A stretch of DNA of 57,079 bases from positions 1 to 57,079 of the forward strand of contig JADZAQ010000180.1 in assembly GCA_020852555.1 (NCBI GenBank), in the 5' to 3' direction. A program made the translations under genes and the position numbers. Positions 1 to 57,079 of this stretch are shown piece by piece. Under the pieces are notes generated by a model. The model made no database searches and was not told the origin of the DNA. It saw only the letters and a list, made by a program, of their open reading frames with translations. Numbering within the stretch: the stretch's first letter is position 1; each line of letters starts with the position of its first letter. The stretch comes from Burkholderiales bacterium (GTDB taxonomy: Bacteria > Pseudomonadota > Gammaproteobacteria > Burkholderiales > Casimicrobiaceae).

Positions 1-98
1 CGGCACGCGAGTGAACGCGGCCCGGGCGACGCTGCCTAACCAGCCTTCGGCGCGTGCCGCGACCGCGGCCGCCCGCGAAGCATCGAACGGGGGCAAAC

Positions 99-947
99 AT
101 GAATACGACCATTGCACATCCTAGTGTCACCCCTGATTACGCGACCATCAAGTCGCGCCAGCAGGCAACGTGGGCGAGCGGCGACTTCGCGGTGATCGGC
201 CCCACGCTCGACATCGTCGGCGAGATGCTGGCCGAAGCGGTCGACGTGCGCGCCGGCGAGCGGGTTCTCGACGTCGCTGCCGGGAACGGCAACGCAACGC
301 TCGCCGCGGCGCATCGGCTGGCCGAAGTGACGTCGACCGACTACGTCCCGGCGCTCCTCGAACGGGGACGCGCGCGGGTAGCGGCCGAGGGCCTCACCTC
401 GACGGTCGCCTTCGAGGTCGCCGACGTCGAGGCGCTGCCGTTTGCCGAGGCGAGCTTCGACGTCGTGCTGTCGACCTACGGGGCGATGTTCGCGCCCGAT
501 CACCAGACGACCGCCCGCGAGATGCTGCGAGTCGTGCGTCCGGGCGGACGCATCGGCCTCGCGAACTGGACACCCGACGGCTTCGTGGGGGAACTGCTCC
601 GACTCGTCGGCCGCTACGTGCCGCCGCCGGCAGGCGTGTCCTCGCCACTCCTGTGGGGCACCGAGGCGCATCTGGATGCGCTCTTCGGCCGAGCCGCGGC
701 AACGATCCGCAGCGAACGACGCAACTTCGTCTTCCGTTACCGTTCGGCCGCGCACTTCGTGCAGGTTTTCCGCGACTTCTACGGACCGACGCACAAGGCA
801 TTCGCAACGCTCGATTCGGGCAAGGCCGCCGAACTCGAGCGCGATCTCGTCGCCCTGCTCGACGCGCGCGATCACGGCGGCGGCGGTTCGCTGGTGGTGC
901 CCGGTGAGTATCTCGAAGTCGTGGTGACGACGCGCGACGACGCCTGA
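99..947 (+). CDS. class I SAM-dependent methyltransferase
   Basis: Predicted 282-residue cytoplasmic methyltransferase. The SAM-binding motif I is visible as VLDVAAGNGNATLAAA at about residues 54-69, followed by the acidic motif II region (TSTDYVPALLERGRARV) and a motif IV/V pair (VADVEALPFAEASFDVVLS, then VRPGGRIGLANW). This is the arrangement of the Methyltransf_11/UbiE-like group. I chose the ATG at 99 because GGGGGC lies just upstream; an upstream in-frame ATG at 54 would add a 15-residue Arg/Pro-rich stretch with no family match. The substrate cannot be read from sequence. It stands alone, convergent with the NUDIX gene downstream, and the first 98 bases of the window show no other gene. 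Confidence 0.85.
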   Translation: MNTTIAHPSVTPDYATIKSRQQATWASGDFAVIGPTLDIVGEMLAEAVDVRAGERVLDVAAGNGNATLAAAHRLAEVTSTDYVPALLERGRARVAAEGLTSTVAFEVADVEALPFAEASFDVVLSTYGAMFAPDHQTTAREMLRVVRPGGRIGLANWTPDGFVGELLRLVGRYVPPPAGVSSPLLWGTEAHLDALFGRAAATIRSERRNFVFRYRSAAHFVQVFRDFYGPTHKAFATLDSGKAAELERDLVALLDARDHGGGGSLVVPGEYLEVVVTTRDDA

Positions 948-1018
948 TCGCGGGCCGCGGCACCCCTCGCCGCGCGACTCTCACCCGCGTCGGCCGGCAC
1001 GGTAACCCAGCACTCGCC

Positions 1019-1639
1019 TTACGCGGCGCCGCGCAGGTCGGGCGGCAACGGGGGGCGCCGCTCGATCGACGAGAGGTGCGGGCCGGTCGCCCCACGCTTG
1101 CGGTCGAGGAAGAAGTTGCGCAGCGTGCGCACGATGGTGCGGAAGGCGAGCGCATCCCACGGCACGTCGGCCTCGTCGAAGAGGCGCACCTCGAGGCTCT
1201 CGGGTCCCGGGCCGAAGTCGAGATCGAGCAGTTGCGCGCGGAACATCATGTACACCTGATGGATCGGCGGCAGGCTGATCAGCGTGTGCAGATCCTGCAC
1301 CTCGACGCGCGCACCGGCCTCCTCGACGGTCTCGCGCACGGCGCCGGCGATGACGCTCTCGCCGTTCTCGAGGAAGCCCGCCGGCAGCGTCCACAAACCC
1401 AGGCGCGGTTCGATGGCGCGCTTGCACAGCAAGATCCGACCGTCGTCCCACACCGGCAGGCAACCGACGACGACCTTCGGATTCTGGTAATGGATCGAGC
1501 CGCAATCGGCGCAGACGTAGCGCGGAAGGCTGTCGCCGTCGGGCACCCGGAAGTCGAGACGAGGCGATCCACAGTGGCTGCAAAAGTGCAGCGTCAGTGG
1601 CGCGGGCAGACCGGCGCGGGGCAGCGACGGCGCAGTCAT
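1019..1639 (-). CDS. NUDIX hydrolase with N-terminal zinc ribbon
   Basis: Predicted 206-residue NUDIX hydrolase, cleaving a nucleoside-diphosphate-linked substrate. The NUDIX box is complete: GFLENGESVIAGAVRETVEE plus AGA fits G-x5-E-x7-R-E-x2-E-E-x-G. An N-terminal four-Cys zinc ribbon (CSHCG and CADCG) precedes it, as in NudC-like and ADP-ribose-type members. The ATG at 1639 gives MTAPSLPRAG; a longer frame would run into orn. It begins 28 bp after the orn stop on the same strand, so the two may be cotranscribed. The exact substrate (NADH, ADP-ribose, other) is not determinable here. Confidence 0.85.
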   Translation of the reverse strand: MTAPSLPRAGLPAPLTLHFCSHCGSPRLDFRVPDGDSLPRYVCADCGSIHYQNPKVVVGCLPVWDDGRILLCKRAIEPRLGLWTLPAGFLENGESVIAGAVRETVEEAGARVEVQDLHTLISLPPIHQVYMMFRAQLLDLDFGPGPESLEVRLFDEADVPWDALAFRTIVRTLRNFFLDRKRGATGPHLSSIERRPPLPPDLRGAA

Positions 1640-1667
1640 CGGGCGATCCGGCGTCCGGCGACGGTGC

Positions 1668-2213
1668 TCACGGCAACAGGAAGCGCTCACGGTAGTAGCG
1701 CAATTCGGCGATCGACTCCTCGACGTCGGCCAGCGCCTCGTGCTTGCCCTCCTTCGGGATGCCCTTGGCGAGTTCCGGTTTCCAGCGGCGGACGAGCTCC
1801 TTCAGCGTCGACACGTCGAGGTTGCGATAGTGGAACCAGTCCTCGAGCCGCGGCATCCACCGGGCGAGAAAGCGGCGATCCTGGCAGATCGAATTGCCGC
1901 ACATCGGCGAGGCCTTCGCCGGCACGTGCTGGGCGAGGAAGGCGAGCGCCTGCGCCTCGACGTCCGCCTCGGAGAGCAGCGACGCCCTGACCTTCCCGGT
2001 CAGCCCGCTGCGCCCGTGCGTCGCCGTGTTCCAGGCATCCATGCCGGACAGCACCGCGTCGTCCTGATGGACGACCCACACCGGTGCGACAGCCAGCGTC
2101 ACGAGTTCATTGTCGGTGACGATCAATGCCACCTCGATGATGCGATCGCGCTCGGGCACGAGGCCGGTCATCTCCATGTCGATCCAGATGAGGTGGTTGG
2201 CGTCTTGCGGCAT
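1668..2213 (-). CDS. orn: oligoribonuclease
   Basis: 181-residue DEDDh 3'-5' exoribonuclease that degrades 2-5 nt RNAs, including the pGpG formed from cyclic-di-GMP. The exonuclease motifs are visible: [10 protein letters not shown] (first Asp/Glu pair), [11 protein letters not shown] (Exo II) and [19 protein letters not shown] (Exo III, with the catalytic His and final Asp). Length equals the family norm when the ATG at 2213 is used; 73 extra upstream codons are open but lack family features. It is divergent from the M48 protease gene only 19 bp away, so the two promoters must overlap the start regions. Confidence 0.95.
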
Positions 2214-2232
2214 GGCGGTGACGTAGAATGCA

Positions 2233-3567
2233 ATGCCGCATTTTCGCATGCCGTCCTCACCTTCCGTCGTGCCGGCACTTCCCCCGTTCTCGCTCGTCTT
2301 CGTGGCCGCGCTCGCCGCGTCGCTCGCGGTGCGCCTGTGGCTCGCGCGGCGGCAGATCGCGCACGTGCGCGCGCACCGCTCGGCGGTACCGCCGGCTTTC
2401 GCGGCGCGCATCGGCATCACCGCCCACCACAAGGCGGCCGACTACACGATGGCGAGGCAGCGCCTGGCCATCGTCCAGGCCGTGGTCGATGCGGCGCTGC
2501 TCCTCGCGCTCACCTTGGGTGGCGGACTCTCGACGCTCGTCGGCTGGACCGAATCGTGGCCCGGCGGCGCGATCGTCCGCGATCTCGCGCTGCTCGTGTT
2601 CCTGGCCGTGATTCTCGCCGTTGCCAGCCTGCCGTTCACGTGGTGGCACACGTTCCGCATCGAGGAGCGCTTCGGGTTCAATCGACTGACCGTCGCGCTG
2701 TGGGTGAGCGATCTCGCCAAGGCGCTTGCCGTCGCCGTGGTGCTCGGCGTGCCGCTCGCCGCCGTCGTGCTGTGGATCATGGGCGCCGCGGGTGCCGGGT
2801 GGTGGCTGTGGGCATGGCTGGCGTGGATGGTGTTCCAGCTCCTCGTCCTCGTGCTCTATCCCACGCTCATCGCACCCCTGTTCAACCGCTTCACGCCGAT
2901 GGAGCGCACGCCGGTGCGCGACCGCGTCGAGGCACTGCTCACCCGTTGCGGCTTTCGCAGTGCCGGCCTCTTCGTGATGGACGGCTCGCGGCGCTCCGGG
3001 CACGGCAACGCCTATTTCACGGGCCTCGGCCGGGCCAAGCGCATCGTCTTCTTCGATACGCTGCTGCTGCGCCTTGGCCCCGACGAGGTCGAAGCCGTGC
3101 TCGCGCACGAGCTTGGTCACTTCCGACTCCGGCACGTCACGAAACGCATCGCGTGGTCGGCGCTGCTCTCGCTCGGCTTCCTCGCCCTCCTCGCCTGGCT
3201 GGCGCAGACCCCGTGGTTCTACGCTGGATTGGGCATTCCGCCTTCGCTGTTGCCGGTGGCGCTCGCCCGTCCCGGTGTCGCGCTGGCGCTCTTCCTCCTG
3301 GCGCTGCCACCGTTCACCTTCCCACTCGAGCCGGTGATCGCGGCGTACTCGCGGCGGCACGAATTCGAGGCCGATGCGTTCGCGACGCACCACGCGTCGG
3401 CGAGCGCGCTCGCCGACGCGCTCGTCAAGCTCTACGAGGACAACGCCGCGACCCTCACCCCCGATCCCATGCATTCGGCGTTCTACGATTCGCATCCGCC
3501 CGCCGCCGCCCGCATCGCCCGCATCCGCACGCACGCCGGTGGCGCGCCGGAGCCGCTCGTGGCGTGA
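2233..3567 (+). CDS. M48 family (Ste24/HtpX-like) integral membrane zinc metalloprotease
   Basis: 444-residue polytopic membrane protease of the Ste24 endopeptidase type. The zinc motif HELGH is at residues 292-296 and the third ligand lies in EFEADAFA at about 377-384. Hydrophobic segments lie near residues 18-36, 90-140, 150-215 and 310-355. A CAAX-type N-terminal domain (peptidase_M48_N) precedes the catalytic part. ATG 2233 is taken as start, but TAGAAT at 2224-2229 sits so close that ATG 2248 (MPSSPSVV) may be the true start on a very short leader. Neighbours phhB-like and rsgA follow on the same strand, an arrangement I associate with Burkholderiales. Confidence 0.88.
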
Positions 3568-3622
3568 CGACGGCGCAGCGCTCGCGATCACTGTCCAGTC
3601 GAACCGAACGGAGGGCCACCCC

Positions 3623-3958
3623 ATGAACCTGTCCACACCAACGCTGGCGCTTGCCGCGATGCACTGCCGCCCGGGTGCGCCGCGGCTTGGTCACGATGAG
3701 CTCACCGCGCACCTCGCCAATCTCCCGGGCTGGCAGGTCGCCGGCGCGGCGATCGCCAAGACGTTTGCGTTCGCGAACTATCACGAGACGATGGCCTTCG
3801 TGAACGCCGTGGCGTTCGTCGCGCACCGCGAAGACCACCACCCCGACCTGCGCGTGGGCTACGCCGAGTGCACCGTGACGTACGGCACGCACAGCGCCGG
3901 CGGCATCACGCTCAACGACGCGATCTGCGCGGCGAAGGTCGAGCGCCTCGTCGCCTGA
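3623..3958 (+). CDS. phhB: pterin-4a-carbinolamine dehydratase
   Basis: 111-residue dehydratase that regenerates tetrahydropterin cofactor by removing water from 4a-hydroxytetrahydrobiopterin. The active-site signature is clear: VAHREDHHPDLRVGYAECTV carries the histidine pair, followed by THSAGGITLNDAICAAKV. The ATG at 3623 has a GGAGG-like ribosome site ten bases upstream. Its TGA overlaps the rsgA ATG (TGATG), so translation is probably coupled. No phenylalanine hydroxylase is nearby, so the housekeeping role may be cofactor recycling or a moonlighting function. Confidence 0.92.
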   Translation: MNLSTPTLALAAMHCRPGAPRLGHDELTAHLANLPGWQVAGAAIAKTFAFANYHETMAFVNAVAFVAHREDHHPDLRVGYAECTVTYGTHSAGGITLNDAICAAKVERLVA

Positions 3959-4845
3959 TGAGCGCGCCGCCGCGCGCCCGGGTGGTCGCCGCGCACCGGC
4001 GGTCGGTTGCGCTCGTCCTGCCGGACGGCGAGCCCGTCACCGCCACCGTGCAGGGGCGCCGGCTGCGCATCGCGGTGGGCGACGAGGTGGAACTCGAACG
4101 CCGCCCGGGAACCACGATCGTGGTCGACGTCGTGCCTCGCCACAACCTCTTCTATCGCTCCGATGCGTTCAACGAGAAGCTGCTCGCCGCCAACCTGACG
4201 CAGATCGCGGCGGTCGTCGCCCCCGACGTCAGCGTCGACCACGAACTCGTCGAGCGGTGGTCGATCGCCGCCGAGACCGCCCACTGCCGGTTCGTCGTCT
4301 TTGCCAACAAGGCGGACCTGCCGGGCTTCGCGACGCTGCAGGCGCGCCTCGCGCCGTTTGCGGCGCGCGGCTACGCCGTGGTCGCGCTCAGTGCTCAACA
4401 CGACGCGGCACCGGCGCTGCCGTGGTTGCGCGGCGAGCGCACGCTCCTCGTCGGCCAGTCGGGCATGGGCAAGTCCACGCTCGTCAACGCGGTGGTGCCC
4501 GGTGCCGGCGTGCGCACCGCCGAAGTGTCGGCGGCGCTGCACAGCGGGCGGCACACGACGACCGCGACCACGCTGCACTTCCTGCCCGACACCGATCGCG
4601 AGAGCTGGCTGGTCGACTCGCCGGGGGTCAAGGTCTTCGGCCTCGCGCACCTCGATCCGGCCACGCTCGCCGACGCCTTCGTCGAGATGCGCCCATACCT
4701 CGGCCGTTGCCGTTTCCGCGATTGCCGGCACGACGCGGAACCCGGTTGCGCGCTGGTCGCGGCGGTGGCGGCCGGGGCGATCGCGCCGCACCGTCTCGCC
4801 CTCCTGCACACGCTGCGGCGCGAAGCCGAAGCCGGCGGGCGCTGA
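3958..4845 (+). CDS. rsgA: ribosome small-subunit-dependent GTPase A
   Basis: 295-residue circularly permuted GTPase acting late in 30S subunit maturation. An N-terminal OB-like domain precedes NKADL (G4), then GQSGMGKSTLVN (P-loop, G1) and DSPG (G3), the permuted G4-G1-G3 order typical of RsgA. The C-terminal zinc site is CRFRDCRHDAEPGC. The start ATG overlaps the stop of the pterin dehydratase. The last codons and the TGA lie at the edge of the intergenic repeat described at 4841-4980, so the repeat supplies the stop codon. Confidence 0.95.
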   Translation: MSAPPRARVVAAHRRSVALVLPDGEPVTATVQGRRLRIAVGDEVELERRPGTTIVVDVVPRHNLFYRSDAFNEKLLAANLTQIAAVVAPDVSVDHELVERWSIAAETAHCRFVVFANKADLPGFATLQARLAPFAARGYAVVALSAQHDAAPALPWLRGERTLLVGQSGMGKSTLVNAVVPGAGVRTAEVSAALHSGRHTTTATTLHFLPDTDRESWLVDSPGVKVFGLAHLDPATLADAFVEMRPYLGRCRFRDCRHDAEPGCALVAAVAAGAIAPHRLALLHTLRREAEAGGR

Positions 4846-4980
4846 CGAAAGGCTTCACAAAGAGACGCCGAGACGCAGAGCAAAGGCATTCTTTCTCGGT
4901 GCCTCTGCGTCTCCTGTGATCCGCGCTTGGAGTCTGGCATGAACCCCCACGTTCGCTGCCCCCGAGGGGGCGCACTCAGG
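4841..4980 (+). repeat. two-module intergenic repeat, copy 1
   Basis: Module A (about 4841-4936) and module B (about 4944-4980) match, in inverted orientation, the sequence at about 39081-39227. Module A contains a perfect 11-bp inverted repeat, GAGACGCAGAG at 4870-4880 and CTCTGCGTCTC at 4903-4913, enclosing 22 bases, so RNA from either strand could fold. Module B carries a C-run/G-run core (GCCCCCGAGGGGGC). The element exactly fills the gap between two convergent genes: GCTGACG carries the rsgA stop and CACTCAG carries the stop of the CobD-like gene. No coding potential is evident. It may act as a bidirectional terminator. Confidence 0.85.
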
Positions 4981-5938
4981 GAGCGAGGTTGGCGAGGATG
5001 AGGAGCAGGATCAGCAGCAGCCAGACGACGAGCGCGCGCCAGACGAGCCCCACCGCCGACGGCAGCACCTCGGGCTCCACCGGATCGCCCACGCCAAGCT
5101 CCGGACGCACATCGGGATCGCCGGAGAGTGTGGGCAGCATGCCGCCCAGCTGCACACCGAGCGCGCCGCCCCCTGTCGCGAGCAGGATCCCCACGGTCCG
5201 CCCACCCTCCTGCGTGACCCAGCGCGCGGATTGGGTTCGCCAGCAGACGACGGCATCCTCGAAATCGCCGACCACCGCGAACGACAGTGCGGTGACCCGC
5301 ACGGGCAGCCAGTCGAGTACCGCGAGCAGCGTGCGCGCCGGCGCGCCGAACAGTGCGCGCGCCTGCACCAACGGGGTGGGCTCGACGCCGGGGACCGGGC
5401 CGCGCCACTCTTCGGCGAGCAGCACCGCGGCGCGATAGAGCACGGCGCCGATCGGGCCGGGCAGGACGACGAACCAGAAGAGCACGCCGAACACGCTGCG
5501 ATACGCGTCGACGAGCCCGCGCTCGATGGCGACCCGCGCGATGTCGGCGCTCCCCAGATCGCTCGTCGACCCGCCGCGCCACATCGCGAGCGTGCGGCGC
5601 GCACCGCTGAGATCCCCCGCTTGCAAGGCCGCGACGATCGCCGAGATCGCGTGGCTGAAGCGGCGAAAGCCCATCAGAAAATAGAGCACCACCACGTTGA
5701 CCACGAGGCCCGCCAGCGGATGCGCCGCCGCGGCGAACCAGTACACCACCTCGACGGCGAGCACCGGCGGCAGGATCGCCGCGACCGCGGCGATGACTCC
5801 GTGCTGGCGCGTGCCGCCGTTCAGCTTTCGCTCGAGCGCGCGCACGTAGCGCACGAAAGCGCGCTCGACGGCGCCGCGCCACTCGAAGGCGCGCCATTGC
5901 TCCAGTCCGAGTGCGGCGAGGATCGCGATGAGGTTCAC
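4976..5938 (-). CDS. CobD/CbiB family membrane protein
   Basis: 320-residue inner-membrane protein of the CobD/CbiB-AmpE type. It begins MNLIAILAALGLEQWRA, has hydrophobic segments near residues 48-70, 78-95, 150-175 and at the extreme C-terminus (VVWLLLILLLILANLAP), and contains GFRRFSHAISAI and the WLPVRVTALSFAVVGDFEDA block seen in cobalamin-biosynthesis CbiB relatives. Betaproteobacteria commonly carry such a protein beside rsgA. No other cobalamin gene is present in the window, so a direct role in adenosylcobinamide synthesis is doubtful. The stop codon lies inside the repeat at 4841-4980. The AACS gene lies upstream on the same strand, 20 bp away. Confidence 0.8.
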   Translation of the reverse strand: MNLIAILAALGLEQWRAFEWRGAVERAFVRYVRALERKLNGGTRQHGVIAAVAAILPPVLAVEVVYWFAAAAHPLAGLVVNVVVLYFLMGFRRFSHAISAIVAALQAGDLSGARRTLAMWRGGSTSDLGSADIARVAIERGLVDAYRSVFGVLFWFVVLPGPIGAVLYRAAVLLAEEWRGPVPGVEPTPLVQARALFGAPARTLLAVLDWLPVRVTALSFAVVGDFEDAVVCWRTQSARWVTQEGGRTVGILLATGGGALGVQLGGMLPTLSGDPDVRPELGVGDPVEPEVLPSAVGLVWRALVVWLLLILLLILANLAP

Positions 5939-5958
5939 GCGCGCGCCCTACCCTGCCG

Positions 5959-7941
5959 TCAGCTCTTCAACTCGACCCGGTCGCGATACTGCTCGAGAGC
6001 CTCGGGATTGGCGAGCGCCTCGACGTTCTTCACGTCGCGGCCGTGAACCACGTTGCGCACCGCGAGCTCGACGATCTTGCCGCTCTTGGTACGCGGGATG
6101 TCGTCGACCTGCACGACCTTGGCCGGAACGTGCCGCGGCGTCGTGTTGACGCGGATATGCTGCCGGATGCGCTCGATGAGCGAATCGTCGAGGACGAGCC
6201 CCTCCCGCAGCTTGACGAAGAGCACGACGCGCACGTCGCCGATCTCACCGGGCGGCCAGTCCTGCCCGATGACGAGGCTCTCGACGACCTCCGGCAGCTG
6301 TTCGACCTGTCGATAGATCTCGGCGGTGCCGATGCGCACGCCACCGGGGTTGAGGGTCGCGTCGGAGCGACCGCTGATCACTACACCGTCGTGCTCGGTG
6401 AGCTCGGCCCAGTCGCCGTGGCACCACACGTCCGCGAAGCGCTCGAAATACGTCGCCCGGTACTTGCTGCCATCCGCATCGTTCCAGAAGCGTACCGGCA
6501 TCGAGGGAAACGGCGACTTGCAGACGAGCTCGCCAGGCGCCCGCACCAGCGAGTGGCCCTGGTCGTCGAAGACGTCGACGTCCATGCCGAGGCCGCGGCA
6601 TTGCAGCTCGCCGCGGTAGACCGGACGCGTCGGCACGCCGAGCGCGAAGCAGGAGACGATGTCGGTGCCGCCCGAGATCGACGAGAGGAGCACGTCGGCC
6701 TTCACGCACTGGTAGACGTAGTCGAAGCTCTCCGGCGCCAGCGGGCTGCCGGTCGAGAAGATGGTGCGCACCGTCGCGAGACCGAAGTCCTTGCGCGGCA
6801 CCAGCGCGATCTTCTTCTGCGCATCGATGTACTTGGCCGAGGTCCCGAAGTGCGTCATCTTCTCGGCATCGGCGAGCTGCCACAGCACGCGCCCGCGATC
6901 GACGAAGGGCGACCCGTCGTACAGGAGGAGCGTGGCCCGCGCGGCGAGCCCGGAGACGAGCCAGTTCCACATCATCCAGCCGCAGGTCGTGAAGTAGAAG
7001 ACGCGATCACCCGGCCTCACGTCCCCGTGCAGCAGGTGCTCCTTCAGGTGCTGGACGAGCGTGCCGCCGGCGCCGTGCACGATGCACTTCGGCACGCCGG
7101 TGGTACCGGACGAATAGAGGATGTAGAGCGGATGGTCGAAGGGGAGCTCGAGGTAGTCGATCGGGCCGGGCAGGAACGGCGCAAGCCACGCCGGCCACGC
7201 CACCGCCCCGCGCACCTGCGCAAGGCCGGCGTCGCCACCCTCGCTCTGCTGCAGATACGGCACCACGACGACTCGCTCGATCGAGGGCACGCGCGCCACG
7301 ATCTCCGCCACCTTGTCGAGGATCGGCACGGCCTTGCCGTTGTAGTAATAGCCGTCGACGGCAACGAGCACGCGCGGCTCGATCTGCCCGAAGCGGTCGA
7401 CCACGCCCTGCACGCCGAAGTCAGGCGAGCACGACGAGAAGATCGCGCCACGGGCGGCGGCGCCGAGCATCGCCATGATCGTCTCGGGCAGATTGGGCAG
7501 GTACGCCGCCACGCGATCGCCGGGGACGATGCCGTGCGCGGTCAGCGCCGCGGCGACGCGCGCGGCGGTGGCGTGCAGCTCGGCGTGCGAGACGCGGCGC
7601 TTGACCTTGTCCTCGCCCCAGAAGACGAGCGCGTCGGTCGCGTCGTCGGCGCGCCGTCGTTCGAGGAGGTTGCGCGCGAAGTTGAGACGCGCCTCCGGAA
7701 ACCAGCTGGCGCCGGGCATGCGCTCGGCGTCCCGCAAAACGGTGTCACCCGGCGTGCCGAGCACGCCCGCGTAATCCCATAGCTCCCGCCAGAAGAGCTC
7801 CTTGTGATCGATCGACCAGCGCCACAACGTCGCGTAATCGGCATCGGCAACCCCGTGCCGCTCGCTGACGCGCGTCGCGAACGCGGTCACGTTGGCCTGC
7901 GCGACACGCTCGGCGGACGGCTCCCACAGCTTGCTCGTCAT
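5959..7941 (-). CDS. acetoacetate--CoA ligase (acetoacetyl-CoA synthetase)
   Basis: 660-residue adenylate-forming enzyme activating acetoacetate (or a related short acid) to its CoA thioester with ATP. The AMP-binding signature [10 protein letters not shown] is present, along with [12 protein letters not shown], an aromatic segment characteristic of AACS, and the C-terminal catalytic lysine motif RTKSGK. Length and N-terminal LWEPSAERV agree with AACS rather than acetyl-CoA synthetase. ATG 7941 overlaps the stop of the upstream thioesterase gene (ATGA), indicating coupling. Likely role: using acetoacetate from ketone-body, leucine or PHB turnover, which fits the PhaM and ETF genes elsewhere in the window. 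Confidence 0.93.
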
Positions 7942-8354
7942 GGCGCTTCCCGGGTGAGCGCACGCAGCGGCTCGACGATCGCGGCGGGCAACGGCTGCGG
8001 CCGGCCCGTCCCGAGATCGATCCACACGATGCGCGATTCGCCGTCGGCGTACGTCTCACCGGCGGCGACGATGTCGTAGTAGCTCGTGACGCTCGTCGTG
8101 CCCGGCGCGCCGAGATACATGCGCACCTCGAGCGGTGCGGGATAGACGAGCGGACGGCGAAAATTGCAGATCGCGTTGGCGATGACGATGCCCTGGCCCG
8201 TGGCGTAGCCGTCGACCAGCGTGTACACCCACTCGAGGCGTGCCTGCTCCATGTAGCGGAAGTACAGCGTGTTGTTGACGTGGCCGAGCGCGTCCATGTC
8301 GCCCCAGCGGACGGCTTGGTGCGAGGTGTGGACGAGGAGGCGCTGGGGCATCAT
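7938..8354 (-). CDS. acyl-CoA thioesterase, 4HBT hotdog family
   Basis: 138-residue hotdog-fold thioesterase of the YbgC/FcbC group. The signature [20 protein letters not shown] carries the catalytic Asp of the 4-hydroxybenzoyl-CoA thioesterase family. Two adjacent ATG codons (8354 and 8351) are possible starts. The TGA overlaps the AACS start by ATGA, so the two products are made together; a thioesterase beside an acyl-CoA ligase may balance a CoA-ester pool. Substrate chain length is not visible. The gene is divergent from the ETF-QO gene across a short AT-rich promoter region. Confidence 0.88.
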
Positions 8355-8398
8355 GGCACCGCGAGGGTGGCGCGACCGCCGATGGTCGCGTAGCCCCG

Positions 8399-8408
8399 AA
8401 TTATAATG
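8399..8408. promoter_or_regulatory. divergent -10 region between thioesterase and ETF-QO genes
   Basis: The 97-base gap contains AATTATAAT, which reads TATAAT on both strands (8402-8407 on the plus strand, and overlapping it on the minus strand). It is the only AT-rich patch in the gap and is well placed to start both transcripts. No convincing -35 box is visible. Confidence 0.5.
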
Positions 8409-8451
8409 ACCATGGCGGGTGGCGAAGCGCCCGTGACGACGCGAGGGAACG

Positions 8452-10107
8452 GTGACACGCGAAGCGATGGAATACGACGTGGTGATCGTGGGTGGGGGTC
8501 CCGCCGGACTCGCCGCCGCGATTCGCCTGAAGCAGCTCGCGACCCGCGACCAGCGCGAGGTCTCGGTGTGTGTCCTCGAGAAGGGCTCGGAGGTCGGCGC
8601 GCACATCCTGTCCGGTGCGGTCGTCGACCCCGTGGCGCTCAACGAGCTCCTGCCCGACTGGAAGGCGCAGGGCGCCCCGCTCGAGACCGCGGTCACCGAC
8701 GATGCGTTCCTGATCCTCACCGCCGAACGCGCGCACCGCATCCCGCACTGGCTGCTGCCGCCGCTCATGAGCAATGCCGGCAACTACGTCGTGAGCCTGG
8801 GCAACGTCTGCCGTTGGCTTGCGCAGCAGGCGGAGGCGCTCGGCGTCGAGATCTATCCGGGCTTCCCGGCCGCCGAGGTCCTCTACGACGAGCAGGGCGC
8901 CGTGCGCGGGGTCGCCACCGGCGACATGGGGGTGGCGCGCGACGGCTCGCACAAAGCCGACTACCAGCCCGGCATGGAACTGCACGCCAAGTACACGCTC
9001 TTCGCCGAGGGCTGCCGCGGTTCGCTGTCGCAGGACCTCATGCAGCGGTTCAATCTGCGCGACGGGGTCGATCCGCAGAAATTCGGCATCGGCATCAAGG
9101 AACTGTGGGAAGTCGCGCCCGACCGGCACCATCCGGGCCGCGTCATGCACAGCCAGGGCTGGCCGCTCGATTCGCGCACCGGTGGCGGCAGCTTCGTCTA
9201 TCACTTCGGCGAGCGCCTCGTCGCGGTCGGCTTCGTGGTGCACCTCAACTACGAGAACCCGTACCTGTCGCCTTACGACGAATTCCAGCGCTTCAAGATG
9301 CACCCGGCGATCCGTCCGACCTTCGAGGGCGGCAAGCGCCTCGCCTACGGCGCGCGGGCGATCAACGAGGGCGGCCTGCAATCGGTGCCCAGACTCGCCT
9401 TCCCCGGCGGCGCGCTCATCGGCTGTGCGGCCGGCTTCGTCAACCTGCCGCGCATCAAGGGCAGCCACAATGCGATGAAGGTCGGCATGCTCGCGGCGGA
9501 ATCCGCCTTTGCGGCACTGGGCGCCGGTCGCGCGCACGACCAACTCGCGGACCTCGACGGCGCCTGGCGCAAGTCGTGGGTCTATGCCGACCTGTACAAG
9601 GTGCGCAACGTCAAACCGGGGCTCAAGTGGGGCATGTGGGCGGGCACCGCGCACGGCGGCCTGCACATGTGGCTCAACGACCTCGGCCTGGGTGCGTTGG
9701 TGCCGTGGACGCTGCGCCACGACAAGCCGGACCACGCCTCGCTGCGCCCGGCGCGCGAGGCCACCCCGATCGCCTATCCCAAGTACGACGGCGTGGTGAG
9801 CTTCGACAAGCTCTCGTCGGTGTTCCTCTCGAACACCAACCACGAGGAAGATCAGCCGATCCATCTGCGGCTGCGCGATCCGGCGATCCCGGTGGCGGTA
9901 AACCTCGCCGAGTACGCCGGCCCCGAGGCGCGCTACTGCCCGGCCGGCGTGTACGAGTTCGTCGATGCCGACGGCGGCGGCAAGCGATTGCAGATCAACG
10001 CGCAGAACTGCGTGCACTGCAAGACCTGCGACATCAAGGACCCGCGGCAGAACATCAAGTGGGTCACCCCCGAGGGTGGCGGCGGTCCGAACTACACGTC
10101 GATGTAG
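8452..10107 (+). CDS. electron transfer flavoprotein-ubiquinone oxidoreductase
   Basis: 551-residue membrane-associated iron-sulfur flavoprotein passing electrons from reduced ETF to ubiquinone. The N-terminal FAD-binding Rossmann motif is VVIVGGGPAGLAAAI. The ubiquinone/FAD region includes HILSGAVVDPVALNELLPDW, and the C-terminal 4Fe-4S site is formed by RYCPAG plus NCVHCKTCDIKDP. Length equals the family norm. GTG 8452 is given; ATG 8467 (MEYDVVIVGG) is an equally credible start. Functional partners EtfA, EtfB and an acyl-CoA dehydrogenase are encoded about 4-7 kb away in the opposite direction. Confidence 0.96.
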   Translation: MTREAMEYDVVIVGGGPAGLAAAIRLKQLATRDQREVSVCVLEKGSEVGAHILSGAVVDPVALNELLPDWKAQGAPLETAVTDDAFLILTAERAHRIPHWLLPPLMSNAGNYVVSLGNVCRWLAQQAEALGVEIYPGFPAAEVLYDEQGAVRGVATGDMGVARDGSHKADYQPGMELHAKYTLFAEGCRGSLSQDLMQRFNLRDGVDPQKFGIGIKELWEVAPDRHHPGRVMHSQGWPLDSRTGGGSFVYHFGERLVAVGFVVHLNYENPYLSPYDEFQRFKMHPAIRPTFEGGKRLAYGARAINEGGLQSVPRLAFPGGALIGCAAGFVNLPRIKGSHNAMKVGMLAAESAFAALGAGRAHDQLADLDGAWRKSWVYADLYKVRNVKPGLKWGMWAGTAHGGLHMWLNDLGLGALVPWTLRHDKPDHASLRPAREATPIAYPKYDGVVSFDKLSSVFLSNTNHEEDQPIHLRLRDPAIPVAVNLAEYAGPEARYCPAGVYEFVDADGGGKRLQINAQNCVHCKTCDIKDPRQNIKWVTPEGGGGPNYTSM

Positions 10108-10114
10108 CGTCGCG

Positions 10115-11029
10115 CTACGCGGGCCACAGGCACGCGGCGCCCCGTACGCCGCTGGAGTCGCCGTGTGCGTTGCGCACGAGGCGCGTCGTCACGTGATCGG
10201 AGAATATCCACCGCCCCCAGGTCTCGGGCACGCGCGTGTACAGCGAGTCCGCATTGGACATCCCGCCACCCAGCACGATCACGTCGGGGTCGAGGATGTT
10301 GATCACGTGTGCCAGCGCGCGCGCCAACCGCTCCTCGTAGCGAGCGAGTGCGGCACCGGCAGCGACGTCGCCGGCCGCGGCCCGCGCGACGACCGCCTGC
10401 GCCGCCATCGGTTGCCGCGTCGCCTGACCATGGTCGAATTCCAGCGCCGGACCGGAGAGCCACGTCTCGATGCACCCGGCGCGGCCGCAGTAGCACGGGC
10501 GGCCCGGCCGCTCGTCGTCCCGGGGCCACGGCAGCGGATTGTGACCCCATTCGCCGGCGATGCCGTTGCAGCCGGCGAGCATCGATCCGTGGACGACGAT
10601 GCCGGCACCGACCCCCGTGCCGAGGATCACGCCGAACACGACCGCGTGGCCGGCACCCGCACCGTCGGCAGCCTCGGACATCGCAAAGCAATTGGCGTCG
10701 TTGGCGATGCGCACCTCGCGACGCAACAGTGCCTGCAGATCGTCGACGATCGGCTCGCCGTTCAGGCACACCGAGTTCGAGTTGCGCAGGCGCCTCGTCT
10801 GCGGCGAGAGCGAGCCCGGGGTGCCGATGCCGGCGGTACACGACCCCGGGGTCACGCCGAGTGCCGCTTCGGCGTCGGCGACGAGCGCCGCGATGGCCCG
10901 CAACGTGCCGCGGTAATCGCCGCGCGGCGTGGCGACCCGCTGCCGCCATGCGCAATGGCCGTCGGCGGCGAGCGCCACGATCTCGATCTTGGTGCCGCCC
11001 AGATCGATGCCCAGTCGATAGCGCCGCAT
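10115..11029 (-). CDS. ROK family sugar kinase (fructokinase-like)
   Basis: 304-residue ROK kinase phosphorylating a hexose such as fructose or glucose. Visible features: the ATP-binding LGIDLGGTKIEIVAL at the N-terminus, GIGTPGSLS, catalytic NDANCFAMSEA, and the ROK zinc site GEWGHNPLPWP followed by CYCGRAGCIETWLSGPAL. ATG 11029 gives MRRYRLGIDLGG; longer frames lack matches. The gene is convergent with ETF-QO, stops 7 bp apart. It has no sugar transporter beside it. Sugar specificity is inferred from similarity to Mak/fructokinase and is not certain. Confidence 0.88.
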   Translation of the reverse strand: MRRYRLGIDLGGTKIEIVALAADGHCAWRQRVATPRGDYRGTLRAIAALVADAEAALGVTPGSCTAGIGTPGSLSPQTRRLRNSNSVCLNGEPIVDDLQALLRREVRIANDANCFAMSEAADGAGAGHAVVFGVILGTGVGAGIVVHGSMLAGCNGIAGEWGHNPLPWPRDDERPGRPCYCGRAGCIETWLSGPALEFDHGQATRQPMAAQAVVARAAAGDVAAGAALARYEERLARALAHVINILDPDVIVLGGGMSNADSLYTRVPETWGRWIFSDHVTTRLVRNAHGDSSGVRGAACLWPA

Positions 11030-11142
11030 GTCCCGTATCCCCGATCGATCCTGTCCTGGCGATATCCCGAGTGTACAAAGCCCGCGTTGGCGCGCACCAC
11101 GATCGCGACACATGGGCACGCAGCGGCGCCCGAGGCGACCCG

Positions 11143-13101
11143 GTGAGCGCATCCGCCCGGCAGCACGGCGCTCGGCTCCCCGGCGCACCGCCGCGCGCGG
11201 ATGGTGCTCGCCGCACCCGGCAACGCTTCGTCATTGCCTGGCTCGCGGTCGGCGCGGTGGGCTTCCTGCTGGCGAGCGGCGCCGTTGCGCAACCCGGCCT
11301 GGGTCTGGGCGCCTGGCTCGTGGTGGCGAGCCTCGCGGCGCTTGTCGCAGCCGGCCTCGCCGCCCGCGGTACATTCCAGGGCGATCTCTTCGTCACCGGT
11401 AGCCTGGTGACGATCGGCGGCCTCGTCGCCTTGTTCACGCTCTTTCCCGTCACCAAGGTCCTGCTCGCCGCGTTCACCGCTCACGACGGAACCTTCGCGC
11501 CGAGCGCTTTCGCCGAACGCGCCGGACTGGCCCGGGTATGGAGCCTCGGCTGCGTCGGCGGTGCGGCGCGTTGCGGCGTCGCCTGGAATACGCTCGCGCT
11601 CGCCACTCTCACCGCCACCGCCTGCACGTTGCTGGGATTGGCATTCGCGCTCGTCCTGACCCGCACCCCGCTCCGGCACCCGCGTGCGCTGCGCTCGCTC
11701 GCCACGCTCCCCCTCGTCGCACCGCCGTTCGTCGTCGGCCTCGCGCTCATCCTCGTTTTCGGGCGCTCCGGATTCGTCAACCAGGTCCTGGCGTGGGCAC
11801 TCGGCATCGAGCCTTCGCGCTGGATCTACGGGATGCCGGGGATCCTCGTCGCGCAGGTCTTCGCCTTCACGCCGATCGCCTTCCTCATCCTCGTCGGCGT
11901 CGTCGACGGGGTGTCGCCGACCCTCGAGGAAGCCGCACAGACGCTGCGCGCCGACCGCTGGCACACGTTCCGCGACGTGTCGCTGCCGCTCATGGCCCCC
12001 GGCCTCGCCAATGCCTTCCTGGTGAGCTTCATCGAGTCGCTGGCCGACTTCGGCAACCCGATCCTGCTCGGGGGCGACTTCGGCGTCCTCGCCACCGAGA
12101 TCTACTTCTCGGTGGTCGGCGCGCAACTCGATGCGGGTCGTGCCGCCGCGCTGGGAATCGTCCTCGTGGGCTTCGCGCTGGCCGCCTTCATCGGCCAGCG
12201 CGCGGCTCTCGCCGGCACCGCGTACAGCACGCTTACCGGGCGCAGCGAGGCGAGCCGCCCGGCACCGCTGCCGACGGGAGTGCGCCGCGCCTGCCATGCG
12301 TTGGTCTGGCCCTGGGCGCTCGTCACGCTGCTCCTCTACGCGCTGGTGCTCACCGGCGGCTTCGCCGAGAATTGGGGACGCGACTACACGCCAACGCTGC
12401 GCCACTACGCGCGAGCGTTCGGCATCGAGTGGGGGCCGCACGGGCTGCTATGGGCCGGTACGGCGTGGCACTCGCTTGCGACGACCGTATCGCTGTCGGC
12501 GATCGGCGCCCCGCTCACCGCGGCACTGGGCATCCTGACCGCGTACCTCCTGACCCGACAGCGCTTCATCGGGCGCGCCGCCTTCGAGTTCGCGACCTTG
12601 CTGTCGTTTGCCATCCCCGGTACCGTGATCGGCGTGGCGTACCTGCTCGCCTTCAACACGCCCCCCGTGGAGATCACCGGCACCGCGCTGATCCTCGTGG
12701 CGTGCAACGTCTTTCGCAGCCTTCCGGTGGGCGTGCGCGCCGGCATGGCGGCGATGAGCCAGATCGACCGCGGTCTCGACGAGGCCTCGGCCACCCTCGG
12801 CGCAGGCACCGGCACGACCGTGCGCCGGGTGCTCGTGCCGCTGCTCCGGCCGGCGGTCGTCGCCGCGCTCGTCTACGCGTTCGTGCGCTCGATGACCACG
12901 CTGTCGGCGGTGATCTTCCTCGTCTCCGCGCAGCATCCATGGGCGACGACGTACATCGTCGATCGCGCGACCAATGGCGATTACGGCATCGCCATCGCGT
13001 ACAGCTCGGTGCTCATCGTCGTCACGCTGGTGGTGATCGCCGCGATACGCGCGCTGGTCGGCGAACGGCGCTGGCTCACCCGAAGCGTGTCCCAGCGATG
13101 A
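11143..13101 (+). CDS. iron-type ABC transporter permease, fused two-domain (FbpB/AfuB-like)
   Basis: 652-residue inner-membrane permease with two binding-protein-dependent transport domains in one chain, the form used by Fe(III) transporters such as FbpB/AfuB. Each half carries an EAA loop: EEAAQTLRADRWHTFRDVSL in the first and DEASATLGAGTGTTVRRVL in the second. About twelve hydrophobic segments are visible. GTG 11143 is chosen with GAGGCG upstream; no in-frame ATG is near the first membrane segment. No ATPase or substrate-binding protein is adjacent, so partners must be encoded elsewhere. The TGA overlaps the ATG of the following unknown gene, so the two are coupled. Iron specificity is inferred from the fused architecture only. 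Confidence 0.85.
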   Translation: MSASARQHGARLPGAPPRADGARRTRQRFVIAWLAVGAVGFLLASGAVAQPGLGLGAWLVVASLAALVAAGLAARGTFQGDLFVTGSLVTIGGLVALFTLFPVTKVLLAAFTAHDGTFAPSAFAERAGLARVWSLGCVGGAARCGVAWNTLALATLTATACTLLGLAFALVLTRTPLRHPRALRSLATLPLVAPPFVVGLALILVFGRSGFVNQVLAWALGIEPSRWIYGMPGILVAQVFAFTPIAFLILVGVVDGVSPTLEEAAQTLRADRWHTFRDVSLPLMAPGLANAFLVSFIESLADFGNPILLGGDFGVLATEIYFSVVGAQLDAGRAAALGIVLVGFALAAFIGQRAALAGTAYSTLTGRSEASRPAPLPTGVRRACHALVWPWALVTLLLYALVLTGGFAENWGRDYTPTLRHYARAFGIEWGPHGLLWAGTAWHSLATTVSLSAIGAPLTAALGILTAYLLTRQRFIGRAAFEFATLLSFAIPGTVIGVAYLLAFNTPPVEITGTALILVACNVFRSLPVGVRAGMAAMSQIDRGLDEASATLGAGTGTTVRRVLVPLLRPAVVAALVYAFVRSMTTLSAVIFLVSAQHPWATTYIVDRATNGDYGIAIAYSSVLIVVTLVVIAAIRALVGERRWLTRSVSQR

Positions 13102-13703
13102 ACCGCGTCGTCCTCGCGATCGTCGCCGTCTCGCTATGGGGTGCGTGGAACTGGTGGCACAACGAGCGTGCGGAACATCTTCCTCCCGGGATCGTCGCGG
13201 CCGCGGATCCCGCGCAGACGAATCTCGTCGATGCACCGCCGCGCTTCGAGGTCAAGGGATACACGCTGCTGGGTCGTGCGCGCTACGACCTCGAGGCGCG
13301 CATCCTGCGCAAGGAGATCTACCGGGTCGACGGCGGCGCCACCCTCGCGCCGGTCGACCTCGGTGTGGGCTGGGGTCCGATGTCCGACACGACGGTCGTC
13401 GACCAGCTCGAATTCAGCCAGATGGGGCGCTTCTTCTACTGGCGCCCGCGCGACTGGCGGACATTCCCGCTGTCCCCGGCCGAAACCGCGGCGCACGCCG
13501 CGCAGATCCACGCGATCCCGGCCAGCGCCGAGATCGAGTCGCGCCTGCGCCGCCTGCGTCCGGGACAGGTGGTGCGGCTGGCGGGCTATCTCGTCGACGT
13601 GCGCGGCAACGACGGCTTCGTCTGGAACACGTCGCTGCGCCGCGACGACACCGGTGACGGCGCCTGCGAGATCATGTGGATCGAGGAACTCGTCGTGCAA
13701 TGA
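13098..13703 (+). CDS. membrane-anchored protein of unknown function coupled to ABC permease
   Basis: 201 residues, not recognised as a named family. An N-terminal hydrophobic anchor (MNRVVLAIVAVSLWGAWNWW) is followed by a soluble, probably periplasmic, domain containing YTLLGRARYDLEARILRKE, VGWGPMSDTT and FYWRPRDWRTFP. The C-terminal part (GQVVRLAGYLVDVRGNDGFV, then CEIMWIEELVV) has the look of a small beta-rich domain. The ATG overlaps the permease stop (ATGA), so it is translationally coupled and may assist or be assisted by the transporter, but that is inference. Its 3' end is convergent with the acyl-CoA dehydrogenase gene 39 bp away. Confidence 0.8.
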   Translation: MNRVVLAIVAVSLWGAWNWWHNERAEHLPPGIVAAADPAQTNLVDAPPRFEVKGYTLLGRARYDLEARILRKEIYRVDGGATLAPVDLGVGWGPMSDTTVVDQLEFSQMGRFFYWRPRDWRTFPLSPAETAAHAAQIHAIPASAEIESRLRRLRPGQVVRLAGYLVDVRGNDGFVWNTSLRRDDTGDGACEIMWIEELVVQ

Positions 13704-13742
13704 CGCGCTCCCGGCGCGCCGGCGCGAAACGCGCCCGCCGCG

Positions 13743-15545
13743 TCAGAACGCCTCGTCGGCGAGTGCCAGCGCGCTCTCGCCACCGTGCTCGATCGAGTGC
13801 GCGAAGGCGAGCGCCTGCGGCAGCAACGATTCGGCGTAGAAGCGCGCGGTGGTGATTTTCGCGCGCTGGAAGGCCGCGTCGCCCTTGCCGGCCGCGAGCT
13901 CGTCGGCCACCACCAAGGCCGCACGTCCCATCTGCCAGCCGCCGACCGCGAGCCCCCACATCTTGAGATACGCCACCGCGCCGGCGTGCGCCTGTCGCGG
14001 ATCGGCGCCGTACGTACGCACCATCCAGTCGATCGATGCCTTCACCGCCACCATCGTCGCGGTCAACTGCGTACCCATCGCGCGCAACGCGGGTTCGCTG
14101 CGACCCGCGAGCTTGCCGGCGACCTTGTCGATCTCGCCGGCGATCGCGCGCGCCACCGCGCCGCCGTCGCGCGCCGTCTTGCGGCCGATGAGGTCGTTGG
14201 CCTGGATTCCGGTCGTGCCTTCGTAGATGGTGATGATCCGCGCATCGCGCAGGTGCTGTGCGGCGCCGGTCTCCTCGATGAAGCCCATGCCGCCGTGCAC
14301 CTGGATGCCGAGCGAAGCCACTTCCTGACCGGTCTCGGTGGACCACCCCTTCACGATCGGAATCATGAAGTCGGCGAAGGCCTGCGCCTTGGCGCGCGCC
14401 GCCGCGTCCGCATTGCCGCGCGCATTGTCGAGTGCTGCCGCGGTGACGTAGGCCACCGCGCGCATCGCCTCGGTATACGCACGCATCGTCATCAGCATGC
14501 GGCGGACATCCGGGTGCGCGATGATCGTGTTCGGCGGATCGTTCGGGCCGACGCCCACCGCGCGCCCCTGCACGCGTTCGCGCGCATAGGCCACCGCGCG
14601 CTGATAGGCGCGCTCGGCGATGCCCACGCCCTCGAGCCCCACCGAGAAGCGCGCGAGGTTCATCATGATGAACATGTACTCGAGGCCGCGATTCTCCTCG
14701 CCGACGAGGTAGCCGATGGCGCCGCCGTGGTCGCCGTAGGCGAGCACGCAGGTGGGACTCGCGTGGATGCCGAGCTTGTGCTCGATCGAGACGCAGCGCA
14801 CGTCGTTGCGCGCGCCGATCGACCCGTCGGCATTGACCAGGAACTTCGGCACGACGAAGAGCGAGATGCCCTTCACGCCCTCCGGCGCATCGGGCGTGCG
14901 GGCGAGGACGAGGTGGATGATGTTCTCGGTGTAGTCATGCTCGCCGAAGGTGATGAAGATCTTCTGCCCGAAGAGGCGGTAGGTGCCGTCGCCCTGCGGC
15001 ACCGCGCGGGTGCGCACCGCCGCGAGGTCGGAGCCGGCCTGCGGCTCGGTGAGGTTCATGGTCCCGGTCCACTTGCCGGAGACCATGTTGGGAAGATAGG
15101 TGTCCTTCAGCGCCTGCGACCCGCGCAGGCCGATCGCCTCGATGGCCCCCTGCGTCAGCAACGGGCAAAGATCGAAGGCGAGGTTTGCCGAGTGCCACAT
15201 CTCCTCGACGGGACAGGCGACGAGCTGCGGCAAGCCCTGGCCGCCGTAGTGCGGATCCTTGGTGAGCCCGTTCCAGCCGTTGGCGCAGAACTGCTCGTAG
15301 GCGGCCTTGAACCCGGCCGGCGTGCGCACGCGGTCGCCCTCGAGCCACGTCGACCCTTCCCGATCACCGCTCGCGTTGAGCGGGTCGAGGACGTCGGTCG
15401 CGAACTTTCCAGCCTCGTCGAGAATCGCCGCCACGGTATCCGGCGTCGCGTCGCCGAATCCCGGCAGGCTCGCGACCTGCGACAGGCCCGCGAGCTCGTT
15501 CAACACGAAGCGCATGTCGGCCAACGGCGCACGATAGGTGCTCAT
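13743..15545 (-). CDS. acyl-CoA dehydrogenase (DmdC/AcdA-like, about 600 residues)
   Basis: 600-residue FAD enzyme oxidising an acyl-CoA to the enoyl-CoA and passing electrons to ETF. Visible motifs: MNLTEPQAGSDLAAVRTRA (FAD-binding block), GHDYTEN-type loop, LGIQVHGGMGFIEETGAAQH and the catalytic-base region ITIYEGTTGIQANDLIGRK. The extended length and the C-terminal domain fit the larger ACAD group that includes DmdC. Start ATG 15545 has GGAGGAG just upstream. It lies 76 bp after the etfA stop on the same strand, giving the order etfB-etfA-acd, a direct donor-acceptor pairing. Substrate chain length is unknown. Confidence 0.92.
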   Translation of the reverse strand: MSTYRAPLADMRFVLNELAGLSQVASLPGFGDATPDTVAAILDEAGKFATDVLDPLNASGDREGSTWLEGDRVRTPAGFKAAYEQFCANGWNGLTKDPHYGGQGLPQLVACPVEEMWHSANLAFDLCPLLTQGAIEAIGLRGSQALKDTYLPNMVSGKWTGTMNLTEPQAGSDLAAVRTRAVPQGDGTYRLFGQKIFITFGEHDYTENIIHLVLARTPDAPEGVKGISLFVVPKFLVNADGSIGARNDVRCVSIEHKLGIHASPTCVLAYGDHGGAIGYLVGEENRGLEYMFIMMNLARFSVGLEGVGIAERAYQRAVAYARERVQGRAVGVGPNDPPNTIIAHPDVRRMLMTMRAYTEAMRAVAYVTAAALDNARGNADAAARAKAQAFADFMIPIVKGWSTETGQEVASLGIQVHGGMGFIEETGAAQHLRDARIITIYEGTTGIQANDLIGRKTARDGGAVARAIAGEIDKVAGKLAGRSEPALRAMGTQLTATMVAVKASIDWMVRTYGADPRQAHAGAVAYLKMWGLAVGGWQMGRAALVVADELAAGKGDAAFQRAKITTARFYAESLLPQALAFAHSIEHGGESALALADEAF

Positions 15546-15605
15546 GGCGCAATCTCCTCCAAAGGTCGTCAAGCGCGTAGCGTAACGCGACGCGCGTAGA
15601 GCACA

Positions 15606-15621
15606 CGCTCTAAAAAGAGCG
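15606..15621 (-). other. intercistronic stem-loop between etfA and acd
   Basis: CGCTCT-AAAA-AGAGCG forms a perfect 6-bp stem with a 4-base loop that abuts the etfA stop codon. On the transcribed strand the loop reads TTTT and no U-run follows the stem, so it looks more like an mRNA-stabilising or processing hairpin than a terminator. Confidence 0.45.
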
Positions 15622-16554
15622 CTACCCGAGTTCGGCGGTGAGCTGCGGCACGATCTCGAAGAGGTCGCCGACGAGACCGTAGTCGGCGATCGCGAAGATC
15701 GGTGCTTCCGGGTCCTTGTTGATCGCGACGATCACCTTGCTGTCCTTCATCCCGGCGAGGTGCTGGATCGCACCCGAAATGCCCACCGCGATGTACAAGT
15801 CGGGCGCCACGATCTTGCCGGTCTGCCCGACCTGATAGTCGTTGGGCACGTACCCCGCGTCGACCGCCGCCCGCGAGGCGCCGATCGCCGCATTGAGCTT
15901 GTCGGCCAGCGTTTCGAGCAGCTTGAAATTCTCGCCGTTGCCCATGCCGCGTCCGCCGGACACCACGACACGCGCGCTGGTGAGCTCGGGACGCTCCGAC
16001 TTCGTGAGCTCCTGTCCCGTGACCTTCGACGCCCCGCTGTCGGGTGCCGCGGCGACCGTCTCGATCGGCGCGCTGCCGCCGCCGGCCACCGCATCGAACG
16101 CGGTGGTGCGCACGGTGACGACCTTCAGGGAATCCTTCGACTGCACGGTGGCGAAGGCGTTGCCCGCGTAGATCGGTCGCACGAAGGTATCGGGCGACTC
16201 GATCGCCGTGATCTCGCTGACCTGCGCGACGTCGAGTTTGGCTGCGATGCGCGGTGCGACGCTCTTGCCGAAGCCGGTCGCCGCGATGACGACGTGCGTG
16301 TAGGCACCGGGCAGCAGCGACAGCGCCGTCGCCGCCGCGTTCTCGGCAGTGGGGGATGCGAGGTACGGCGCATCGGCCAGGAGGACCTTGGCCACCCCGG
16401 CGAGGGCTGCCGCCTGCGCCGCCGCGGCCTGCGCCCCGCCGCCCGCCACCAGCACGTGGATGTCGCCACCGAGCTTGACTGCCGCACCCACCGCATGCGC
16501 GGTAGCCGACTTCAACGTGGCGTTGTCGTGTTCTGCAAGGACCAGTATCGACAT
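15622..16554 (-). CDS. etfA: electron transfer flavoprotein alpha subunit
   Basis: 310-residue alpha subunit carrying the FAD of the ETF heterodimer. The C-terminal FAD domain is evident: [20 protein letters not shown], then [24 protein letters not shown] (written in two blocks) and [20 protein letters not shown]. The N-terminal domain begins [18 protein letters not shown]. It starts 12 bp after the etfB stop. Product pairs with EtfB and delivers electrons to the ETF-QO encoded upstream in the window. Confidence 0.97.
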
Positions 16555-16566
16555 GGCGGCGCGACC

Positions 16567-17319
16567 TCAGGCAATGACTTTGGCTTCGGTCCGCAGCTTG
16601 GCGACCAGTTCTTTCACGTCGGCCACCTTACCGCCGCCCTTGCGCTTGGCGGGTTCGGTGACCTTCAGCGTGACGAGCCGGGGCGTGACGTCGACCCCGA
16701 GGGTGGCGGGAGTGGTCGTGGCGAGCGGCTTCTTCTTCGCCTTCATGATGTTCGGCAGCGTCGCGTAGCGCGGCTCGTTGAGGCGCAAGTCGGTGGTGAC
16801 GACCGCCGGCAGCTTGACCTCGACCGTCTCCAGTCCGCCGTCGACCTCGCGCTTGACCGTCGCCCGCCCGTCGCCGACGTCGACCTTGGAGGCGAACGTC
16901 GCCTGCGGCCAGCCGAGCAGCGCCGCCAGCATCTGCCCGGTCTGGTTGGCGTCGTCGTCGATCGCCTGCTTGCCGAGGATGACGAGGCCGGGTTGCTCCT
17001 GGGCGACGATCGCCTGCAGGAGCTTCGCCACCGCGAGCGGTTGCAACTCGACGTCGGTCTCCACCAGCGTCGCCCGGTCGGCGCCCAGCGCCAGCGCGGT
17101 GCGCAGCGTCTCCTGGCACGCCGCAATCCCGCAGGAAACTGCGACAATCTCGGTCGCGACACCTTTCTCCTTCAACCGTACCGCCTCCTCGACCGCGATC
17201 TCGTCGAAGGGGTTCATCGACATCTTGACGTTGGCGGTATCGACGCCGGTACCATCCGGCTTGACGCGGACCTTGACGTTGAAGTCGACGACCCGCTTGA
17301 TGGGAACCAGAATTTTCAT
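16567..17319 (-). CDS. etfB: electron transfer flavoprotein beta subunit
   Basis: 250-residue beta subunit of ETF, the structural AMP-binding partner of EtfA. It begins [20 protein letters not shown] and contains [19 protein letters not shown], the ETF-beta signature region ([19 protein letters not shown]) and the recognition-loop portion [17 protein letters not shown] that docks acyl-CoA dehydrogenases. First gene of the etfB-etfA-acd run. A TATAAT sits at 17361-17366 on this strand, leaving a leader of roughly 35 bases. Confidence 0.97.
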
Positions 17320-17360
17320 GGAAGAATTCGACGGGGAAGAAAGTTTGCGGAGCCCCGCGG

Positions 17361-17366
17361 ATTATA
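17361..17366 (-). promoter_or_regulatory. -10 box for etfB-etfA-acd
   Basis: ATTATA on the plus strand is TATAAT on the transcribed strand, about 42 bases upstream of the etfB ATG, in the 110-base gap shared with the divergent FabZ-like gene. No clear -35 box is seen. Confidence 0.5.
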
Positions 17367-17429
17367 GCGCCGCGACCGAAACCGCCGTCGTGTCGGTGCT
17401 CCAGGCCGACGCCCAACCGAGGATCGGAA

Positions 17430-17906
17430 TTGCCATTGTCACCTGACGCCACGCTCATCGAGCACTCGAACATCGGGGAGATCCTGCAGCACATTCCCCA
17501 TCGCTACCCGTTCCTGCTCATCGACCACGTCGTCGCCTGCGAGCCGCACCGCTTCGTCCGCGTCGCCAAGAACGTGACGCGAACCGAGTGGTTCCTCGCC
17601 GGTCGCAGCCCCGCCGTCATGCCGCCGTTGCTCGTCGTGGAAGCACTCGCGCAGGCGGCCGGCGTGCTGTGCCATTACTCGGGCATGATGAGCCGGATCG
17701 GGAAGTCCATCATCTTCTTCGCCGCCATCGAACACGGCACCTTCGGCCGCGATGTCGCAGCCGGTGAACGCCTCGATCTCGTCTGCACGCTCAACCAGGC
17801 GCGACGCGGCGTCGCCAAGCTCTCGGCGGCGGCCACCGTCGACGGCGCCACCGTCGTGGAGGCGCAGCTGACCGCGGTCGTGCGGGACATCGACCGCGCA
17901 CCGTGA
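17430..17906 (+). CDS. FabZ-like hotdog dehydratase-family protein lacking the usual catalytic His
   Basis: 158-residue hotdog protein resembling 3-hydroxyacyl-ACP dehydratase FabZ: IPHRYPFLLIDHVV near the start and MPPLLVVEALAQAAGVL at about residues 64-80 align with the FabZ core, including the active-site Glu. In FabZ the preceding segment reads GHFPG; here the equivalent reads AGRSPAV, so the catalytic His appears to be Arg. It may bind acyl-ACP without dehydrating it, or act differently. The only suitable starts are TTG 17430 or TTG 17436, with GAGGATCGG upstream. Divergent from etfB and convergent with a methyltransferase gene. Confidence 0.8.
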   Translation: MPLSPDATLIEHSNIGEILQHIPHRYPFLLIDHVVACEPHRFVRVAKNVTRTEWFLAGRSPAVMPPLLVVEALAQAAGVLCHYSGMMSRIGKSIIFFAAIEHGTFGRDVAAGERLDLVCTLNQARRGVAKLSAAATVDGATVVEAQLTAVVRDIDRAP

Positions 17907-17940
17907 CGGCATGGCGCAGGCGTCGTGCGGAGGAACGGCG

Positions 17941-18762
17941 TCAGGCGGCGGCGGACGCCTTGTAGATGTCGAGCCGCCACAGCGAGCGACCGCGGACCTG
18001 CTCGAAATCGATGACACCCCCGTCCTTCAGCTCGCTCAGCAACGCCAGGTGCTCGTTGAGTTCGGGGCTGAACGGCACGAGCTTGGACGCGAGCTTCTCG
18101 ACACGCTGCGGGAAATGGCGCTCGGCCGCGTCCAGGATGCGTCGGACATTGGATAGGCTCAGCACCGGGAAATACAGCGCGCCACCGGGATCGAGGTGCG
18201 CGCCCGCCTCGGCGAGCATTTGTACCGCGAGGTCGGCGCCATCGGCGCCCCCGAGAGGAACGCCGTCGGGGAACCACGAGCTCTTCCTCGCGACGACTTC
18301 CGCGACGCCCGAGACGTCGTCGACGATGACGTCGAAGCGCCGGCCACCGAACGGCGCGAAGAGACTCCCCGTGACCACTTCGACCCGATCCGCGAGGCCA
18401 TTGACGAGCACGTTACGCCGCGTGAGGTCACAGGCGTGCGGCATCACGTCGGAGGCGACCACCCGCGCCGCGCCGGCCATGGCGAGCGCGATGGCGATGG
18501 GGCCCGAACCGCAGCCGAGGTCGAGCGCGGTCTTGCCCGCAACGCCGCCCGCCAGCACCTGCTCCAGGAGCAAGCGCGTGGTCAGCGTCGGCCGGAACAC
18601 CCCGGGTGCCTGCGCGAGCTTCATCGCGAGGCCGCAGACGAGGTACGGCTCCACCTCGCCGCCCGCGGCAATCGGTTCCAAGCAGTCTCCAGACGACACT
18701 GGGGTCACCACGTATCCTTTCTCCACCGCTCTCGCCGCCGCGCCGCTGCGGAATGCCGGCAT
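17941..18762 (-). CDS. class I methyltransferase, MTS-like
   Basis: 273-residue predicted SAM-dependent methyltransferase. Motif I is TALDLGCGSGPIAIALAMAG and the following acidic strand is ARVVASDVMPHACDLTRRNV. The position held by NPPY in N6-adenine or glutamine methyltransferases reads VDDVSGVAE here, so those substrates are unlikely. The N-terminus (GYVVTPVSSGDCLEPIAAGG) resembles a substrate-recognition lead-in. No partner gene is on the same strand; it is convergent with the FabZ-like gene, 34 bp between stops, and lies upstream of rpfC in the opposite direction. Substrate unknown. Confidence 0.78.
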   Translation of the reverse strand: MPAFRSGAAARAVEKGYVVTPVSSGDCLEPIAAGGEVEPYLVCGLAMKLAQAPGVFRPTLTTRLLLEQVLAGGVAGKTALDLGCGSGPIAIALAMAGAARVVASDVMPHACDLTRRNVLVNGLADRVEVVTGSLFAPFGGRRFDVIVDDVSGVAEVVARKSSWFPDGVPLGGADGADLAVQMLAEAGAHLDPGGALYFPVLSLSNVRRILDAAERHFPQRVEKLASKLVPFSPELNEHLALLSELKDGGVIDFEQVRGRSLWRLDIYKASAAA

Positions 18763-18911
18763 CGTACGCTATCGCGATTGCGCCGGACGCGGCGCAACAA
18801 TTGGAGCATGCGCGCACCGCGATGAGCCGACGCGACCACGGGCGGCGTCGCCGTACTCCGGGGGCTCGCGATGCCAGACCAGGCGCGCGCCAGGGCCAGC
18901 CGCCCGCGAGG

Positions 18912-18927
18912 TGGCACAAATGCTGCT
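18912..18927 (+). promoter_or_regulatory. sigma-54 (-24/-12) promoter for rpfC-like gene
   Basis: TGGCACAAATGCTGCT matches the RpoN consensus TGGCAC-N5-TTGCW with one mismatch. The invariant GG (18913-18914) and GC (18925-18926) have the required 12-base offset. Transcription would begin near 18938, leaving about 47 bases before the ATG at 18985. It is intergenic and correctly oriented. A sigma-54 promoter requires an activator, which is not encoded beside it; PilR in this window is of that class but there is no evidence it acts here. Confidence 0.65.
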
Positions 18928-18984
18928 TAAGAGCGAGAATTGAAACTTCATCGCCAACCGGCACTTCGCCCCCGCGCACTCACC

Positions 18985-21540
18985 ATGCTGCTCGTCGCGC
19001 CGCTCAAAGCACGGCTTGCCGCTCGCCAGGACAGCGAGCACGAGCAGGCATTGCTCCGGATCGTCATCATCGGACTGGTCCTGGCCTACATGGCCGTCTT
19101 CCACGGCTGGGTGAACCGCTGGACCGATACCGATCTCCACATCGTTCGCGTCCTGAGCGGCTTTCTGGGCGTCGCCGTCGCGATCTTCTTCGCCATCTGC
19201 GTGGACCCCGCGCCGAACAAGCCGCGACGGATCGTCGGCATGGTCGCGGACGCAACGGGATGCACTTGGTACATGAGTGTCGCCGGCGACTACGGGTTCT
19301 TCGTCATAGGCATCTTTCTCTTCATCACGTTCGGCAATGGCTTCCGCTACGGACGAAGATACCTGTTTTTGTGCCAAGCGATGTGCGTCGCCGGGTTGAC
19401 GGGGGTTCTCCTCTTCGTTCCTTACTGGCAAGAGCGGCGTGTCGAGGGAGTCGGATTGCTCATTGCGCTGCTGGTCCTCCCCGTCTACGTGTCGACGTTG
19501 CTCAGGCGCATCCACGAGGCGCGGGCGCGTGCGGAGGAAGCCAACGTCGCGAAATCGACCTTCCTCGCCAACATGAGCCATGAGATCCGGACGCCGCTGA
19601 ATGGAATCGTCGGTGTCGTCGATCTCTTCGAGGCGACCGAACTTAGCGCGCAGCAAGAAGAACTGGCCCACCTGCTGCGCCACTCGGTCGCGGTATTGCG
19701 TTCGCTGGTCGACGACGTACTGGACATCAGCAAGATCGAAGCCGGCAAGGTCTCGGTGGAAGTGGAGAGTTTCGATCTCCACGCCACGATCGGAGGTCTC
19801 ATCGCGCTGCTGCGGCCGCACGCGCAGGAAAAGGGACTCGCTCTGCATGCTTCGATCGATCTCGAGATCGATTACCGGCTCAAAGGCGACCCGCACCACT
19901 TGCGCCAGGTGCTGCTCAATCTCCTTACCAACGCGATCAAATTCACCGAGCGGGGCGAAGTCGGTATCCATATCAGCCGCAAGCAGGAAACCAGCGAGGG
20001 GGTCACGGTCCGATTCGAGGTTCAGGACACCGGCGTCGGCATCCCCGAGCATGCGCTGACTCGCATCTTCGACCGCTTCGTGCAAGCTGATCAATCGACG
20101 ACAAGACGATTCGGGGGCAGCGGACTGGGGACGACGATTGCCAAGCAGTTGGTCGAGTTGATGGGTGGCGGTATCGGCGTGTCCAGCGTCGTCGGTGAGG
20201 GCTCGACCTTCTGGGTCGAACTGCCGTTCCTGCGCGACGTATCCGGGACGCATGCGGACGAGCCACCGACTGGCAAGCGCGGTCGCATCCTGGTCGTTGC
20301 CGACGAGGCTCGAGCACAGCTTGTCTTGCCGACGTTGAAGGCCATCGCCGAGTCTACGGAATGGGTCCGCCCGTCGGAGTCCTTCGGATCGACGCTCGAC
20401 GCGATGATCCGCTCGGGGGTCGAGTTTCGCGGCATCGTGGTCGCCGACAGCGTCGATACCGCGTGCTCCTGTTTCGCGGCGGCGATCCAGCGGCTTGGAA
20501 ACCGCACGCCGGCGCTGCTTCATGTTACGGATCGGGCGCTCACGGTCGTGGACAGCGCACGCATCAAGAGCATCCGGCAGGCTCACGTCTTAGCGCTTCC
20601 CGTCGATCCGAGGCTCGTTGTGAACGCGATTCACGCGGCAACGGCCAACGTAGCCAGCGTCGAAGACGAACGAGCCAACCTTGCCCAGGCGATCCGGCAA
20701 GCGCGGAGACGATTGCACATCCTGGTGGCTGACGACAATCAGACCAATCGCGCGATTCTCATCCGCCTCCTGGCGTCGGCCGGGCACACCGTCGTCGAGG
20801 CGACCGATGGCGAGCAGGCGCTGGATGTCTACGAACGTGACTCCCCCGACATGGTGCTGGTCGACTTCAACATGCCGCTCCGAAGCGGGCTCGAGGTTGT
20901 CAGCGCGATTCGAATGATGGAGTCGGTCGGACGGCATGCGCCGCTGATCGTGCTGTCCGCATCGGTGACGCCGGATACACGCCATCGTGCACTGGCTGCC
21001 GGCGCCGACGACTTCTTCGGCAAGCCACTCGAGGCGGCCGCGCTGATCCGAAGGATGGATGCGCTCGCTCGCGCGATACCGATCGACCGCCCGGCCCGCT
21101 CGAGCCCGCCTCCCACATCCCCGACGCACCGCGACGCCTTGGGCGCCCCCGCGCGGGTGCACGTGCCCGGTGCAGCCCGGGGCGGAAGTCTCGACTACGA
21201 GCGACTGCAAGAGATCGAAGAAATCTCCGGCGATCCCGAATTCATGGCAAGACTCCTGCGTGGCTTCGTCGCTGATTTTCGCGGACTGCAAGCGCGTCTC
21301 GAGACGGCCGTCGCGGGGAACGATGGCGCGGACATACCCGATATCCTTCATGCCATGAAGGGCGCGGCAGCCGGCGTGGGAGCGATGCACCTCGCGGATC
21401 TTTGCGATCCCACAAGAACCTCGGTCGGAGACGACGCGCCAGAAGCGCGCCAACTGGTGAGTCGTCTCCGTACCTCGATCACGCGCACCTTCGAGGAGTT
21501 GGATGCATATCTACACACGAGGCACCACGTATCGCTCTAG
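18985..21540 (+). CDS. rpfC: RpfC-like hybrid sensor histidine kinase (DSF receptor)
   Basis: 851-residue hybrid kinase, similar in layout to Xanthomonas RpfC, the receptor for diffusible signal factor. The N-terminus (LKARLAARQDSEHEQALLR) precedes about five membrane segments to residue 175. Then come HisKA with FLANMSHEIRTPLNGIVG (His199), an HATPase domain (NLLTNAIKF, DTGVGIP, FGGSGLG), a receiver-like domain at 433-555 that lacks the usual lysine, a full receiver (VADDN, Asp627 in LVDFNMP, Lys in FGKPL) and a C-terminal HPt domain (ILHAMKGAAAGVGA, His789). Xanthomonas RpfC is about 726 residues, so the extra receiver explains the length. TTG 18940 is an alternative start, but the predicted sigma-54 start point favours ATG 18985. 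The rpfF-like gene is convergent, 32 bp away. No rpfG is in the window. Confidence 0.88.
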   Translation: MLLVAPLKARLAARQDSEHEQALLRIVIIGLVLAYMAVFHGWVNRWTDTDLHIVRVLSGFLGVAVAIFFAICVDPAPNKPRRIVGMVADATGCTWYMSVAGDYGFFVIGIFLFITFGNGFRYGRRYLFLCQAMCVAGLTGVLLFVPYWQERRVEGVGLLIALLVLPVYVSTLLRRIHEARARAEEANVAKSTFLANMSHEIRTPLNGIVGVVDLFEATELSAQQEELAHLLRHSVAVLRSLVDDVLDISKIEAGKVSVEVESFDLHATIGGLIALLRPHAQEKGLALHASIDLEIDYRLKGDPHHLRQVLLNLLTNAIKFTERGEVGIHISRKQETSEGVTVRFEVQDTGVGIPEHALTRIFDRFVQADQSTTRRFGGSGLGTTIAKQLVELMGGGIGVSSVVGEGSTFWVELPFLRDVSGTHADEPPTGKRGRILVVADEARAQLVLPTLKAIAESTEWVRPSESFGSTLDAMIRSGVEFRGIVVADSVDTACSCFAAAIQRLGNRTPALLHVTDRALTVVDSARIKSIRQAHVLALPVDPRLVVNAIHAATANVASVEDERANLAQAIRQARRRLHILVADDNQTNRAILIRLLASAGHTVVEATDGEQALDVYERDSPDMVLVDFNMPLRSGLEVVSAIRMMESVGRHAPLIVLSASVTPDTRHRALAAGADDFFGKPLEAAALIRRMDALARAIPIDRPARSSPPPTSPTHRDALGAPARVHVPGAARGGSLDYERLQEIEEISGDPEFMARLLRGFVADFRGLQARLETAVAGNDGADIPDILHAMKGAAAGVGAMHLADLCDPTRTSVGDDAPEARQLVSRLRTSITRTFEELDAYLHTRHHVSL

Positions 21541-21572
21541 CCGTCGGTCGGGCTCCACCGCCGGCGCCAATG

Positions 21573-22496
21573 TCACTGGTTCGCAGCTTCGATTTCCAGA
21601 AACGGCTCACTCTCGGCAAATTTCGCAGCGCTCGCTGTCTTGTCCTGTGCTCGCGCCAGACGCGCCATCATCCGCAAGTCTCGATGCTCGAGGGCAAGCG
21701 CCGCATCGACCCAAATATCGACCACCGCCTGCATCTCGGCGAGGCTGACGGGCTGGCAGACCCGCTTCGCTTGGGACACCGCGCGATACGCATTGCGCCG
21801 GCGCTGCCGGGTGCGGATCGAGTGATTGACGGCCTCCAGGCCTTGTCCGTCGGCAACCACTTCGTCGACGACGTGCAACTCGTGCATCTCGCGAGCGGTG
21901 AACACGCGGCCGCTCATGATGAGGTCCTCGGCCTTGGTTATGCCGATCCGGCGACTCAGTAGCGTCAGTGCGCCCATCCCCGGGAACATGTTGAACAGCA
22001 CCTCGGGGAAAGAGAACGTGGCGCTGGCTTCGGCGACGATGTACTCGCTCGCGAGCGCACACTCGAAGCCACCACCGAATGCCTTTCCCTGCACCAACGA
22101 GTACGTGACGATCCGGGCGTCATAGCCACTGATCCGCCGATGCATGTTCTCGATGCAGGCATGCGCGTAGGCGTGCAGGCGAGGCCGATTCTTCTGGATG
22201 ATCTCCTGCACGAAAAACTCGAGGTCGCCGCCCAGATTGAACACGCCGGGGAAGCGGCTCCCGAACACCGCGTTCTCAATCTTGTGCTCCCGGCCGTGAT
22301 GAAGGAACCACCCACCGTGTTTCTGAATCGCCCCTTCGAACTGCATGCTCTCGTGGAGCAGTGCCGCGTTGAAGCATGGTCTGGGTGCTGGCTTCATCCA
22401 CCAGTAGAGGGTGGAGGTGGTCGGATCGAAATCCACTTCCGCCTGACGAAGCGTGGCGGGATCGGCGTAACTGGGAAGTCCAGCGACTGCATTCAT
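21573..22496 (-). CDS. rpfF: RpfF-like DSF signal synthase (crotonase family)
   Basis: 307-residue crotonase-fold enzyme resembling RpfF, which makes cis-2-unsaturated fatty-acid signals from 3-hydroxyacyl-ACP by dehydration and thioester release. The two catalytic glutamates of RpfF are recognisable: Glu145 in GGGFECALAS and Glu165 in FSFPEVLFNMFPGMGA, exactly 20 residues apart as in Xanthomonas RpfF. FNLGGDLEFF supplies the oxyanion-hole region. ATG 22496 gives MNAVAGLPSY; upstream open frame has no match. It faces the RpfC-like kinase tail to tail, the arrangement I recall for Xanthomonas rpfF and rpfGHC. Which chain is made cannot be told from sequence. Confidence 0.88.
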   Translation of the reverse strand: MNAVAGLPSYADPATLRQAEVDFDPTTSTLYWWMKPAPRPCFNAALLHESMQFEGAIQKHGGWFLHHGREHKIENAVFGSRFPGVFNLGGDLEFFVQEIIQKNRPRLHAYAHACIENMHRRISGYDARIVTYSLVQGKAFGGGFECALASEYIVAEASATFSFPEVLFNMFPGMGALTLLSRRIGITKAEDLIMSGRVFTAREMHELHVVDEVVADGQGLEAVNHSIRTRQRRRNAYRAVSQAKRVCQPVSLAEMQAVVDIWVDAALALEHRDLRMMARLARAQDKTASAAKFAESEPFLEIEAANQ

Positions 22497-22632
22497 GATT
22501 CGGCCTCCAGGCGACGGGTGTACGGGACAGGTTGGATGCGACTCCGGACGAGATTGTGGCGCACAAGTTGGCCGATGGCTACCGGGATTCGCGGCGCATG
22601 GCGTCCAGAGCAACGGCAGTAACGTTGCCGTG

Positions 22633-22664
22633 GTCTATATGTAGACTACAACACAACTCTTGTG
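22633..22664. promoter_or_regulatory. paired palindromes upstream of rpfF
   Basis: The 212-base gap between bpt and rpfF holds an AT-richer patch with three short dyads: GTCTA/TAGAC around TATG (22633-22646), TGTAG-A-CTACA (22640-22650) and CACAA-CTC-TTGTG (22652-22664). They lie about 140-170 bases upstream of the rpfF ATG and could bind a regulator or fold in RNA after bpt. The rest of the gap shows nothing recognisable. Confidence 0.35.
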
Positions 22665-22708
22665 ATCGATCGGGGGATACGCAACCGCCACCCCCGCCGC
22701 CACCCCCG

Positions 22709-23428
22709 TTACAACCGCACCCACTCTCCGCCGCGCAGGCCCTCGATCGCGTGAAAGGTCGCCTTGTAGGCCATCTTCCGGCTCTCGGCGATCCAGTAGC
22801 CGAGGTAGAGATACTGCAGGCCCAGCTCGCGGCAACGCTCGATCTGCCAGAGCACGTTGTAGGTGCCGAAGCTCGTCCCGGTCAAGGTCGGCTCGAAAAA
22901 CGTGTAGACCGACGACAGGCCGTCGACCAGGCGATCGACGAGGCTCACCATGCGCAGCTCGCGACCCTCGCGGAACTCGTAGAGGTCGGTGTCGACGTTG
23001 CTGTGCAGGAGGAAGTGCCGGTACTGCTCGCGGCTGTCGTGGTCCATGCCGCCGCCGGGATGCCGCAGCCGCTGGTAGCGCAGGTACAGCGCGTAATGCT
23101 CGGTGTCGTAGGCGAGTTCGCGGCGGGTGACGCGCAGCTCGGTGCAGCGGCGGGCGATCTTGCGCTGGGTCCGGCTCGCTTCGAAGGCGGCGACCGGGAT
23201 GCGCACCGGCACGCAGGCCCGGCAATGATCGCAATAGGGCCGATAGGTGAAGGCGCCGCTGCGCCGGAAGCCGAAGCGAACGAGCTCGCTGTACACGCGG
23301 GCATCGATGAGATGGCTCGGCGTCGCCACCTGCGAGCGGGCCACCCGGTCGGGGAGGTAGCTGCAGGGATAAGGCGCGGTCGCGTAGAACTGCAGCGACG
23401 CGAGCGGAAGATCGTTGAGCTTGCTCAC
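22709..23428 (-). CDS. bpt: aspartate/glutamate leucyltransferase (bacterial Ate1 homologue)
   Basis: 239-residue aminoacyl-tRNA-protein transferase adding leucine to N-terminal Asp or Glu, a step of the bacterial N-degron pathway. The N-terminal Cys motif is visible as PCSYLP plus [16 protein letters not shown], and the C-terminal GNAT-like fold includes [20 protein letters not shown] and [15 protein letters not shown]. The start is GTG 23428, which overlaps the aat stop (GTGA), so the two transferases are translationally coupled. Length matches the family only with this start. Confidence 0.93.
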
Positions 23429-24147
23429 GCAGTCGATGACACGCCCCGGCCCGCATCCTGTGGGTCGAGGTGCCAACCCGGCGGGGGGTCGTCGCAGTGT
23501 ACCAATTCGGCGAGAAGCCCCGCAAACCGCTCGCGCGGGATCGGCCGCGCCCCGAGCGAGGCGAGATGCGCGGTTTCCTGCTGGCAGTCGATCGCGATCA
23601 CGCCGAGCCGCCGCAAGCGCGCGACGAGCGCCACCAGCGCGACCTTGGAGGCGTCGGGCTCGCAGGCGAACATCGATTCGCCGAAGAACACCCGGCCGAG
23701 CGCGAGCCCGTAGAGGCCGCCGACCAGTTCACCGCCGCGCCAGGTCTCGACGCTGTGGCCGTAACCCAGGCGGTGCAATCGTTCGTAGGCGTCGATCATC
23801 TCCGGCGTGATCCACGTCCCCGCCTGGCCGCCGCGCGGCGTCCGGGCGCACGCCGTCACCACCGCGCGAAACGCGGTATCGATACGCACCTCGAAGCGCT
23901 CGCTGCGCACCCGGCGGCGCAGCGACCGAGACACGCGCAACTCGTCGACGAAGAGGACCATCCGCGGATCGGGGCTCCACCAGAGGATCGGCTGCCCCTG
24001 CGAATACCACGGGTAGATGCCGCGGCGGTAGGCATCGACGAGCCGCCGCGGCGCGAGGTCCCCGCCCACGGCGAGCAGCCCGTTCGGGTCGGCGAGTGCT
24101 GCGGACACCGGCGGAAACGGCGTACGCGCGTGCAGCCAGGCGATCAT
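23425..24147 (-). CDS. aat: leucyl/phenylalanyl-tRNA--protein transferase
   Basis: 240-residue L/F-transferase adding Leu or Phe to proteins with N-terminal Lys or Arg, marking them for ClpS/ClpAP. Typical family blocks: [69 protein letters not shown] and [24 protein letters not shown] 24147 (MIAWLHART) is preferred; ATG 24156 adds three residues. It is the first gene of an aat-bpt pair. ClpS and ClpA are not in this window. Confidence 0.95.
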
Positions 24148-24207
24148 GCCGCGCATCGTAACGCGGGCCGCGCCCGGCCACGGACGGGCGGCCGCATCGG
24201 CATCCGG

Positions 24208-24213
24208 TAGAAT
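24208..24213 (+). promoter_or_regulatory. -10 box upstream of tRNA-Arg
   Basis: TAGAAT lies about 88 bases before the tRNA in the 144-base gap after aat. It is the only promoter-like string in this GC-rich gap. No obvious -35 box. Confidence 0.35.
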
Positions 24214-24300
24214 GCGCGCAACTCATGCTCGCCGTCGCCGCGCGTCGAGGTCCGGCACGCGGGCTGCGGCGCGGCGCCGCCGCGACGCGGCGCGCCACGT

Positions 24301-24376
24301 GCCCCGGTAGCTCAGTGGATAGAGCAGCCCCCTCCTAAGGGGCAGGTCACACGTTCGATTCGTGTTCGGGGCGCCA
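24301..24376 (+). tRNA. tRNA-Arg(CCU)
   Basis: A full cloverleaf can be drawn: acceptor GCCCCGG pairing with TCGGGGC (one G-T), D arm GCTCAGTGGATAGAGC, anticodon stem GCCCC/GGGGC with loop CTCCTAA, T arm ACACG-TTCGATT-CGTGT, and an encoded GCCA end. Anticodon CCT decodes AGG. The M61 peptidase gene begins about 20 bases downstream, and no integrated element or duplicated tRNA end follows. Confidence 0.97.
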
Positions 24377-24396
24377 CTCCCTTCGTGAGGTCTCGC

Positions 24397-26232
24397 TTGG
24401 CCACCCCTACGCCCGTCCGTTACCGCATCGCCGCGCTCGATGCTCCCGCGCATCTTTTCGAGGTGAGCGTCACCGTCGACGATCCCGACGCCGCGGGGCA
24501 GATCTTCGTCCTGCCGACCTGGGTGCCGGGCAGCTATCTCATCCGTGAATTCGCGCGTCACTTCGTGACCATCGTCGCCCGCGATGCGAAGGGTCCGCTG
24601 GCCATCCGCAAGACCGCCAAGGACCGCTGGAAGGCGGCACCGGCCACCGGCCCGCTGACCGTCACCGCGCAGGTCTACGCGTACGACCTGTCGGTGCGCG
24701 CGGCATACCTGGACGGCACGCGCGCCTACTTCAACGGCGCCGCCGTGTTTCTCTGCCCGCAGGGTCGCGCCGACCTCCCCTGCACCGTCGATCTCGTCGC
24801 GCCAACCAACGCGGCTGCCGGCACGTGGCGAGTGGCGACGACGCTCACCCGCGTCGATGCGCCGGCGTACGGCTTCGGGCGCTACGGCGCCACCAGCTAC
24901 GACGAACTCATCGACCATCCGGTCGAAGTGGGCGACTTCGCGCTCGCGCAGTTCACCGCGGGCGGCGTGCCCCACGAGATCGCGCTCACCGGCCGGCACA
25001 CGGCCGATCTCACCCGCGTCGGCCACGATCTCGCCCGCGTCTGCCAGTGGCAGATCGATCTCTTCGGCGAAGCCCCCTTCGAGCGCTACCTGTTCCAGGT
25101 GACCGCCGTCGGCGAGGGCTACGGCGGACTCGAGCATCGGTCGAGTACGAGCCTGCTATGTCGCCGCGATCAGCTCCCGCGCGCGGGGGACCCGGAGATC
25201 GACGACGATTACCTCGGCTTCCTCGGCCTCGCCAGCCACGAGTACTTCCACGCGTGGAACGTGAAGCGGATCAAGCCGGCGGCCTTCCTCCCCTACGACC
25301 TCGCCCGCGAGGCGTACACGCGCCAGCTCTGGGCGTTCGAGGGTTTCACCTCGTATTACGACGATCTTGCCCTGGTGCGCAGCGGCGTGATTCCGCCCGA
25401 GCGCTACCTCGAACTGGTCGGCCGCACGATCACCAGCGTGCTGCGCGGTCCGGGTCGCACCGTGCAAAGCGTCGCCGAATCGAGCTTCGATGCGTGGATC
25501 AAGTACTACCGGCAGGACGAGAACGCGCCCAATGCCGTGGTGAGCTACTACGCCAAGGGCTCGCTCGTGGGGTTGGCGCTCGACCTGACGCTGCGCGCGA
25601 CCGGCCGCGCGTCGCTCGACGACCTGATGCGCGCGCTGTGGGCGCGCTGCGGCCGCCCGGGGGTCGGCGTCCCCGAGGATGCGATCGCGAGACTCGCCAG
25701 TGAGCTTGCCGGGCGCGATCTGTCCGACTTCTTCAGCCGCTACGTCGACGGCACCGACGACCCGCCTCTCGCCGAACTCCTTGCGTCGTTGGGCGTTACG
25801 CTCGCGCTGCGCCCGGCCAGCGGAGCGCAGGATCGCGGCGGCAAGCCGGCGAGCGGCTCGTTGCCGCGCAGTTCCCTGGGCGCCCGCGTAGGCGCCGACC
25901 AGAAGCTCGCGGCCGTCGTGCGTACCGGCGCAGCCGCTCGCGCCGGGCTGTCGGCCAACGACGTGCTGGTGGCGGTCGCCGGCCTCAAGGCGACCTCCGA
26001 GCGGATTGCCACCCTCCTCGCCCGGTGCGCGCCCGGCGAGACGATCACCGTCGCTGCCTTCCGCCGCGACGAGCTCATGACCTTCGAGGTCGCGCTCGAT
26101 GCGCCGCCCGCCGATACCTGCTGGCTCGCGATCGACCCCGACGCCGACGCGGCGGCGGTGGCGCGCCGTACCGCGTGGCTCGGCGCGCCGGGGGCAGCGG
26201 CACGCTGCCCTACAGCCGCAGCGCCGGATTGA
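24397..26232 (+). CDS. M61 family glycyl aminopeptidase-like metalloprotease with PDZ domain
   Basis: 611-residue protein of the M61 family. An N-terminal beta domain (LPTWVPGSYLIREFARHF) is followed by the zinc motif HEYFHAWNVKRIKP with the downstream Glu in LWAFEGFTSYYDDL, then YAKGSLVGLALDLTLR. A PDZ domain occupies roughly residues 500-570 (GAAARAGLSANDVLVAVAGL). No signal peptide is evident. TTG 24397 has GTGAGG six bases upstream; GTG 24385 is an alternative but would have the tRNA end as its leader. Its 3' end overlaps the convergent PEBP gene by 23 bp. Confidence 0.88.
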   Translation: MATPTPVRYRIAALDAPAHLFEVSVTVDDPDAAGQIFVLPTWVPGSYLIREFARHFVTIVARDAKGPLAIRKTAKDRWKAAPATGPLTVTAQVYAYDLSVRAAYLDGTRAYFNGAAVFLCPQGRADLPCTVDLVAPTNAAAGTWRVATTLTRVDAPAYGFGRYGATSYDELIDHPVEVGDFALAQFTAGGVPHEIALTGRHTADLTRVGHDLARVCQWQIDLFGEAPFERYLFQVTAVGEGYGGLEHRSSTSLLCRRDQLPRAGDPEIDDDYLGFLGLASHEYFHAWNVKRIKPAAFLPYDLAREAYTRQLWAFEGFTSYYDDLALVRSGVIPPERYLELVGRTITSVLRGPGRTVQSVAESSFDAWIKYYRQDENAPNAVVSYYAKGSLVGLALDLTLRATGRASLDDLMRALWARCGRPGVGVPEDAIARLASELAGRDLSDFFSRYVDGTDDPPLAELLASLGVTLALRPASGAQDRGGKPASGSLPRSSLGARVGADQKLAAVVRTGAAARAGLSANDVLVAVAGLKATSERIATLLARCAPGETITVAAFRRDELMTFEVALDAPPADTCWLAIDPDADAAAVARRTAWLGAPGAAARCPTAAAPD

Positions 26233-26839
26233 GCGTGTAGCGGCCGGTGACCGAGGCCTGCGCCAGGATGTGCCCCTGCATCGCCGCCAGCGCCTCGGCG
26301 CCGGTGAAGCGGTCGCCGAGCGGGAGCGTGGGGACGTCGAGCGCGTAGAGCGTGAACACGTAGCGATGCGGCAACGCGTCGTTCCACGGCGGGCAGGGGC
26401 CGTCGTAGCCGTAGTAGTCGCCACCCATGTCGGCGTCGCCGGCGAACCACGCGGTGTAGTCGTTGATGCCGTGCCGCCCCTCGTGCGGCGCGCGGGGCCC
26501 TGGCTTGCCGCGTGCGGTCACGCCCTCCGAATGCGCGCCACGCGTGACGGCGCGGGTGGACGGCGGCAGATCGACGAGGGCCCAATGGAAGAACGTCACC
26601 CGCGACAGCGCCGCCTCGACCACGCGCCCTTCCTGGTTGACGTTCTCCCCGCTCGACGGCACGTCCGGATCGTGGCAGACGAGCGCGAACGAACGCGTCC
26701 CCGCGGGCGGCGCATCCCAGGCGAAATCGGGATTGCGATTGGTCGACAGCCGGACGTGCGTCGCGGGATCGATGACCGCGAAGGCGAACTCGCCGGGAAT
26801 GACGCCGTGATCGGCGAAGGCAGTCGTGGTGAGCTTCAT
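26210..26839 (-). CDS. YbhB/YbcL family (PEBP, Raf-kinase-inhibitor-like) protein
   Basis: 209-residue phosphatidylethanolamine-binding-protein fold. Visible blocks: NRNPDFAWDAPPAGTRSFAL, VCHDPDVPS, FFHWALVDLPPSTRAV, then YYGYDGPCPPWND and HRYVFTLYALDVPTLPL, which together line the anion-binding pocket in this family. Bacterial members have no settled function. The 3' end overlaps the M61 gene, and the PhaM-like gene lies upstream on the same strand, 48 bp away. Confidence 0.9.
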   Translation of the reverse strand: MKLTTTAFADHGVIPGEFAFAVIDPATHVRLSTNRNPDFAWDAPPAGTRSFALVCHDPDVPSSGENVNQEGRVVEAALSRVTFFHWALVDLPPSTRAVTRGAHSEGVTARGKPGPRAPHEGRHGINDYTAWFAGDADMGGDYYGYDGPCPPWNDALPHRYVFTLYALDVPTLPLGDRFTGAEALAAMQGHILAQASVTGRYTLNPALRL

Positions 26840-26887
26840 CGTGAGCGATTCTCCTCGTGTGATCGGGATCCGCGGCGGGCGGTGCCG

Positions 26888-27280
26888 TCAGCGCGGGGTG
26901 CTTCCCGCGCGCATCGCCTCGAGCGAGGCCTTCTGCAGCTCGAGCGTCTTGATGCTCATCTGCATCATCGACAGGCTCATGGTGAGCCAGTTCTCCACCA
27001 CGCGCAGTTCGGCGATCTTGCGCTCGAGCTCGACGGGGTCGAGCACCGGAAACATCGTGGCGGGATTGGGAAACGGCATGCCGGGCACGGCGCCGGGAGC
27101 CGCAGCGCCGGCGCCGGCTGTCGCTGCTCCGCCGGCGGCAGCCGGCTGAAAACCGGGCATGGCGAGCCCGAGCGGATTCCACATCCGCTGCATGAACTCC
27201 AACGCCTCCTGCGGCGAGAACGGGTACGACTGGGCGGGCTTGTCCTCGGCTGGTTTGGCTCCCTTGGCTCCATGCACCAT
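26888..27280 (-). CDS. PhaM-like polyhydroxyalkanoate granule protein, short form
   Basis: 130 residues. The N-terminal segment (EALEFMQRMWNPLGLAMPGF) and the conserved helix (LDPVELERKIAELRVVENWL, then MSLSMMQMSIKTLELQKASL) match the PhaM family, which activates PHA synthase and tethers PHB granules to DNA. Between them is an Ala/Gly/Pro-rich linker. Ralstonia PhaM is about twice as long and ends in a lysine/alanine-rich DNA-binding tail; this protein ends at MRAGSTPR and lacks that tail. The last residues show no frameshift signature. No phaCAB gene is in the window. Confidence 0.75.
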   Translation of the reverse strand: MVHGAKGAKPAEDKPAQSYPFSPQEALEFMQRMWNPLGLAMPGFQPAAAGGAATAGAGAAAPGAVPGMPFPNPATMFPVLDPVELERKIAELRVVENWLTMSLSMMQMSIKTLELQKASLEAMRAGSTPR

Positions 27281-27310
27281 CGCTTACCCCTCCTCGTCGC
27301 CACGGCGCGC

Positions 27311-27339
27311 CTGAACGCAGGACGCCGGTTTGCTACTAT
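27311..27339 (+). promoter_or_regulatory. promoter of FAD-linked oxidase gene
   Basis: CTGAAC (27311-27316), 17 bases, TACTAT (27334-27339). The -10 box ends eight bases before ATG 27348, so transcription would begin at or within a few bases of the start codon. There is no ribosome binding site between them. Confidence 0.5.
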
Positions 27340-27347
27340 CGTCGCCT

Positions 27348-28763
27348 ATGCCGGAACCTGGCGCAACACTCCTCGCGCGCCTGACCCGCGCGGTCGGTGC
27401 AGCGCACGTCGTCACGGCGCCGTCGGCGATGGCGCCCTTCCTCACCGATTGGCGTGGACGCTATCGTGGCAGCGCCGTGGCGGTCGCGCTGCCGCAGAGC
27501 ACGGCGGAGGTTTCGGAAGTCGTTCGCGCCTGTGCCGAAGCCGACGTCGGCATCGTGCCGCAGGGCGGGAATACCGGCCTGTGCGGGGGTTCGGTGCCCG
27601 CGGCCACCGGCGCGGCGGTCGTCGTGTGTCTCACGCGGATGAACCGCGTGCGCGACGTCGACCCCGACAACATGACGATCACCGCCGAAGCCGGAGTCCC
27701 GCTTGCCGGGGTGCAAGCCGCCGCCGCCGCCGCGGGCCTGCTGTTCCCGCTGTCGCTCGCCTCCGAGGGAAGCTGCACGCTGGGCGGCAACGTCTCGACC
27801 AACGCCGGCGGGACCGCGGTGCTGCGCTACGGCAACACGCGTGACCTCACGCTCGGGCTCGAAGCGGTGCTCGCCGACGGGAGCGTTTTCCCGGCGCTGC
27901 GCGGACTGCGCAAGGACAACACCGGCTACGACCTGAAGCAGCTCTTCATCGGTGCCGAAGGCACGCTCGGCATCGTGACCGCGGCGGTCATGAAGCTCTT
28001 TCCCGCGCCGCGCACGCAGGTCACCGCGCTGGTCGCGGTGCCGAGCGCCGCCGCGGCAATCGCCTTGCTGGGGCGCTTGCAGGCGGCGCTCGGCGACCGC
28101 CTGGTCGGCTTCGAACTCATGGGTGCGCTCGCACTCGATCTGTCGCGGCGCTACCACCCCGGAGCGCCGCCGCCACCGGCCGCGGCGCCGTGGTACGTCC
28201 TCGTCCAGGCCGACGATGCGACCGCCGACGCCCCGCTGCCGGCGCTCGTGGAAGCGGCGCTGGGCGGCGCGATCGGAGCGGGTGACGCGCTCGATGCGAC
28301 CGTGGCGCAGTCGCTCGGGCAAGCGCGGGAGCTCTGGGCGCTGCGCGAGAACATCAGCGAGGCGCAGCGCCGCGCCGGCCCCAACGTCAAGAACGACATC
28401 TCGTTGCCGGTATCGCGGATGACGCACTTCCTCGCGGCCTGCGAAGCGGCGCTCATCGCGGCGCTGCCGGGCGCTCGACTGGTCGTCTTCGGACACCTGG
28501 GTGACGGCAACCTGCACTACAACATCTCGGGACCCGAGGACGTGCCGGCAGAGCGCTTCATGGCCCAGGCGCCGGTGGCGATGCGCATCGTCAACGACCT
28601 CGTCGCCGCGCACGGTGGCAGTTTCAGCGCGGAGCACGGGATCGGCCAGCTCAAACGCGACGAGCTCGTCCGCTACAAGAGCGAGGTCGAGATTGCGCTG
28701 ATGCGCGCCGTCAAGCGCACGCTCGATCCTCACCACCGCATGAACCCCGGCAAGGTGCTGTAG
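27348..28763 (+). CDS. FAD-binding oxidase (GlcD/D-2-hydroxyacid dehydrogenase type)
   Basis: 471-residue flavoprotein of the PCMH-type FAD-binding family, close to D-2-hydroxyglutarate and D-lactate dehydrogenases. The FAD-binding segment reads VPQGGNTGLCGGSVPA, with GNVSTNAGGTAVLRYGNTRD and FIGAEGTLGIVTAAVMKLFP. The C-terminal oxidase domain ends HLGDGNLHYNI, SAEHGIGQLK and DPHHRMNPGKVL, the metal/substrate-site signature. ATG 27348 sits directly after a -10 box. Electrons may pass to ETF, whose genes are in this window, but that is inference. Confidence 0.9.
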   Translation: MPEPGATLLARLTRAVGAAHVVTAPSAMAPFLTDWRGRYRGSAVAVALPQSTAEVSEVVRACAEADVGIVPQGGNTGLCGGSVPAATGAAVVVCLTRMNRVRDVDPDNMTITAEAGVPLAGVQAAAAAAGLLFPLSLASEGSCTLGGNVSTNAGGTAVLRYGNTRDLTLGLEAVLADGSVFPALRGLRKDNTGYDLKQLFIGAEGTLGIVTAAVMKLFPAPRTQVTALVAVPSAAAAIALLGRLQAALGDRLVGFELMGALALDLSRRYHPGAPPPPAAAPWYVLVQADDATADAPLPALVEAALGGAIGAGDALDATVAQSLGQARELWALRENISEAQRRAGPNVKNDISLPVSRMTHFLAACEAALIAALPGARLVVFGHLGDGNLHYNISGPEDVPAERFMAQAPVAMRIVNDLVAAHGGSFSAEHGIGQLKRDELVRYKSEVEIALMRAVKRTLDPHHRMNPGKVL

Positions 28764-28778
28764 GAGACCGGCCACGCC

Positions 28779-29021
28779 ATGGGCAAGATCGTCCTCTGGA
28801 TCGTGGTGGGCTTCGTCGCGCTGCTCGCACTGCGCCTCGTCAACGTCGCCAAGCTGCGCGCGCGGCGGCAGCGCGAGCGTGCCGCGCCGAAGGCGGTCGA
28901 AGCGATGGTCCGCTGCCGGCACTGCGGCGTCTTCGTGCCGCGCGCCGAGGCGAGCGCCGACGGCGATGGCTACCGCTGCGCCGATCCACGCTGCGTCGTG
29001 GGCGGCGCGCGCCCACCGTAA
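28779..29021 (+). CDS. PP0621 family protein
   Basis: 80-residue small protein with an N-terminal membrane helix (IVLWIVVGFVALLALRLVNV), a basic stretch, and a C-terminal zinc-ribbon-like motif VRCRHCGVFVPRAEA followed by YRCADPRCV. This is the PP0621 pattern commonly found upstream of pilS in beta- and gammaproteobacteria. It lies 15 bp after the FAD oxidase and 12 bp before pilS, so it is probably in the same transcript. Function unknown. Confidence 0.88.
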   Translation: MGKIVLWIVVGFVALLALRLVNVAKLRARRQRERAAPKAVEAMVRCRHCGVFVPRAEASADGDGYRCADPRCVVGGARPP

Positions 29022-29033
29022 CGGGGCACGCCG

Positions 29034-30683
29034 ATGTCGACCGTCCCGCCCGAGCTCCACCCGTCGATGACGCCACTCGCGCCCCCGCCGCCGACGCCGA
29101 TGGGCGACTCCGGACGCCGCATCCTGTGGATCGTCGGCCTGTACCGGGCGGTCTGCGCGGTGACCCTCCTCGGCGCCGCACTGCTGCTCGATCCGCGCAC
29201 GCTCAGCATCGGCAATCCCAATGCGTTCATCACCGGCACCGGACTGTACTTCCTGTTCGGGCTGTCGTCGTTCTGGTGGGTACAGCAGGATCGGCTGCCG
29301 CTGCCGCTGCCGACGATCCTCTTCTCGCTCCTCGTCGGCGACGTCTTCTTCCTCTCGCTCGTCGTCTTCGCCGGCGGCACCTTCGGTGCGCCGTTGCCGA
29401 TCCTCCTCTTCCCGCAACTCGCCGCCGCGGGCTGGATCCTGCGCACCCGAACGGCATTCTTCCACGCCGCCTTCGCCGCCATCTGCCTCCTGGGGCTCGA
29501 TGCCTATCGCGCGATCCTGGGAATGGTCGGCGCTGCGCAGGTGTTCCAGACCGGCATCATCGGCTTCGGCTACTTCGCCACCGTCGGCATCGCGGTGGCG
29601 CTCGGCCGCTACACCAAGCAGTCGGAGGATCTCGCCGCACAGCGCGGGATCGACGTCGCCAACCTGGAGCAGGTCAACCGGCTCATCATCCAGGACATGC
29701 AGGACGGTGTCCTCGTCGTCGACCTGAACGGCGTGATGCGCGGGCACAACGCGCAGGTCACGCGGCTCCTCGGCGGTTTCGGCCGCATGCGCGGCGGCAT
29801 GCGCCTTGCCGAGTTCTCGGGCACGCTCCACGACTACTGGCGGCGCTGGCAGGAAGACTTCACCGAGCCGCTGCCGCCGTTCAAGGTCGATGCCACGCAG
29901 CGCCTGTTGCGGGTCCGGCTGGTGCGCATCGGCACCGGCCTCAACGGCGGCACGCTCATCTACCTCGAGGATCTGGGGCGCGCGCAGGCCGAGGCACAGC
30001 AGATGAAGCTCGCGGCGATGGGACGGCTCACCGCATCGATCGCGCACGAGGTGCGCAATCCGCTGTCGGCGATCAACCAGGCGGCCCAGCTGCTGGAAGA
30101 GGACGGCGCCGTCGCCCCCGAGGGTACGCGCCTGCTCACCATGATCCGCAACAATGCGAAGCGCATCGATCGCATCGTCGGCGAGGTGCTCCAGCTCAAC
30201 CGGCGCGACCGCCAGCAGCCGGAGACGATCGCCTTCGCCGATTTCGTGCGCGGCATCGTCGACGAGATCGTGCAGGCCGAGAACATGCCGCCGCGCAGCG
30301 TCGTCCGCGAGATTCCGGAGGAGCTCCTCATCATCTTCGATCGCGGACACCTGAGCCAGATCCTGTGGAACCTGGTGCGCAACGCCTGGCAGCACGGCCA
30401 GAAGAAGGAAGGCAGCATCCGCGTCGTCGCGCGCGCGGGCTACATGGGCGATGCGGTAATCTGCGAGCTCACCGACGACGGGCCGGGCATTCCCGCGGAA
30501 CTGCGTCCACAGATCTTCGAGCCGTTCTTCACGACGCGACCCGGGGGTACCGGCCTCGGGCTGTACATCGCGCGCGAACTCGCTGACGCCAACGGCGCGA
30601 CGCTCGAGCTCTTGCCGCGCTCGCCCGGCGCCCAGTTCCGCATCACGATCAAGCGCGCGTCGCCTCCGGGACGCGGGGCTTGA
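29034..30683 (+). CDS. pilS: sensor histidine kinase PilS-like
   Basis: 549-residue membrane kinase. About six hydrophobic segments lie between residues 27 and 192, followed by a PAS-like segment (VNRLIIQDMQDGVLVVDLNG), HisKA with SIAHEVRNPLSAINQAAQLL (His338) and an HATPase domain with NAWQH, DDGPGIP and TTRPGGTGLGLYI. The organisation and the following sigma-54 regulator identify the PilS-PilR pair, which in relatives controls type IV pilin expression from the membrane. No pil structural gene is in the window. A 42-bp gap precedes pilR. Confidence 0.9.
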   Translation: MSTVPPELHPSMTPLAPPPPTPMGDSGRRILWIVGLYRAVCAVTLLGAALLLDPRTLSIGNPNAFITGTGLYFLFGLSSFWWVQQDRLPLPLPTILFSLLVGDVFFLSLVVFAGGTFGAPLPILLFPQLAAAGWILRTRTAFFHAAFAAICLLGLDAYRAILGMVGAAQVFQTGIIGFGYFATVGIAVALGRYTKQSEDLAAQRGIDVANLEQVNRLIIQDMQDGVLVVDLNGVMRGHNAQVTRLLGGFGRMRGGMRLAEFSGTLHDYWRRWQEDFTEPLPPFKVDATQRLLRVRLVRIGTGLNGGTLIYLEDLGRAQAEAQQMKLAAMGRLTASIAHEVRNPLSAINQAAQLLEEDGAVAPEGTRLLTMIRNNAKRIDRIVGEVLQLNRRDRQQPETIAFADFVRGIVDEIVQAENMPPRSVVREIPEELLIIFDRGHLSQILWNLVRNAWQHGQKKEGSIRVVARAGYMGDAVICELTDDGPGIPAELRPQIFEPFFTTRPGGTGLGLYIARELADANGATLELLPRSPGAQFRITIKRASPPGRGA

Positions 30684-30725
30684 CGCGCGCGTGAACGCAC
30701 GCACACTCACGGGGAGGGGAGCATC

Positions 30726-32063
<1,338 letters not shown>

Positions 32064-32717
32064 GTGCGACGCGCCAGCCGCGGATCGCGACGGCGAGCGC
32101 CGTTTTCGTACCCGGAGGGGCTGCACATCGACGCCGCCGGCCAGGCGTGCGGCGTGCGGCAGGTCGCCTCGCCCAATTGCGACGCCCGCCCCCGCGGCGA
32201 GGCGGTCACGCTGGTGGTGATCCACGGCATCTCGCTGCCGCCTGGGCGCTTCGGCGGCGACGCCGTGACGCGGCTCTTCACCAATGCGCTGGACACGGCT
32301 GCGCACCCATCCTACGCGTCGCTCGCGAACCTGCGCGTATCCGCGCACTTCCTCGTGCATCGCGACGGGACGCTGGTCCAGTTCGTCGCCTGCAACGCAC
32401 GCGCCTGGCACGCCGGCGTTTCGGCGTGGCAGGGACGCGCCCGCTGCAACGACTACTCGATCGGAATCGAGGTCGAGGGGGCCGATACCGTCGCGTACGA
32501 GGACGTCCAATACGAACGTCTCGCGGCACTCCTGCGCGCGCTTCGCAAGCGCTACCCGCTCGCCGCCGCGGTCGGGCACAGCGACGTGGCGCCGGGACGC
32601 AAGACCGACCCCGGGCCGGCGTTCGACTGGGCCCACCTCGCGCGTCTCGTCCCGGCACCGTTGCTGCGCCGCGACCCGCACGGGCGTTTACCGGGATCGC
32701 CGCCAGCCATGGTATAG
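32064..32717 (+). CDS. ampD: 1,6-anhydro-N-acetylmuramyl-L-alanine amidase
   Basis: 217-residue cytosolic zinc amidase recycling anhydro-muropeptides. Zinc ligands are in VVIHGISLP (first His) and GHSDVAPGRKTDPGPAFDW (second His and Asp), the N-acetylmuramoyl-L-alanine amidase_2 pattern; NDYSIGIEVEG is also typical. The start is GTG 32064, the codon immediately after the pilR TAA. No ampE or ampC is nearby. Loss of AmpD function usually induces AmpC in organisms that have it, but no AmpC is seen here. Confidence 0.93.
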   Translation: MRRASRGSRRRAPFSYPEGLHIDAAGQACGVRQVASPNCDARPRGEAVTLVVIHGISLPPGRFGGDAVTRLFTNALDTAAHPSYASLANLRVSAHFLVHRDGTLVQFVACNARAWHAGVSAWQGRARCNDYSIGIEVEGADTVAYEDVQYERLAALLRALRKRYPLAAAVGHSDVAPGRKTDPGPAFDWAHLARLVPAPLLRRDPHGRLPGSPPAMV

Positions 32718-32820
32718 TTGCGGGTTCGTCCGACGACCCGGCGTAGGGTTCCGGCAGCCGGAAGCGGTGCGCCGCTGCGGATCCGGTCCCGGTCGGCGGC
32801 GGCGTAAGACGCCCTTAAGC
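32713..32820 (+). promoter_or_regulatory. promoter and structured leader of yciB
   Basis: TATAGT at 32713-32718 overlaps the ampD end. The following leader holds two perfect short hairpins, TTCCGG-CAG-CCGGAA (32749-32763) and GGCGT-AAG-ACGCC (32801-32813). A strong GGAGG (32821) then precedes ATG 32831, which is out of frame with yciB (ATG 32856). Confidence 0.4.
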
Positions 32821-32855
32821 GGAGGCAGCGATGCTGTCACCCGCCGTGTCCATCC

Positions 32856-33395
32856 ATGCAGATCGTCGCGGATTACTTTCCGCTCATCCTCTTCTTCCTT
32901 GCGTTCAAGTGGCAGGGAATCATGGTCGCCACCGCGGTGGCGATCATGGCGTCGGTCGCGCAGATCGCGTGGTTCTGGTGGCGCCGCGGCAAGGTCTCGG
33001 TCGTCCACTGGCTGTCGTTCGCGATCATCGCGGTCTTCGGCGGCGCCACGCTGGCCCTGCAGGACGAGGTCTTCATCAAATGGAAGCCGACCGTGCTCTA
33101 CGGCGCGTTCTGCGCGGTGCTCGTCGGCGGGCGCCTGTTCTTCCGCAAGGACCTGCTCGCCTACGTACTGCGCGATCTGACGCTGCCGCCGGCGGTGTGG
33201 GCGCGCGTGACCTGGTCGTGGGCGACGTTCTTCGCGGCGATGGGCGCCCTCAACTGGTACGTGGCCTTCCACTTCCCGACCGAAACATGGGTGAATTTCA
33301 AGGTGTGGGGCGGCATCGGCCTGTTCCTCGTCTTCGCCGTCGTGCAGGGCCTGTTCCTCGCGCGACACCTGACCGAGCCCGGCAAGCAGTCATGA
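32856..33395 (+). CDS. yciB: intracellular septation protein A (inner membrane-spanning YciB)
   Basis: 179-residue membrane protein with about five membrane segments. The family signature opening MQIVADYFPLILFFLAFKW is present, with FIKWKPTVLYGAFCAVLVGG and the end FLARHLTEPGKQS. It contributes to cell-envelope and septum integrity in relatives. It has no in-frame start upstream of ATG 32856, and the nearest good ribosome site serves an out-of-frame ATG 25 bases earlier. The TGA overlaps the bolA ATG (ATGA). Confidence 0.93.
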   Translation: MQIVADYFPLILFFLAFKWQGIMVATAVAIMASVAQIAWFWWRRGKVSVVHWLSFAIIAVFGGATLALQDEVFIKWKPTVLYGAFCAVLVGGRLFFRKDLLAYVLRDLTLPPAVWARVTWSWATFFAAMGALNWYVAFHFPTETWVNFKVWGGIGLFLVFAVVQGLFLARHLTEPGKQS

Positions 33396-33682
33396 CGTCC
33401 GCTGCACAGGCCACGGCGGTGGCCCTTCTCCTGCGCGAGCGACTTTCGACGCTGGCCCCCACCGTACTCGACCTCGCGGACGACAGCGCCGAGCATGTCG
33501 GTCACGCCGGTGCCGCGCGCGGCGGCGGGCACTTTTCGCTGCTCATCGTGTCCGAGCAGTTCGCCGGCCTGACCCGGGTCGCTCGTCACCGCACGGTCCT
33601 CGACCGGGTCGGCGACCTCATACCCCATCCCGTCCACGCGCTCGCGATTCGCGCCTACGCACCGGACGAATTTCCCTCCTGA
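33392..33682 (+). CDS. BolA family protein
   Basis: 96-residue BolA-type protein. The class II KH-like fold is recognisable from LLRERLSTLAPTVLDLADDS, HVGHAGAARGGGHFSLLIVS (with the conserved His used for Fe-S or glutaredoxin contact) and TRVARHRTVLDRVGDLIPHP VHALAIRAYAP. It is coupled to yciB by overlapping codons, an order common in betaproteobacteria. The protein probably works with a monothiol glutaredoxin in iron-sulfur handling or as a regulator; no glutaredoxin is adjacent. Confidence 0.9.
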   Translation: MTSAAQATAVALLLRERLSTLAPTVLDLADDSAEHVGHAGAARGGGHFSLLIVSEQFAGLTRVARHRTVLDRVGDLIPHPVHALAIRAYAPDEFPS

Positions 33683-33699
33683 CGAAAGGACGCAACGCA

Positions 33700-34542
33700 A
33701 TGACCCGAACCCGATCCGCCCTTGCCCTGCTGGCTGCGCTCGCCGTTGCCGGTACCGTGCAGGCGCAGCCTGCCGCGCCGAAGGCCGCCGCGCCGGCGGC
33801 CGCGCCCGCTGCCAGCACTCCGGCAGCGGCGCCCGCCGCGGCACCGGCCGGCAAGGCGCTCTATCCGCAGGCGCAGTTCGACTTCATGCTGAAGGAACGT
33901 CTTGCCCAGGGCGCGCCCGATACGCCGGAGTTGCGCAACGCGATCCGCGAGGAGCTCAACACCCGCGAACTGCTCGTGCGCGAAGCGAAGAAGGCGAGCC
34001 TCGACAAGAACGCCGACGTCAAGAACCAGATGGATCTCGCCGGCCAGACCGTCCTCGTGCGTGCCTACGTGACCGACTGGCTGAAGAAGAATCCGATTCC
34101 GGAGAGCGAGCTGCGCAAGGAGTATGACGCCATCAAGGCGCAGATGGGCGACAAGGAGTACAAGGTCAAGCACATCCTCGTCGACAAGGAAGACGAGGCG
34201 AAGGACATCATCGCGCAGTTGCAGAAGGGCGCGAAGTTCGACGAGCTCGCCAAGGCGCGCTCGAAGGACCCCGGCAGCAAGGACCGCGGCGGTGATCTCG
34301 ACTGGAACGCGCCGGGCGGCTTCGTCAAGCCGTTCAGCGACGCGATGGTGGCGACTCCCAAGGGCAAGTTCACGGCGCAGCCGGTGCAAACGCAGTTCGG
34401 CTATCACGTGATTCTGGTCGAGGATATCCGCGATGCGAAAGTGCCGCCGTTCGACGAAGTGAAGCCGCAACTCGCGCAGCGCGCGCAAGCGGCGTATCTC
34501 GACAAGTACTTCAAGGAGCTGCGCGCCAAAGCCGGCGTGTAA
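33700..34542 (+). CDS. periplasmic parvulin-type peptidylprolyl isomerase
   Basis: 280 residues. A signal peptide (MTRTRSALALLAALAVAGTV, cut near QAQPA) is followed by a low-complexity Ala/Pro linker to about residue 48. A SurA/PrsA-like N-terminal helical region follows. The parvulin domain spans roughly residues 147-240, with KHILVDKEDEAKDI, FDELAKARSKDPGSKDRGGD, LDW, FVKPFSDAM and QTQFGYHVILVED. It should assist folding of envelope proteins. It lies 17 bp after bolA and is followed by an intrinsic terminator, so it is the last gene of the yciB-bolA-ppi unit. Confidence 0.92.
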   Translation: MTRTRSALALLAALAVAGTVQAQPAAPKAAAPAAAPAASTPAAAPAAAPAGKALYPQAQFDFMLKERLAQGAPDTPELRNAIREELNTRELLVREAKKASLDKNADVKNQMDLAGQTVLVRAYVTDWLKKNPIPESELRKEYDAIKAQMGDKEYKVKHILVDKEDEAKDIIAQLQKGAKFDELAKARSKDPGSKDRGGDLDWNAPGGFVKPFSDAMVATPKGKFTAQPVQTQFGYHVILVEDIRDAKVPPFDEVKPQLAQRAQAAYLDKYFKELRAKAGV

Positions 34543-34561
34543 GCGCCGTCTCGCTCCCGCC

Positions 34562-34596
34562 AAGGGGCAGGTCGCGACAGCGGCTTGCCCCTTTTT
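34562..34596 (+). terminator. rho-independent terminator after the parvulin gene
   Basis: AAGGGGCA (34562-34569) pairs with TGCCCCTT (34586-34593), then a T run to 34596. The stop codon is 20 bases upstream. This closes the yciB-bolA-ppi transcript. Confidence 0.85.
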
Positions 34597-34808
34597 GCTG
34601 GTCGCGCCGCCGTGACGATGAATACCGTGCAAACCCTAGCCATGGTTTCAATCTGGAGGTAATCCCTCATTTCCCACTGGACATCGCCCTCATAACGACA
34701 TAGCCTCCCGGTTCGCTCGCCCCGTCCGGGGTGAGTCTCAGTATCGATGTCGACAACGAATCGAGCCGCGGTTCGCATCCGCGGACCCGAGCCGCATGGA
34801 GGAGTTGG
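34597..34808 (+). promoter_or_regulatory. tctBA upstream region
   Basis: About 210 non-coding bases. They contain an inverted repeat AAACC-N8-GGTTT (34631-34648) and, starting inside it, a six-codon frame ATG to TAA encoding MVSIWR (34641-34661). Further on, GGAGG (34798) serves the tctB start at 34809. No sigma-70 boxes are convincing. The inverted repeat is the best operator candidate. Confidence 0.35.
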
Positions 34809-35264
34809 ATGCAGTTCGTCAAGAACCCCAAGGATTTCTGGGCAGGGATCCTCTACATCGCCTTTGGCGCAGCCGCGATCGGTATCGCCTACAACTATCC
34901 CGTCGGCTCCGCCGGGCGCATGGGGCCTGGCTATTTCCCCCGCGCACTCGGCATCATCCTCATCGGACTCGGATTGATTCTCGCCCTGCGCGCACTGCGC
35001 CTGCGCGGCGAGCCGCTGAGCTTCCCGACGTTCAAGCCGGTCGCGATCATCATCGGCGCGACCGTGCTCTTCGGCCTCGCCGCACCCAAGCTCGGGCTCA
35101 TCGTCGCGACGATCCTCCTCGTCATCGTATCGAGCACCGCCAGCGACGAGTTCCGCTGGAAGGAAGCGATCATCGCGTCGATCGCGCTGGCCGCCTTCAC
35201 CATCATGGCGTTCGTCTGGGGCCTGAACCTGCAGCTCCCGACCTGGCCGTGGTTCGTGGCGTAG
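34809..35264 (+). CDS. tctB: tripartite tricarboxylate transporter, small membrane subunit TctB
   Basis: 151-residue protein with four membrane helices, of the TctB family. It begins MQFVKNPKDFWAGILYIAFG, with GRMGPGYFPRALGIILIGLG as the family hallmark. ATG 34809 has GGAGG upstream; an earlier open frame lacks a ribosome site. It pairs with TctA downstream (9-bp gap). No TctC-type binding protein is in the window, which is usual where many orphan TctC proteins are encoded elsewhere. Confidence 0.93.
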   Translation: MQFVKNPKDFWAGILYIAFGAAAIGIAYNYPVGSAGRMGPGYFPRALGIILIGLGLILALRALRLRGEPLSFPTFKPVAIIIGATVLFGLAAPKLGLIVATILLVIVSSTASDEFRWKEAIIASIALAAFTIMAFVWGLNLQLPTWPWFVA

Positions 35265-35273
35265 GAGACGGAC

Positions 35274-36773
35274 ATGGAACTCCTCTCCAATCTCGCTCTC
35301 GGGTTCAGCGTCGCGATCACGCTGCAAAACGTCCTCTATGCCTTCATTGGCGCGCTCCTCGGTACGCTGATCGGCGTGCTGCCCGGGATCGGGCCGGTGC
35401 CGACGATCGCCATGCTGTTGCCGATCACCTACGCGCTGCCGCCGGTATCCGCGCTCATCATGCTCGCCGGCATCTACTACGGCGCGCAGTACGGTGGTTC
35501 GACTACCGCGATCCTCGTCAACCTCCCCGGTGAATCGTCGGCGGTGGTCACCTGCCTCGATGGTTACCAGATGGCGCGACAGGGACGCGCCGGCAAGGCG
35601 CTCGCGGTCGCGGCGATCGGCTCGTTCATCGCGGGCACGTTCGCGACGATGCTGATCGCCGCCTTCGCGCCGCCGCTCGCCGACGTCGCGCTCAAGTTCG
35701 GCCCGGCCGAGTACTTCTCGCTCATGGTCCTCGGCCTCATCGCCGCGGTCGTGCTCGCCAGCGGCTCGCTCGTCAAGGCGATCGGCATGATCGTGCTGGG
35801 GCTCCTCCTCGGCATCGTCGGCACCGACGTCAATTCGGGCCTGCAGCGCTACTCGTTCGGGATCGCGGAACTGTCCGACGGCATCGGCTTCGTCACCGTC
35901 GCCATGGGCCTCTTCGGCTTCGCCGAAATCATCATCAACCTCGAGCACCGCGAGAAGCGTGAGGTCTTCACCAAGGGCGTGTCGAACCTGATGCTGAAAT
36001 GGGACGAGTTCAAGCAGGCGCTGCCGGCGATCCTGCGCGGAACCGGCCTGGGTTCGGTGCTGGGCATCCTGCCGGGGGGCGGGGCGCTCCTGTCGGCGTT
36101 CGCCTCCTACACGGTCGAGAAAAAGCTCGCCAAGGATCCCTCGCGCTTCGGCAAGGGTGCGATCGAGGGAGTCGCCGGGCCGGAGAGCGCGAACAACGCC
36201 GGAGCGCAGGCGTCGTTCATCCCGATGCTGACCCTGGGCATCCCGCCCAACGCGGTGATGGCGCTCATGGTCGGCGCGATGACGATCCACTCGATCCAGC
36301 CGGGCCCGCAGGTGATGACGTCGAATCCGCAGCTCTTCTGGGGTCTCATCGCCTCGATGTGGATCGGCAACCTGATGCTCATCGTGCTCAACCTGCCGCT
36401 GATCGGTATCTGGGTGAAGCTCCTGCAGGTGCCGTACCGCCTGCTCTACCCGGCGATCCTCCTCTTCTGCTGCATCGGCGTGTACAGCATCAACAACAAC
36501 GTGTTCGACGTCTTCCTCACCGCCATCTTCGGCATCCTGGGCTGGCTCTTCGTGAAGCTCGAGTGCGAGCCGGCGCCGCTGCTGCTGGGCTTCATCCTCG
36601 GGCCGATGATGGAAGAGAACCTGCGCCGGGCGCTCTTGCTCTCACGCGGCGACGCCACGGTCTTCTTCACCCGCCCGATCTCGGCGGTGATGCTCGCGAT
36701 GTCGATCGCGTTGATCCTCATCATCGTGGCGCCGTCGATCCGCAAGAAGCGCGACGAGGCGTTCCACGAATAG
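35274..36773 (+). CDS. tctA: tripartite tricarboxylate transporter, large permease TctA
   Basis: 499-residue permease with roughly eleven or twelve membrane segments. The family signature GIYYGAQYGGSTTAILVNLP GESSAVVT (two blocks) is present, as is GVAGPESANNAGAQASFIPM. It transports a carboxylate such as citrate using an ion gradient and a periplasmic TctC protein. It follows tctB by 9 bp and precedes the gamma-glutamyltransferase gene by 32 bp, which has its own probable -10 box, so the operon may end here. Substrate not determinable. Confidence 0.95.
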   Translation: MELLSNLALGFSVAITLQNVLYAFIGALLGTLIGVLPGIGPVPTIAMLLPITYALPPVSALIMLAGIYYGAQYGGSTTAILVNLPGESSAVVTCLDGYQMARQGRAGKALAVAAIGSFIAGTFATMLIAAFAPPLADVALKFGPAEYFSLMVLGLIAAVVLASGSLVKAIGMIVLGLLLGIVGTDVNSGLQRYSFGIAELSDGIGFVTVAMGLFGFAEIIINLEHREKREVFTKGVSNLMLKWDEFKQALPAILRGTGLGSVLGILPGGGALLSAFASYTVEKKLAKDPSRFGKGAIEGVAGPESANNAGAQASFIPMLTLGIPPNAVMALMVGAMTIHSIQPGPQVMTSNPQLFWGLIASMWIGNLMLIVLNLPLIGIWVKLLQVPYRLLYPAILLFCCIGVYSINNNVFDVFLTAIFGILGWLFVKLECEPAPLLLGFILGPMMEENLRRALLLSRGDATVFFTRPISAVMLAMSIALILIIVAPSIRKKRDEAFHE

Positions 36774-36805
36774 CCGGACCCGAGTGCGCTAGACTAACGG
36801 GCGCC

Positions 36806-38419
36806 ATGCCCGACGATCCCGCTCCCGCTCCGCTCGCCTTCGATTGGTCGCTGCCGTACGCCGCGCGACGGCAGCCGATCTTCGCACGCAACGTCGTAGC
36901 CACGTCGCAGCCGCTCGCCACCCAGGCCGGGATGGCGATGCTCGCGCGGGGCGGCAACGCGGTCGACGCCGCGCTCGCCACCGCGATCACGCTCACCGTG
37001 GTCGAGCCGTGCAGCAACGGCGTGGGGTCCGACCTCTTCGCGATCCTGTGGACCGGCAGCGAAGTCGTCGGCCTGAATGCCTCCGGGCGCGCGCCCGCCG
37101 CGTGGAACCCGGGCCGCTACGCCGGACGGCAGGCGCTGCCGGAGCGCGGCTGGGAGACGGTCACGATCCCCGGTGCGGTATCCGGCTGGCGCGCCTTGTC
37201 GCAACGCTACGGGAAGCTGCCCTTCGCCGATCTCTTCGCGCCCGCCATCCGCCATGCGCGCGAGGGCTTTGCCGTGTCCCCCGTGGTCGCCGAGAAATGG
37301 CGTCTCGCGGTGCCGCACATGCCCCGTGACCTGGGCTGGTTCGAGCACTTCTTGCCGTGGGGCCGTCCCCCGCGACCCGGAGAGCGATTCGTCAGCACCG
37401 ATCTCGCGCGCACGCTCGAAGCGATCGCCCGCACCGACGGCGAAGCGTTTTATCGGGGCGAGCTCGCCGCGGCGATGGTGCGTCACTCCCGCGGCGCCGG
37501 CGGTGCCCACACCGCCGACGATTTCGCCACGCACGCGGTCGATTGGGTGACGCCGCTCGCGCTCACCTACCGCGGCGTGACGGTGCACGAGATCCCGCCC
37601 AACGGCCAGGGCATCGCGGCACTGAGCGCGCTCGGCATCCTCGAACGGTTCGACCTCTCACCTGCGGCGGTCGACAGCCCGGCCACGCAACACCTCATGA
37701 TCGAGGCGATGAAGCTCGCCTTCGCCGATGCGTACCGCTACGTCGGCGATCCGCGCGGCATGGACGTCACCCCGGCGGCGCTGCTCGACCGCGATTATCT
37801 CGCCGCGCGCGCCCGGCTCATCGACCCCGCACGCGCACGCGACTTCGGGCCGGGTGCGCCGCCGCGCGGCGGCACCGTGTACCTGTGCGCTGGCGACGAG
37901 CGCGGCATGCTGGTATCGCTCATCCAGTCGAACTACATGGGCTTCGGCTCGGGCGTGGTCGTGCCGGGCACCGGCATCAGCCTGCAAAACCGCGGTGCCG
38001 GATTCAACCTCGCGGCCGGACACCCGAACGAAGTGGGCGGCGGGAAGCGGCCATACCACACGATCATCCCGGGCTTCCTCACCCGCGACGGCGCTCCCTT
38101 CGCCGCCTTTGGCGTCATGGGTGGACCGATCCAGCCGCCGGGACACGTGCAAACGCTCGTGCGCCTCCTCGATTACCACATGAATCCGCAGGCGGCGCTC
38201 GATGCGCCGCGCTGGAAGCTCACCGCCCGCGGCGCCGTCGATATCGAAGCCTCGGCCACTCCGGCGCTCCGCGAGGGCCTGGCCGCGATGGGCCATGCGA
38301 TCCAGGCGCACCACGACTCGTACATGGATTTCGGCGCCGGGCAATTCATCGTGCGCGACGGCGACAGCTACGTCGCGGGATCGGACCCGCGGCGCGACGG
38401 GCAGGCCGCGGGATTCTAG
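36806..38419 (+). CDS. gamma-glutamyltransferase family protein
   Basis: 537-residue Ntn-hydrolase of the gamma-glutamyltransferase/gamma-glutamyl acylase family. The autocatalytic cleavage site is PRGG-TVYLCAGDERGMLVS, with nucleophile Thr357; NYMGFGSGVVVPGTGISLQNRG and GGKRPYHTIIPG follow, as in the small subunit. The large subunit carries GGNAVDAALATAITLTVVEP. No signal peptide is visible, unlike periplasmic GGT, so a cytoplasmic role is likely and classical glutathione breakdown is uncertain. TAGACT at 36790-36795 lies ten bases before the ATG, suggesting a very short leader. Confidence 0.9.
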   Translation: MPDDPAPAPLAFDWSLPYAARRQPIFARNVVATSQPLATQAGMAMLARGGNAVDAALATAITLTVVEPCSNGVGSDLFAILWTGSEVVGLNASGRAPAAWNPGRYAGRQALPERGWETVTIPGAVSGWRALSQRYGKLPFADLFAPAIRHAREGFAVSPVVAEKWRLAVPHMPRDLGWFEHFLPWGRPPRPGERFVSTDLARTLEAIARTDGEAFYRGELAAAMVRHSRGAGGAHTADDFATHAVDWVTPLALTYRGVTVHEIPPNGQGIAALSALGILERFDLSPAAVDSPATQHLMIEAMKLAFADAYRYVGDPRGMDVTPAALLDRDYLAARARLIDPARARDFGPGAPPRGGTVYLCAGDERGMLVSLIQSNYMGFGSGVVVPGTGISLQNRGAGFNLAAGHPNEVGGGKRPYHTIIPGFLTRDGAPFAAFGVMGGPIQPPGHVQTLVRLLDYHMNPQAALDAPRWKLTARGAVDIEASATPALREGLAAMGHAIQAHHDSYMDFGAGQFIVRDGDSYVAGSDPRRDGQAAGF

Positions 38420-38476
38420 CGTCTTGGTGCGCGCCTCACCGGGCGGTGCATCGCGCGAATCGTTGCCCCACCGCGC

Positions 38477-39127
38477 TCACTTGCGCGCCGCCTTGAGCGT
38501 CGACAGCGGCGCGAGATCCGGAATCGGGATGCGTTTGCGGTCCGCCGGCGCCGACGACAGCGGCGCCACCGCGCGCATCGTCGCCCGGCTGCGCCGGGTG
38601 AGCTCCTGGTAACTTTGCGTTCCCGCGACCTTCCAGGCGAGCTCCTGCTCGGTCAGCGTGCGCACGATCCGGCCGGGCACGCCGGCCACCAGCGTGCGTG
38701 CCGGCGCCACGAACCCGGCCTTGACGAAGGCCATTGCCGCCACGATCGCCGATTCACCGATCACCGCGTTGTCGTTGATCACGGCATTCATGCCGACCAG
38801 CGCATTGCGCTGCACGAGGCAGCCGTGCAACACCGCGCCGTGGCCGATGTGGCCTTCCTCCTCGACGATCGTATCGGTGCCGGGAAAGCCGTGCATGACA
38901 CAGCAATCCTGGACGTTGGCGCCCGCGCGTACCTCGAGGCGACCGAAATCACCACGCAGCGCCGCACACGGCCCGATGTACACGCCGGGCCCCACCAGCA
39001 CGTCGCCGACGAGCACCGCCGAAGGGTGCACGAAAGCGCTGGGGTCGACGACGGGGACGATCCCGTCGATCTCGTACACGGTGAGTGCGCCCCTTCCGGG
39101 GGCGGCGCGCGTGGGGGATTTCTTCAT
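38477..39127 (-). CDS. PaaY/CaiE-like gamma-carbonic anhydrase family protein
   Basis: 216 residues as drawn from ATG 39127. It has a left-handed beta-helix hexapeptide fold: PSAFVHPSAVLVGDVLVGPG, CAALRGDFGRLEVRAGANVQ, CVMHGFPG, then GHIGHGAVLHGC with the metal-binding His residues, and LVGMNAVINDNAVIGESAIV. VYEIDGIVPVVDPSAFV matches the start of PaaY-type proteins. The first 16 residues (MKKSPTRAAPGRGALT) are encoded by module B of the intergenic repeat, so the ancestral start may be GTG 39079, giving 200 residues, the family length. No other paa gene is present, so a phenylacetate role is not supported. Confidence 0.88.
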   Translation of the reverse strand: MKKSPTRAAPGRGALTVYEIDGIVPVVDPSAFVHPSAVLVGDVLVGPGVYIGPCAALRGDFGRLEVRAGANVQDCCVMHGFPGTDTIVEEEGHIGHGAVLHGCLVQRNALVGMNAVINDNAVIGESAIVAAMAFVKAGFVAPARTLVAGVPGRIVRTLTEQELAWKVAGTQSYQELTRRSRATMRAVAPLSSAPADRKRIPIPDLAPLSTLKAARK

Positions 39128-39286
39128 TTCTCAGGCTCCAGGTGCGGATCACAGGAGGCGCAGAGACACTGAGAAAGAATGCCTTTTCTCCGCGTCTCGG
39201 CGTCTATTTGTGAAGCCTTTCGTCAGCGGCGCCCGGCCGCCCCAAGCCGCTGACTGCGCCCCTTCCGGGGGCAGCGCGCGTGGGGG
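39081..39286 (-). repeat. two-module intergenic repeat, copy 2 (inverted, module B duplicated)
   Basis: Read on the minus strand the order is module B (39286-39251), a GC-rich joint, module A (39227 to about 39132), then a second module B (39117-39081). Module A matches copy 1 at 4841-4936 with scattered differences, including CTGACGAAAGGCTTCACAAA and GGCATTCTTTCTC. Its internal inverted repeat is less perfect here. Copy 2 fills the gap between purL (stop 8 bp away) and the PaaY-like gene and runs into that gene's N-terminus. Confidence 0.85.
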
Positions 39287-39293
39287 TGGTACA

Positions 39294-42200
39294 TCAATCC
39301 ACCCAGGCGCGCGCATTGCGGAACATGCGCAGCCACGGCGAGGCCTCCGGCCAGTCGGCCGGGTGCCACGACATCTGCGCAGTGCGCCACACGCGCTCGG
39401 GGTGCGGCATCAGGATCGTGAACCGGCCGTCCGCCGTGGTGAGGCCGGTGATCCCCTCCGGCGAGCCGTTGACGTTGTGCGGATAGCGCGTCGTGGGCGC
39501 CCCGCGCGAGTCGACGTAACGCAGCGCGACGAGCGGGCGCGCCGCGGCGAGCGATTGGGCATCGCGGAACTCGGCGTAGCCTTCGCCGTGCGCGGTCGCG
39601 ACCGGGATCACGCTGCCGGCCATGCCGGCGAAGAAGAGCGACGGCGAGTCGGTGACCTCGACCTGCACGAGACGCGCCTCGAACTGCTCGGACTGATTGC
39701 GGACGAAGCGCGGCCAGTGCGCGGCGCCCGGGATCAGGTCACGCAGGCTCGCCAGCATCTGACAACCGTTGCACACGCCGAGCGCGAAGACGTCGTCGCG
39801 CGCGAAGAAAGCGGCGAAACCGTCGCGCAGCACCGGATTGAAGCGAATCGTCTTCGCCCAGCCTTCGCCGGCGCCCAGCACGTCGCCGTACGAAAATCCG
39901 CCGCAGCCGACGATCCCGGCGAACTGCGCCAGTGAATGTCGGCGCTGCGCGAGATCGGTCATGTGCACGTCGTACGCATCGAAGCCCGCGCGATCGAAGG
40001 CGGCCGCCATCTCGACCTGACCGTTGACCCCCTGCTCGCGCAGGATCGCCACCTTGGGCCGCACGCCGCGCGCGACGTACGGCGCCGCGATGTCGTCGGC
40101 GGGGTCGAAGGTCAATCGCGGCGTCAGGCCGGGATCGGCGGTATCGCCGAGCCGTGCGTACTCGTCGTCGGCGGCGGCCGGCTGGTCACGCAGGCGCTGC
40201 AGCGCGTGGGTGGTGGCCGACCAGGCGCGATGGAGGTCGACGCGCGATTCGTCGAGGAGCGTCTGTCCCGCCAGCACGACGCGAATGCGCTCGCCCGCGG
40301 TCGGCGTGCCGAGGCGCACCGCCGCGATCCCGGCCGCTCGCGCAGCGTCGAGCACGGGAGCGACATGCGCCGCCGATACGGCGACCACCGCGCCCAGTTC
40401 CTCGGCGAAGAGGGCCGGGAGCGCCGACACACCCGTCGGCAGCGCGATGTCGAGTCCGCAGCGCGAGGCGAAGGCCATCTCGAGCAGCGTGACCACGAGC
40501 CCACCGTCGGCGACGTCGTGGTACGCGACGAGCGTGCCGTCGGTGCGCAGCGTGCCGACCAGCGCGAAGAAAGCGGCGAGCCGCCGCGGGTCGTCGAGGT
40601 CGGGAACGTCGTTGCCGAGTTGGCCATGCACCTGCGCCAATGCGGAGCCGCCGAGACGCCGGCGCCCGGCGGCGACGTCGAGGTGCACGAGGGTGATCTC
40701 GCCCGCTTCACGCGGCAGCAACGGGGTGAGCGTACGGCGGACATCGCGCACTGGGGCAAAGGCCGACACGACGAGCGAAACGGGTGCGGTGACCGCACGA
40801 TCGCCGGTCGCATCGCGCCAGGTGGTGCGCATGGACAGCGAATCCTTGCCCACGGGAATCGCGATGCCGAGGGCGATGCAGGTATCGAGCGCCACGCTGC
40901 GCACCGTGTCGTACAGCGCGGCATCCTCTCCGGGATGGCCCGCGCTCGCCATCCAGTTCGCCGACAGCTTGATGGCGTCGATCGCCGGCACGTCGGCTGC
41001 CGCGAGGTTGGTGACCGCCTCGGCCACCGCCATGCGGCCCGAAGCCGGTGCGTCGATGAGCGCCAGTGGCGAGCGCTCGCCCATTGCCATCGCCTCCCCG
41101 GCGTGGCCCTCGAAGTCGCGCAGGGTGACCGCCACGTCGGCCACCGGAACCTGCCACGGCCCGACCATCGGATCGCGCGCGCACAGGCCGCCGACGGTGC
41201 GATCGCCGATGGTGACGAGGAACGTCTTGTCGGCCACCGCCGGCAACTGCAGCACGCGGTACAGCGCGTCGCGCACGTCGATGCCGTCGAGTGACAATGG
41301 CGGCAGCGCGCGCGCCAGGCGACGAACGTCGCGCGTCATCTTCGGCGCCTTGCCCAGGATCACCTCGAGCGGGACGTCGACCGGCGTATCACCGAAGTGC
41401 GCGTCGGTGACCACGAGTCGCCCCGCGTCGTTGGCGGTGCCGACCACCGCGAACGGGCAGCGCTCGCGAGCGCAGATCGCCGCGAAGTGCGGCAGCGACG
41501 CCGGCGCCAGCGCCAGCACGTAGCGCTCCTGGGCCTCGTTGCACCAGATCTCCCGCGGCGCCATGCCGGGCTCCTCCGACGGCACGTCGCGCAGCTCGAA
41601 CGTCCCGCCCACCCCGCCGCCGTGGACGAGCTCGGGCAGCGCGTTCGACAGCCCCCCGGCACCTACGTCGTGGATCGAGAGGATCGGATTGTCGGCGCCG
41701 AGTTGCCAGCAGCGATCGATCACTTCCTGTGCGCGTCGCTCGATCTCCGCGTTGCCGCGCTGCACCGAGTCGTAGTCGAGGTCCGCGGTGTTGGCACCGG
41801 TCGCCATCGACGACGCCGCGCCGCCCCCGAGGCCGATCAGCATGCCGGGCCCGCCGAGCTGGACGAGCAGCGCGCCGGCGGCGAGCGGCTTCTTGTGCGT
41901 GAGCCCGGCGTCGATGCTGCCGATGCCACCGGCGATCATGATCGGCTTATGGTAGCCGCGCACCTCGCCGGCGACCTCCTGCTCGAACGTGCGGAAGTAG
42001 CCGGCAAGATTCGGGCGGCCGAACTCGTTGTTGAACGATGCGGCGCCGATCGGGCCGTCGAGCATGATCGACAGCGCCGAGGCGATGCGCGCCGGCTTGC
42101 CGTGGTCGGCTTCCCACGGCTGCACGAGCCCGGGAATGCGCAAGTTGGAGACCGTGTAACCGACGAGGCCCGCCTTCGGCTTGGCACCACGCCCTGTCGC

Positions 42201-43181
42201 GCCCTCGTCGCGGATCTCGCCGCCCGCCCCGGTCGCTGCACCGGGGAACGGCGCGATCGCCGTGGGATGGTTGTGCGTCTCGACCTTCATCAGCGTATGC
42301 GTGAGCTCGCGCCGCGCGCCGTAGCGCTCCCCCTCGCGCGGATGGAAGCGGGCGACGGTGGCCCCTTCCATCACCGCCGAGTTGTCCTCGTAGGCGACCA
42401 CCGTGCCGTGTGGATGCGCCGCGTGCGTCGCCCGGATCATCGCAAAGAGGCTTTGCTCCTGCGCCGCACCGTCGACGATCCAGCGCGCGTTGAAGATCTT
42501 GTGCCGGCAGTGCTCGGAATTGGCCTGCGCGAACATCATGAGCTCGACGTCGGTAGGGTCGCGACCCAGGCGCCGGAAGCTCGTCTCGAGATAATCGATC
42601 TCGTCGGCGGCCAGCGCGAGGCCCAGCTCGCCGTCGGCTCGCACGAGCGCATCGCGCCCCTGCCCGAGCAGTGGAATCGTCGTCAGCGGCCGCGGCGCGA
42701 CGCGCGCGAACAGCGTCGCGACCTCGGTCGCATCGGCGAGCACCGTCTCGGTCATCCGATCGTGGATCTCCGGCAGCAGCGCCTCGCGATCGGCGGGTGC
42801 CAGCGCGCCCTCAGCGCCGACGACGCGATAGGCGACACCGCGCTCGATGCGCTGCACGGCGTCGAGCCCGCAGTTCTGCGCGATATCGGTGGCCCGCGAC
42901 GACCACGGCGAGATGGTCCCGGGACGCGGCACCACGACGAGCTCGGTGCCGCCGCTGATCGCATCCTCCGACCCCGGAACGGGGCCATAGGTGAGGAGCG
43001 CTTCGAGGACGCCGCGCTCCGCGCGGGTGAGCGTGCGGTTGAGCGCCACGAAATGCCGAAACGCGGCGCCGATATGCAGGAAGCGATGGCCGGGGCGGAT
43101 CTCCTGCAACGTCCGCAGAAGCTTCGCGACGCGAAACGGCGAGAGCGCCGGGCGGCCGGCGAGGGTCAGGATGTCGGCCAT
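39294..43181 (-). CDS. purL: phosphoribosylformylglycinamidine synthase
   Basis: 1295-residue single-chain PurL, converting FGAR to FGAM with glutamine and ATP in purine synthesis. Visible: the FGAR-AT domains with [18 protein letters not shown] and [28 protein letters not shown] (two blocks), a second ATPase-like repeat ([18 protein letters not shown]), and the C-terminal glutaminase with nucleophile Cys in [10 protein letters not shown] and the His/Glu pair in [11 protein letters not shown] 43181 gives [15 protein letters not shown] on this strand (43211-43206) lies about 25 bases upstream as a -10 candidate. It stands alone, and the repeat follows 8 bp after its stop. Confidence 0.98.
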
Positions 43182-43310
43182 CGGGCGAGAAGCGCGCAAA
43201 AGGCGATTCTACTTCGTTCGCCCACCGGCCCCGCGGCGGCGGGCGCGCAGGCATCGCGCGTTGGCGCCACGCTCACGCGGCTCGACGCGCCGCAGCGTCG
43301 CGAACTGCGC

Positions 43311-44039
43311 TCAGTGCTGCAGGATCTTCGCGAGAAACTGCTGCGCGCGCTCCGAGCGCGGCGTCCCGAAGAAATCGTCCTTGGTGGCGTCTTCGACGAT
43401 CTTTCCCGCATCCATGAAGATCACCCGATGACTCACCTTGCGCGCGAAGCCCATCTCGTGCGTCACGCACATCATCGTCATGCCTTCCTGCGCGAGCTTC
43501 ACCATGACGTCGAGTACCTCGCCCACCATCTCGGGGTCGAGCGCCGACGTGGGCTCGTCGAAGAGCATCACCACGGGATCCATCGACAGCGCCCGCGCGA
43601 TCGCCACCCGCTGCTGCTGACCCCCGGAGAGCTGGCCAGGAAATTTGTCCTTGTGCGCCGTGAGATCGACGCGCTCGAGCATCTGGAGGCCGCGCCGCAC
43701 CGCGTCGTCCTTGCTGCGCCCGAGCACCTTGATCTGTGCGAGCGTCAGATTGGCGGTCACCGAGAGATGCGGAAAGAGCTCGAAGTGCTGGAACACCATC
43801 CCCACGCGCGAGCGCAGCTTGGGGAGGTTCGTCTTGGGATCGGCGATCGAGGTGCCGTCGACGACGATGTCGCCCTTTTGGAAGGGCTCGAGCGCATTGA
43901 CCGTCTTGATGAGCGTCGACTTGCCGGACCCCGACGGCCCGCAGACGACCACCACCTCCCCCTTCTTCACACTCGTCGTGCAGTCGTCGAGCACCTGGAA
44001 GGAGCCGTACCACTTGCTGACATGCTTGATCTCGATCAT
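43311..44039 (-). CDS. gltL: glutamate/aspartate-type amino-acid ABC transporter ATPase
   Basis: 242-residue ATPase of the polar amino-acid (PAAT) family. Walker A is GPSGSGKST, the Q-loop is [10 protein letters not shown], the signature is [15 protein letters not shown], Walker B is [15 protein letters not shown] and the H-loop is [12 protein letters not shown] 44039 gives [19 protein letters not shown], the usual GltL start and length. It is the last gene of gltI-gltJ-gltK-gltL, 11 bp after gltK. Stop lies in a region with no clear terminator hairpin. Confidence 0.95.
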
Positions 44040-44050
44040 GACGCTTCGCC

Positions 44051-44716
44051 TCAACGGATGATGGCAATCTTCTTCTGCAGCCGGCGCACCAGCATCGACA
44101 GACTGAAGCAGATCACGAAGTAGGTGACCGCCGCGAGGAGATACATCTCCACCGGTCGGTTGAAATTCTTGCCGGCCACCTCGAACCCCTTCAGGAGGTC
44201 GTAGGCACCGACCGCGTACACGAGCGACGTGTCCTGGAAGAGGATGATCGTCTGCGTGAGGAGCACCGGCAGCATGTTGCGAAACGCCTGCGGCAAGACG
44301 ATGAGTTGCATGCACTGGCGGTAGGTCATGCCCACGGCGTAGCCGGCGGCCACCTGCCCGCGCGGCACCGACTGGATGCCGGCGCGCATGATCTCGGAGT
44401 AGTACGCGGCCTCGAACACCGTGAAGGTGATGATCGCCGAGACCCCGGCGCCGAGCGGGCGCCCGATGAGCAGCGGGATCAGCAGGAAGAACCACAGGAT
44501 GACCATGACCAGCGGAATCGAGCGCAGCGTGTTCACGTACGCCGCCGCCGGGACCTCGAGCCACTTCCGCCCGGACAACCGCATGAGCGCCAGGATGGTG
44601 CCGATGGCGATCCCGCCGACCATCGCCACCAGCGTGAGCTGGATCGAGAACAGGAAGCCCTTGAGGATGAAGCTCTGGACGAGGCTCCAGTCGAAGAACG
44701 CGAAGGAGAGGTTCAT
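44051..44716 (-). CDS. gltK: amino-acid ABC transporter permease GltK-like
   Basis: 221-residue inner-membrane permease of the HisM type. It opens [20 protein letters not shown], carries [20 protein letters not shown], then [20 protein letters not shown] with the EAA loop in [20 protein letters not shown], and [20 protein letters not shown]. It forms the channel with GltJ. The ATG overlaps the gltJ stop (ATGA). Confidence 0.95.
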
Positions 44717-45417
44717 TTCGCGCTCCCGATCATTCCCGGCACGCGCATGCGCTTCTCGATGAACGCCGCGATGCGGTTCACGGCGAGCGCGGAGACGAAA
44801 TACAGGAACGTCACCGCGAGGTAGATCTCCACGCCCCGCGACGTCTCCTCCTGCGCCTGCATGGCGAAGAAGGTGAGTTCGGTGATGCTCACCGCGAAGG
44901 CCACCGACGAATTCTTGATGATGTTCATCGACTCGCTGGTGAGCGGCGGGATCACGATGCGAAACGCCATCGGCAGCAGCACGAAGCGGTACGTCTGCGG
45001 CAGCGTGAGCCCCATCGCGAGGCCGGCGTAGCGCTGCCCGCGCGGCAGCGCCTGGATGCCGGCCTTGACCTGCTCGGAGATGCGCGCCGAGGTGAACAGG
45101 CCCAAGCCCGCCACCGCCGCGACGAAATCAGGAACCTGTTGCAAGGTCGGGAAGATCTGTGGCACCACGTGGTACCACAGGAAGAGCTGCACGATGAGGG
45201 GGATGTTGCGGAAGAGCTCGGTCCACGCATTGCCGATCCACACGAAAGCCCGTACGGGTGTCGTGCGCGCCACGCCCATCAGCGTCCCCATGACGAGCGC
45301 CACCACCAGCGCACAGGCGGAAAGCGACAGCGTCCAGCCCCACGCCGACATCATCCAGTGGAAGTACGTTTCGCCGCCACCGGTGTCCTGGAGGAAGAAC
45401 TGCCAATCCCAACTCAT
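44713..45417 (-). CDS. gltJ: amino-acid ABC transporter permease GltJ-like
   Basis: 234-residue permease paired with GltK. It opens [20 protein letters not shown], has [20 protein letters not shown] and the EAA loop [20 protein letters not shown], and ends with a basic tail. The 119-base gap from gltI contains an intrinsic terminator, so gltJKL should be made in lower amounts than the binding protein GltI. The assignment to glutamate/aspartate rests on operon order and similarity. Confidence 0.94.
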
Positions 45418-45451
45418 GCGCGACCGGCCTCCCTGGCGTCCGGGTGAAACG

Positions 45452-45491
45452 AAAAAGGCGCCCCGCGGTCATGACGACCGCGGTGCGCCTT
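45452..45491 (-). terminator. intercistronic terminator between gltI and gltJ
   Basis: On the transcribed strand a 16-base arm (45491-45476) pairs with 45470-45455 with a single mismatch around a five-base loop, followed by a run of five T (45456-45452). This is a strong rho-independent structure in the middle of the operon, expected to reduce read-through into gltJKL. Confidence 0.85.
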
Positions 45492-45536
45492 CGCTACCGA
45501 TTGCAGGATCGCCTGCCCTCGATCGGAGGTGGCCGA

Positions 45537-46448
45537 TCAGGGCAGCGTGTATTCTTCCATCGGCTTGTTGTTCGGGTTCGCCCACGCCTGCTTGGTCGCC
45601 TCCGACAGCGGCAGACCCACCTTCACGTTGGCCGGCGGGATCGGCTGCATGAACCACTTGTCGTACATCTTGGCGAGCTCGCCGCTCTTGATCATCGCCT
45701 TGATGCTGTCGTCGACCATCTTCAGGAAGGCGGGATCGTCCTTCGGCAGCATGCAGGCGATCGGCTCGACCGAGAGCACCTCACCGACGATCTTGAAGTC
45801 ACCCGGGTTCTTGGCCTTGGACGCGAGGCCGGCCAGGATCTGGCCGTCCATCACGAAGGCGTCGGCACGGCCGGATTCGAGCAGGAGGAAGCTGTCGGCG
45901 TGGTCCTTGCCGAACACTTCCTTGAAGTCCATGCCCTGCGCGCGGCGGTTCTTGCGCAGCGTCTGCACCGAGGTCGTGCCCGTCGTCGTGGCGACCGTCT
46001 TGCCGTTGAGGCCCGCGATGCCGGTGATGCCCGAGTTGGCCTTGGTCAGGATGCGCACTTCCTCGACATAGGTGGTGACCGCGAAGGCGACGTCCTTCTG
46101 CCGCGCGAGGTTGTTGGTCGTCGATCCACACTCCAAGTCGACGGTGCCGTTTTGCACCAGCGGGATCCGGTTCTGCGAAGTCACCGGTTGATACTTGATC
46201 GCGAGTTGGCTCATGCCGAGATTTTTCTTGATGTCGGCGGCGATCTTCTCCCCCATCTCGGTATGGAGGCCGACGTACTTGCCGTCACCCAGCGTGTACG
46301 CGAGCGCGCCCGACGACTCGCGGGTGCCGAGCGTAATCGAGCCGCTATCCTTGATCTTCTTCAACGTCCCGGTGAGTTGCTGCGCATTCGCCGACAGGGC
46401 GAACAGCGCGGCCACCAGCACGAATCCGGTCTTGGGAAGCAATTTCAT
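45537..46448 (-). CDS. gltI: periplasmic amino-acid-binding protein GltI-like
   Basis: 303-residue substrate-binding protein. A signal peptide (MKLLPKTGFVLVAALFALSA, cut after NAQ) precedes a PAAT binding domain: SGSITLGTRESSGALAYTLG, QPVTSQNRIPLVQNGTVDLE CGSTTNNLARQKDVAF (two blocks) and SGRADAFVMDGQILAGL. ESSGALAY and the CGSTTN block are typical of glutamate/aspartate binders. First gene of the glt operon. A separate terminator-like hairpin lies upstream in its leader (46522-46550), and another follows its stop. Confidence 0.95.
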   Translation of the reverse strand: MKLLPKTGFVLVAALFALSANAQQLTGTLKKIKDSGSITLGTRESSGALAYTLGDGKYVGLHTEMGEKIAADIKKNLGMSQLAIKYQPVTSQNRIPLVQNGTVDLECGSTTNNLARQKDVAFAVTTYVEEVRILTKANSGITGIAGLNGKTVATTTGTTSVQTLRKNRRAQGMDFKEVFGKDHADSFLLLESGRADAFVMDGQILAGLASKAKNPGDFKIVGEVLSVEPIACMLPKDDPAFLKMVDDSIKAMIKSGELAKMYDKWFMQPIPPANVKVGLPLSEATKQAWANPNNKPMEEYTLP

Positions 46449-46521
46449 GCCATTCTCCAGGTTGGGCACCTGCCGCATCCGCCACGGCGATCCGGCCGAC
46501 GGCATGCGGGAGGCAGATAAG

Positions 46522-46550
46522 AAAAAGGCCGCCGGTGAGGAACCGTCGGC
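46522..46550 (-). terminator. intrinsic-terminator hairpin in the gltI leader
   Basis: On the minus strand GCCGACGGT-TCCTC-ACCGGCGGC forms a stem with one mismatch, then CTTTTT. It lies about 75 bases upstream of the gltI ATG. The gene further upstream (nnr) is transcribed the other way, so this hairpin ends no gene; it sits in the glt leader and suggests attenuation. The remainder of the 248-base gap shows no other recognised element apart from the nnr -10 box. Confidence 0.65.
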
Positions 46551-46684
46551 GCGGCGCCAGTGTAGCCGTGCGGTTGCGGTCTTGTCCATGCACCGACAAT
46601 GAGGCAGCGAAGGCCACCGGGGAGCCCGTCCCTCGCGATGGGCGCCGGCGAGCCATGCCCACCGCCGGCACGCACGCCGCCCCC

Positions 46685-46690
46685 TATAAT
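46685..46690 (+). promoter_or_regulatory. -10 box of nnr gene, leaderless start likely
   Basis: A perfect TATAAT ends six bases before the A of ATG 46697, the normal distance from a -10 box to the first transcribed base. No ribosome binding site lies between. No clear -35 box is seen. Confidence 0.55.
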
Positions 46691-46696
46691 CGATTC

Positions 46697-48178
46697 ATGA
46701 CAACCGCATTGGCGCCGATCGTCGAGCTGCCCGAATTGCGCGCCGCCGAAGCGCGGCATGCCGAGGCGGCGCTCATGGAACGGGCGGGTGCGGCCGCCGC
46801 CGTGGTCGCGCAGCAGCTCGCGGGCGACCGCGGCCGTCCGATCGTCGTCCTCGCCGGCCCTGGCAACAACGGTGGCGACGCCTTCGTCGTCGCGCGCCTC
46901 CTCGCCGCCGCCTGGTACGACGTACGCGTGGTGTTCGCGGGGCACGCGGACCGGTTGCCAGTCGACGCGGCACATGCGTTTCGGGCGTTCACCGCCGCCG
47001 GGGGCGGCACCCGCGATGCGCTCCCGACCGCCCCGGCGCTCATCGTCGATGGCTTGCTCGGCATCGGCATCGCCCGCCCACCCGAGGGGCGCATCGCCGA
47101 ACTCGTGCAGTGGGCGAATGCGACCGCCGCGCCGATTCTCGCGCTCGACGTGCCGACCGGACTCGACGCGGCCACCGGCGCCGCACACGCCCCGACGGTG
47201 CGCGCCACTCATACGGCAACGTTCATCGCCTTGAAGCCGGGCCTCGTCACGCTCGACGGCCCCGATCACTGCGGCGAGATCTCGGTGCACGACCTCGAGG
47301 TGCGCGATGCGCCGGCCAGCGGTCGTCTCCTCGCCTGGGACGCCCTCGCCGCGGCGCTGCCCGCCGTCCTCGCCCGCCGCCAGCGCAACGTCAACAAGGG
47401 ATCGTTCGGCACGCTCGGCGTGATCGGGGGAGCCGCAGGCATGGGGGGCGCGCTCGTCCTCGCCGGCCGGGCAGCCATGCGCAGCGGCGCCGGCAAAGTC
47501 TGGCTCGGCTTCCTCATGGCCGAACCGCCGCCGTTCGACGCGTGCCTGCCCGAGCTCATGCTGCGTCACGCGAGCCGGGTGCTCGAGGCGCAACCCGATG
47601 CGCTGGTCGCCGGTCCCGGCCTCGGCACCGGCGACGCCGCCCGCGCCCTGCTGCTGCGTGCCATCGGCGCTGCGGTCCCGCTCGCACTCGACGCCGATGC
47701 GCTCAACCTCGTCGCCGCCAATCCCCCGCTGGCGCGGGCGATTCGGGAGCGCACCGCGCCGACGCTCGCCACCCCGCACCCGGGGGAGGCCGCGCGCCTC
47801 CTCGGCAGCACCGTTGCCGGGATCCAGCGCGATCGCCTCGCCGCGGCCCGCGCGCTCGCGCAGCGGCTGGGTGCGAGCATCGTATTGAAAGGGGTCGGCA
47901 GCGTGCTCGCCTACCCCGACGGCAGCTTCGACATCAATGCCACGGGTGGCCCCGCGCTCGCCAGCGCCGGCAGCGGCGATGTGCTGTCCGGCATCCTCGG
48001 CGCGTTCCTCGCGCAAGCGCTCGACGCGCGCACCGCGCTGCGTTACGCCGTATGTCTGCACGGGGCTGCCGCCGACGTGCTCGTCGGGGGCGGCATCGGC
48101 CCGCTGGGTGTGACCGCGTCCGAGCTCCCCGACGCCGCGCGCGCGCTCCTCAATGGCGCGGCCCGGGCCGTGGGGTGA
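46697..48178 (+). CDS. nnr: bifunctional NAD(P)H-hydrate epimerase and ADP-dependent dehydratase
   Basis: 493-residue fusion repairing hydrated NAD(P)H. The N-terminal epimerase (NnrE/YjeF_N) shows AALMERAGAAAAVVA, GPGNNGGDAFVVARLL and ALDVPTGLDAATG. The C-terminal dehydratase (NnrD/carbohydrate-kinase-like) shows NKGSFGTLGVIGGAAGMGGA, PTLATPHPGEAARLLG and the catalytic ASAGSGDVLSGILGAFLAQ. Both halves look intact. ATG 46697 directly follows a TATAAT. The gene is divergent from gltI and convergent with a quinone reductase. Confidence 0.95.
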   Translation: MTTALAPIVELPELRAAEARHAEAALMERAGAAAAVVAQQLAGDRGRPIVVLAGPGNNGGDAFVVARLLAAAWYDVRVVFAGHADRLPVDAAHAFRAFTAAGGGTRDALPTAPALIVDGLLGIGIARPPEGRIAELVQWANATAAPILALDVPTGLDAATGAAHAPTVRATHTATFIALKPGLVTLDGPDHCGEISVHDLEVRDAPASGRLLAWDALAAALPAVLARRQRNVNKGSFGTLGVIGGAAGMGGALVLAGRAAMRSGAGKVWLGFLMAEPPPFDACLPELMLRHASRVLEAQPDALVAGPGLGTGDAARALLLRAIGAAVPLALDADALNLVAANPPLARAIRERTAPTLATPHPGEAARLLGSTVAGIQRDRLAAARALAQRLGASIVLKGVGSVLAYPDGSFDINATGGPALASAGSGDVLSGILGAFLAQALDARTALRYAVCLHGAAADVLVGGGIGPLGVTASELPDAARALLNGAARAVG

Positions 48179-48251
48179 GGAACCCGACGTCGCCGCGCCT
48201 GCCGCTGGCGCTTCACCTCGTGCGCCGCCGGCGGCGCCGCGTGCAACCTGC

Positions 48252-49226
48252 CTACGGGATCAGCACCGTCGCCCCGGTGGTCGCCCGCGATTCGAGGGCG
48301 CGGTGGGCCGCGGCCGCGTCGCGCAGCGCGAAGCGCTGTCGCGCCTCGGAGCGGATCTTCCCCGCCTCGACCAGCGCGAAGAGTTCGCCGGCCATCGCGA
48401 CCAGGCTCGCCCGCGTCGCCGCGTAGGTGAAGAGCGTCGGCCGCGTGACGTAGAGCGATCCCTTCTGCGCGAGCAGTCCGAGGTTGAAGGCGGCGATCGG
48501 TCCCGACGACGAGCCGAAGCTCACGAAGAGCCCGCGCGGCTGCAGGCAATCGAGCGACTTCTCGAACGTGTCCTTGCCGATCGAATCGTAGACGACCGGC
48601 ACGCCCTTGCCGCCGGTGAGCTCGCGCGTGCGCGCCACGAAATCCTCGCGCGTGTAGACGATGGTGTGCGCGCAGCCGTTCGCCCTGGCGAGTTCCGCCT
48701 TGGCGTCGGAGCCAACCGTGCCGAGCATCGTCACCCCCAGTGCGCGCGCCCACTGGCAGGCGATGAGCCCCACGCCCCCCGCCGCCGCGTGGAAGAGGAT
48801 CGTCTCGCCGCCCTGCAACGGGAAGGTCTGGCGGAAGAGGTACTGCACGGTGAGGCCCTTCAGCATCAGCGTCGCCGCGGTGACGTCGTCGATCCCCGCT
48901 GGAATCGGCACCAGCTTGTCGACCGGCATGAGCCGGTGCGTCGCGTAGGCGCCGGGGGCGCCACCGCAGTACGCGACGCGATCGCCGACCCGCAGTTCGG
49001 TCACCCCGGCGCCGACGGCCTCGACCACGCCCGCCGCCTCCTGGCCGATCCCGGACGGCATCGATAGCGGGTAAAGCCCGCTGCGATGGTAGGTATCGAT
49101 GTAGTTGACGCCGATCGCCGTCTGCCGCAGGCGCGCCTCGCCCGGTCCGGGCGCGCCGACCGCGATCTCGTCGTACTGCAGGGCGTCGGGGCCGCCGACC
49201 GCGTGGATGCGTATGGCATGGGGCAT
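48252..49226 (-). CDS. qor: zinc-independent quinone oxidoreductase (MDR family)
   Basis: 324-residue NADPH-dependent quinone reductase of the zeta-crystallin type. It starts MPHAIRIHAVGGPDALQYDE with GGAG upstream. GVNYIDTYHRSGLYP and PSGIGQEAAGVVEAVGAGV are Qor hallmarks, and the NADPH-binding segment is LFHAAAGGVGLIACQWARAL. YDSIGKDTFEKSLDCLQPRG also matches. The zinc-binding Cys cluster of alcohol dehydrogenases is absent. It is followed by a short gap to the nnr gene end (convergent). Confidence 0.93.
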   Translation of the reverse strand: MPHAIRIHAVGGPDALQYDEIAVGAPGPGEARLRQTAIGVNYIDTYHRSGLYPLSMPSGIGQEAAGVVEAVGAGVTELRVGDRVAYCGGAPGAYATHRLMPVDKLVPIPAGIDDVTAATLMLKGLTVQYLFRQTFPLQGGETILFHAAAGGVGLIACQWARALGVTMLGTVGSDAKAELARANGCAHTIVYTREDFVARTRELTGGKGVPVVYDSIGKDTFEKSLDCLQPRGLFVSFGSSSGPIAAFNLGLLAQKGSLYVTRPTLFTYAATRASLVAMAGELFALVEAGKIRSEARQRFALRDAAAAHRALESRATTGATVLIP

Positions 49227-49254
49227 GGTGTCTCCTTTCGTGTCGGCGTCGCGC

Positions 49255-49635
49255 TCAGGCGAGCCAGTAGCGGTACGTCGCAAAGCCCGCGGCGGTGAGC
49301 GCGAGCGAGCCCAGGACATGCATCGCGGCGAGTGCGATGCCCGTCCCGTAAGCCCCCGCGCCCAGGAGCTCGGTGACCTCGGCGGAGAAGGTCGAGAAGG
49401 TGGTCAGGCCGCCCAGGAATCCAGTGATCGCGAAGAGGCGCCACGCCGCCGGGAGGTCGGCGCGTGCCACGAAGAACGCCACCGCGATGCCGATGAGGTA
49501 GCCGCCGATGAGATTGGCGGCCAGCGTGCCGAGCGGGAGGTGGGCAACGCGTGGATTGAGCCACAGCGAAAGCCCCCAGCGCAGCCACGCACCGAGCGTG
49601 GCGCCGAGCGCGATGGCGAGAAGTTGCAGCATCAT
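49255..49635 (-). CDS. crcB: fluoride ion channel CrcB/Fluc
   Basis: 126-residue four-helix membrane protein exporting fluoride. The family core GFLGGLTTFSTFSAEVTELL is intact, with LGALLRWGLS-type N-terminus (GATLGAWLRWGLSLWLNPRV) and GTLAANLIGGYLIGI carrying the conserved Asn. Two adjacent ATG codons are possible starts. It lies 28 bp upstream of qor and 45 bp downstream of the PfkB kinase on the same strand. No fluoride riboswitch is recognisable before it. Confidence 0.95.
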   Translation of the reverse strand: MMLQLLAIALGATLGAWLRWGLSLWLNPRVAHLPLGTLAANLIGGYLIGIAVAFFVARADLPAAWRLFAITGFLGGLTTFSTFSAEVTELLGAGAYGTGIALAAMHVLGSLALTAAGFATYRYWLA

Positions 49636-49680
49636 GGCAAGAGACCTCGACGTCGCGGTGCGCGCGGCAGGAGCGCCCCG

Positions 49681-50616
49681 TCAATGGGTCGCCGACCCGC
49701 CGGCGGCGACGAGCCGGCCGACGGCAGGGGGCCGTGGCAACGGCGCCACCGCACCGTAACCCGTGGTGGCGAGCGCCGCCGCGGCGTTGGCATAGCGCGC
49801 CGCGATGACGGGATGGTCGCCGGCCAATAGGCGCGTGGCAAACGCGCCATCGAAGCAATCGCCGGCGCCGGTGGCGTCGACGCTGTCGACGCGGAACGCC
49901 GCGACGCGTTCGCGCCGCCCGGCGTGCGACACGATGCAACCTTGCGCGCCCTGCTTCAACACGACGCTGGGCGCCCCGGCGGCGTGCAGGGCATCGATGA
50001 TGCCCTCCGTCGGCAATGCGCCGAACAGCAACTGCGCATCCTCCTCGCTCGGCAGGCACCAGGTGCACAGCGCCATGGTGGCGGTGATCACGGCCCGCGC
50101 CCGCGCGAGCGGCCACAGCTTCAAGCGCAGGTTCGGATCGTAGGTGACGATCGCCCCCGCGTCACGGGCGGCCGCGAAGGCGGCGAAGACGGCGTCGCAC
50201 GCCGACGCCGAGATCGCCTGGCTGATCCCCGACGCGTGCACCAGGCGCGCCCCGCAAATGAGGTCGAGCGGCAGCGTGTCGGGTCGCAGCCGCGTGGCCG
50301 CGCTGCCGGCGCGCAGGTAAGCGAACTCGTGTCCCTGCGGACCGTGGGTCACGTAATAGATCCCGGTGGGCGCCTCGGGATCCACGGCCACGCCCTGATG
50401 ATCGACGCCCTCCTCCGTCCACAACTCGAAGAACATGCGACCGAAGCGATCGTCACCCAGGCGCGTGACGTACGCCACCCGCGCTCCCAGTCGCGCGGCG
50501 GCAATCGCCATGTTCGACGTGTCGCCGCCGAAGCCTTGCAGGTACGTGGCGCCGTCGGTGGCCCGCGCCTGGTTGAACTCGATGAGCGGCTCGCCCAGGG
50601 CGACGATGTCAGGCAT
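49681..50616 (-). CDS. kdgK: PfkB family 2-keto-3-deoxygluconate kinase-like
   Basis: 311-residue ribokinase-fold sugar kinase. It starts MPDIVALGEPLIEFNQ and carries GFGGDTSNMAIAAARLGARV (PfkB signature 1) and VDATGAGDCFDGAFATRLLA (signature 2 with the catalytic Asp). YDPNLRLKLWPLARAR fits 2-keto-3-deoxygluconate kinases. The first eight bases overlap the end of the DUF3011 gene, so it is translated from the same message as dgoK-dgoA. Substrate assignment rests on family resemblance and locus context. Confidence 0.85.
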   Translation of the reverse strand: MPDIVALGEPLIEFNQARATDGATYLQGFGGDTSNMAIAAARLGARVAYVTRLGDDRFGRMFFELWTEEGVDHQGVAVDPEAPTGIYYVTHGPQGHEFAYLRAGSAATRLRPDTLPLDLICGARLVHASGISQAISASACDAVFAAFAAARDAGAIVTYDPNLRLKLWPLARARAVITATMALCTWCLPSEEDAQLLFGALPTEGIIDALHAAGAPSVVLKQGAQGCIVSHAGRRERVAAFRVDSVDATGAGDCFDGAFATRLLAGDHPVIAARYANAAAALATTGYGAVAPLPRPPAVGRLVAAGGSATH

Positions 50617-51490
50617 TGCGGCGGAAGTAGAAATGGCGACTGGAGCCGACGTCGCCCAGGAGCAGGCCCGGACCCTCGGCGGCAACCCACGAGCGCTGGC
50701 CGTTGTGCCAGACGATGAGCCCGTCGCGCAGGTCGCCTTCGTTCACGATCGCACCGGTCTCGCTACGCAGGTAGGCGTGGCCGGCGCCGCTGACGACGAG
50801 CGTGACGATGTCGCCGGTATCGGGGTCGAAGCCCTGGAACGAACCGATCATCCAGGTCGGGGGTCGATGCGGTGCGGTCACCGCCGGCGGCGGCGGCGGC
50901 GGCGCCGCCGGCGGCGTACTCGCCGAACCGATCGCGGCGCCGAGCGCCAGGGCACCGATCACGCCGGCAGCGATCGCGGCATCGTTGTTCCGATCTCGAT
51001 GGTCGGTACGGCCGAAACTGAACTCGCCGCGGCAGCCGTGATCGACCCAGATGCCGCGGCTGTCGAAGCCCCAGCCCCGGCCCTGCCGGCACAGGTTGCC
51101 CGTCGAGAGCTCGCGCATGAGGCTCACGCGGTTCTGCGTGTCGGCGGTGCAGAAGTTGCGCCGGTAGCGGATGCTCTCGCAGACCAACCGGTTGGGGCCC
51201 GTCCAGTCGCCGCCGCTCCAGTTGCCGCCGTCGCGGCCGAAGCTGAAGTCGGCGCGGCAGCCGCGGTCGACCCAGATGCCGCTGTTGTCGAAGCCCCAAC
51301 CCCGGCCCTGCCGGCACAGGTTGCCGGTCGACACCTCGCGCACCAGCACGACACGTCCCTGCGTGTTCGCCGGACAAAACTGGTAGCGGTAGCCGTTGCT
51401 CGCGCAGTGCAGGAAGCCCTGCTGCGCCTGCGCCGGCGCCTCGTGGAATCCCAGCAGCACCAGCACGAGCAGCATCAACCCTGTGCGCAT
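50609..51490 (-). CDS. secreted DUF3011-repeat protein
   Basis: 293 residues. A signal peptide (MRTGLMLLVLVLLGFHEAPA, cut near QAQ) is followed by two DUF3011 repeats of about 60 residues at a spacing of 75; both contain STGNLCRQGRGWGFD and IWVD-x-GCR with paired Cys residues. A hydrophobic stretch (AAIAAGVIGALALGAAIGSA) and a Pro run follow, then a C-terminal domain (FDPDTGDIVTLVVSGAGHAY). Its stop overlaps the kdgK start. The repeats are alike at DNA level, indicating recent duplication. Envelope location is inferred; function unknown. Confidence 0.85.
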   Translation of the reverse strand: MRTGLMLLVLVLLGFHEAPAQAQQGFLHCASNGYRYQFCPANTQGRVVLVREVSTGNLCRQGRGWGFDNSGIWVDRGCRADFSFGRDGGNWSGGDWTGPNRLVCESIRYRRNFCTADTQNRVSLMRELSTGNLCRQGRGWGFDSRGIWVDHGCRGEFSFGRTDHRDRNNDAAIAAGVIGALALGAAIGSASTPPAAPPPPPPAVTAPHRPPTWMIGSFQGFDPDTGDIVTLVVSGAGHAYLRSETGAIVNEGDLRDGLIVWHNGQRSWVAAEGPGLLLGDVGSSRHFYFRRNA

Positions 51491-51614
51491 GCGAATCGTC
51501 TCCCCATCGATCGTCGCTCCCTTGGCGGCGGCCCGCTCGCGCGCGCCATCACCACCTCCATCCCCTCATGGCGAGAGCCAACCGGCAGTGCTCCAGCCGC
51601 TTTCCCCGCCGCGG

Positions 51615-52247
51615 TCAGTGCGCCGGCAGCGCCCGGATCGCCGCGGCGTACGCCGCCGCCACCTCGCGCACCACGCCGGACGAGGCGCCCGGCTTGTACA
51701 ACGACGCCCCGGTGCCGAATCCGGAAGCGCCCGCGACCCAGTACGGCTCGAGATTGTCGGGCTTCATGCCACCGACGGCCAGCACCAGCGTCGAGCGCGG
51801 AAGGACGGCCCGCCAGGCGCGCAACACGCCGGGCGGCAGTCCCTCGGCCGGGAACATCTTGAGTGCGTCGGCACCCGCGGCCAGTGCCGCGAATGCCTCG
51901 GTCGGCGTCGCCACCCCGGGAACGCACACCAGGCCCAGAGCCTTCGAGGCGCGGATCACCTCGCCGTCGGCGTGCGGCATGACCACGATGCGGCCACCCG
52001 CCTCGCGCACGGCCGGCACGTCGCTCGCCGCGAGCACCGTCCCGGCCCCGACGAGACAGCGCTCGCCGTAGCGCCGCGCGAGGCGACCGATCGACTCGTA
52101 CGGTCGCGGCGAATTGAGCGGCACTTCGAGGATCTGGAAGCCGACGTCGACTAGCACGTCGCCGATGACAGGAATCTCCTCCGGGGTGATGCCGCGCAAC
52201 ACGGCGACGAGAGGCAGTGGATCGAGGTATCGGGACAGTGGATTCAC
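51615..52247 (-). CDS. dgoA: 2-dehydro-3-deoxy-6-phosphogalactonate aldolase
   Basis: 210-residue class I KDPGal aldolase cleaving KDPGal to pyruvate and glyceraldehyde-3-phosphate. LPLVAVLRGITPEEIPVIGD and EVPLNSPRPYESIGRLARRY match DgoA, and the Schiff-base lysine is in GADALKMFPAEGLPP. GTG 52247 overlaps the dgoK stop (GTGA). It forms the De Ley-Doudoroff-like lower steps of galactonate use with DgoK. No galactonate dehydratase is in the window. Confidence 0.92.
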   Translation of the reverse strand: MNPLSRYLDPLPLVAVLRGITPEEIPVIGDVLVDVGFQILEVPLNSPRPYESIGRLARRYGERCLVGAGTVLAASDVPAVREAGGRIVVMPHADGEVIRASKALGLVCVPGVATPTEAFAALAAGADALKMFPAEGLPPGVLRAWRAVLPRSTLVLAVGGMKPDNLEPYWVAGASGFGTGASLYKPGASSGVVREVAAAYAAAIRALPAH

Positions 52248-53185
52248 GGGTGATCCTGATCGGAGTGAACGAGACCGGCCTGCACGGCGATTCGCCACAG
52301 GCCGAAGGCGGCCGCACAACGGTCAGCGTGCACCGCCGCCACGTCGCACGCGCGAAACACGGCAGCGTAACGCGCGACGAGCGCGTCGTCGCCGACCACG
52401 TGGACCCGCGAGGCATCGAGGCCGTGGCGGTGCGCCCACTGCCGGGCGTCGCGGACTTCGCGGCCGATGAGCAGGCCCGACAGCCAGTCCGCCACGTCGT
52501 CACCGTCGAGTTCGCCGACGAGCGCGTGCGTACGCGCGCCGAAGACATCGTGCAGGACGCTGCCACTGCCCGCACCGCGCGTGGCGCCGCGCTGGAAGGC
52601 CGATGTCGCGCTGCCTCCGCTGCCGGCGCCGGTGCTCGCGAGCCGGCCGAGGATGCTGTTCTGGAGCAGCACGTGCCAGAGCTCGCCCGTCATGTAGGTG
52701 ACGAAATCGACGACCCGGCCCTGGTCGACGTAGACCCACTTGCTGTGCGTCCCCGGCAGGACGAAGAGCGTTGGGCCGGCGTCGGCGACGGCGGCGCCCA
52801 GGACCTGGGTCTCCTCACCGCGCATGACATCGGGCATCCCGCCCGCATCGCGGCTGCGCAAGCCCGGCACCACGAGCAACCGAACACCGGGGACCGGCAC
52901 CAGCGCATCGGCCAAGGCGGCGAGCGCCACCGGGCAATCGAGATAGGGTGCCTCGACCCACCCCTGCCGGCTGCCGATCATGCCGCAGGCGATGCGCGGG
53001 ATCGGCAGCGCGGCCCAGTCACCGAGCAGCGCCGCCAGCGCGTCGGCAAAGCGACCCGCTTCGACCTGCGATACACCGAGGGGTGCGACCCGCGTATCGA
53101 CGACGCAGCCCGCGCCGTCGAGCCGGTAGGCGCGCGCCGATGTGGTGCCCCAATCGATGGCGACGAGCGCGGTACCCGGGGTCAT
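52244..53185 (-). CDS. dgoK: 2-dehydro-3-deoxygalactonokinase
   Basis: 313-residue kinase phosphorylating 2-keto-3-deoxygalactonate. The opening ALVAIDWGTTSARAYRLDG is the DgoK ATP-binding motif; CGMIGSRQGWVEAPYL, RGEETQVLGA and LPGTHSKWVYVDQGRVVDFV TYMTGEL (two blocks) are family signatures. ATG 53185 gives MTPGTALVAIDWG. It is 14 bp downstream of moaE on the same strand and coupled to dgoA by overlapping codons. Confidence 0.95.
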   Translation of the reverse strand: MTPGTALVAIDWGTTSARAYRLDGAGCVVDTRVAPLGVSQVEAGRFADALAALLGDWAALPIPRIACGMIGSRQGWVEAPYLDCPVALAALADALVPVPGVRLLVVPGLRSRDAGGMPDVMRGEETQVLGAAVADAGPTLFVLPGTHSKWVYVDQGRVVDFVTYMTGELWHVLLQNSILGRLASTGAGSGGSATSAFQRGATRGAGSGSVLHDVFGARTHALVGELDGDDVADWLSGLLIGREVRDARQWAHRHGLDASRVHVVGDDALVARYAAVFRACDVAAVHADRCAAAFGLWRIAVQAGLVHSDQDHP

Positions 53186-53199
53186 CGGCCGGCTCGCGG

Positions 53200-53652
53200 C
53201 TACCGTGCCCACCGCGCCGCGGCCGCATCGTCGCTCTCGCGCGCGTCGACCCAGCGCGCGCCGGCCGACGTGGCTTCCTTCTTCCAGAACGGGGCGCGCG
53301 TCTTGAGGTAATCGATGACGAAACGACAGGCGTCGAAAGCGTCGCCGCGATGCGCGCTGGTGACCGCCACCAGCACGATCTGGTCGGTCGGCGACAACGG
53401 CCCGATTCGATGGATCACCAGCACGTCGATGATATCGAAGCGCCCGCGTGCCTCGTCGACGATGGCGGCAAGCGCCTTCTCGGTCATGCCCGGATAGTGC
53501 TCGAGCGCGAGCCCACTCACCGAGCGGCCCTCGCTCAAGTCACGCACGGTACCCACGAACGAAACGAGGGCCCCGACGCGCGCATCGCCGGCACGCAAGG
53601 CCGCGATCTCGGCGGCGACATCGAAGTCGTCGGCGGTGACCCGAACCGTCAT
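53200..53652 (-). CDS. moaE: molybdopterin synthase catalytic subunit
   Basis: 150-residue large subunit of molybdopterin synthase, transferring sulfur from MoaD thiocarboxylate to precursor Z. FVGTVRDLSEGRSVSGLALE HYPGM (two blocks) and VLVIHRIGPLSPTDQIVLVA followed by SAHRGDAFDACRFVIDYLKT are the family core, with the catalytic Lys region APFWKKE. ATG 53652 overlaps the moaD stop; GTG 53655 is a one-codon alternative. Confidence 0.95.
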   Translation of the reverse strand: MTVRVTADDFDVAAEIAALRAGDARVGALVSFVGTVRDLSEGRSVSGLALEHYPGMTEKALAAIVDEARGRFDIIDVLVIHRIGPLSPTDQIVLVAVTSAHRGDAFDACRFVIDYLKTRAPFWKKEATSAGARWVDARESDDAAAARWAR

Positions 53653-53945
53653 CACCCCCCCGTCACGGGTGGAAAGAAGGCCACCTCGTCGCCGCTGAGC
53701 ACCCGATGCGCCGCCGTGACGACCTCATGGTTCACCGCCACCCGCACTCGGCGACCGGCCGCCAGCTCGTTGGCGTACGCGCCGCCGCGAGCGACCAGCG
53801 CCGCCGTGACATCGGCCACCGTCGCGGTGGTGGCCATCGGCAGCGTCAGCGATTCACCCGCGCACCCGAAGGCTTCGCGCAGGCGAGCGAGGTAGACGAG
53901 ATGGAGTGTGATGTCCGCCGCGACGGCGGGCGCGAGCGTGGTCAT
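53652..53945 (-). CDS. moaD: molybdopterin synthase sulfur-carrier subunit
   Basis: 97-residue ubiquitin-fold carrier. The C-terminus FFPPVTGG ends in the obligatory Gly-Gly that is thiocarboxylated. LVYLARLREAFGCAGESLTL and VAVNHEVVTAAHRVLSGDEV match MoaD. ATG 53945 (MTTLAPAV) is chosen; the frame is open upstream without family match. Coupled to moaE. No moaA, moaB or moaC is in the window, but mobB lies 1 kb upstream. Confidence 0.93.
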   Translation of the reverse strand: MTTLAPAVAADITLHLVYLARLREAFGCAGESLTLPMATTATVADVTAALVARGGAYANELAAGRRVRVAVNHEVVTAAHRVLSGDEVAFFPPVTGG

Positions 53946-54101
53946 ACGACGTGTTCGAAGCGGCCTCGCCAAATTATAGGCCCCCGCCGTGGTCGAGGCG
54001 CGGTAGCGCGTCGATTGGGAAGCGATGCGTCGGCCATCGCGCGTATCGCCGGACCCTGCGCACCGCCGCGCTGCACCCGCCGCGGCCGGCACGGGGTACG
54101 G

Positions 54102-54770
54102 CTAGAAGCGGTACTGGACGCCGACCTGGACCTGATCGCTCTCCGGCAACGCGCCGGGCGCGAATTCACCCGGAAGCCGTGCGAAGCGGGAGTACTCGAG
54201 CCGCAGACCGAGGGTCGAATTGAGGTCGTAGCGAACGCCGACGCCGTAGTTCATGCCCTCGCGATCGCGGCGGACATCGTTGGTGAAGCCCGCGAGTGGC
54301 GCCGGCACCGAACCATTCTGCGCATAGCCCAGGCGCCCGTACAGGGCGAGGCTGCGGCGCAACTCCCACGTCGTGTACAGATCGACGTTCCACGCCTTGC
54401 CGGGGGCATCCGCCGCCGGCACCAGGGCCAAGCCGACGCCCCGCCGCGCGCCCGGTGCCGTGGGCGCAAGCGCGTAGCGATCGAACGTGGATACCGCCAC
54501 CTCGAGCGCCGCATCGTTTGCGAAGCGATAGCCGCCGTAGGCGAGCGCACGGTTGCCGGCATCGTCGGCGGAGGGTAGCGCGTAATGACTCCACGCCGAC
54601 CCCGTCCCGCCCAGCGCGAGGCCCTGCCCGGGCGCGCTGCCGCTGCGCAGCGAAACGCCACCGTAGAAGCCAGGCGTCGCCGTCGTCGCGGTCGCCGCCG
54701 GGCCGGCAGCATCGACCGCCGCCGAAACGGCGAGACCACACACGAAGGCGATGCTGACGAGTCGATGCAT
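54102..54770 (-). CDS. outer-membrane beta-barrel protein
   Basis: 222 residues. A signal peptide (MHRLVSIAFVCGLAVSAAVD, then AAG) is followed by GFYGGVSLRSGSAPGQ and alternating strands such as LAYGGYRFANDAALEVAVST and LALYGRLGYAQNGSVP. YGVGVRYDLNSTLGLRLEYS and the C-terminal QVQVGVQYRF, ending in Phe, are typical of an eight-stranded OmpA/OmpW-like barrel. It lacks a periplasmic OmpA domain. Function unknown. It separates moaDE from mobB. Confidence 0.82.
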   Translation of the reverse strand: MHRLVSIAFVCGLAVSAAVDAAGPAATATTATPGFYGGVSLRSGSAPGQGLALGGTGSAWSHYALPSADDAGNRALAYGGYRFANDAALEVAVSTFDRYALAPTAPGARRGVGLALVPAADAPGKAWNVDLYTTWELRRSLALYGRLGYAQNGSVPAPLAGFTNDVRRDREGMNYGVGVRYDLNSTLGLRLEYSRFARLPGEFAPGALPESDQVQVGVQYRF

Positions 54771-54859
54771 GACGAAGGCTCGAAGATATCGACGGAGCGG
54801 CGGTGAGCTTACCGGCCCGGCTTTCCCCGGGTTTGTCCACCGGCTGCCGTGTAAAGTTC

Positions 54860-54889
54860 ACCGTACTCCGACTGGGTGAGTGACGTCAA
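54860..54889 (-). promoter_or_regulatory. promoter candidate for the outer-membrane barrel gene
   Basis: On the minus strand TTGACG (54889-54884), 18 bases, TACGGT (54865-54860), about 90 bases before the ATG. The surrounding 196-base gap between mobB and the barrel gene is otherwise unremarkable. Confidence 0.4.
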
Positions 54890-54966
54890 TTGGCGACAGG
54901 GAAAACAGCAAGAAAACCGGGCCGGGCGTTGCGTTTGCCGCGGTGCGGCGACGCCACCCGGGTGCG

Positions 54967-55464
54967 CTATGGCGCGGCAGCGTGCGCGACGACGAAGTCG
55001 GCGATCGGCTGGATCGCATCGAGCCCGAAAACAGGCAGCGTGGTGGCCGGCGCGGCATCGGCGGCCACGGCGATGATCGACGGATCGTCGCGGTAGAGGT
55101 ACGGCTTGTCGTTCGCCGCGCGGTGGACCTCGAGCTTGCGCAGGCCCGAGGCGCGCTTGAAGCCCTCGACGAGAACGAGGTCGCAGGGCGACAGACGTGC
55201 CACCAGCGCCTCCAGCGTCGGCTCCGGCGCCCCGCGCAACTCGTGCATGAGCGCATACCGCCGGTCCGAAGCGACCAGCACCTCGCGGCATCCCGCCTGC
55301 CGGTGGCGGTACGAATCCTTGCCGGGCTGGTCGACGTCGAAGTCGTGGTGCGCGTGCTTGACGAGCGACACCACGAGCCCACGCGCGGCAAGCGCCGGAA
55401 TGAGCTTCTCCAGCAGCGTCGTCTTGCCGCCGCCCGACCAGCCGGCGAAACCGAACATCCTCAT
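54967..55464 (-). CDS. mobB: molybdopterin-guanine dinucleotide biosynthesis protein MobB
   Basis: 165-residue P-loop GTPase that assists MobA in forming the guanine-dinucleotide cofactor. Walker A is GWSGGGKTTLLEKLI; VVSLVKHAHHDFDVDQPGKD SYRHRQAG (two blocks) and CDLVLVEGFKRASGLRKLEV are the MobB signatures. ATG 55464 (MRMFGFAG) is used; ATG 55458 is an alternative. MobA is not in the window. The 254 bases upstream hold a TAGAAT on this strand near 55617 but nothing else clear. Confidence 0.93.
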   Translation of the reverse strand: MRMFGFAGWSGGGKTTLLEKLIPALAARGLVVSLVKHAHHDFDVDQPGKDSYRHRQAGCREVLVASDRRYALMHELRGAPEPTLEALVARLSPCDLVLVEGFKRASGLRKLEVHRAANDKPYLYRDDPSIIAVAADAAPATTLPVFGLDAIQPIADFVVAHAAAP

Positions 55465-55718
55465 GCCTGTGCTCCCATGACCTGCGAAGACCCGGACGCC
55501 GCCGCGCGCCGTCCTTCGTTTCGCGTCATCCGCCGAACCCCGTGACGCCGACGGTGTGCCTTGCCGCAAATCGAGGGGACCCTTGGATCGACACCACCGT
55601 CCGCAGCGCCCGATTCTACGCAAGACGCCTCGACACCACGCCGCATCGTGCCCCGGGTAGCGGCGCACGGCGCGGCCGCCTATAGTGGAAGCGCCTTCGA
55701 TACCCCATCTACCGCGCC

Positions 55719-56327
55719 ATGCCCAACTCGATCGAGTCTCTTCCCGTACCCCGCGCCGAGGCTCCCCGCGAGGTGACCGGCGCGATCGAACGCGTCATCT
55801 CCCACGTGCCGGCGCCACGCACGCAGGAGGTGCGCGACCCCGGCCGCGAGGCGCAGTTCATCGCGAAGACCGCAGCGCGCCAGGCGGCGGTCCTGTCGGG
55901 GTCGCTTGCGCTCCCGCCCGGACCGTTCGGCATGGTCACCGTGCTGCCCGACCTCTACCTCATCTGGAAGACGCAGCGGCAGATGGTCGCCGACATCTTC
56001 GCGCTCCACGGCCGATCGGCCGAGCTCACCCGCACGCACATGCTGTACTGCCTCTTCCGCCATGCGGCGAGCCAGGTGCTGCGCGACGTCGCGGTGCGCA
56101 CCGGGCAGCGCATCGTCGTCGAGCAGCTCTCCGCGGGCGCCGTCAAGAGCATCGCCAGCACGGCCGGGGTGGCGATCAGCAAGCGGGTCGCCGGCACCGC
56201 GGCGACGCGCTGGGTGCCACTTGCCGGCGCGGCGGCGATCGGTGCCTACGCGTACTGGGACACGCTGCAGGTGGCGCGGACTGCCCAGCGCCTGCTCGAT
56301 GTCGACGAACCGGCCGTCACGGGCTGA
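55719..56327 (+). CDS. EcsC/DUF697-like membrane-associated protein
   Basis: 202 residues with two hydrophobic parts, PPGPFGMVTVLPDLYLIWKT at about 68-87 and AATRWVPLAGAAAIGAYAYW near 165-184. The pattern of a proline-led hydrophobic block followed by QRQMVADIFALHG resembles EcsC-family proteins, but this is a weak recognition and the function is unknown. TATAGT at 55681-55686 lies 32 bases before the ATG and is a good -10 box. The SRAP gene starts two bases after its stop. Confidence 0.65.
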   Translation: MPNSIESLPVPRAEAPREVTGAIERVISHVPAPRTQEVRDPGREAQFIAKTAARQAAVLSGSLALPPGPFGMVTVLPDLYLIWKTQRQMVADIFALHGRSAELTRTHMLYCLFRHAASQVLRDVAVRTGQRIVVEQLSAGAVKSIASTAGVAISKRVAGTAATRWVPLAGAAAIGAYAYWDTLQVARTAQRLLDVDEPAVTG

Positions 56328-56329
56328 TC

Positions 56330-57079
56330 ATGTGCGGGCGCTACGAGTTGCACACGCACCCGGCCGTGCTCGCGCTCGCCTTCGGGCTGCCGTTCCCGCC
56401 GGAGATCCGGCCACGTTACAACATCGCCCCGATGCAGGACGTGCCCATCGTGCGCGCGACGCGCAGCGGCAGCCGCGAGCTGGCGCAGGTTCGCTGGGGC
56501 CTCGTGCCGCGCTGGGCCAAGGATGCGTCGATCGGCGCGCGCATGATCAATGCGCGGGCGGAAACGGTCGCCACCAAGCCGGCGTATCGGACGGCGTTGC
56601 GCTGGCATCGCTGCCTCATTCCCGCCGACGGCTTCTACGAGTGGGCCATCGGGCCGGACGGCACGAAGCACCCGATGCACGTCGCCATGAAGGATGGTGG
56701 TCCGTTCGCATTCGCCGGCCTGAGCGAGCGCTGGCGGACCCCGAGTGGGGACACGCTCGACACCTGCACCGTCATCACCACCGCCGCCAACACGCTGCTC
56801 GCGCCCGTGCACGACCGCATGCCGGCGATCATCGCACCGGCCGACTACGCGCGCTGGCTCGACAGCGAGATCCAGGAGGTCGCCGACCTGCTCGCCCCCT
56901 ACCCGCCCGAGGCGATGCGCTACGTCCAGGTATCGACGCGCGTCAATTCGGTGCGCAACGACGACGCCACGCTGATCGAGCCGGTCGAACCCGCGGAGCG
57001 CCTCGCCGGCGAAGTCGCCGCGCCGCCCGGCGGTGAAGCGCAGGCGGACGCGGCGCCGGTGCAGACATCGCTGTTCTGA
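56330..57079 (+). CDS. SOS response-associated peptidase (SRAP, YedK/HMCES-like)
   Basis: 249-residue SRAP protein that protects abasic sites in single-stranded DNA by forming a thiazolidine link through its N-terminal Cys. Cys2 is present (MCGRYELH), with the family residues in RYNIAP, WGLVPRWAKD, MINARAETVATKPAYR, CLIPADGFYEW (catalytic Glu) and VHDRMPAII. It is complete, its TGA being the last three bases of the window. It lies 2 bp after the EcsC-like gene, so is probably cotranscribed. No LexA box is visible upstream of the pair. Confidence 0.95.
   Translation: MCGRYELHTHPAVLALAFGLPFPPEIRPRYNIAPMQDVPIVRATRSGSRELAQVRWGLVPRWAKDASIGARMINARAETVATKPAYRTALRWHRCLIPADGFYEWAIGPDGTKHPMHVAMKDGGPFAFAGLSERWRTPSGDTLDTCTVITTAANTLLAPVHDRMPAIIAPADYARWLDSEIQEVADLLAPYPPEAMRYVQVSTRVNSVRNDDATLIEPVEPAERLAGEVAAPPGGEAQADAAPVQTSLF

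Follow-up and report, generated by a model that had tools for sequence, protein, structure and literature searches.

A putative DSF signal-and-receptor pair, RpfC/RpfF, is exchanged as a cassette within a burkholderial genus that keeps its RpfG unlinked

The rpfC-rpfF pair described here behaves as an exchangeable cassette that is swapped as a unit, as shown by phylogeny and synteny. It was analyzed in a Burkholderiales bacterium (assembly GCA_020852555.1), in a stretch of 57,079 nucleotides that we call the window (contig JADZAQ010000180.1, positions 1 to 57,079, forward strand). We consider it likely, with a probability of roughly 80%, that the pair is a DSF module whose signal and receptor genes have been exchanged together onto a fixed, unlinked RpfG output. 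The original prediction of a tail-to-tail RpfC/RpfF pair at 18985-22496 was borne out by two convergent open reading frames at these positions, with 32 bp between their stop codons. The pair is flanked on one side by AcDH-EtfA-EtfB (at a distance of ~1.7 kb), a FabZ-like protein, and a methyltransferase, and on the other side by arginyl-tRNA transferase (ate), leucyl/phenylalanyl-tRNA transferase (aat), and an M61 peptidase.

18985-21540, forward strand: rpfC-like hybrid sensor kinase, type A, 851 aa, with five transmembrane segments and HisKA, HATPase, pseudo-receiver, REC, and HPt domains (Pfam, trees, hydropathy)
21573-22496, reverse strand: rpfF-like crotonase (DSF-family synthase), type A, 307 aa (Pfam, curated models, PDB matches, trees)
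17430-17906, forward strand: FabZ-like hot-dog protein that adjoins the cassette in several genus members; the catalytic His of the GHFP motif is replaced (GRSP)

In ~51 of the 80 relatives retrieved (counted from the locus table), an RpfC-like kinase lies downstream of the RpfF-like gene and converges with it, so the arrangement is not due to chance. The RpfC-type N terminus never occurred more than once in a genome; it was present in 22 of the 61 genomes searched (same genus, family, and order) and adjoined rpfF in 20 of these 22, the two exceptions being contig breaks or fragments. The RpfC-type input domain is thus no general-purpose sensor in this group of bacteria.

The kinase had been described as a five-segment membrane hybrid kinase with HisKA, HATPase, receiver, and HPt domains, and this was confirmed by Pfam (HisKA, residues 189 to 254; HATPase_c, 301 to 415; Response_reg, 579 to 690; Hpt, 757 to 832) and by five hydrophobic segments in the hydropathy profile (residues 22 to 40, 53 to 71, 99 to 117, 127 to 145, and 155 to 173). 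An extra domain between HATPase and REC had gone unnoticed. The features of the kinase are as follows.

19024-19047, forward strand: DSF sensor motif R-Q-D-S-E-H-E-Q, residues 14 to 21, matching R15, D17, S18, E19, and Q22 of Xanthomonas RpfC
19048-19503, forward strand: five predicted transmembrane segments, residues 22 to 173 (hydropathy)
19579-19581, forward strand: His199 in the H-box SHEIRTP, the phospho-accepting histidine of HisKA (Pfam and alignment)
20284-20643, forward strand: extra pseudo-receiver-like domain in the HATPase-REC interval, with a (beta-alpha)5 fold, which type B RpfC does not have (AlphaFold2 pLDDT 86, Foldseek)
20719-21054, forward strand: receiver domain with Asp627 in VDFNMP (Pfam; PDB matches include RpfC REC 3m6m_D)
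21253-21480, forward strand: HPt domain with His789 in HAMKG (Pfam and alignment)

In Xanthomonas RpfC, residues R15, D17, S18, E19, and Q22 of the sensor are required for DSF detection, and all tested substitutions of S18 except Thr reduced the DSF response (PMC5391125). The N terminus of the window kinase (MLLVAPLKARLAARQDSEHEQALLRI) has all five of these DSF-binding residues, as R14, D16, S17, E18, and Q21, and is RpfC-like, a relationship on which the original prediction had made its case depend. The extra domain (residues ~434 to 560, in a stretch of 150 residues between HATPase and the receiver) was modeled as a degenerate receiver-like fold (AlphaFold2 pLDDT 86); a Foldseek comparison of the model with solved structures gave REC matches, including the RpfC REC 3m6m_F, at modest E-values. 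The PDB search with the kinase also matched the RpfC receiver 3m6m_D (residues 573 to 694). Judged by its sequence, the kinase belongs to the RpfC class, since it has a five-transmembrane input followed by HisKA-HATPase-REC-HPt in that order, the 5/5 DSF-binding residues, and a genetic pairing with rpfF.

The two glutamates expected of an RpfF, Glu145 and Glu165, are present in the crotonase, 20 residues apart, and both are invariant across 105 aligned homologues.

22062-22064, reverse strand: codon of Glu145, catalytic glutamate 1 (alignment)
22002-22004, reverse strand: codon of Glu165, catalytic glutamate 2 (alignment)

The top four PDB matches of the crotonase were all RpfF (7zq7, 3m6m, 6dgn, and 5fus; E = 2e-47 to 6e-44), and the next-best PDB crotonases followed at E = 1e-13. 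With RpfFs as its best solved relatives, the crotonase falls among the RpfF synthases, as the original prediction had supposed. The profile searches proposed as a check gave a divided outcome: the crotonase passed the PRK08788 model (330 bits versus a cutoff of 177) and missed the strict NCBI RpfF equivalog NF053515 (207 bits versus a cutoff of 550), below which the RpfFs of types B and C (see below) and of other order members likewise fell. The label "curated RpfF equivalog" was dropped for this reason. From these homology comparisons, the crotonase is assigned to the RpfF superfamily, on the RpfF branch, but not to the curated equivalog.

Exchange of a cassette within a genus is not visible from a single window. 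The window's own genome is a metagenome-assembled genome (MAG; 94% complete, 5% contaminated), for which genome-wide questions were answered by family searches; the genomes with which it was compared are fragmented MAGs with a completeness of 66 to 99%, and contig ends cut some cassettes. In all genus members with both sides of the locus on one contig, rpfC-rpfF lay between etfB (with the FabZ-like gene) and ate, with etfBA and ate-aat bordering the cassette, which occurred in either orientation. Three deep types, A, B, and C, were recovered by both the RpfF tree and the RpfC tree. Type A comprises the window, G002, G004, G008, G010, G011, G012, G016, G017, G018, and one copy in G015, as well as G031 of another genus; type B comprises G001, G003, G005, G007, G014, and G019, as well as G023 and G034 from outside the genus; and type C comprises G006, G009, and the second copy in G015, which carries both A and C cassettes. 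The type of RpfC equaled that of RpfF in every genome in which both were assembled.

The types also differ in makeup. All eight type A kinases compared (from the family, with an assembled N terminus) had 5/5 of the DSF-binding residues, versus 1 or 2 in type B and 1 or 2 in type C, where the position equivalent to S18 is occupied by Pro, Ala, Asp, Leu, or Val; among the types compared, the full DSF-binding motif is kept only in type A. The pseudo-receiver is missing from type B kinases. In type C cassettes, rpfF and rpfC are separated by genes for a ketosynthase and an ACP-like protein, and a hydrolase gene adjoins the cassette. We use only the name ACP-like because the protein contains a GIDSLG motif, whereas no Pfam domain was matched by the 64-aa piece that was searched. 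Given the differing sensor residues, the absence of the pseudo-receiver in type B, and the extra genes in type C, it is plausible that the types use different signals, and they probably differ in the fatty acids to which they respond or in their specificity.

Evidence of exchange comes from the closest relative of the window, G006 (RpoB 96% and PheS 94% identical). Both flanks of its locus are syntenic with those of the window (EtfA, EtfB, and AcDH, 91% identical; Ate, 87%), and it stands beside the window in each of the left-flank, right-flank, and RpfG trees. The locus of G006 nevertheless holds a type C cassette, inverted relative to that of the window, with an RpfF 41% and an RpfC input domain 36% identical to the window's. 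Colinear DNA homology between the two was 84% up to 17320 and ~71% over 17470-17844, and it resumed at 82% from 22717.

17845-22716, no strand: exchanged segment, in which colinear homology to the sister species G006 is lost (DNA comparison)

When the RpfFs of the window and G006 were forced together, 145 log-likelihood units were lost (AU test, p-AU = 6e-47), and forcing their RpfCs together cost 358 units (P = 1e-144). At least six type changes are required on the marker tree, and in the type A part of the tree, the window is placed with distant members of the genus and not with G008, a nearer relative. The GC3 of the window pair was 0.77, versus 0.86 to 0.90 in neighboring genes, and that of the G015 type A copy was 0.62, versus ~0.9; GC3 matched the host in most other cassettes, and composition is supporting evidence only, weak by itself.

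The pattern left by differential loss of ancient paralogues could resemble some of these exchanges. In its full form, this explanation places A, B, and C all in the ancestor of the family, with one kept per lineage and no transfer between species. It would account for the occurrence of A and B in sister genera and of both A and C in G015, but we consider it unlikely: with all types at one locus, in either orientation, it needs repeated replacement at one place, and it fits neither the position of the window within type A, away from G008, nor the departure of cassette GC3 from local values in the window and G015.

With respect to the output, neither rpfG nor rpfH was found in the window flanks, in line with the original prediction, so rpfG forms no operon with rpfC there. 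It had also been proposed that the output lies elsewhere or differs. A family search of the window's own genome found a single HD-GYP domain protein, an RpfG-like REC-HD-GYP of ~369 aa with intact HD and GYP motifs, on another contig (C67:5391-6497, reverse strand), downstream of pheS-pheT-ihfA-merR. An output encoded elsewhere is thereby provided with a candidate, and we infer that RpfC phosphorylates it. The view that the partner of RpfF here is RpfC, not RpfR, held as well: no PAS-GGDEF-EAL RpfR-like gene was found beside rpfF, and an EAL search of the genome gave three proteins on other contigs (HAMP-GGDEF-EAL, multi-PAS-GGDEF-EAL, and REC-EAL), none an obvious RpfR. RpfR was rejected as the partner because no EAL protein adjoins rpfF.

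RpfG is 84 to 90% identical in nearly every genus member and, for most of them, every assembled neighborhood that was checked placed it at the pheST-ihfA-merR locus; across the whole genus, it is unlinked to rpfCF. In the sister genera represented by G023 and G034, the matching pheST place holds pheT-ihfA-merR-rpfG-rpfC with a convergent rpfF, rpfF comes after rpfG at the pheST locus in G031, and rpfG precedes rpfC in several other order members and in many gammaproteobacterial loci. The simplest interpretation is that, in the window's genus, rpfCF moved away and rpfG stayed in place.

In the mechanism that we favor, RpfF would make a cis-2-unsaturated fatty acid from acyl-ACP, as expected from its family. 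RpfC would bind this signal at its short N-terminal sensor and autophosphorylate through HisKA, REC, and HPt, and the phosphoryl group would pass in trans to the unlinked REC-HD-GYP protein on contig C67, lowering cyclic-di-GMP. The single slot between etfBA and ate-aat would take one of the three matched pairs, A, B, or C, while rpfG stays put. Points that speak against this explanation are the missed NF053515 model, the lack of linkage of rpfG to rpfC here, and other response regulators, which could be the target.

The module might instead signal without RpfG, with RpfC phosphorylating another regulator, or acting mainly through the binding of its REC domain to RpfF, and with the HD-GYP protein on C67 serving other kinases. 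The separation of rpfG from rpfCF throughout the genus would agree with this, as would the presence of rpfG in G013 and G020, two incomplete assemblies in which the search for rpfF gave nothing. We nonetheless regard such an output as improbable, since the C67 protein is the only HD-GYP protein of the genome, its gene corresponds directly to the rpfG that sister genera carry, linked, at the syntenic place, and rpfG is kept wherever rpfCF occurs, except in one 87% complete genome.

That the crotonase is a metabolic enoyl-CoA hydratase serving AcDH and EtfAB, with the kinase an unrelated neighbor, is very unlikely. The nearby AcDH, EtfA, and EtfB genes and the failure to reach the strict RpfF model would suit such a role, but Etf and AcDH follow the species tree, whereas crotonase and kinase are exchanged jointly, in some cases in inverted orientation; moreover, the nearest solved relatives of the crotonase are RpfFs, and the kinase N terminus is found only with rpfF. 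Very fast evolution of the pair in each species under diversifying selection, without any exchange, would explain why divergence at the locus is highest in RpfF and the RpfC sensor but is largely refuted by types that cross genus borders and disagree with the species tree (AU tests decisively reject a species clade) and that differ in domain makeup, B lacking the pseudo-receiver and C having the ketosynthase and ACP-like genes.

The window system resembles rpfGHC-rpfF of Xanthomonas campestris in its convergent rpfC and rpfF, in a five-transmembrane RpfC with HisKA, HATPase, REC, and HPt domains, in the sensor motif R-x-D-S-E-x-x-Q, in the RpfF glutamates, and in a genomic REC-HD-GYP regulator. 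It differs in that rpfG is unlinked, at the pheST locus, and no rpfH was found in the flanks, in the additional pseudo-receiver-like domain of RpfC, and in an RpfF that is distant and below the equivalog cutoff. The DSF module outside Xanthomonas to which the original prediction drew attention is not in itself a novelty, since RpfF-RpfC-RpfG clusters have been reported in Methylobacillus, Thiobacillus, and other non-xanthomonads (PMC4504480). The clusters of Methylobacillus, Thiobacillus, Methylophaga, and Leptospirillum (PMC4504480, PMC8357829) are likewise RpfC-type DSF modules outside the xanthomonads, so that RpfC/RpfF in such bacteria, betaproteobacteria included, is ordinary; in those four genera rpfG was reported in the cluster, whereas in the window's genus it is separate and the rpfCF pair is exchanged. 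Burkholderia RpfF (BCAM0581)/RpfR shares with the window a synthase of the RpfF superfamily and a cyclic-di-GMP output, putative in the window, but the window sensor is a membrane hybrid kinase, not a PAS-GGDEF-EAL RpfR, and no EAL protein adjoins rpfF. In Stenotrophomonas maltophilia, matched RpfF/RpfC alleles (rpf-1 and rpf-2) occupy one locus, with horizontal exchange suggested; these are two variants in one species that differ mainly in their N termini (PMC4517397). In the window's genus, in contrast, whole proteins differ (RpfFs are ~40% identical), the types number three, some of them carry additional genes, and the gene for the output is located elsewhere.

What is new is that, across a genus, three full-length matched pairs are exchanged at one slot while RpfG is conserved and unlinked. 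Tentatively, and with somewhat less than even confidence, we propose a pherotype-like polymorphism, in which three matched cassettes that each have a fatty-acid signal and a receptor motif of their own are horizontally exchanged at one slot onto the one unlinked RpfG, so that close relatives would speak mutually unintelligible "dialects" or eavesdrop on one another. In peptide quorum sensing, polymorphism of signal and receptor through cassette swapping is well known (agr, ComX). For fatty-acid DSF signaling, a literature search for "pherotype" combined with DSF gave no match, and the sole precedent found for cassette polymorphism is the two-variant Stenotrophomonas system. Since linkage of rpfG to rpfC is not obligatory, systems of this kind will escape surveys that look only for a linked cluster. 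A genus that combines a fixed output with three full-length matched pairs offers natural test material for the determinants of DSF specificity, namely, the RpfF residues that choose the acyl chain and the RpfC sensor residues that read the signal.

The FabZ-like protein encoded beside the rpfC-rpfF pair (cassette) at window positions 17430-17906 scored 115.7 bits against the FabZ cut-off of 113, barely above it, and its catalytic histidine motif is changed from GHFP to GRSP. The catalytic histidine is also missing from the FabZ-like homologues near the cassettes of two related genomes of the genus, G006 and G009. Between the FabZ-like gene and rpfC lies the following gene:

17941-18762, HemK/PrmA-like methyltransferase

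A 47% identical copy was found at the same place in a further relative, G011 (L144:12441-13172; L-numbered loci were retrieved around rpfF relatives and carry local coordinates); most relatives have no methyltransferase copy at this place.

Another genome of the genus, G015, apparently holds two cassettes, one of type A (low GC3) adjoining ate and one of type C adjoining etfB, the join being cut by contig ends:

L223:1481-3492, G015 cassette
L222:1097-9191, G015 cassette

An IS5-like transposase gene lies about 6 kb from the type C cassette.

Farther afield, rpfC is divergent from rpfF, not convergent, in Thiodiazotropha and related symbiont contigs (L076, L079, L082-L084, L086, and L087), and a second RpfC-like kinase is present in L080 and L087. 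Convergent rpfC-rpfF occurs in alphaproteobacteria such as Ancylobacter, Kaistia, and Roseomonas (L021, L024, L032, L044-L055, and similar loci). Their sensor motif is mostly R-x-D-S-E-H-E-M (Met in place of Gln), and about 2 kb past rpfC there is a match of HD-GYP-like or REC type.

In other members of the order, a type C-like rpfF occurs without rpfC, and downstream of it, in the same orientation, lies a gene encoding a MerR-PAS-GGDEF-EAL protein, possibly an RpfR variant with a DNA-binding-like N terminus:

L159:9486-11453, MerR-PAS-GGDEF-EAL association
L029:8803-10935, same association
L161:6786-8822, same association

On the opposite side of these rpfF genes lies an acyltransferase/AMP-ligase fusion gene (Pfam test for L159 only).

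Type C cassettes carry extra genes between rpfF and rpfC:

L139:9149-11439, extra genes
L142:10432-11664, extra genes

Both loci have a beta-ketoacyl-ACP synthase gene, and in L139 a GIDSLG motif marks a further, ACP-like gene, as if, with these ketosynthase and ACP-like genes in the cassette, the type C synthase brought its own acyl supply.
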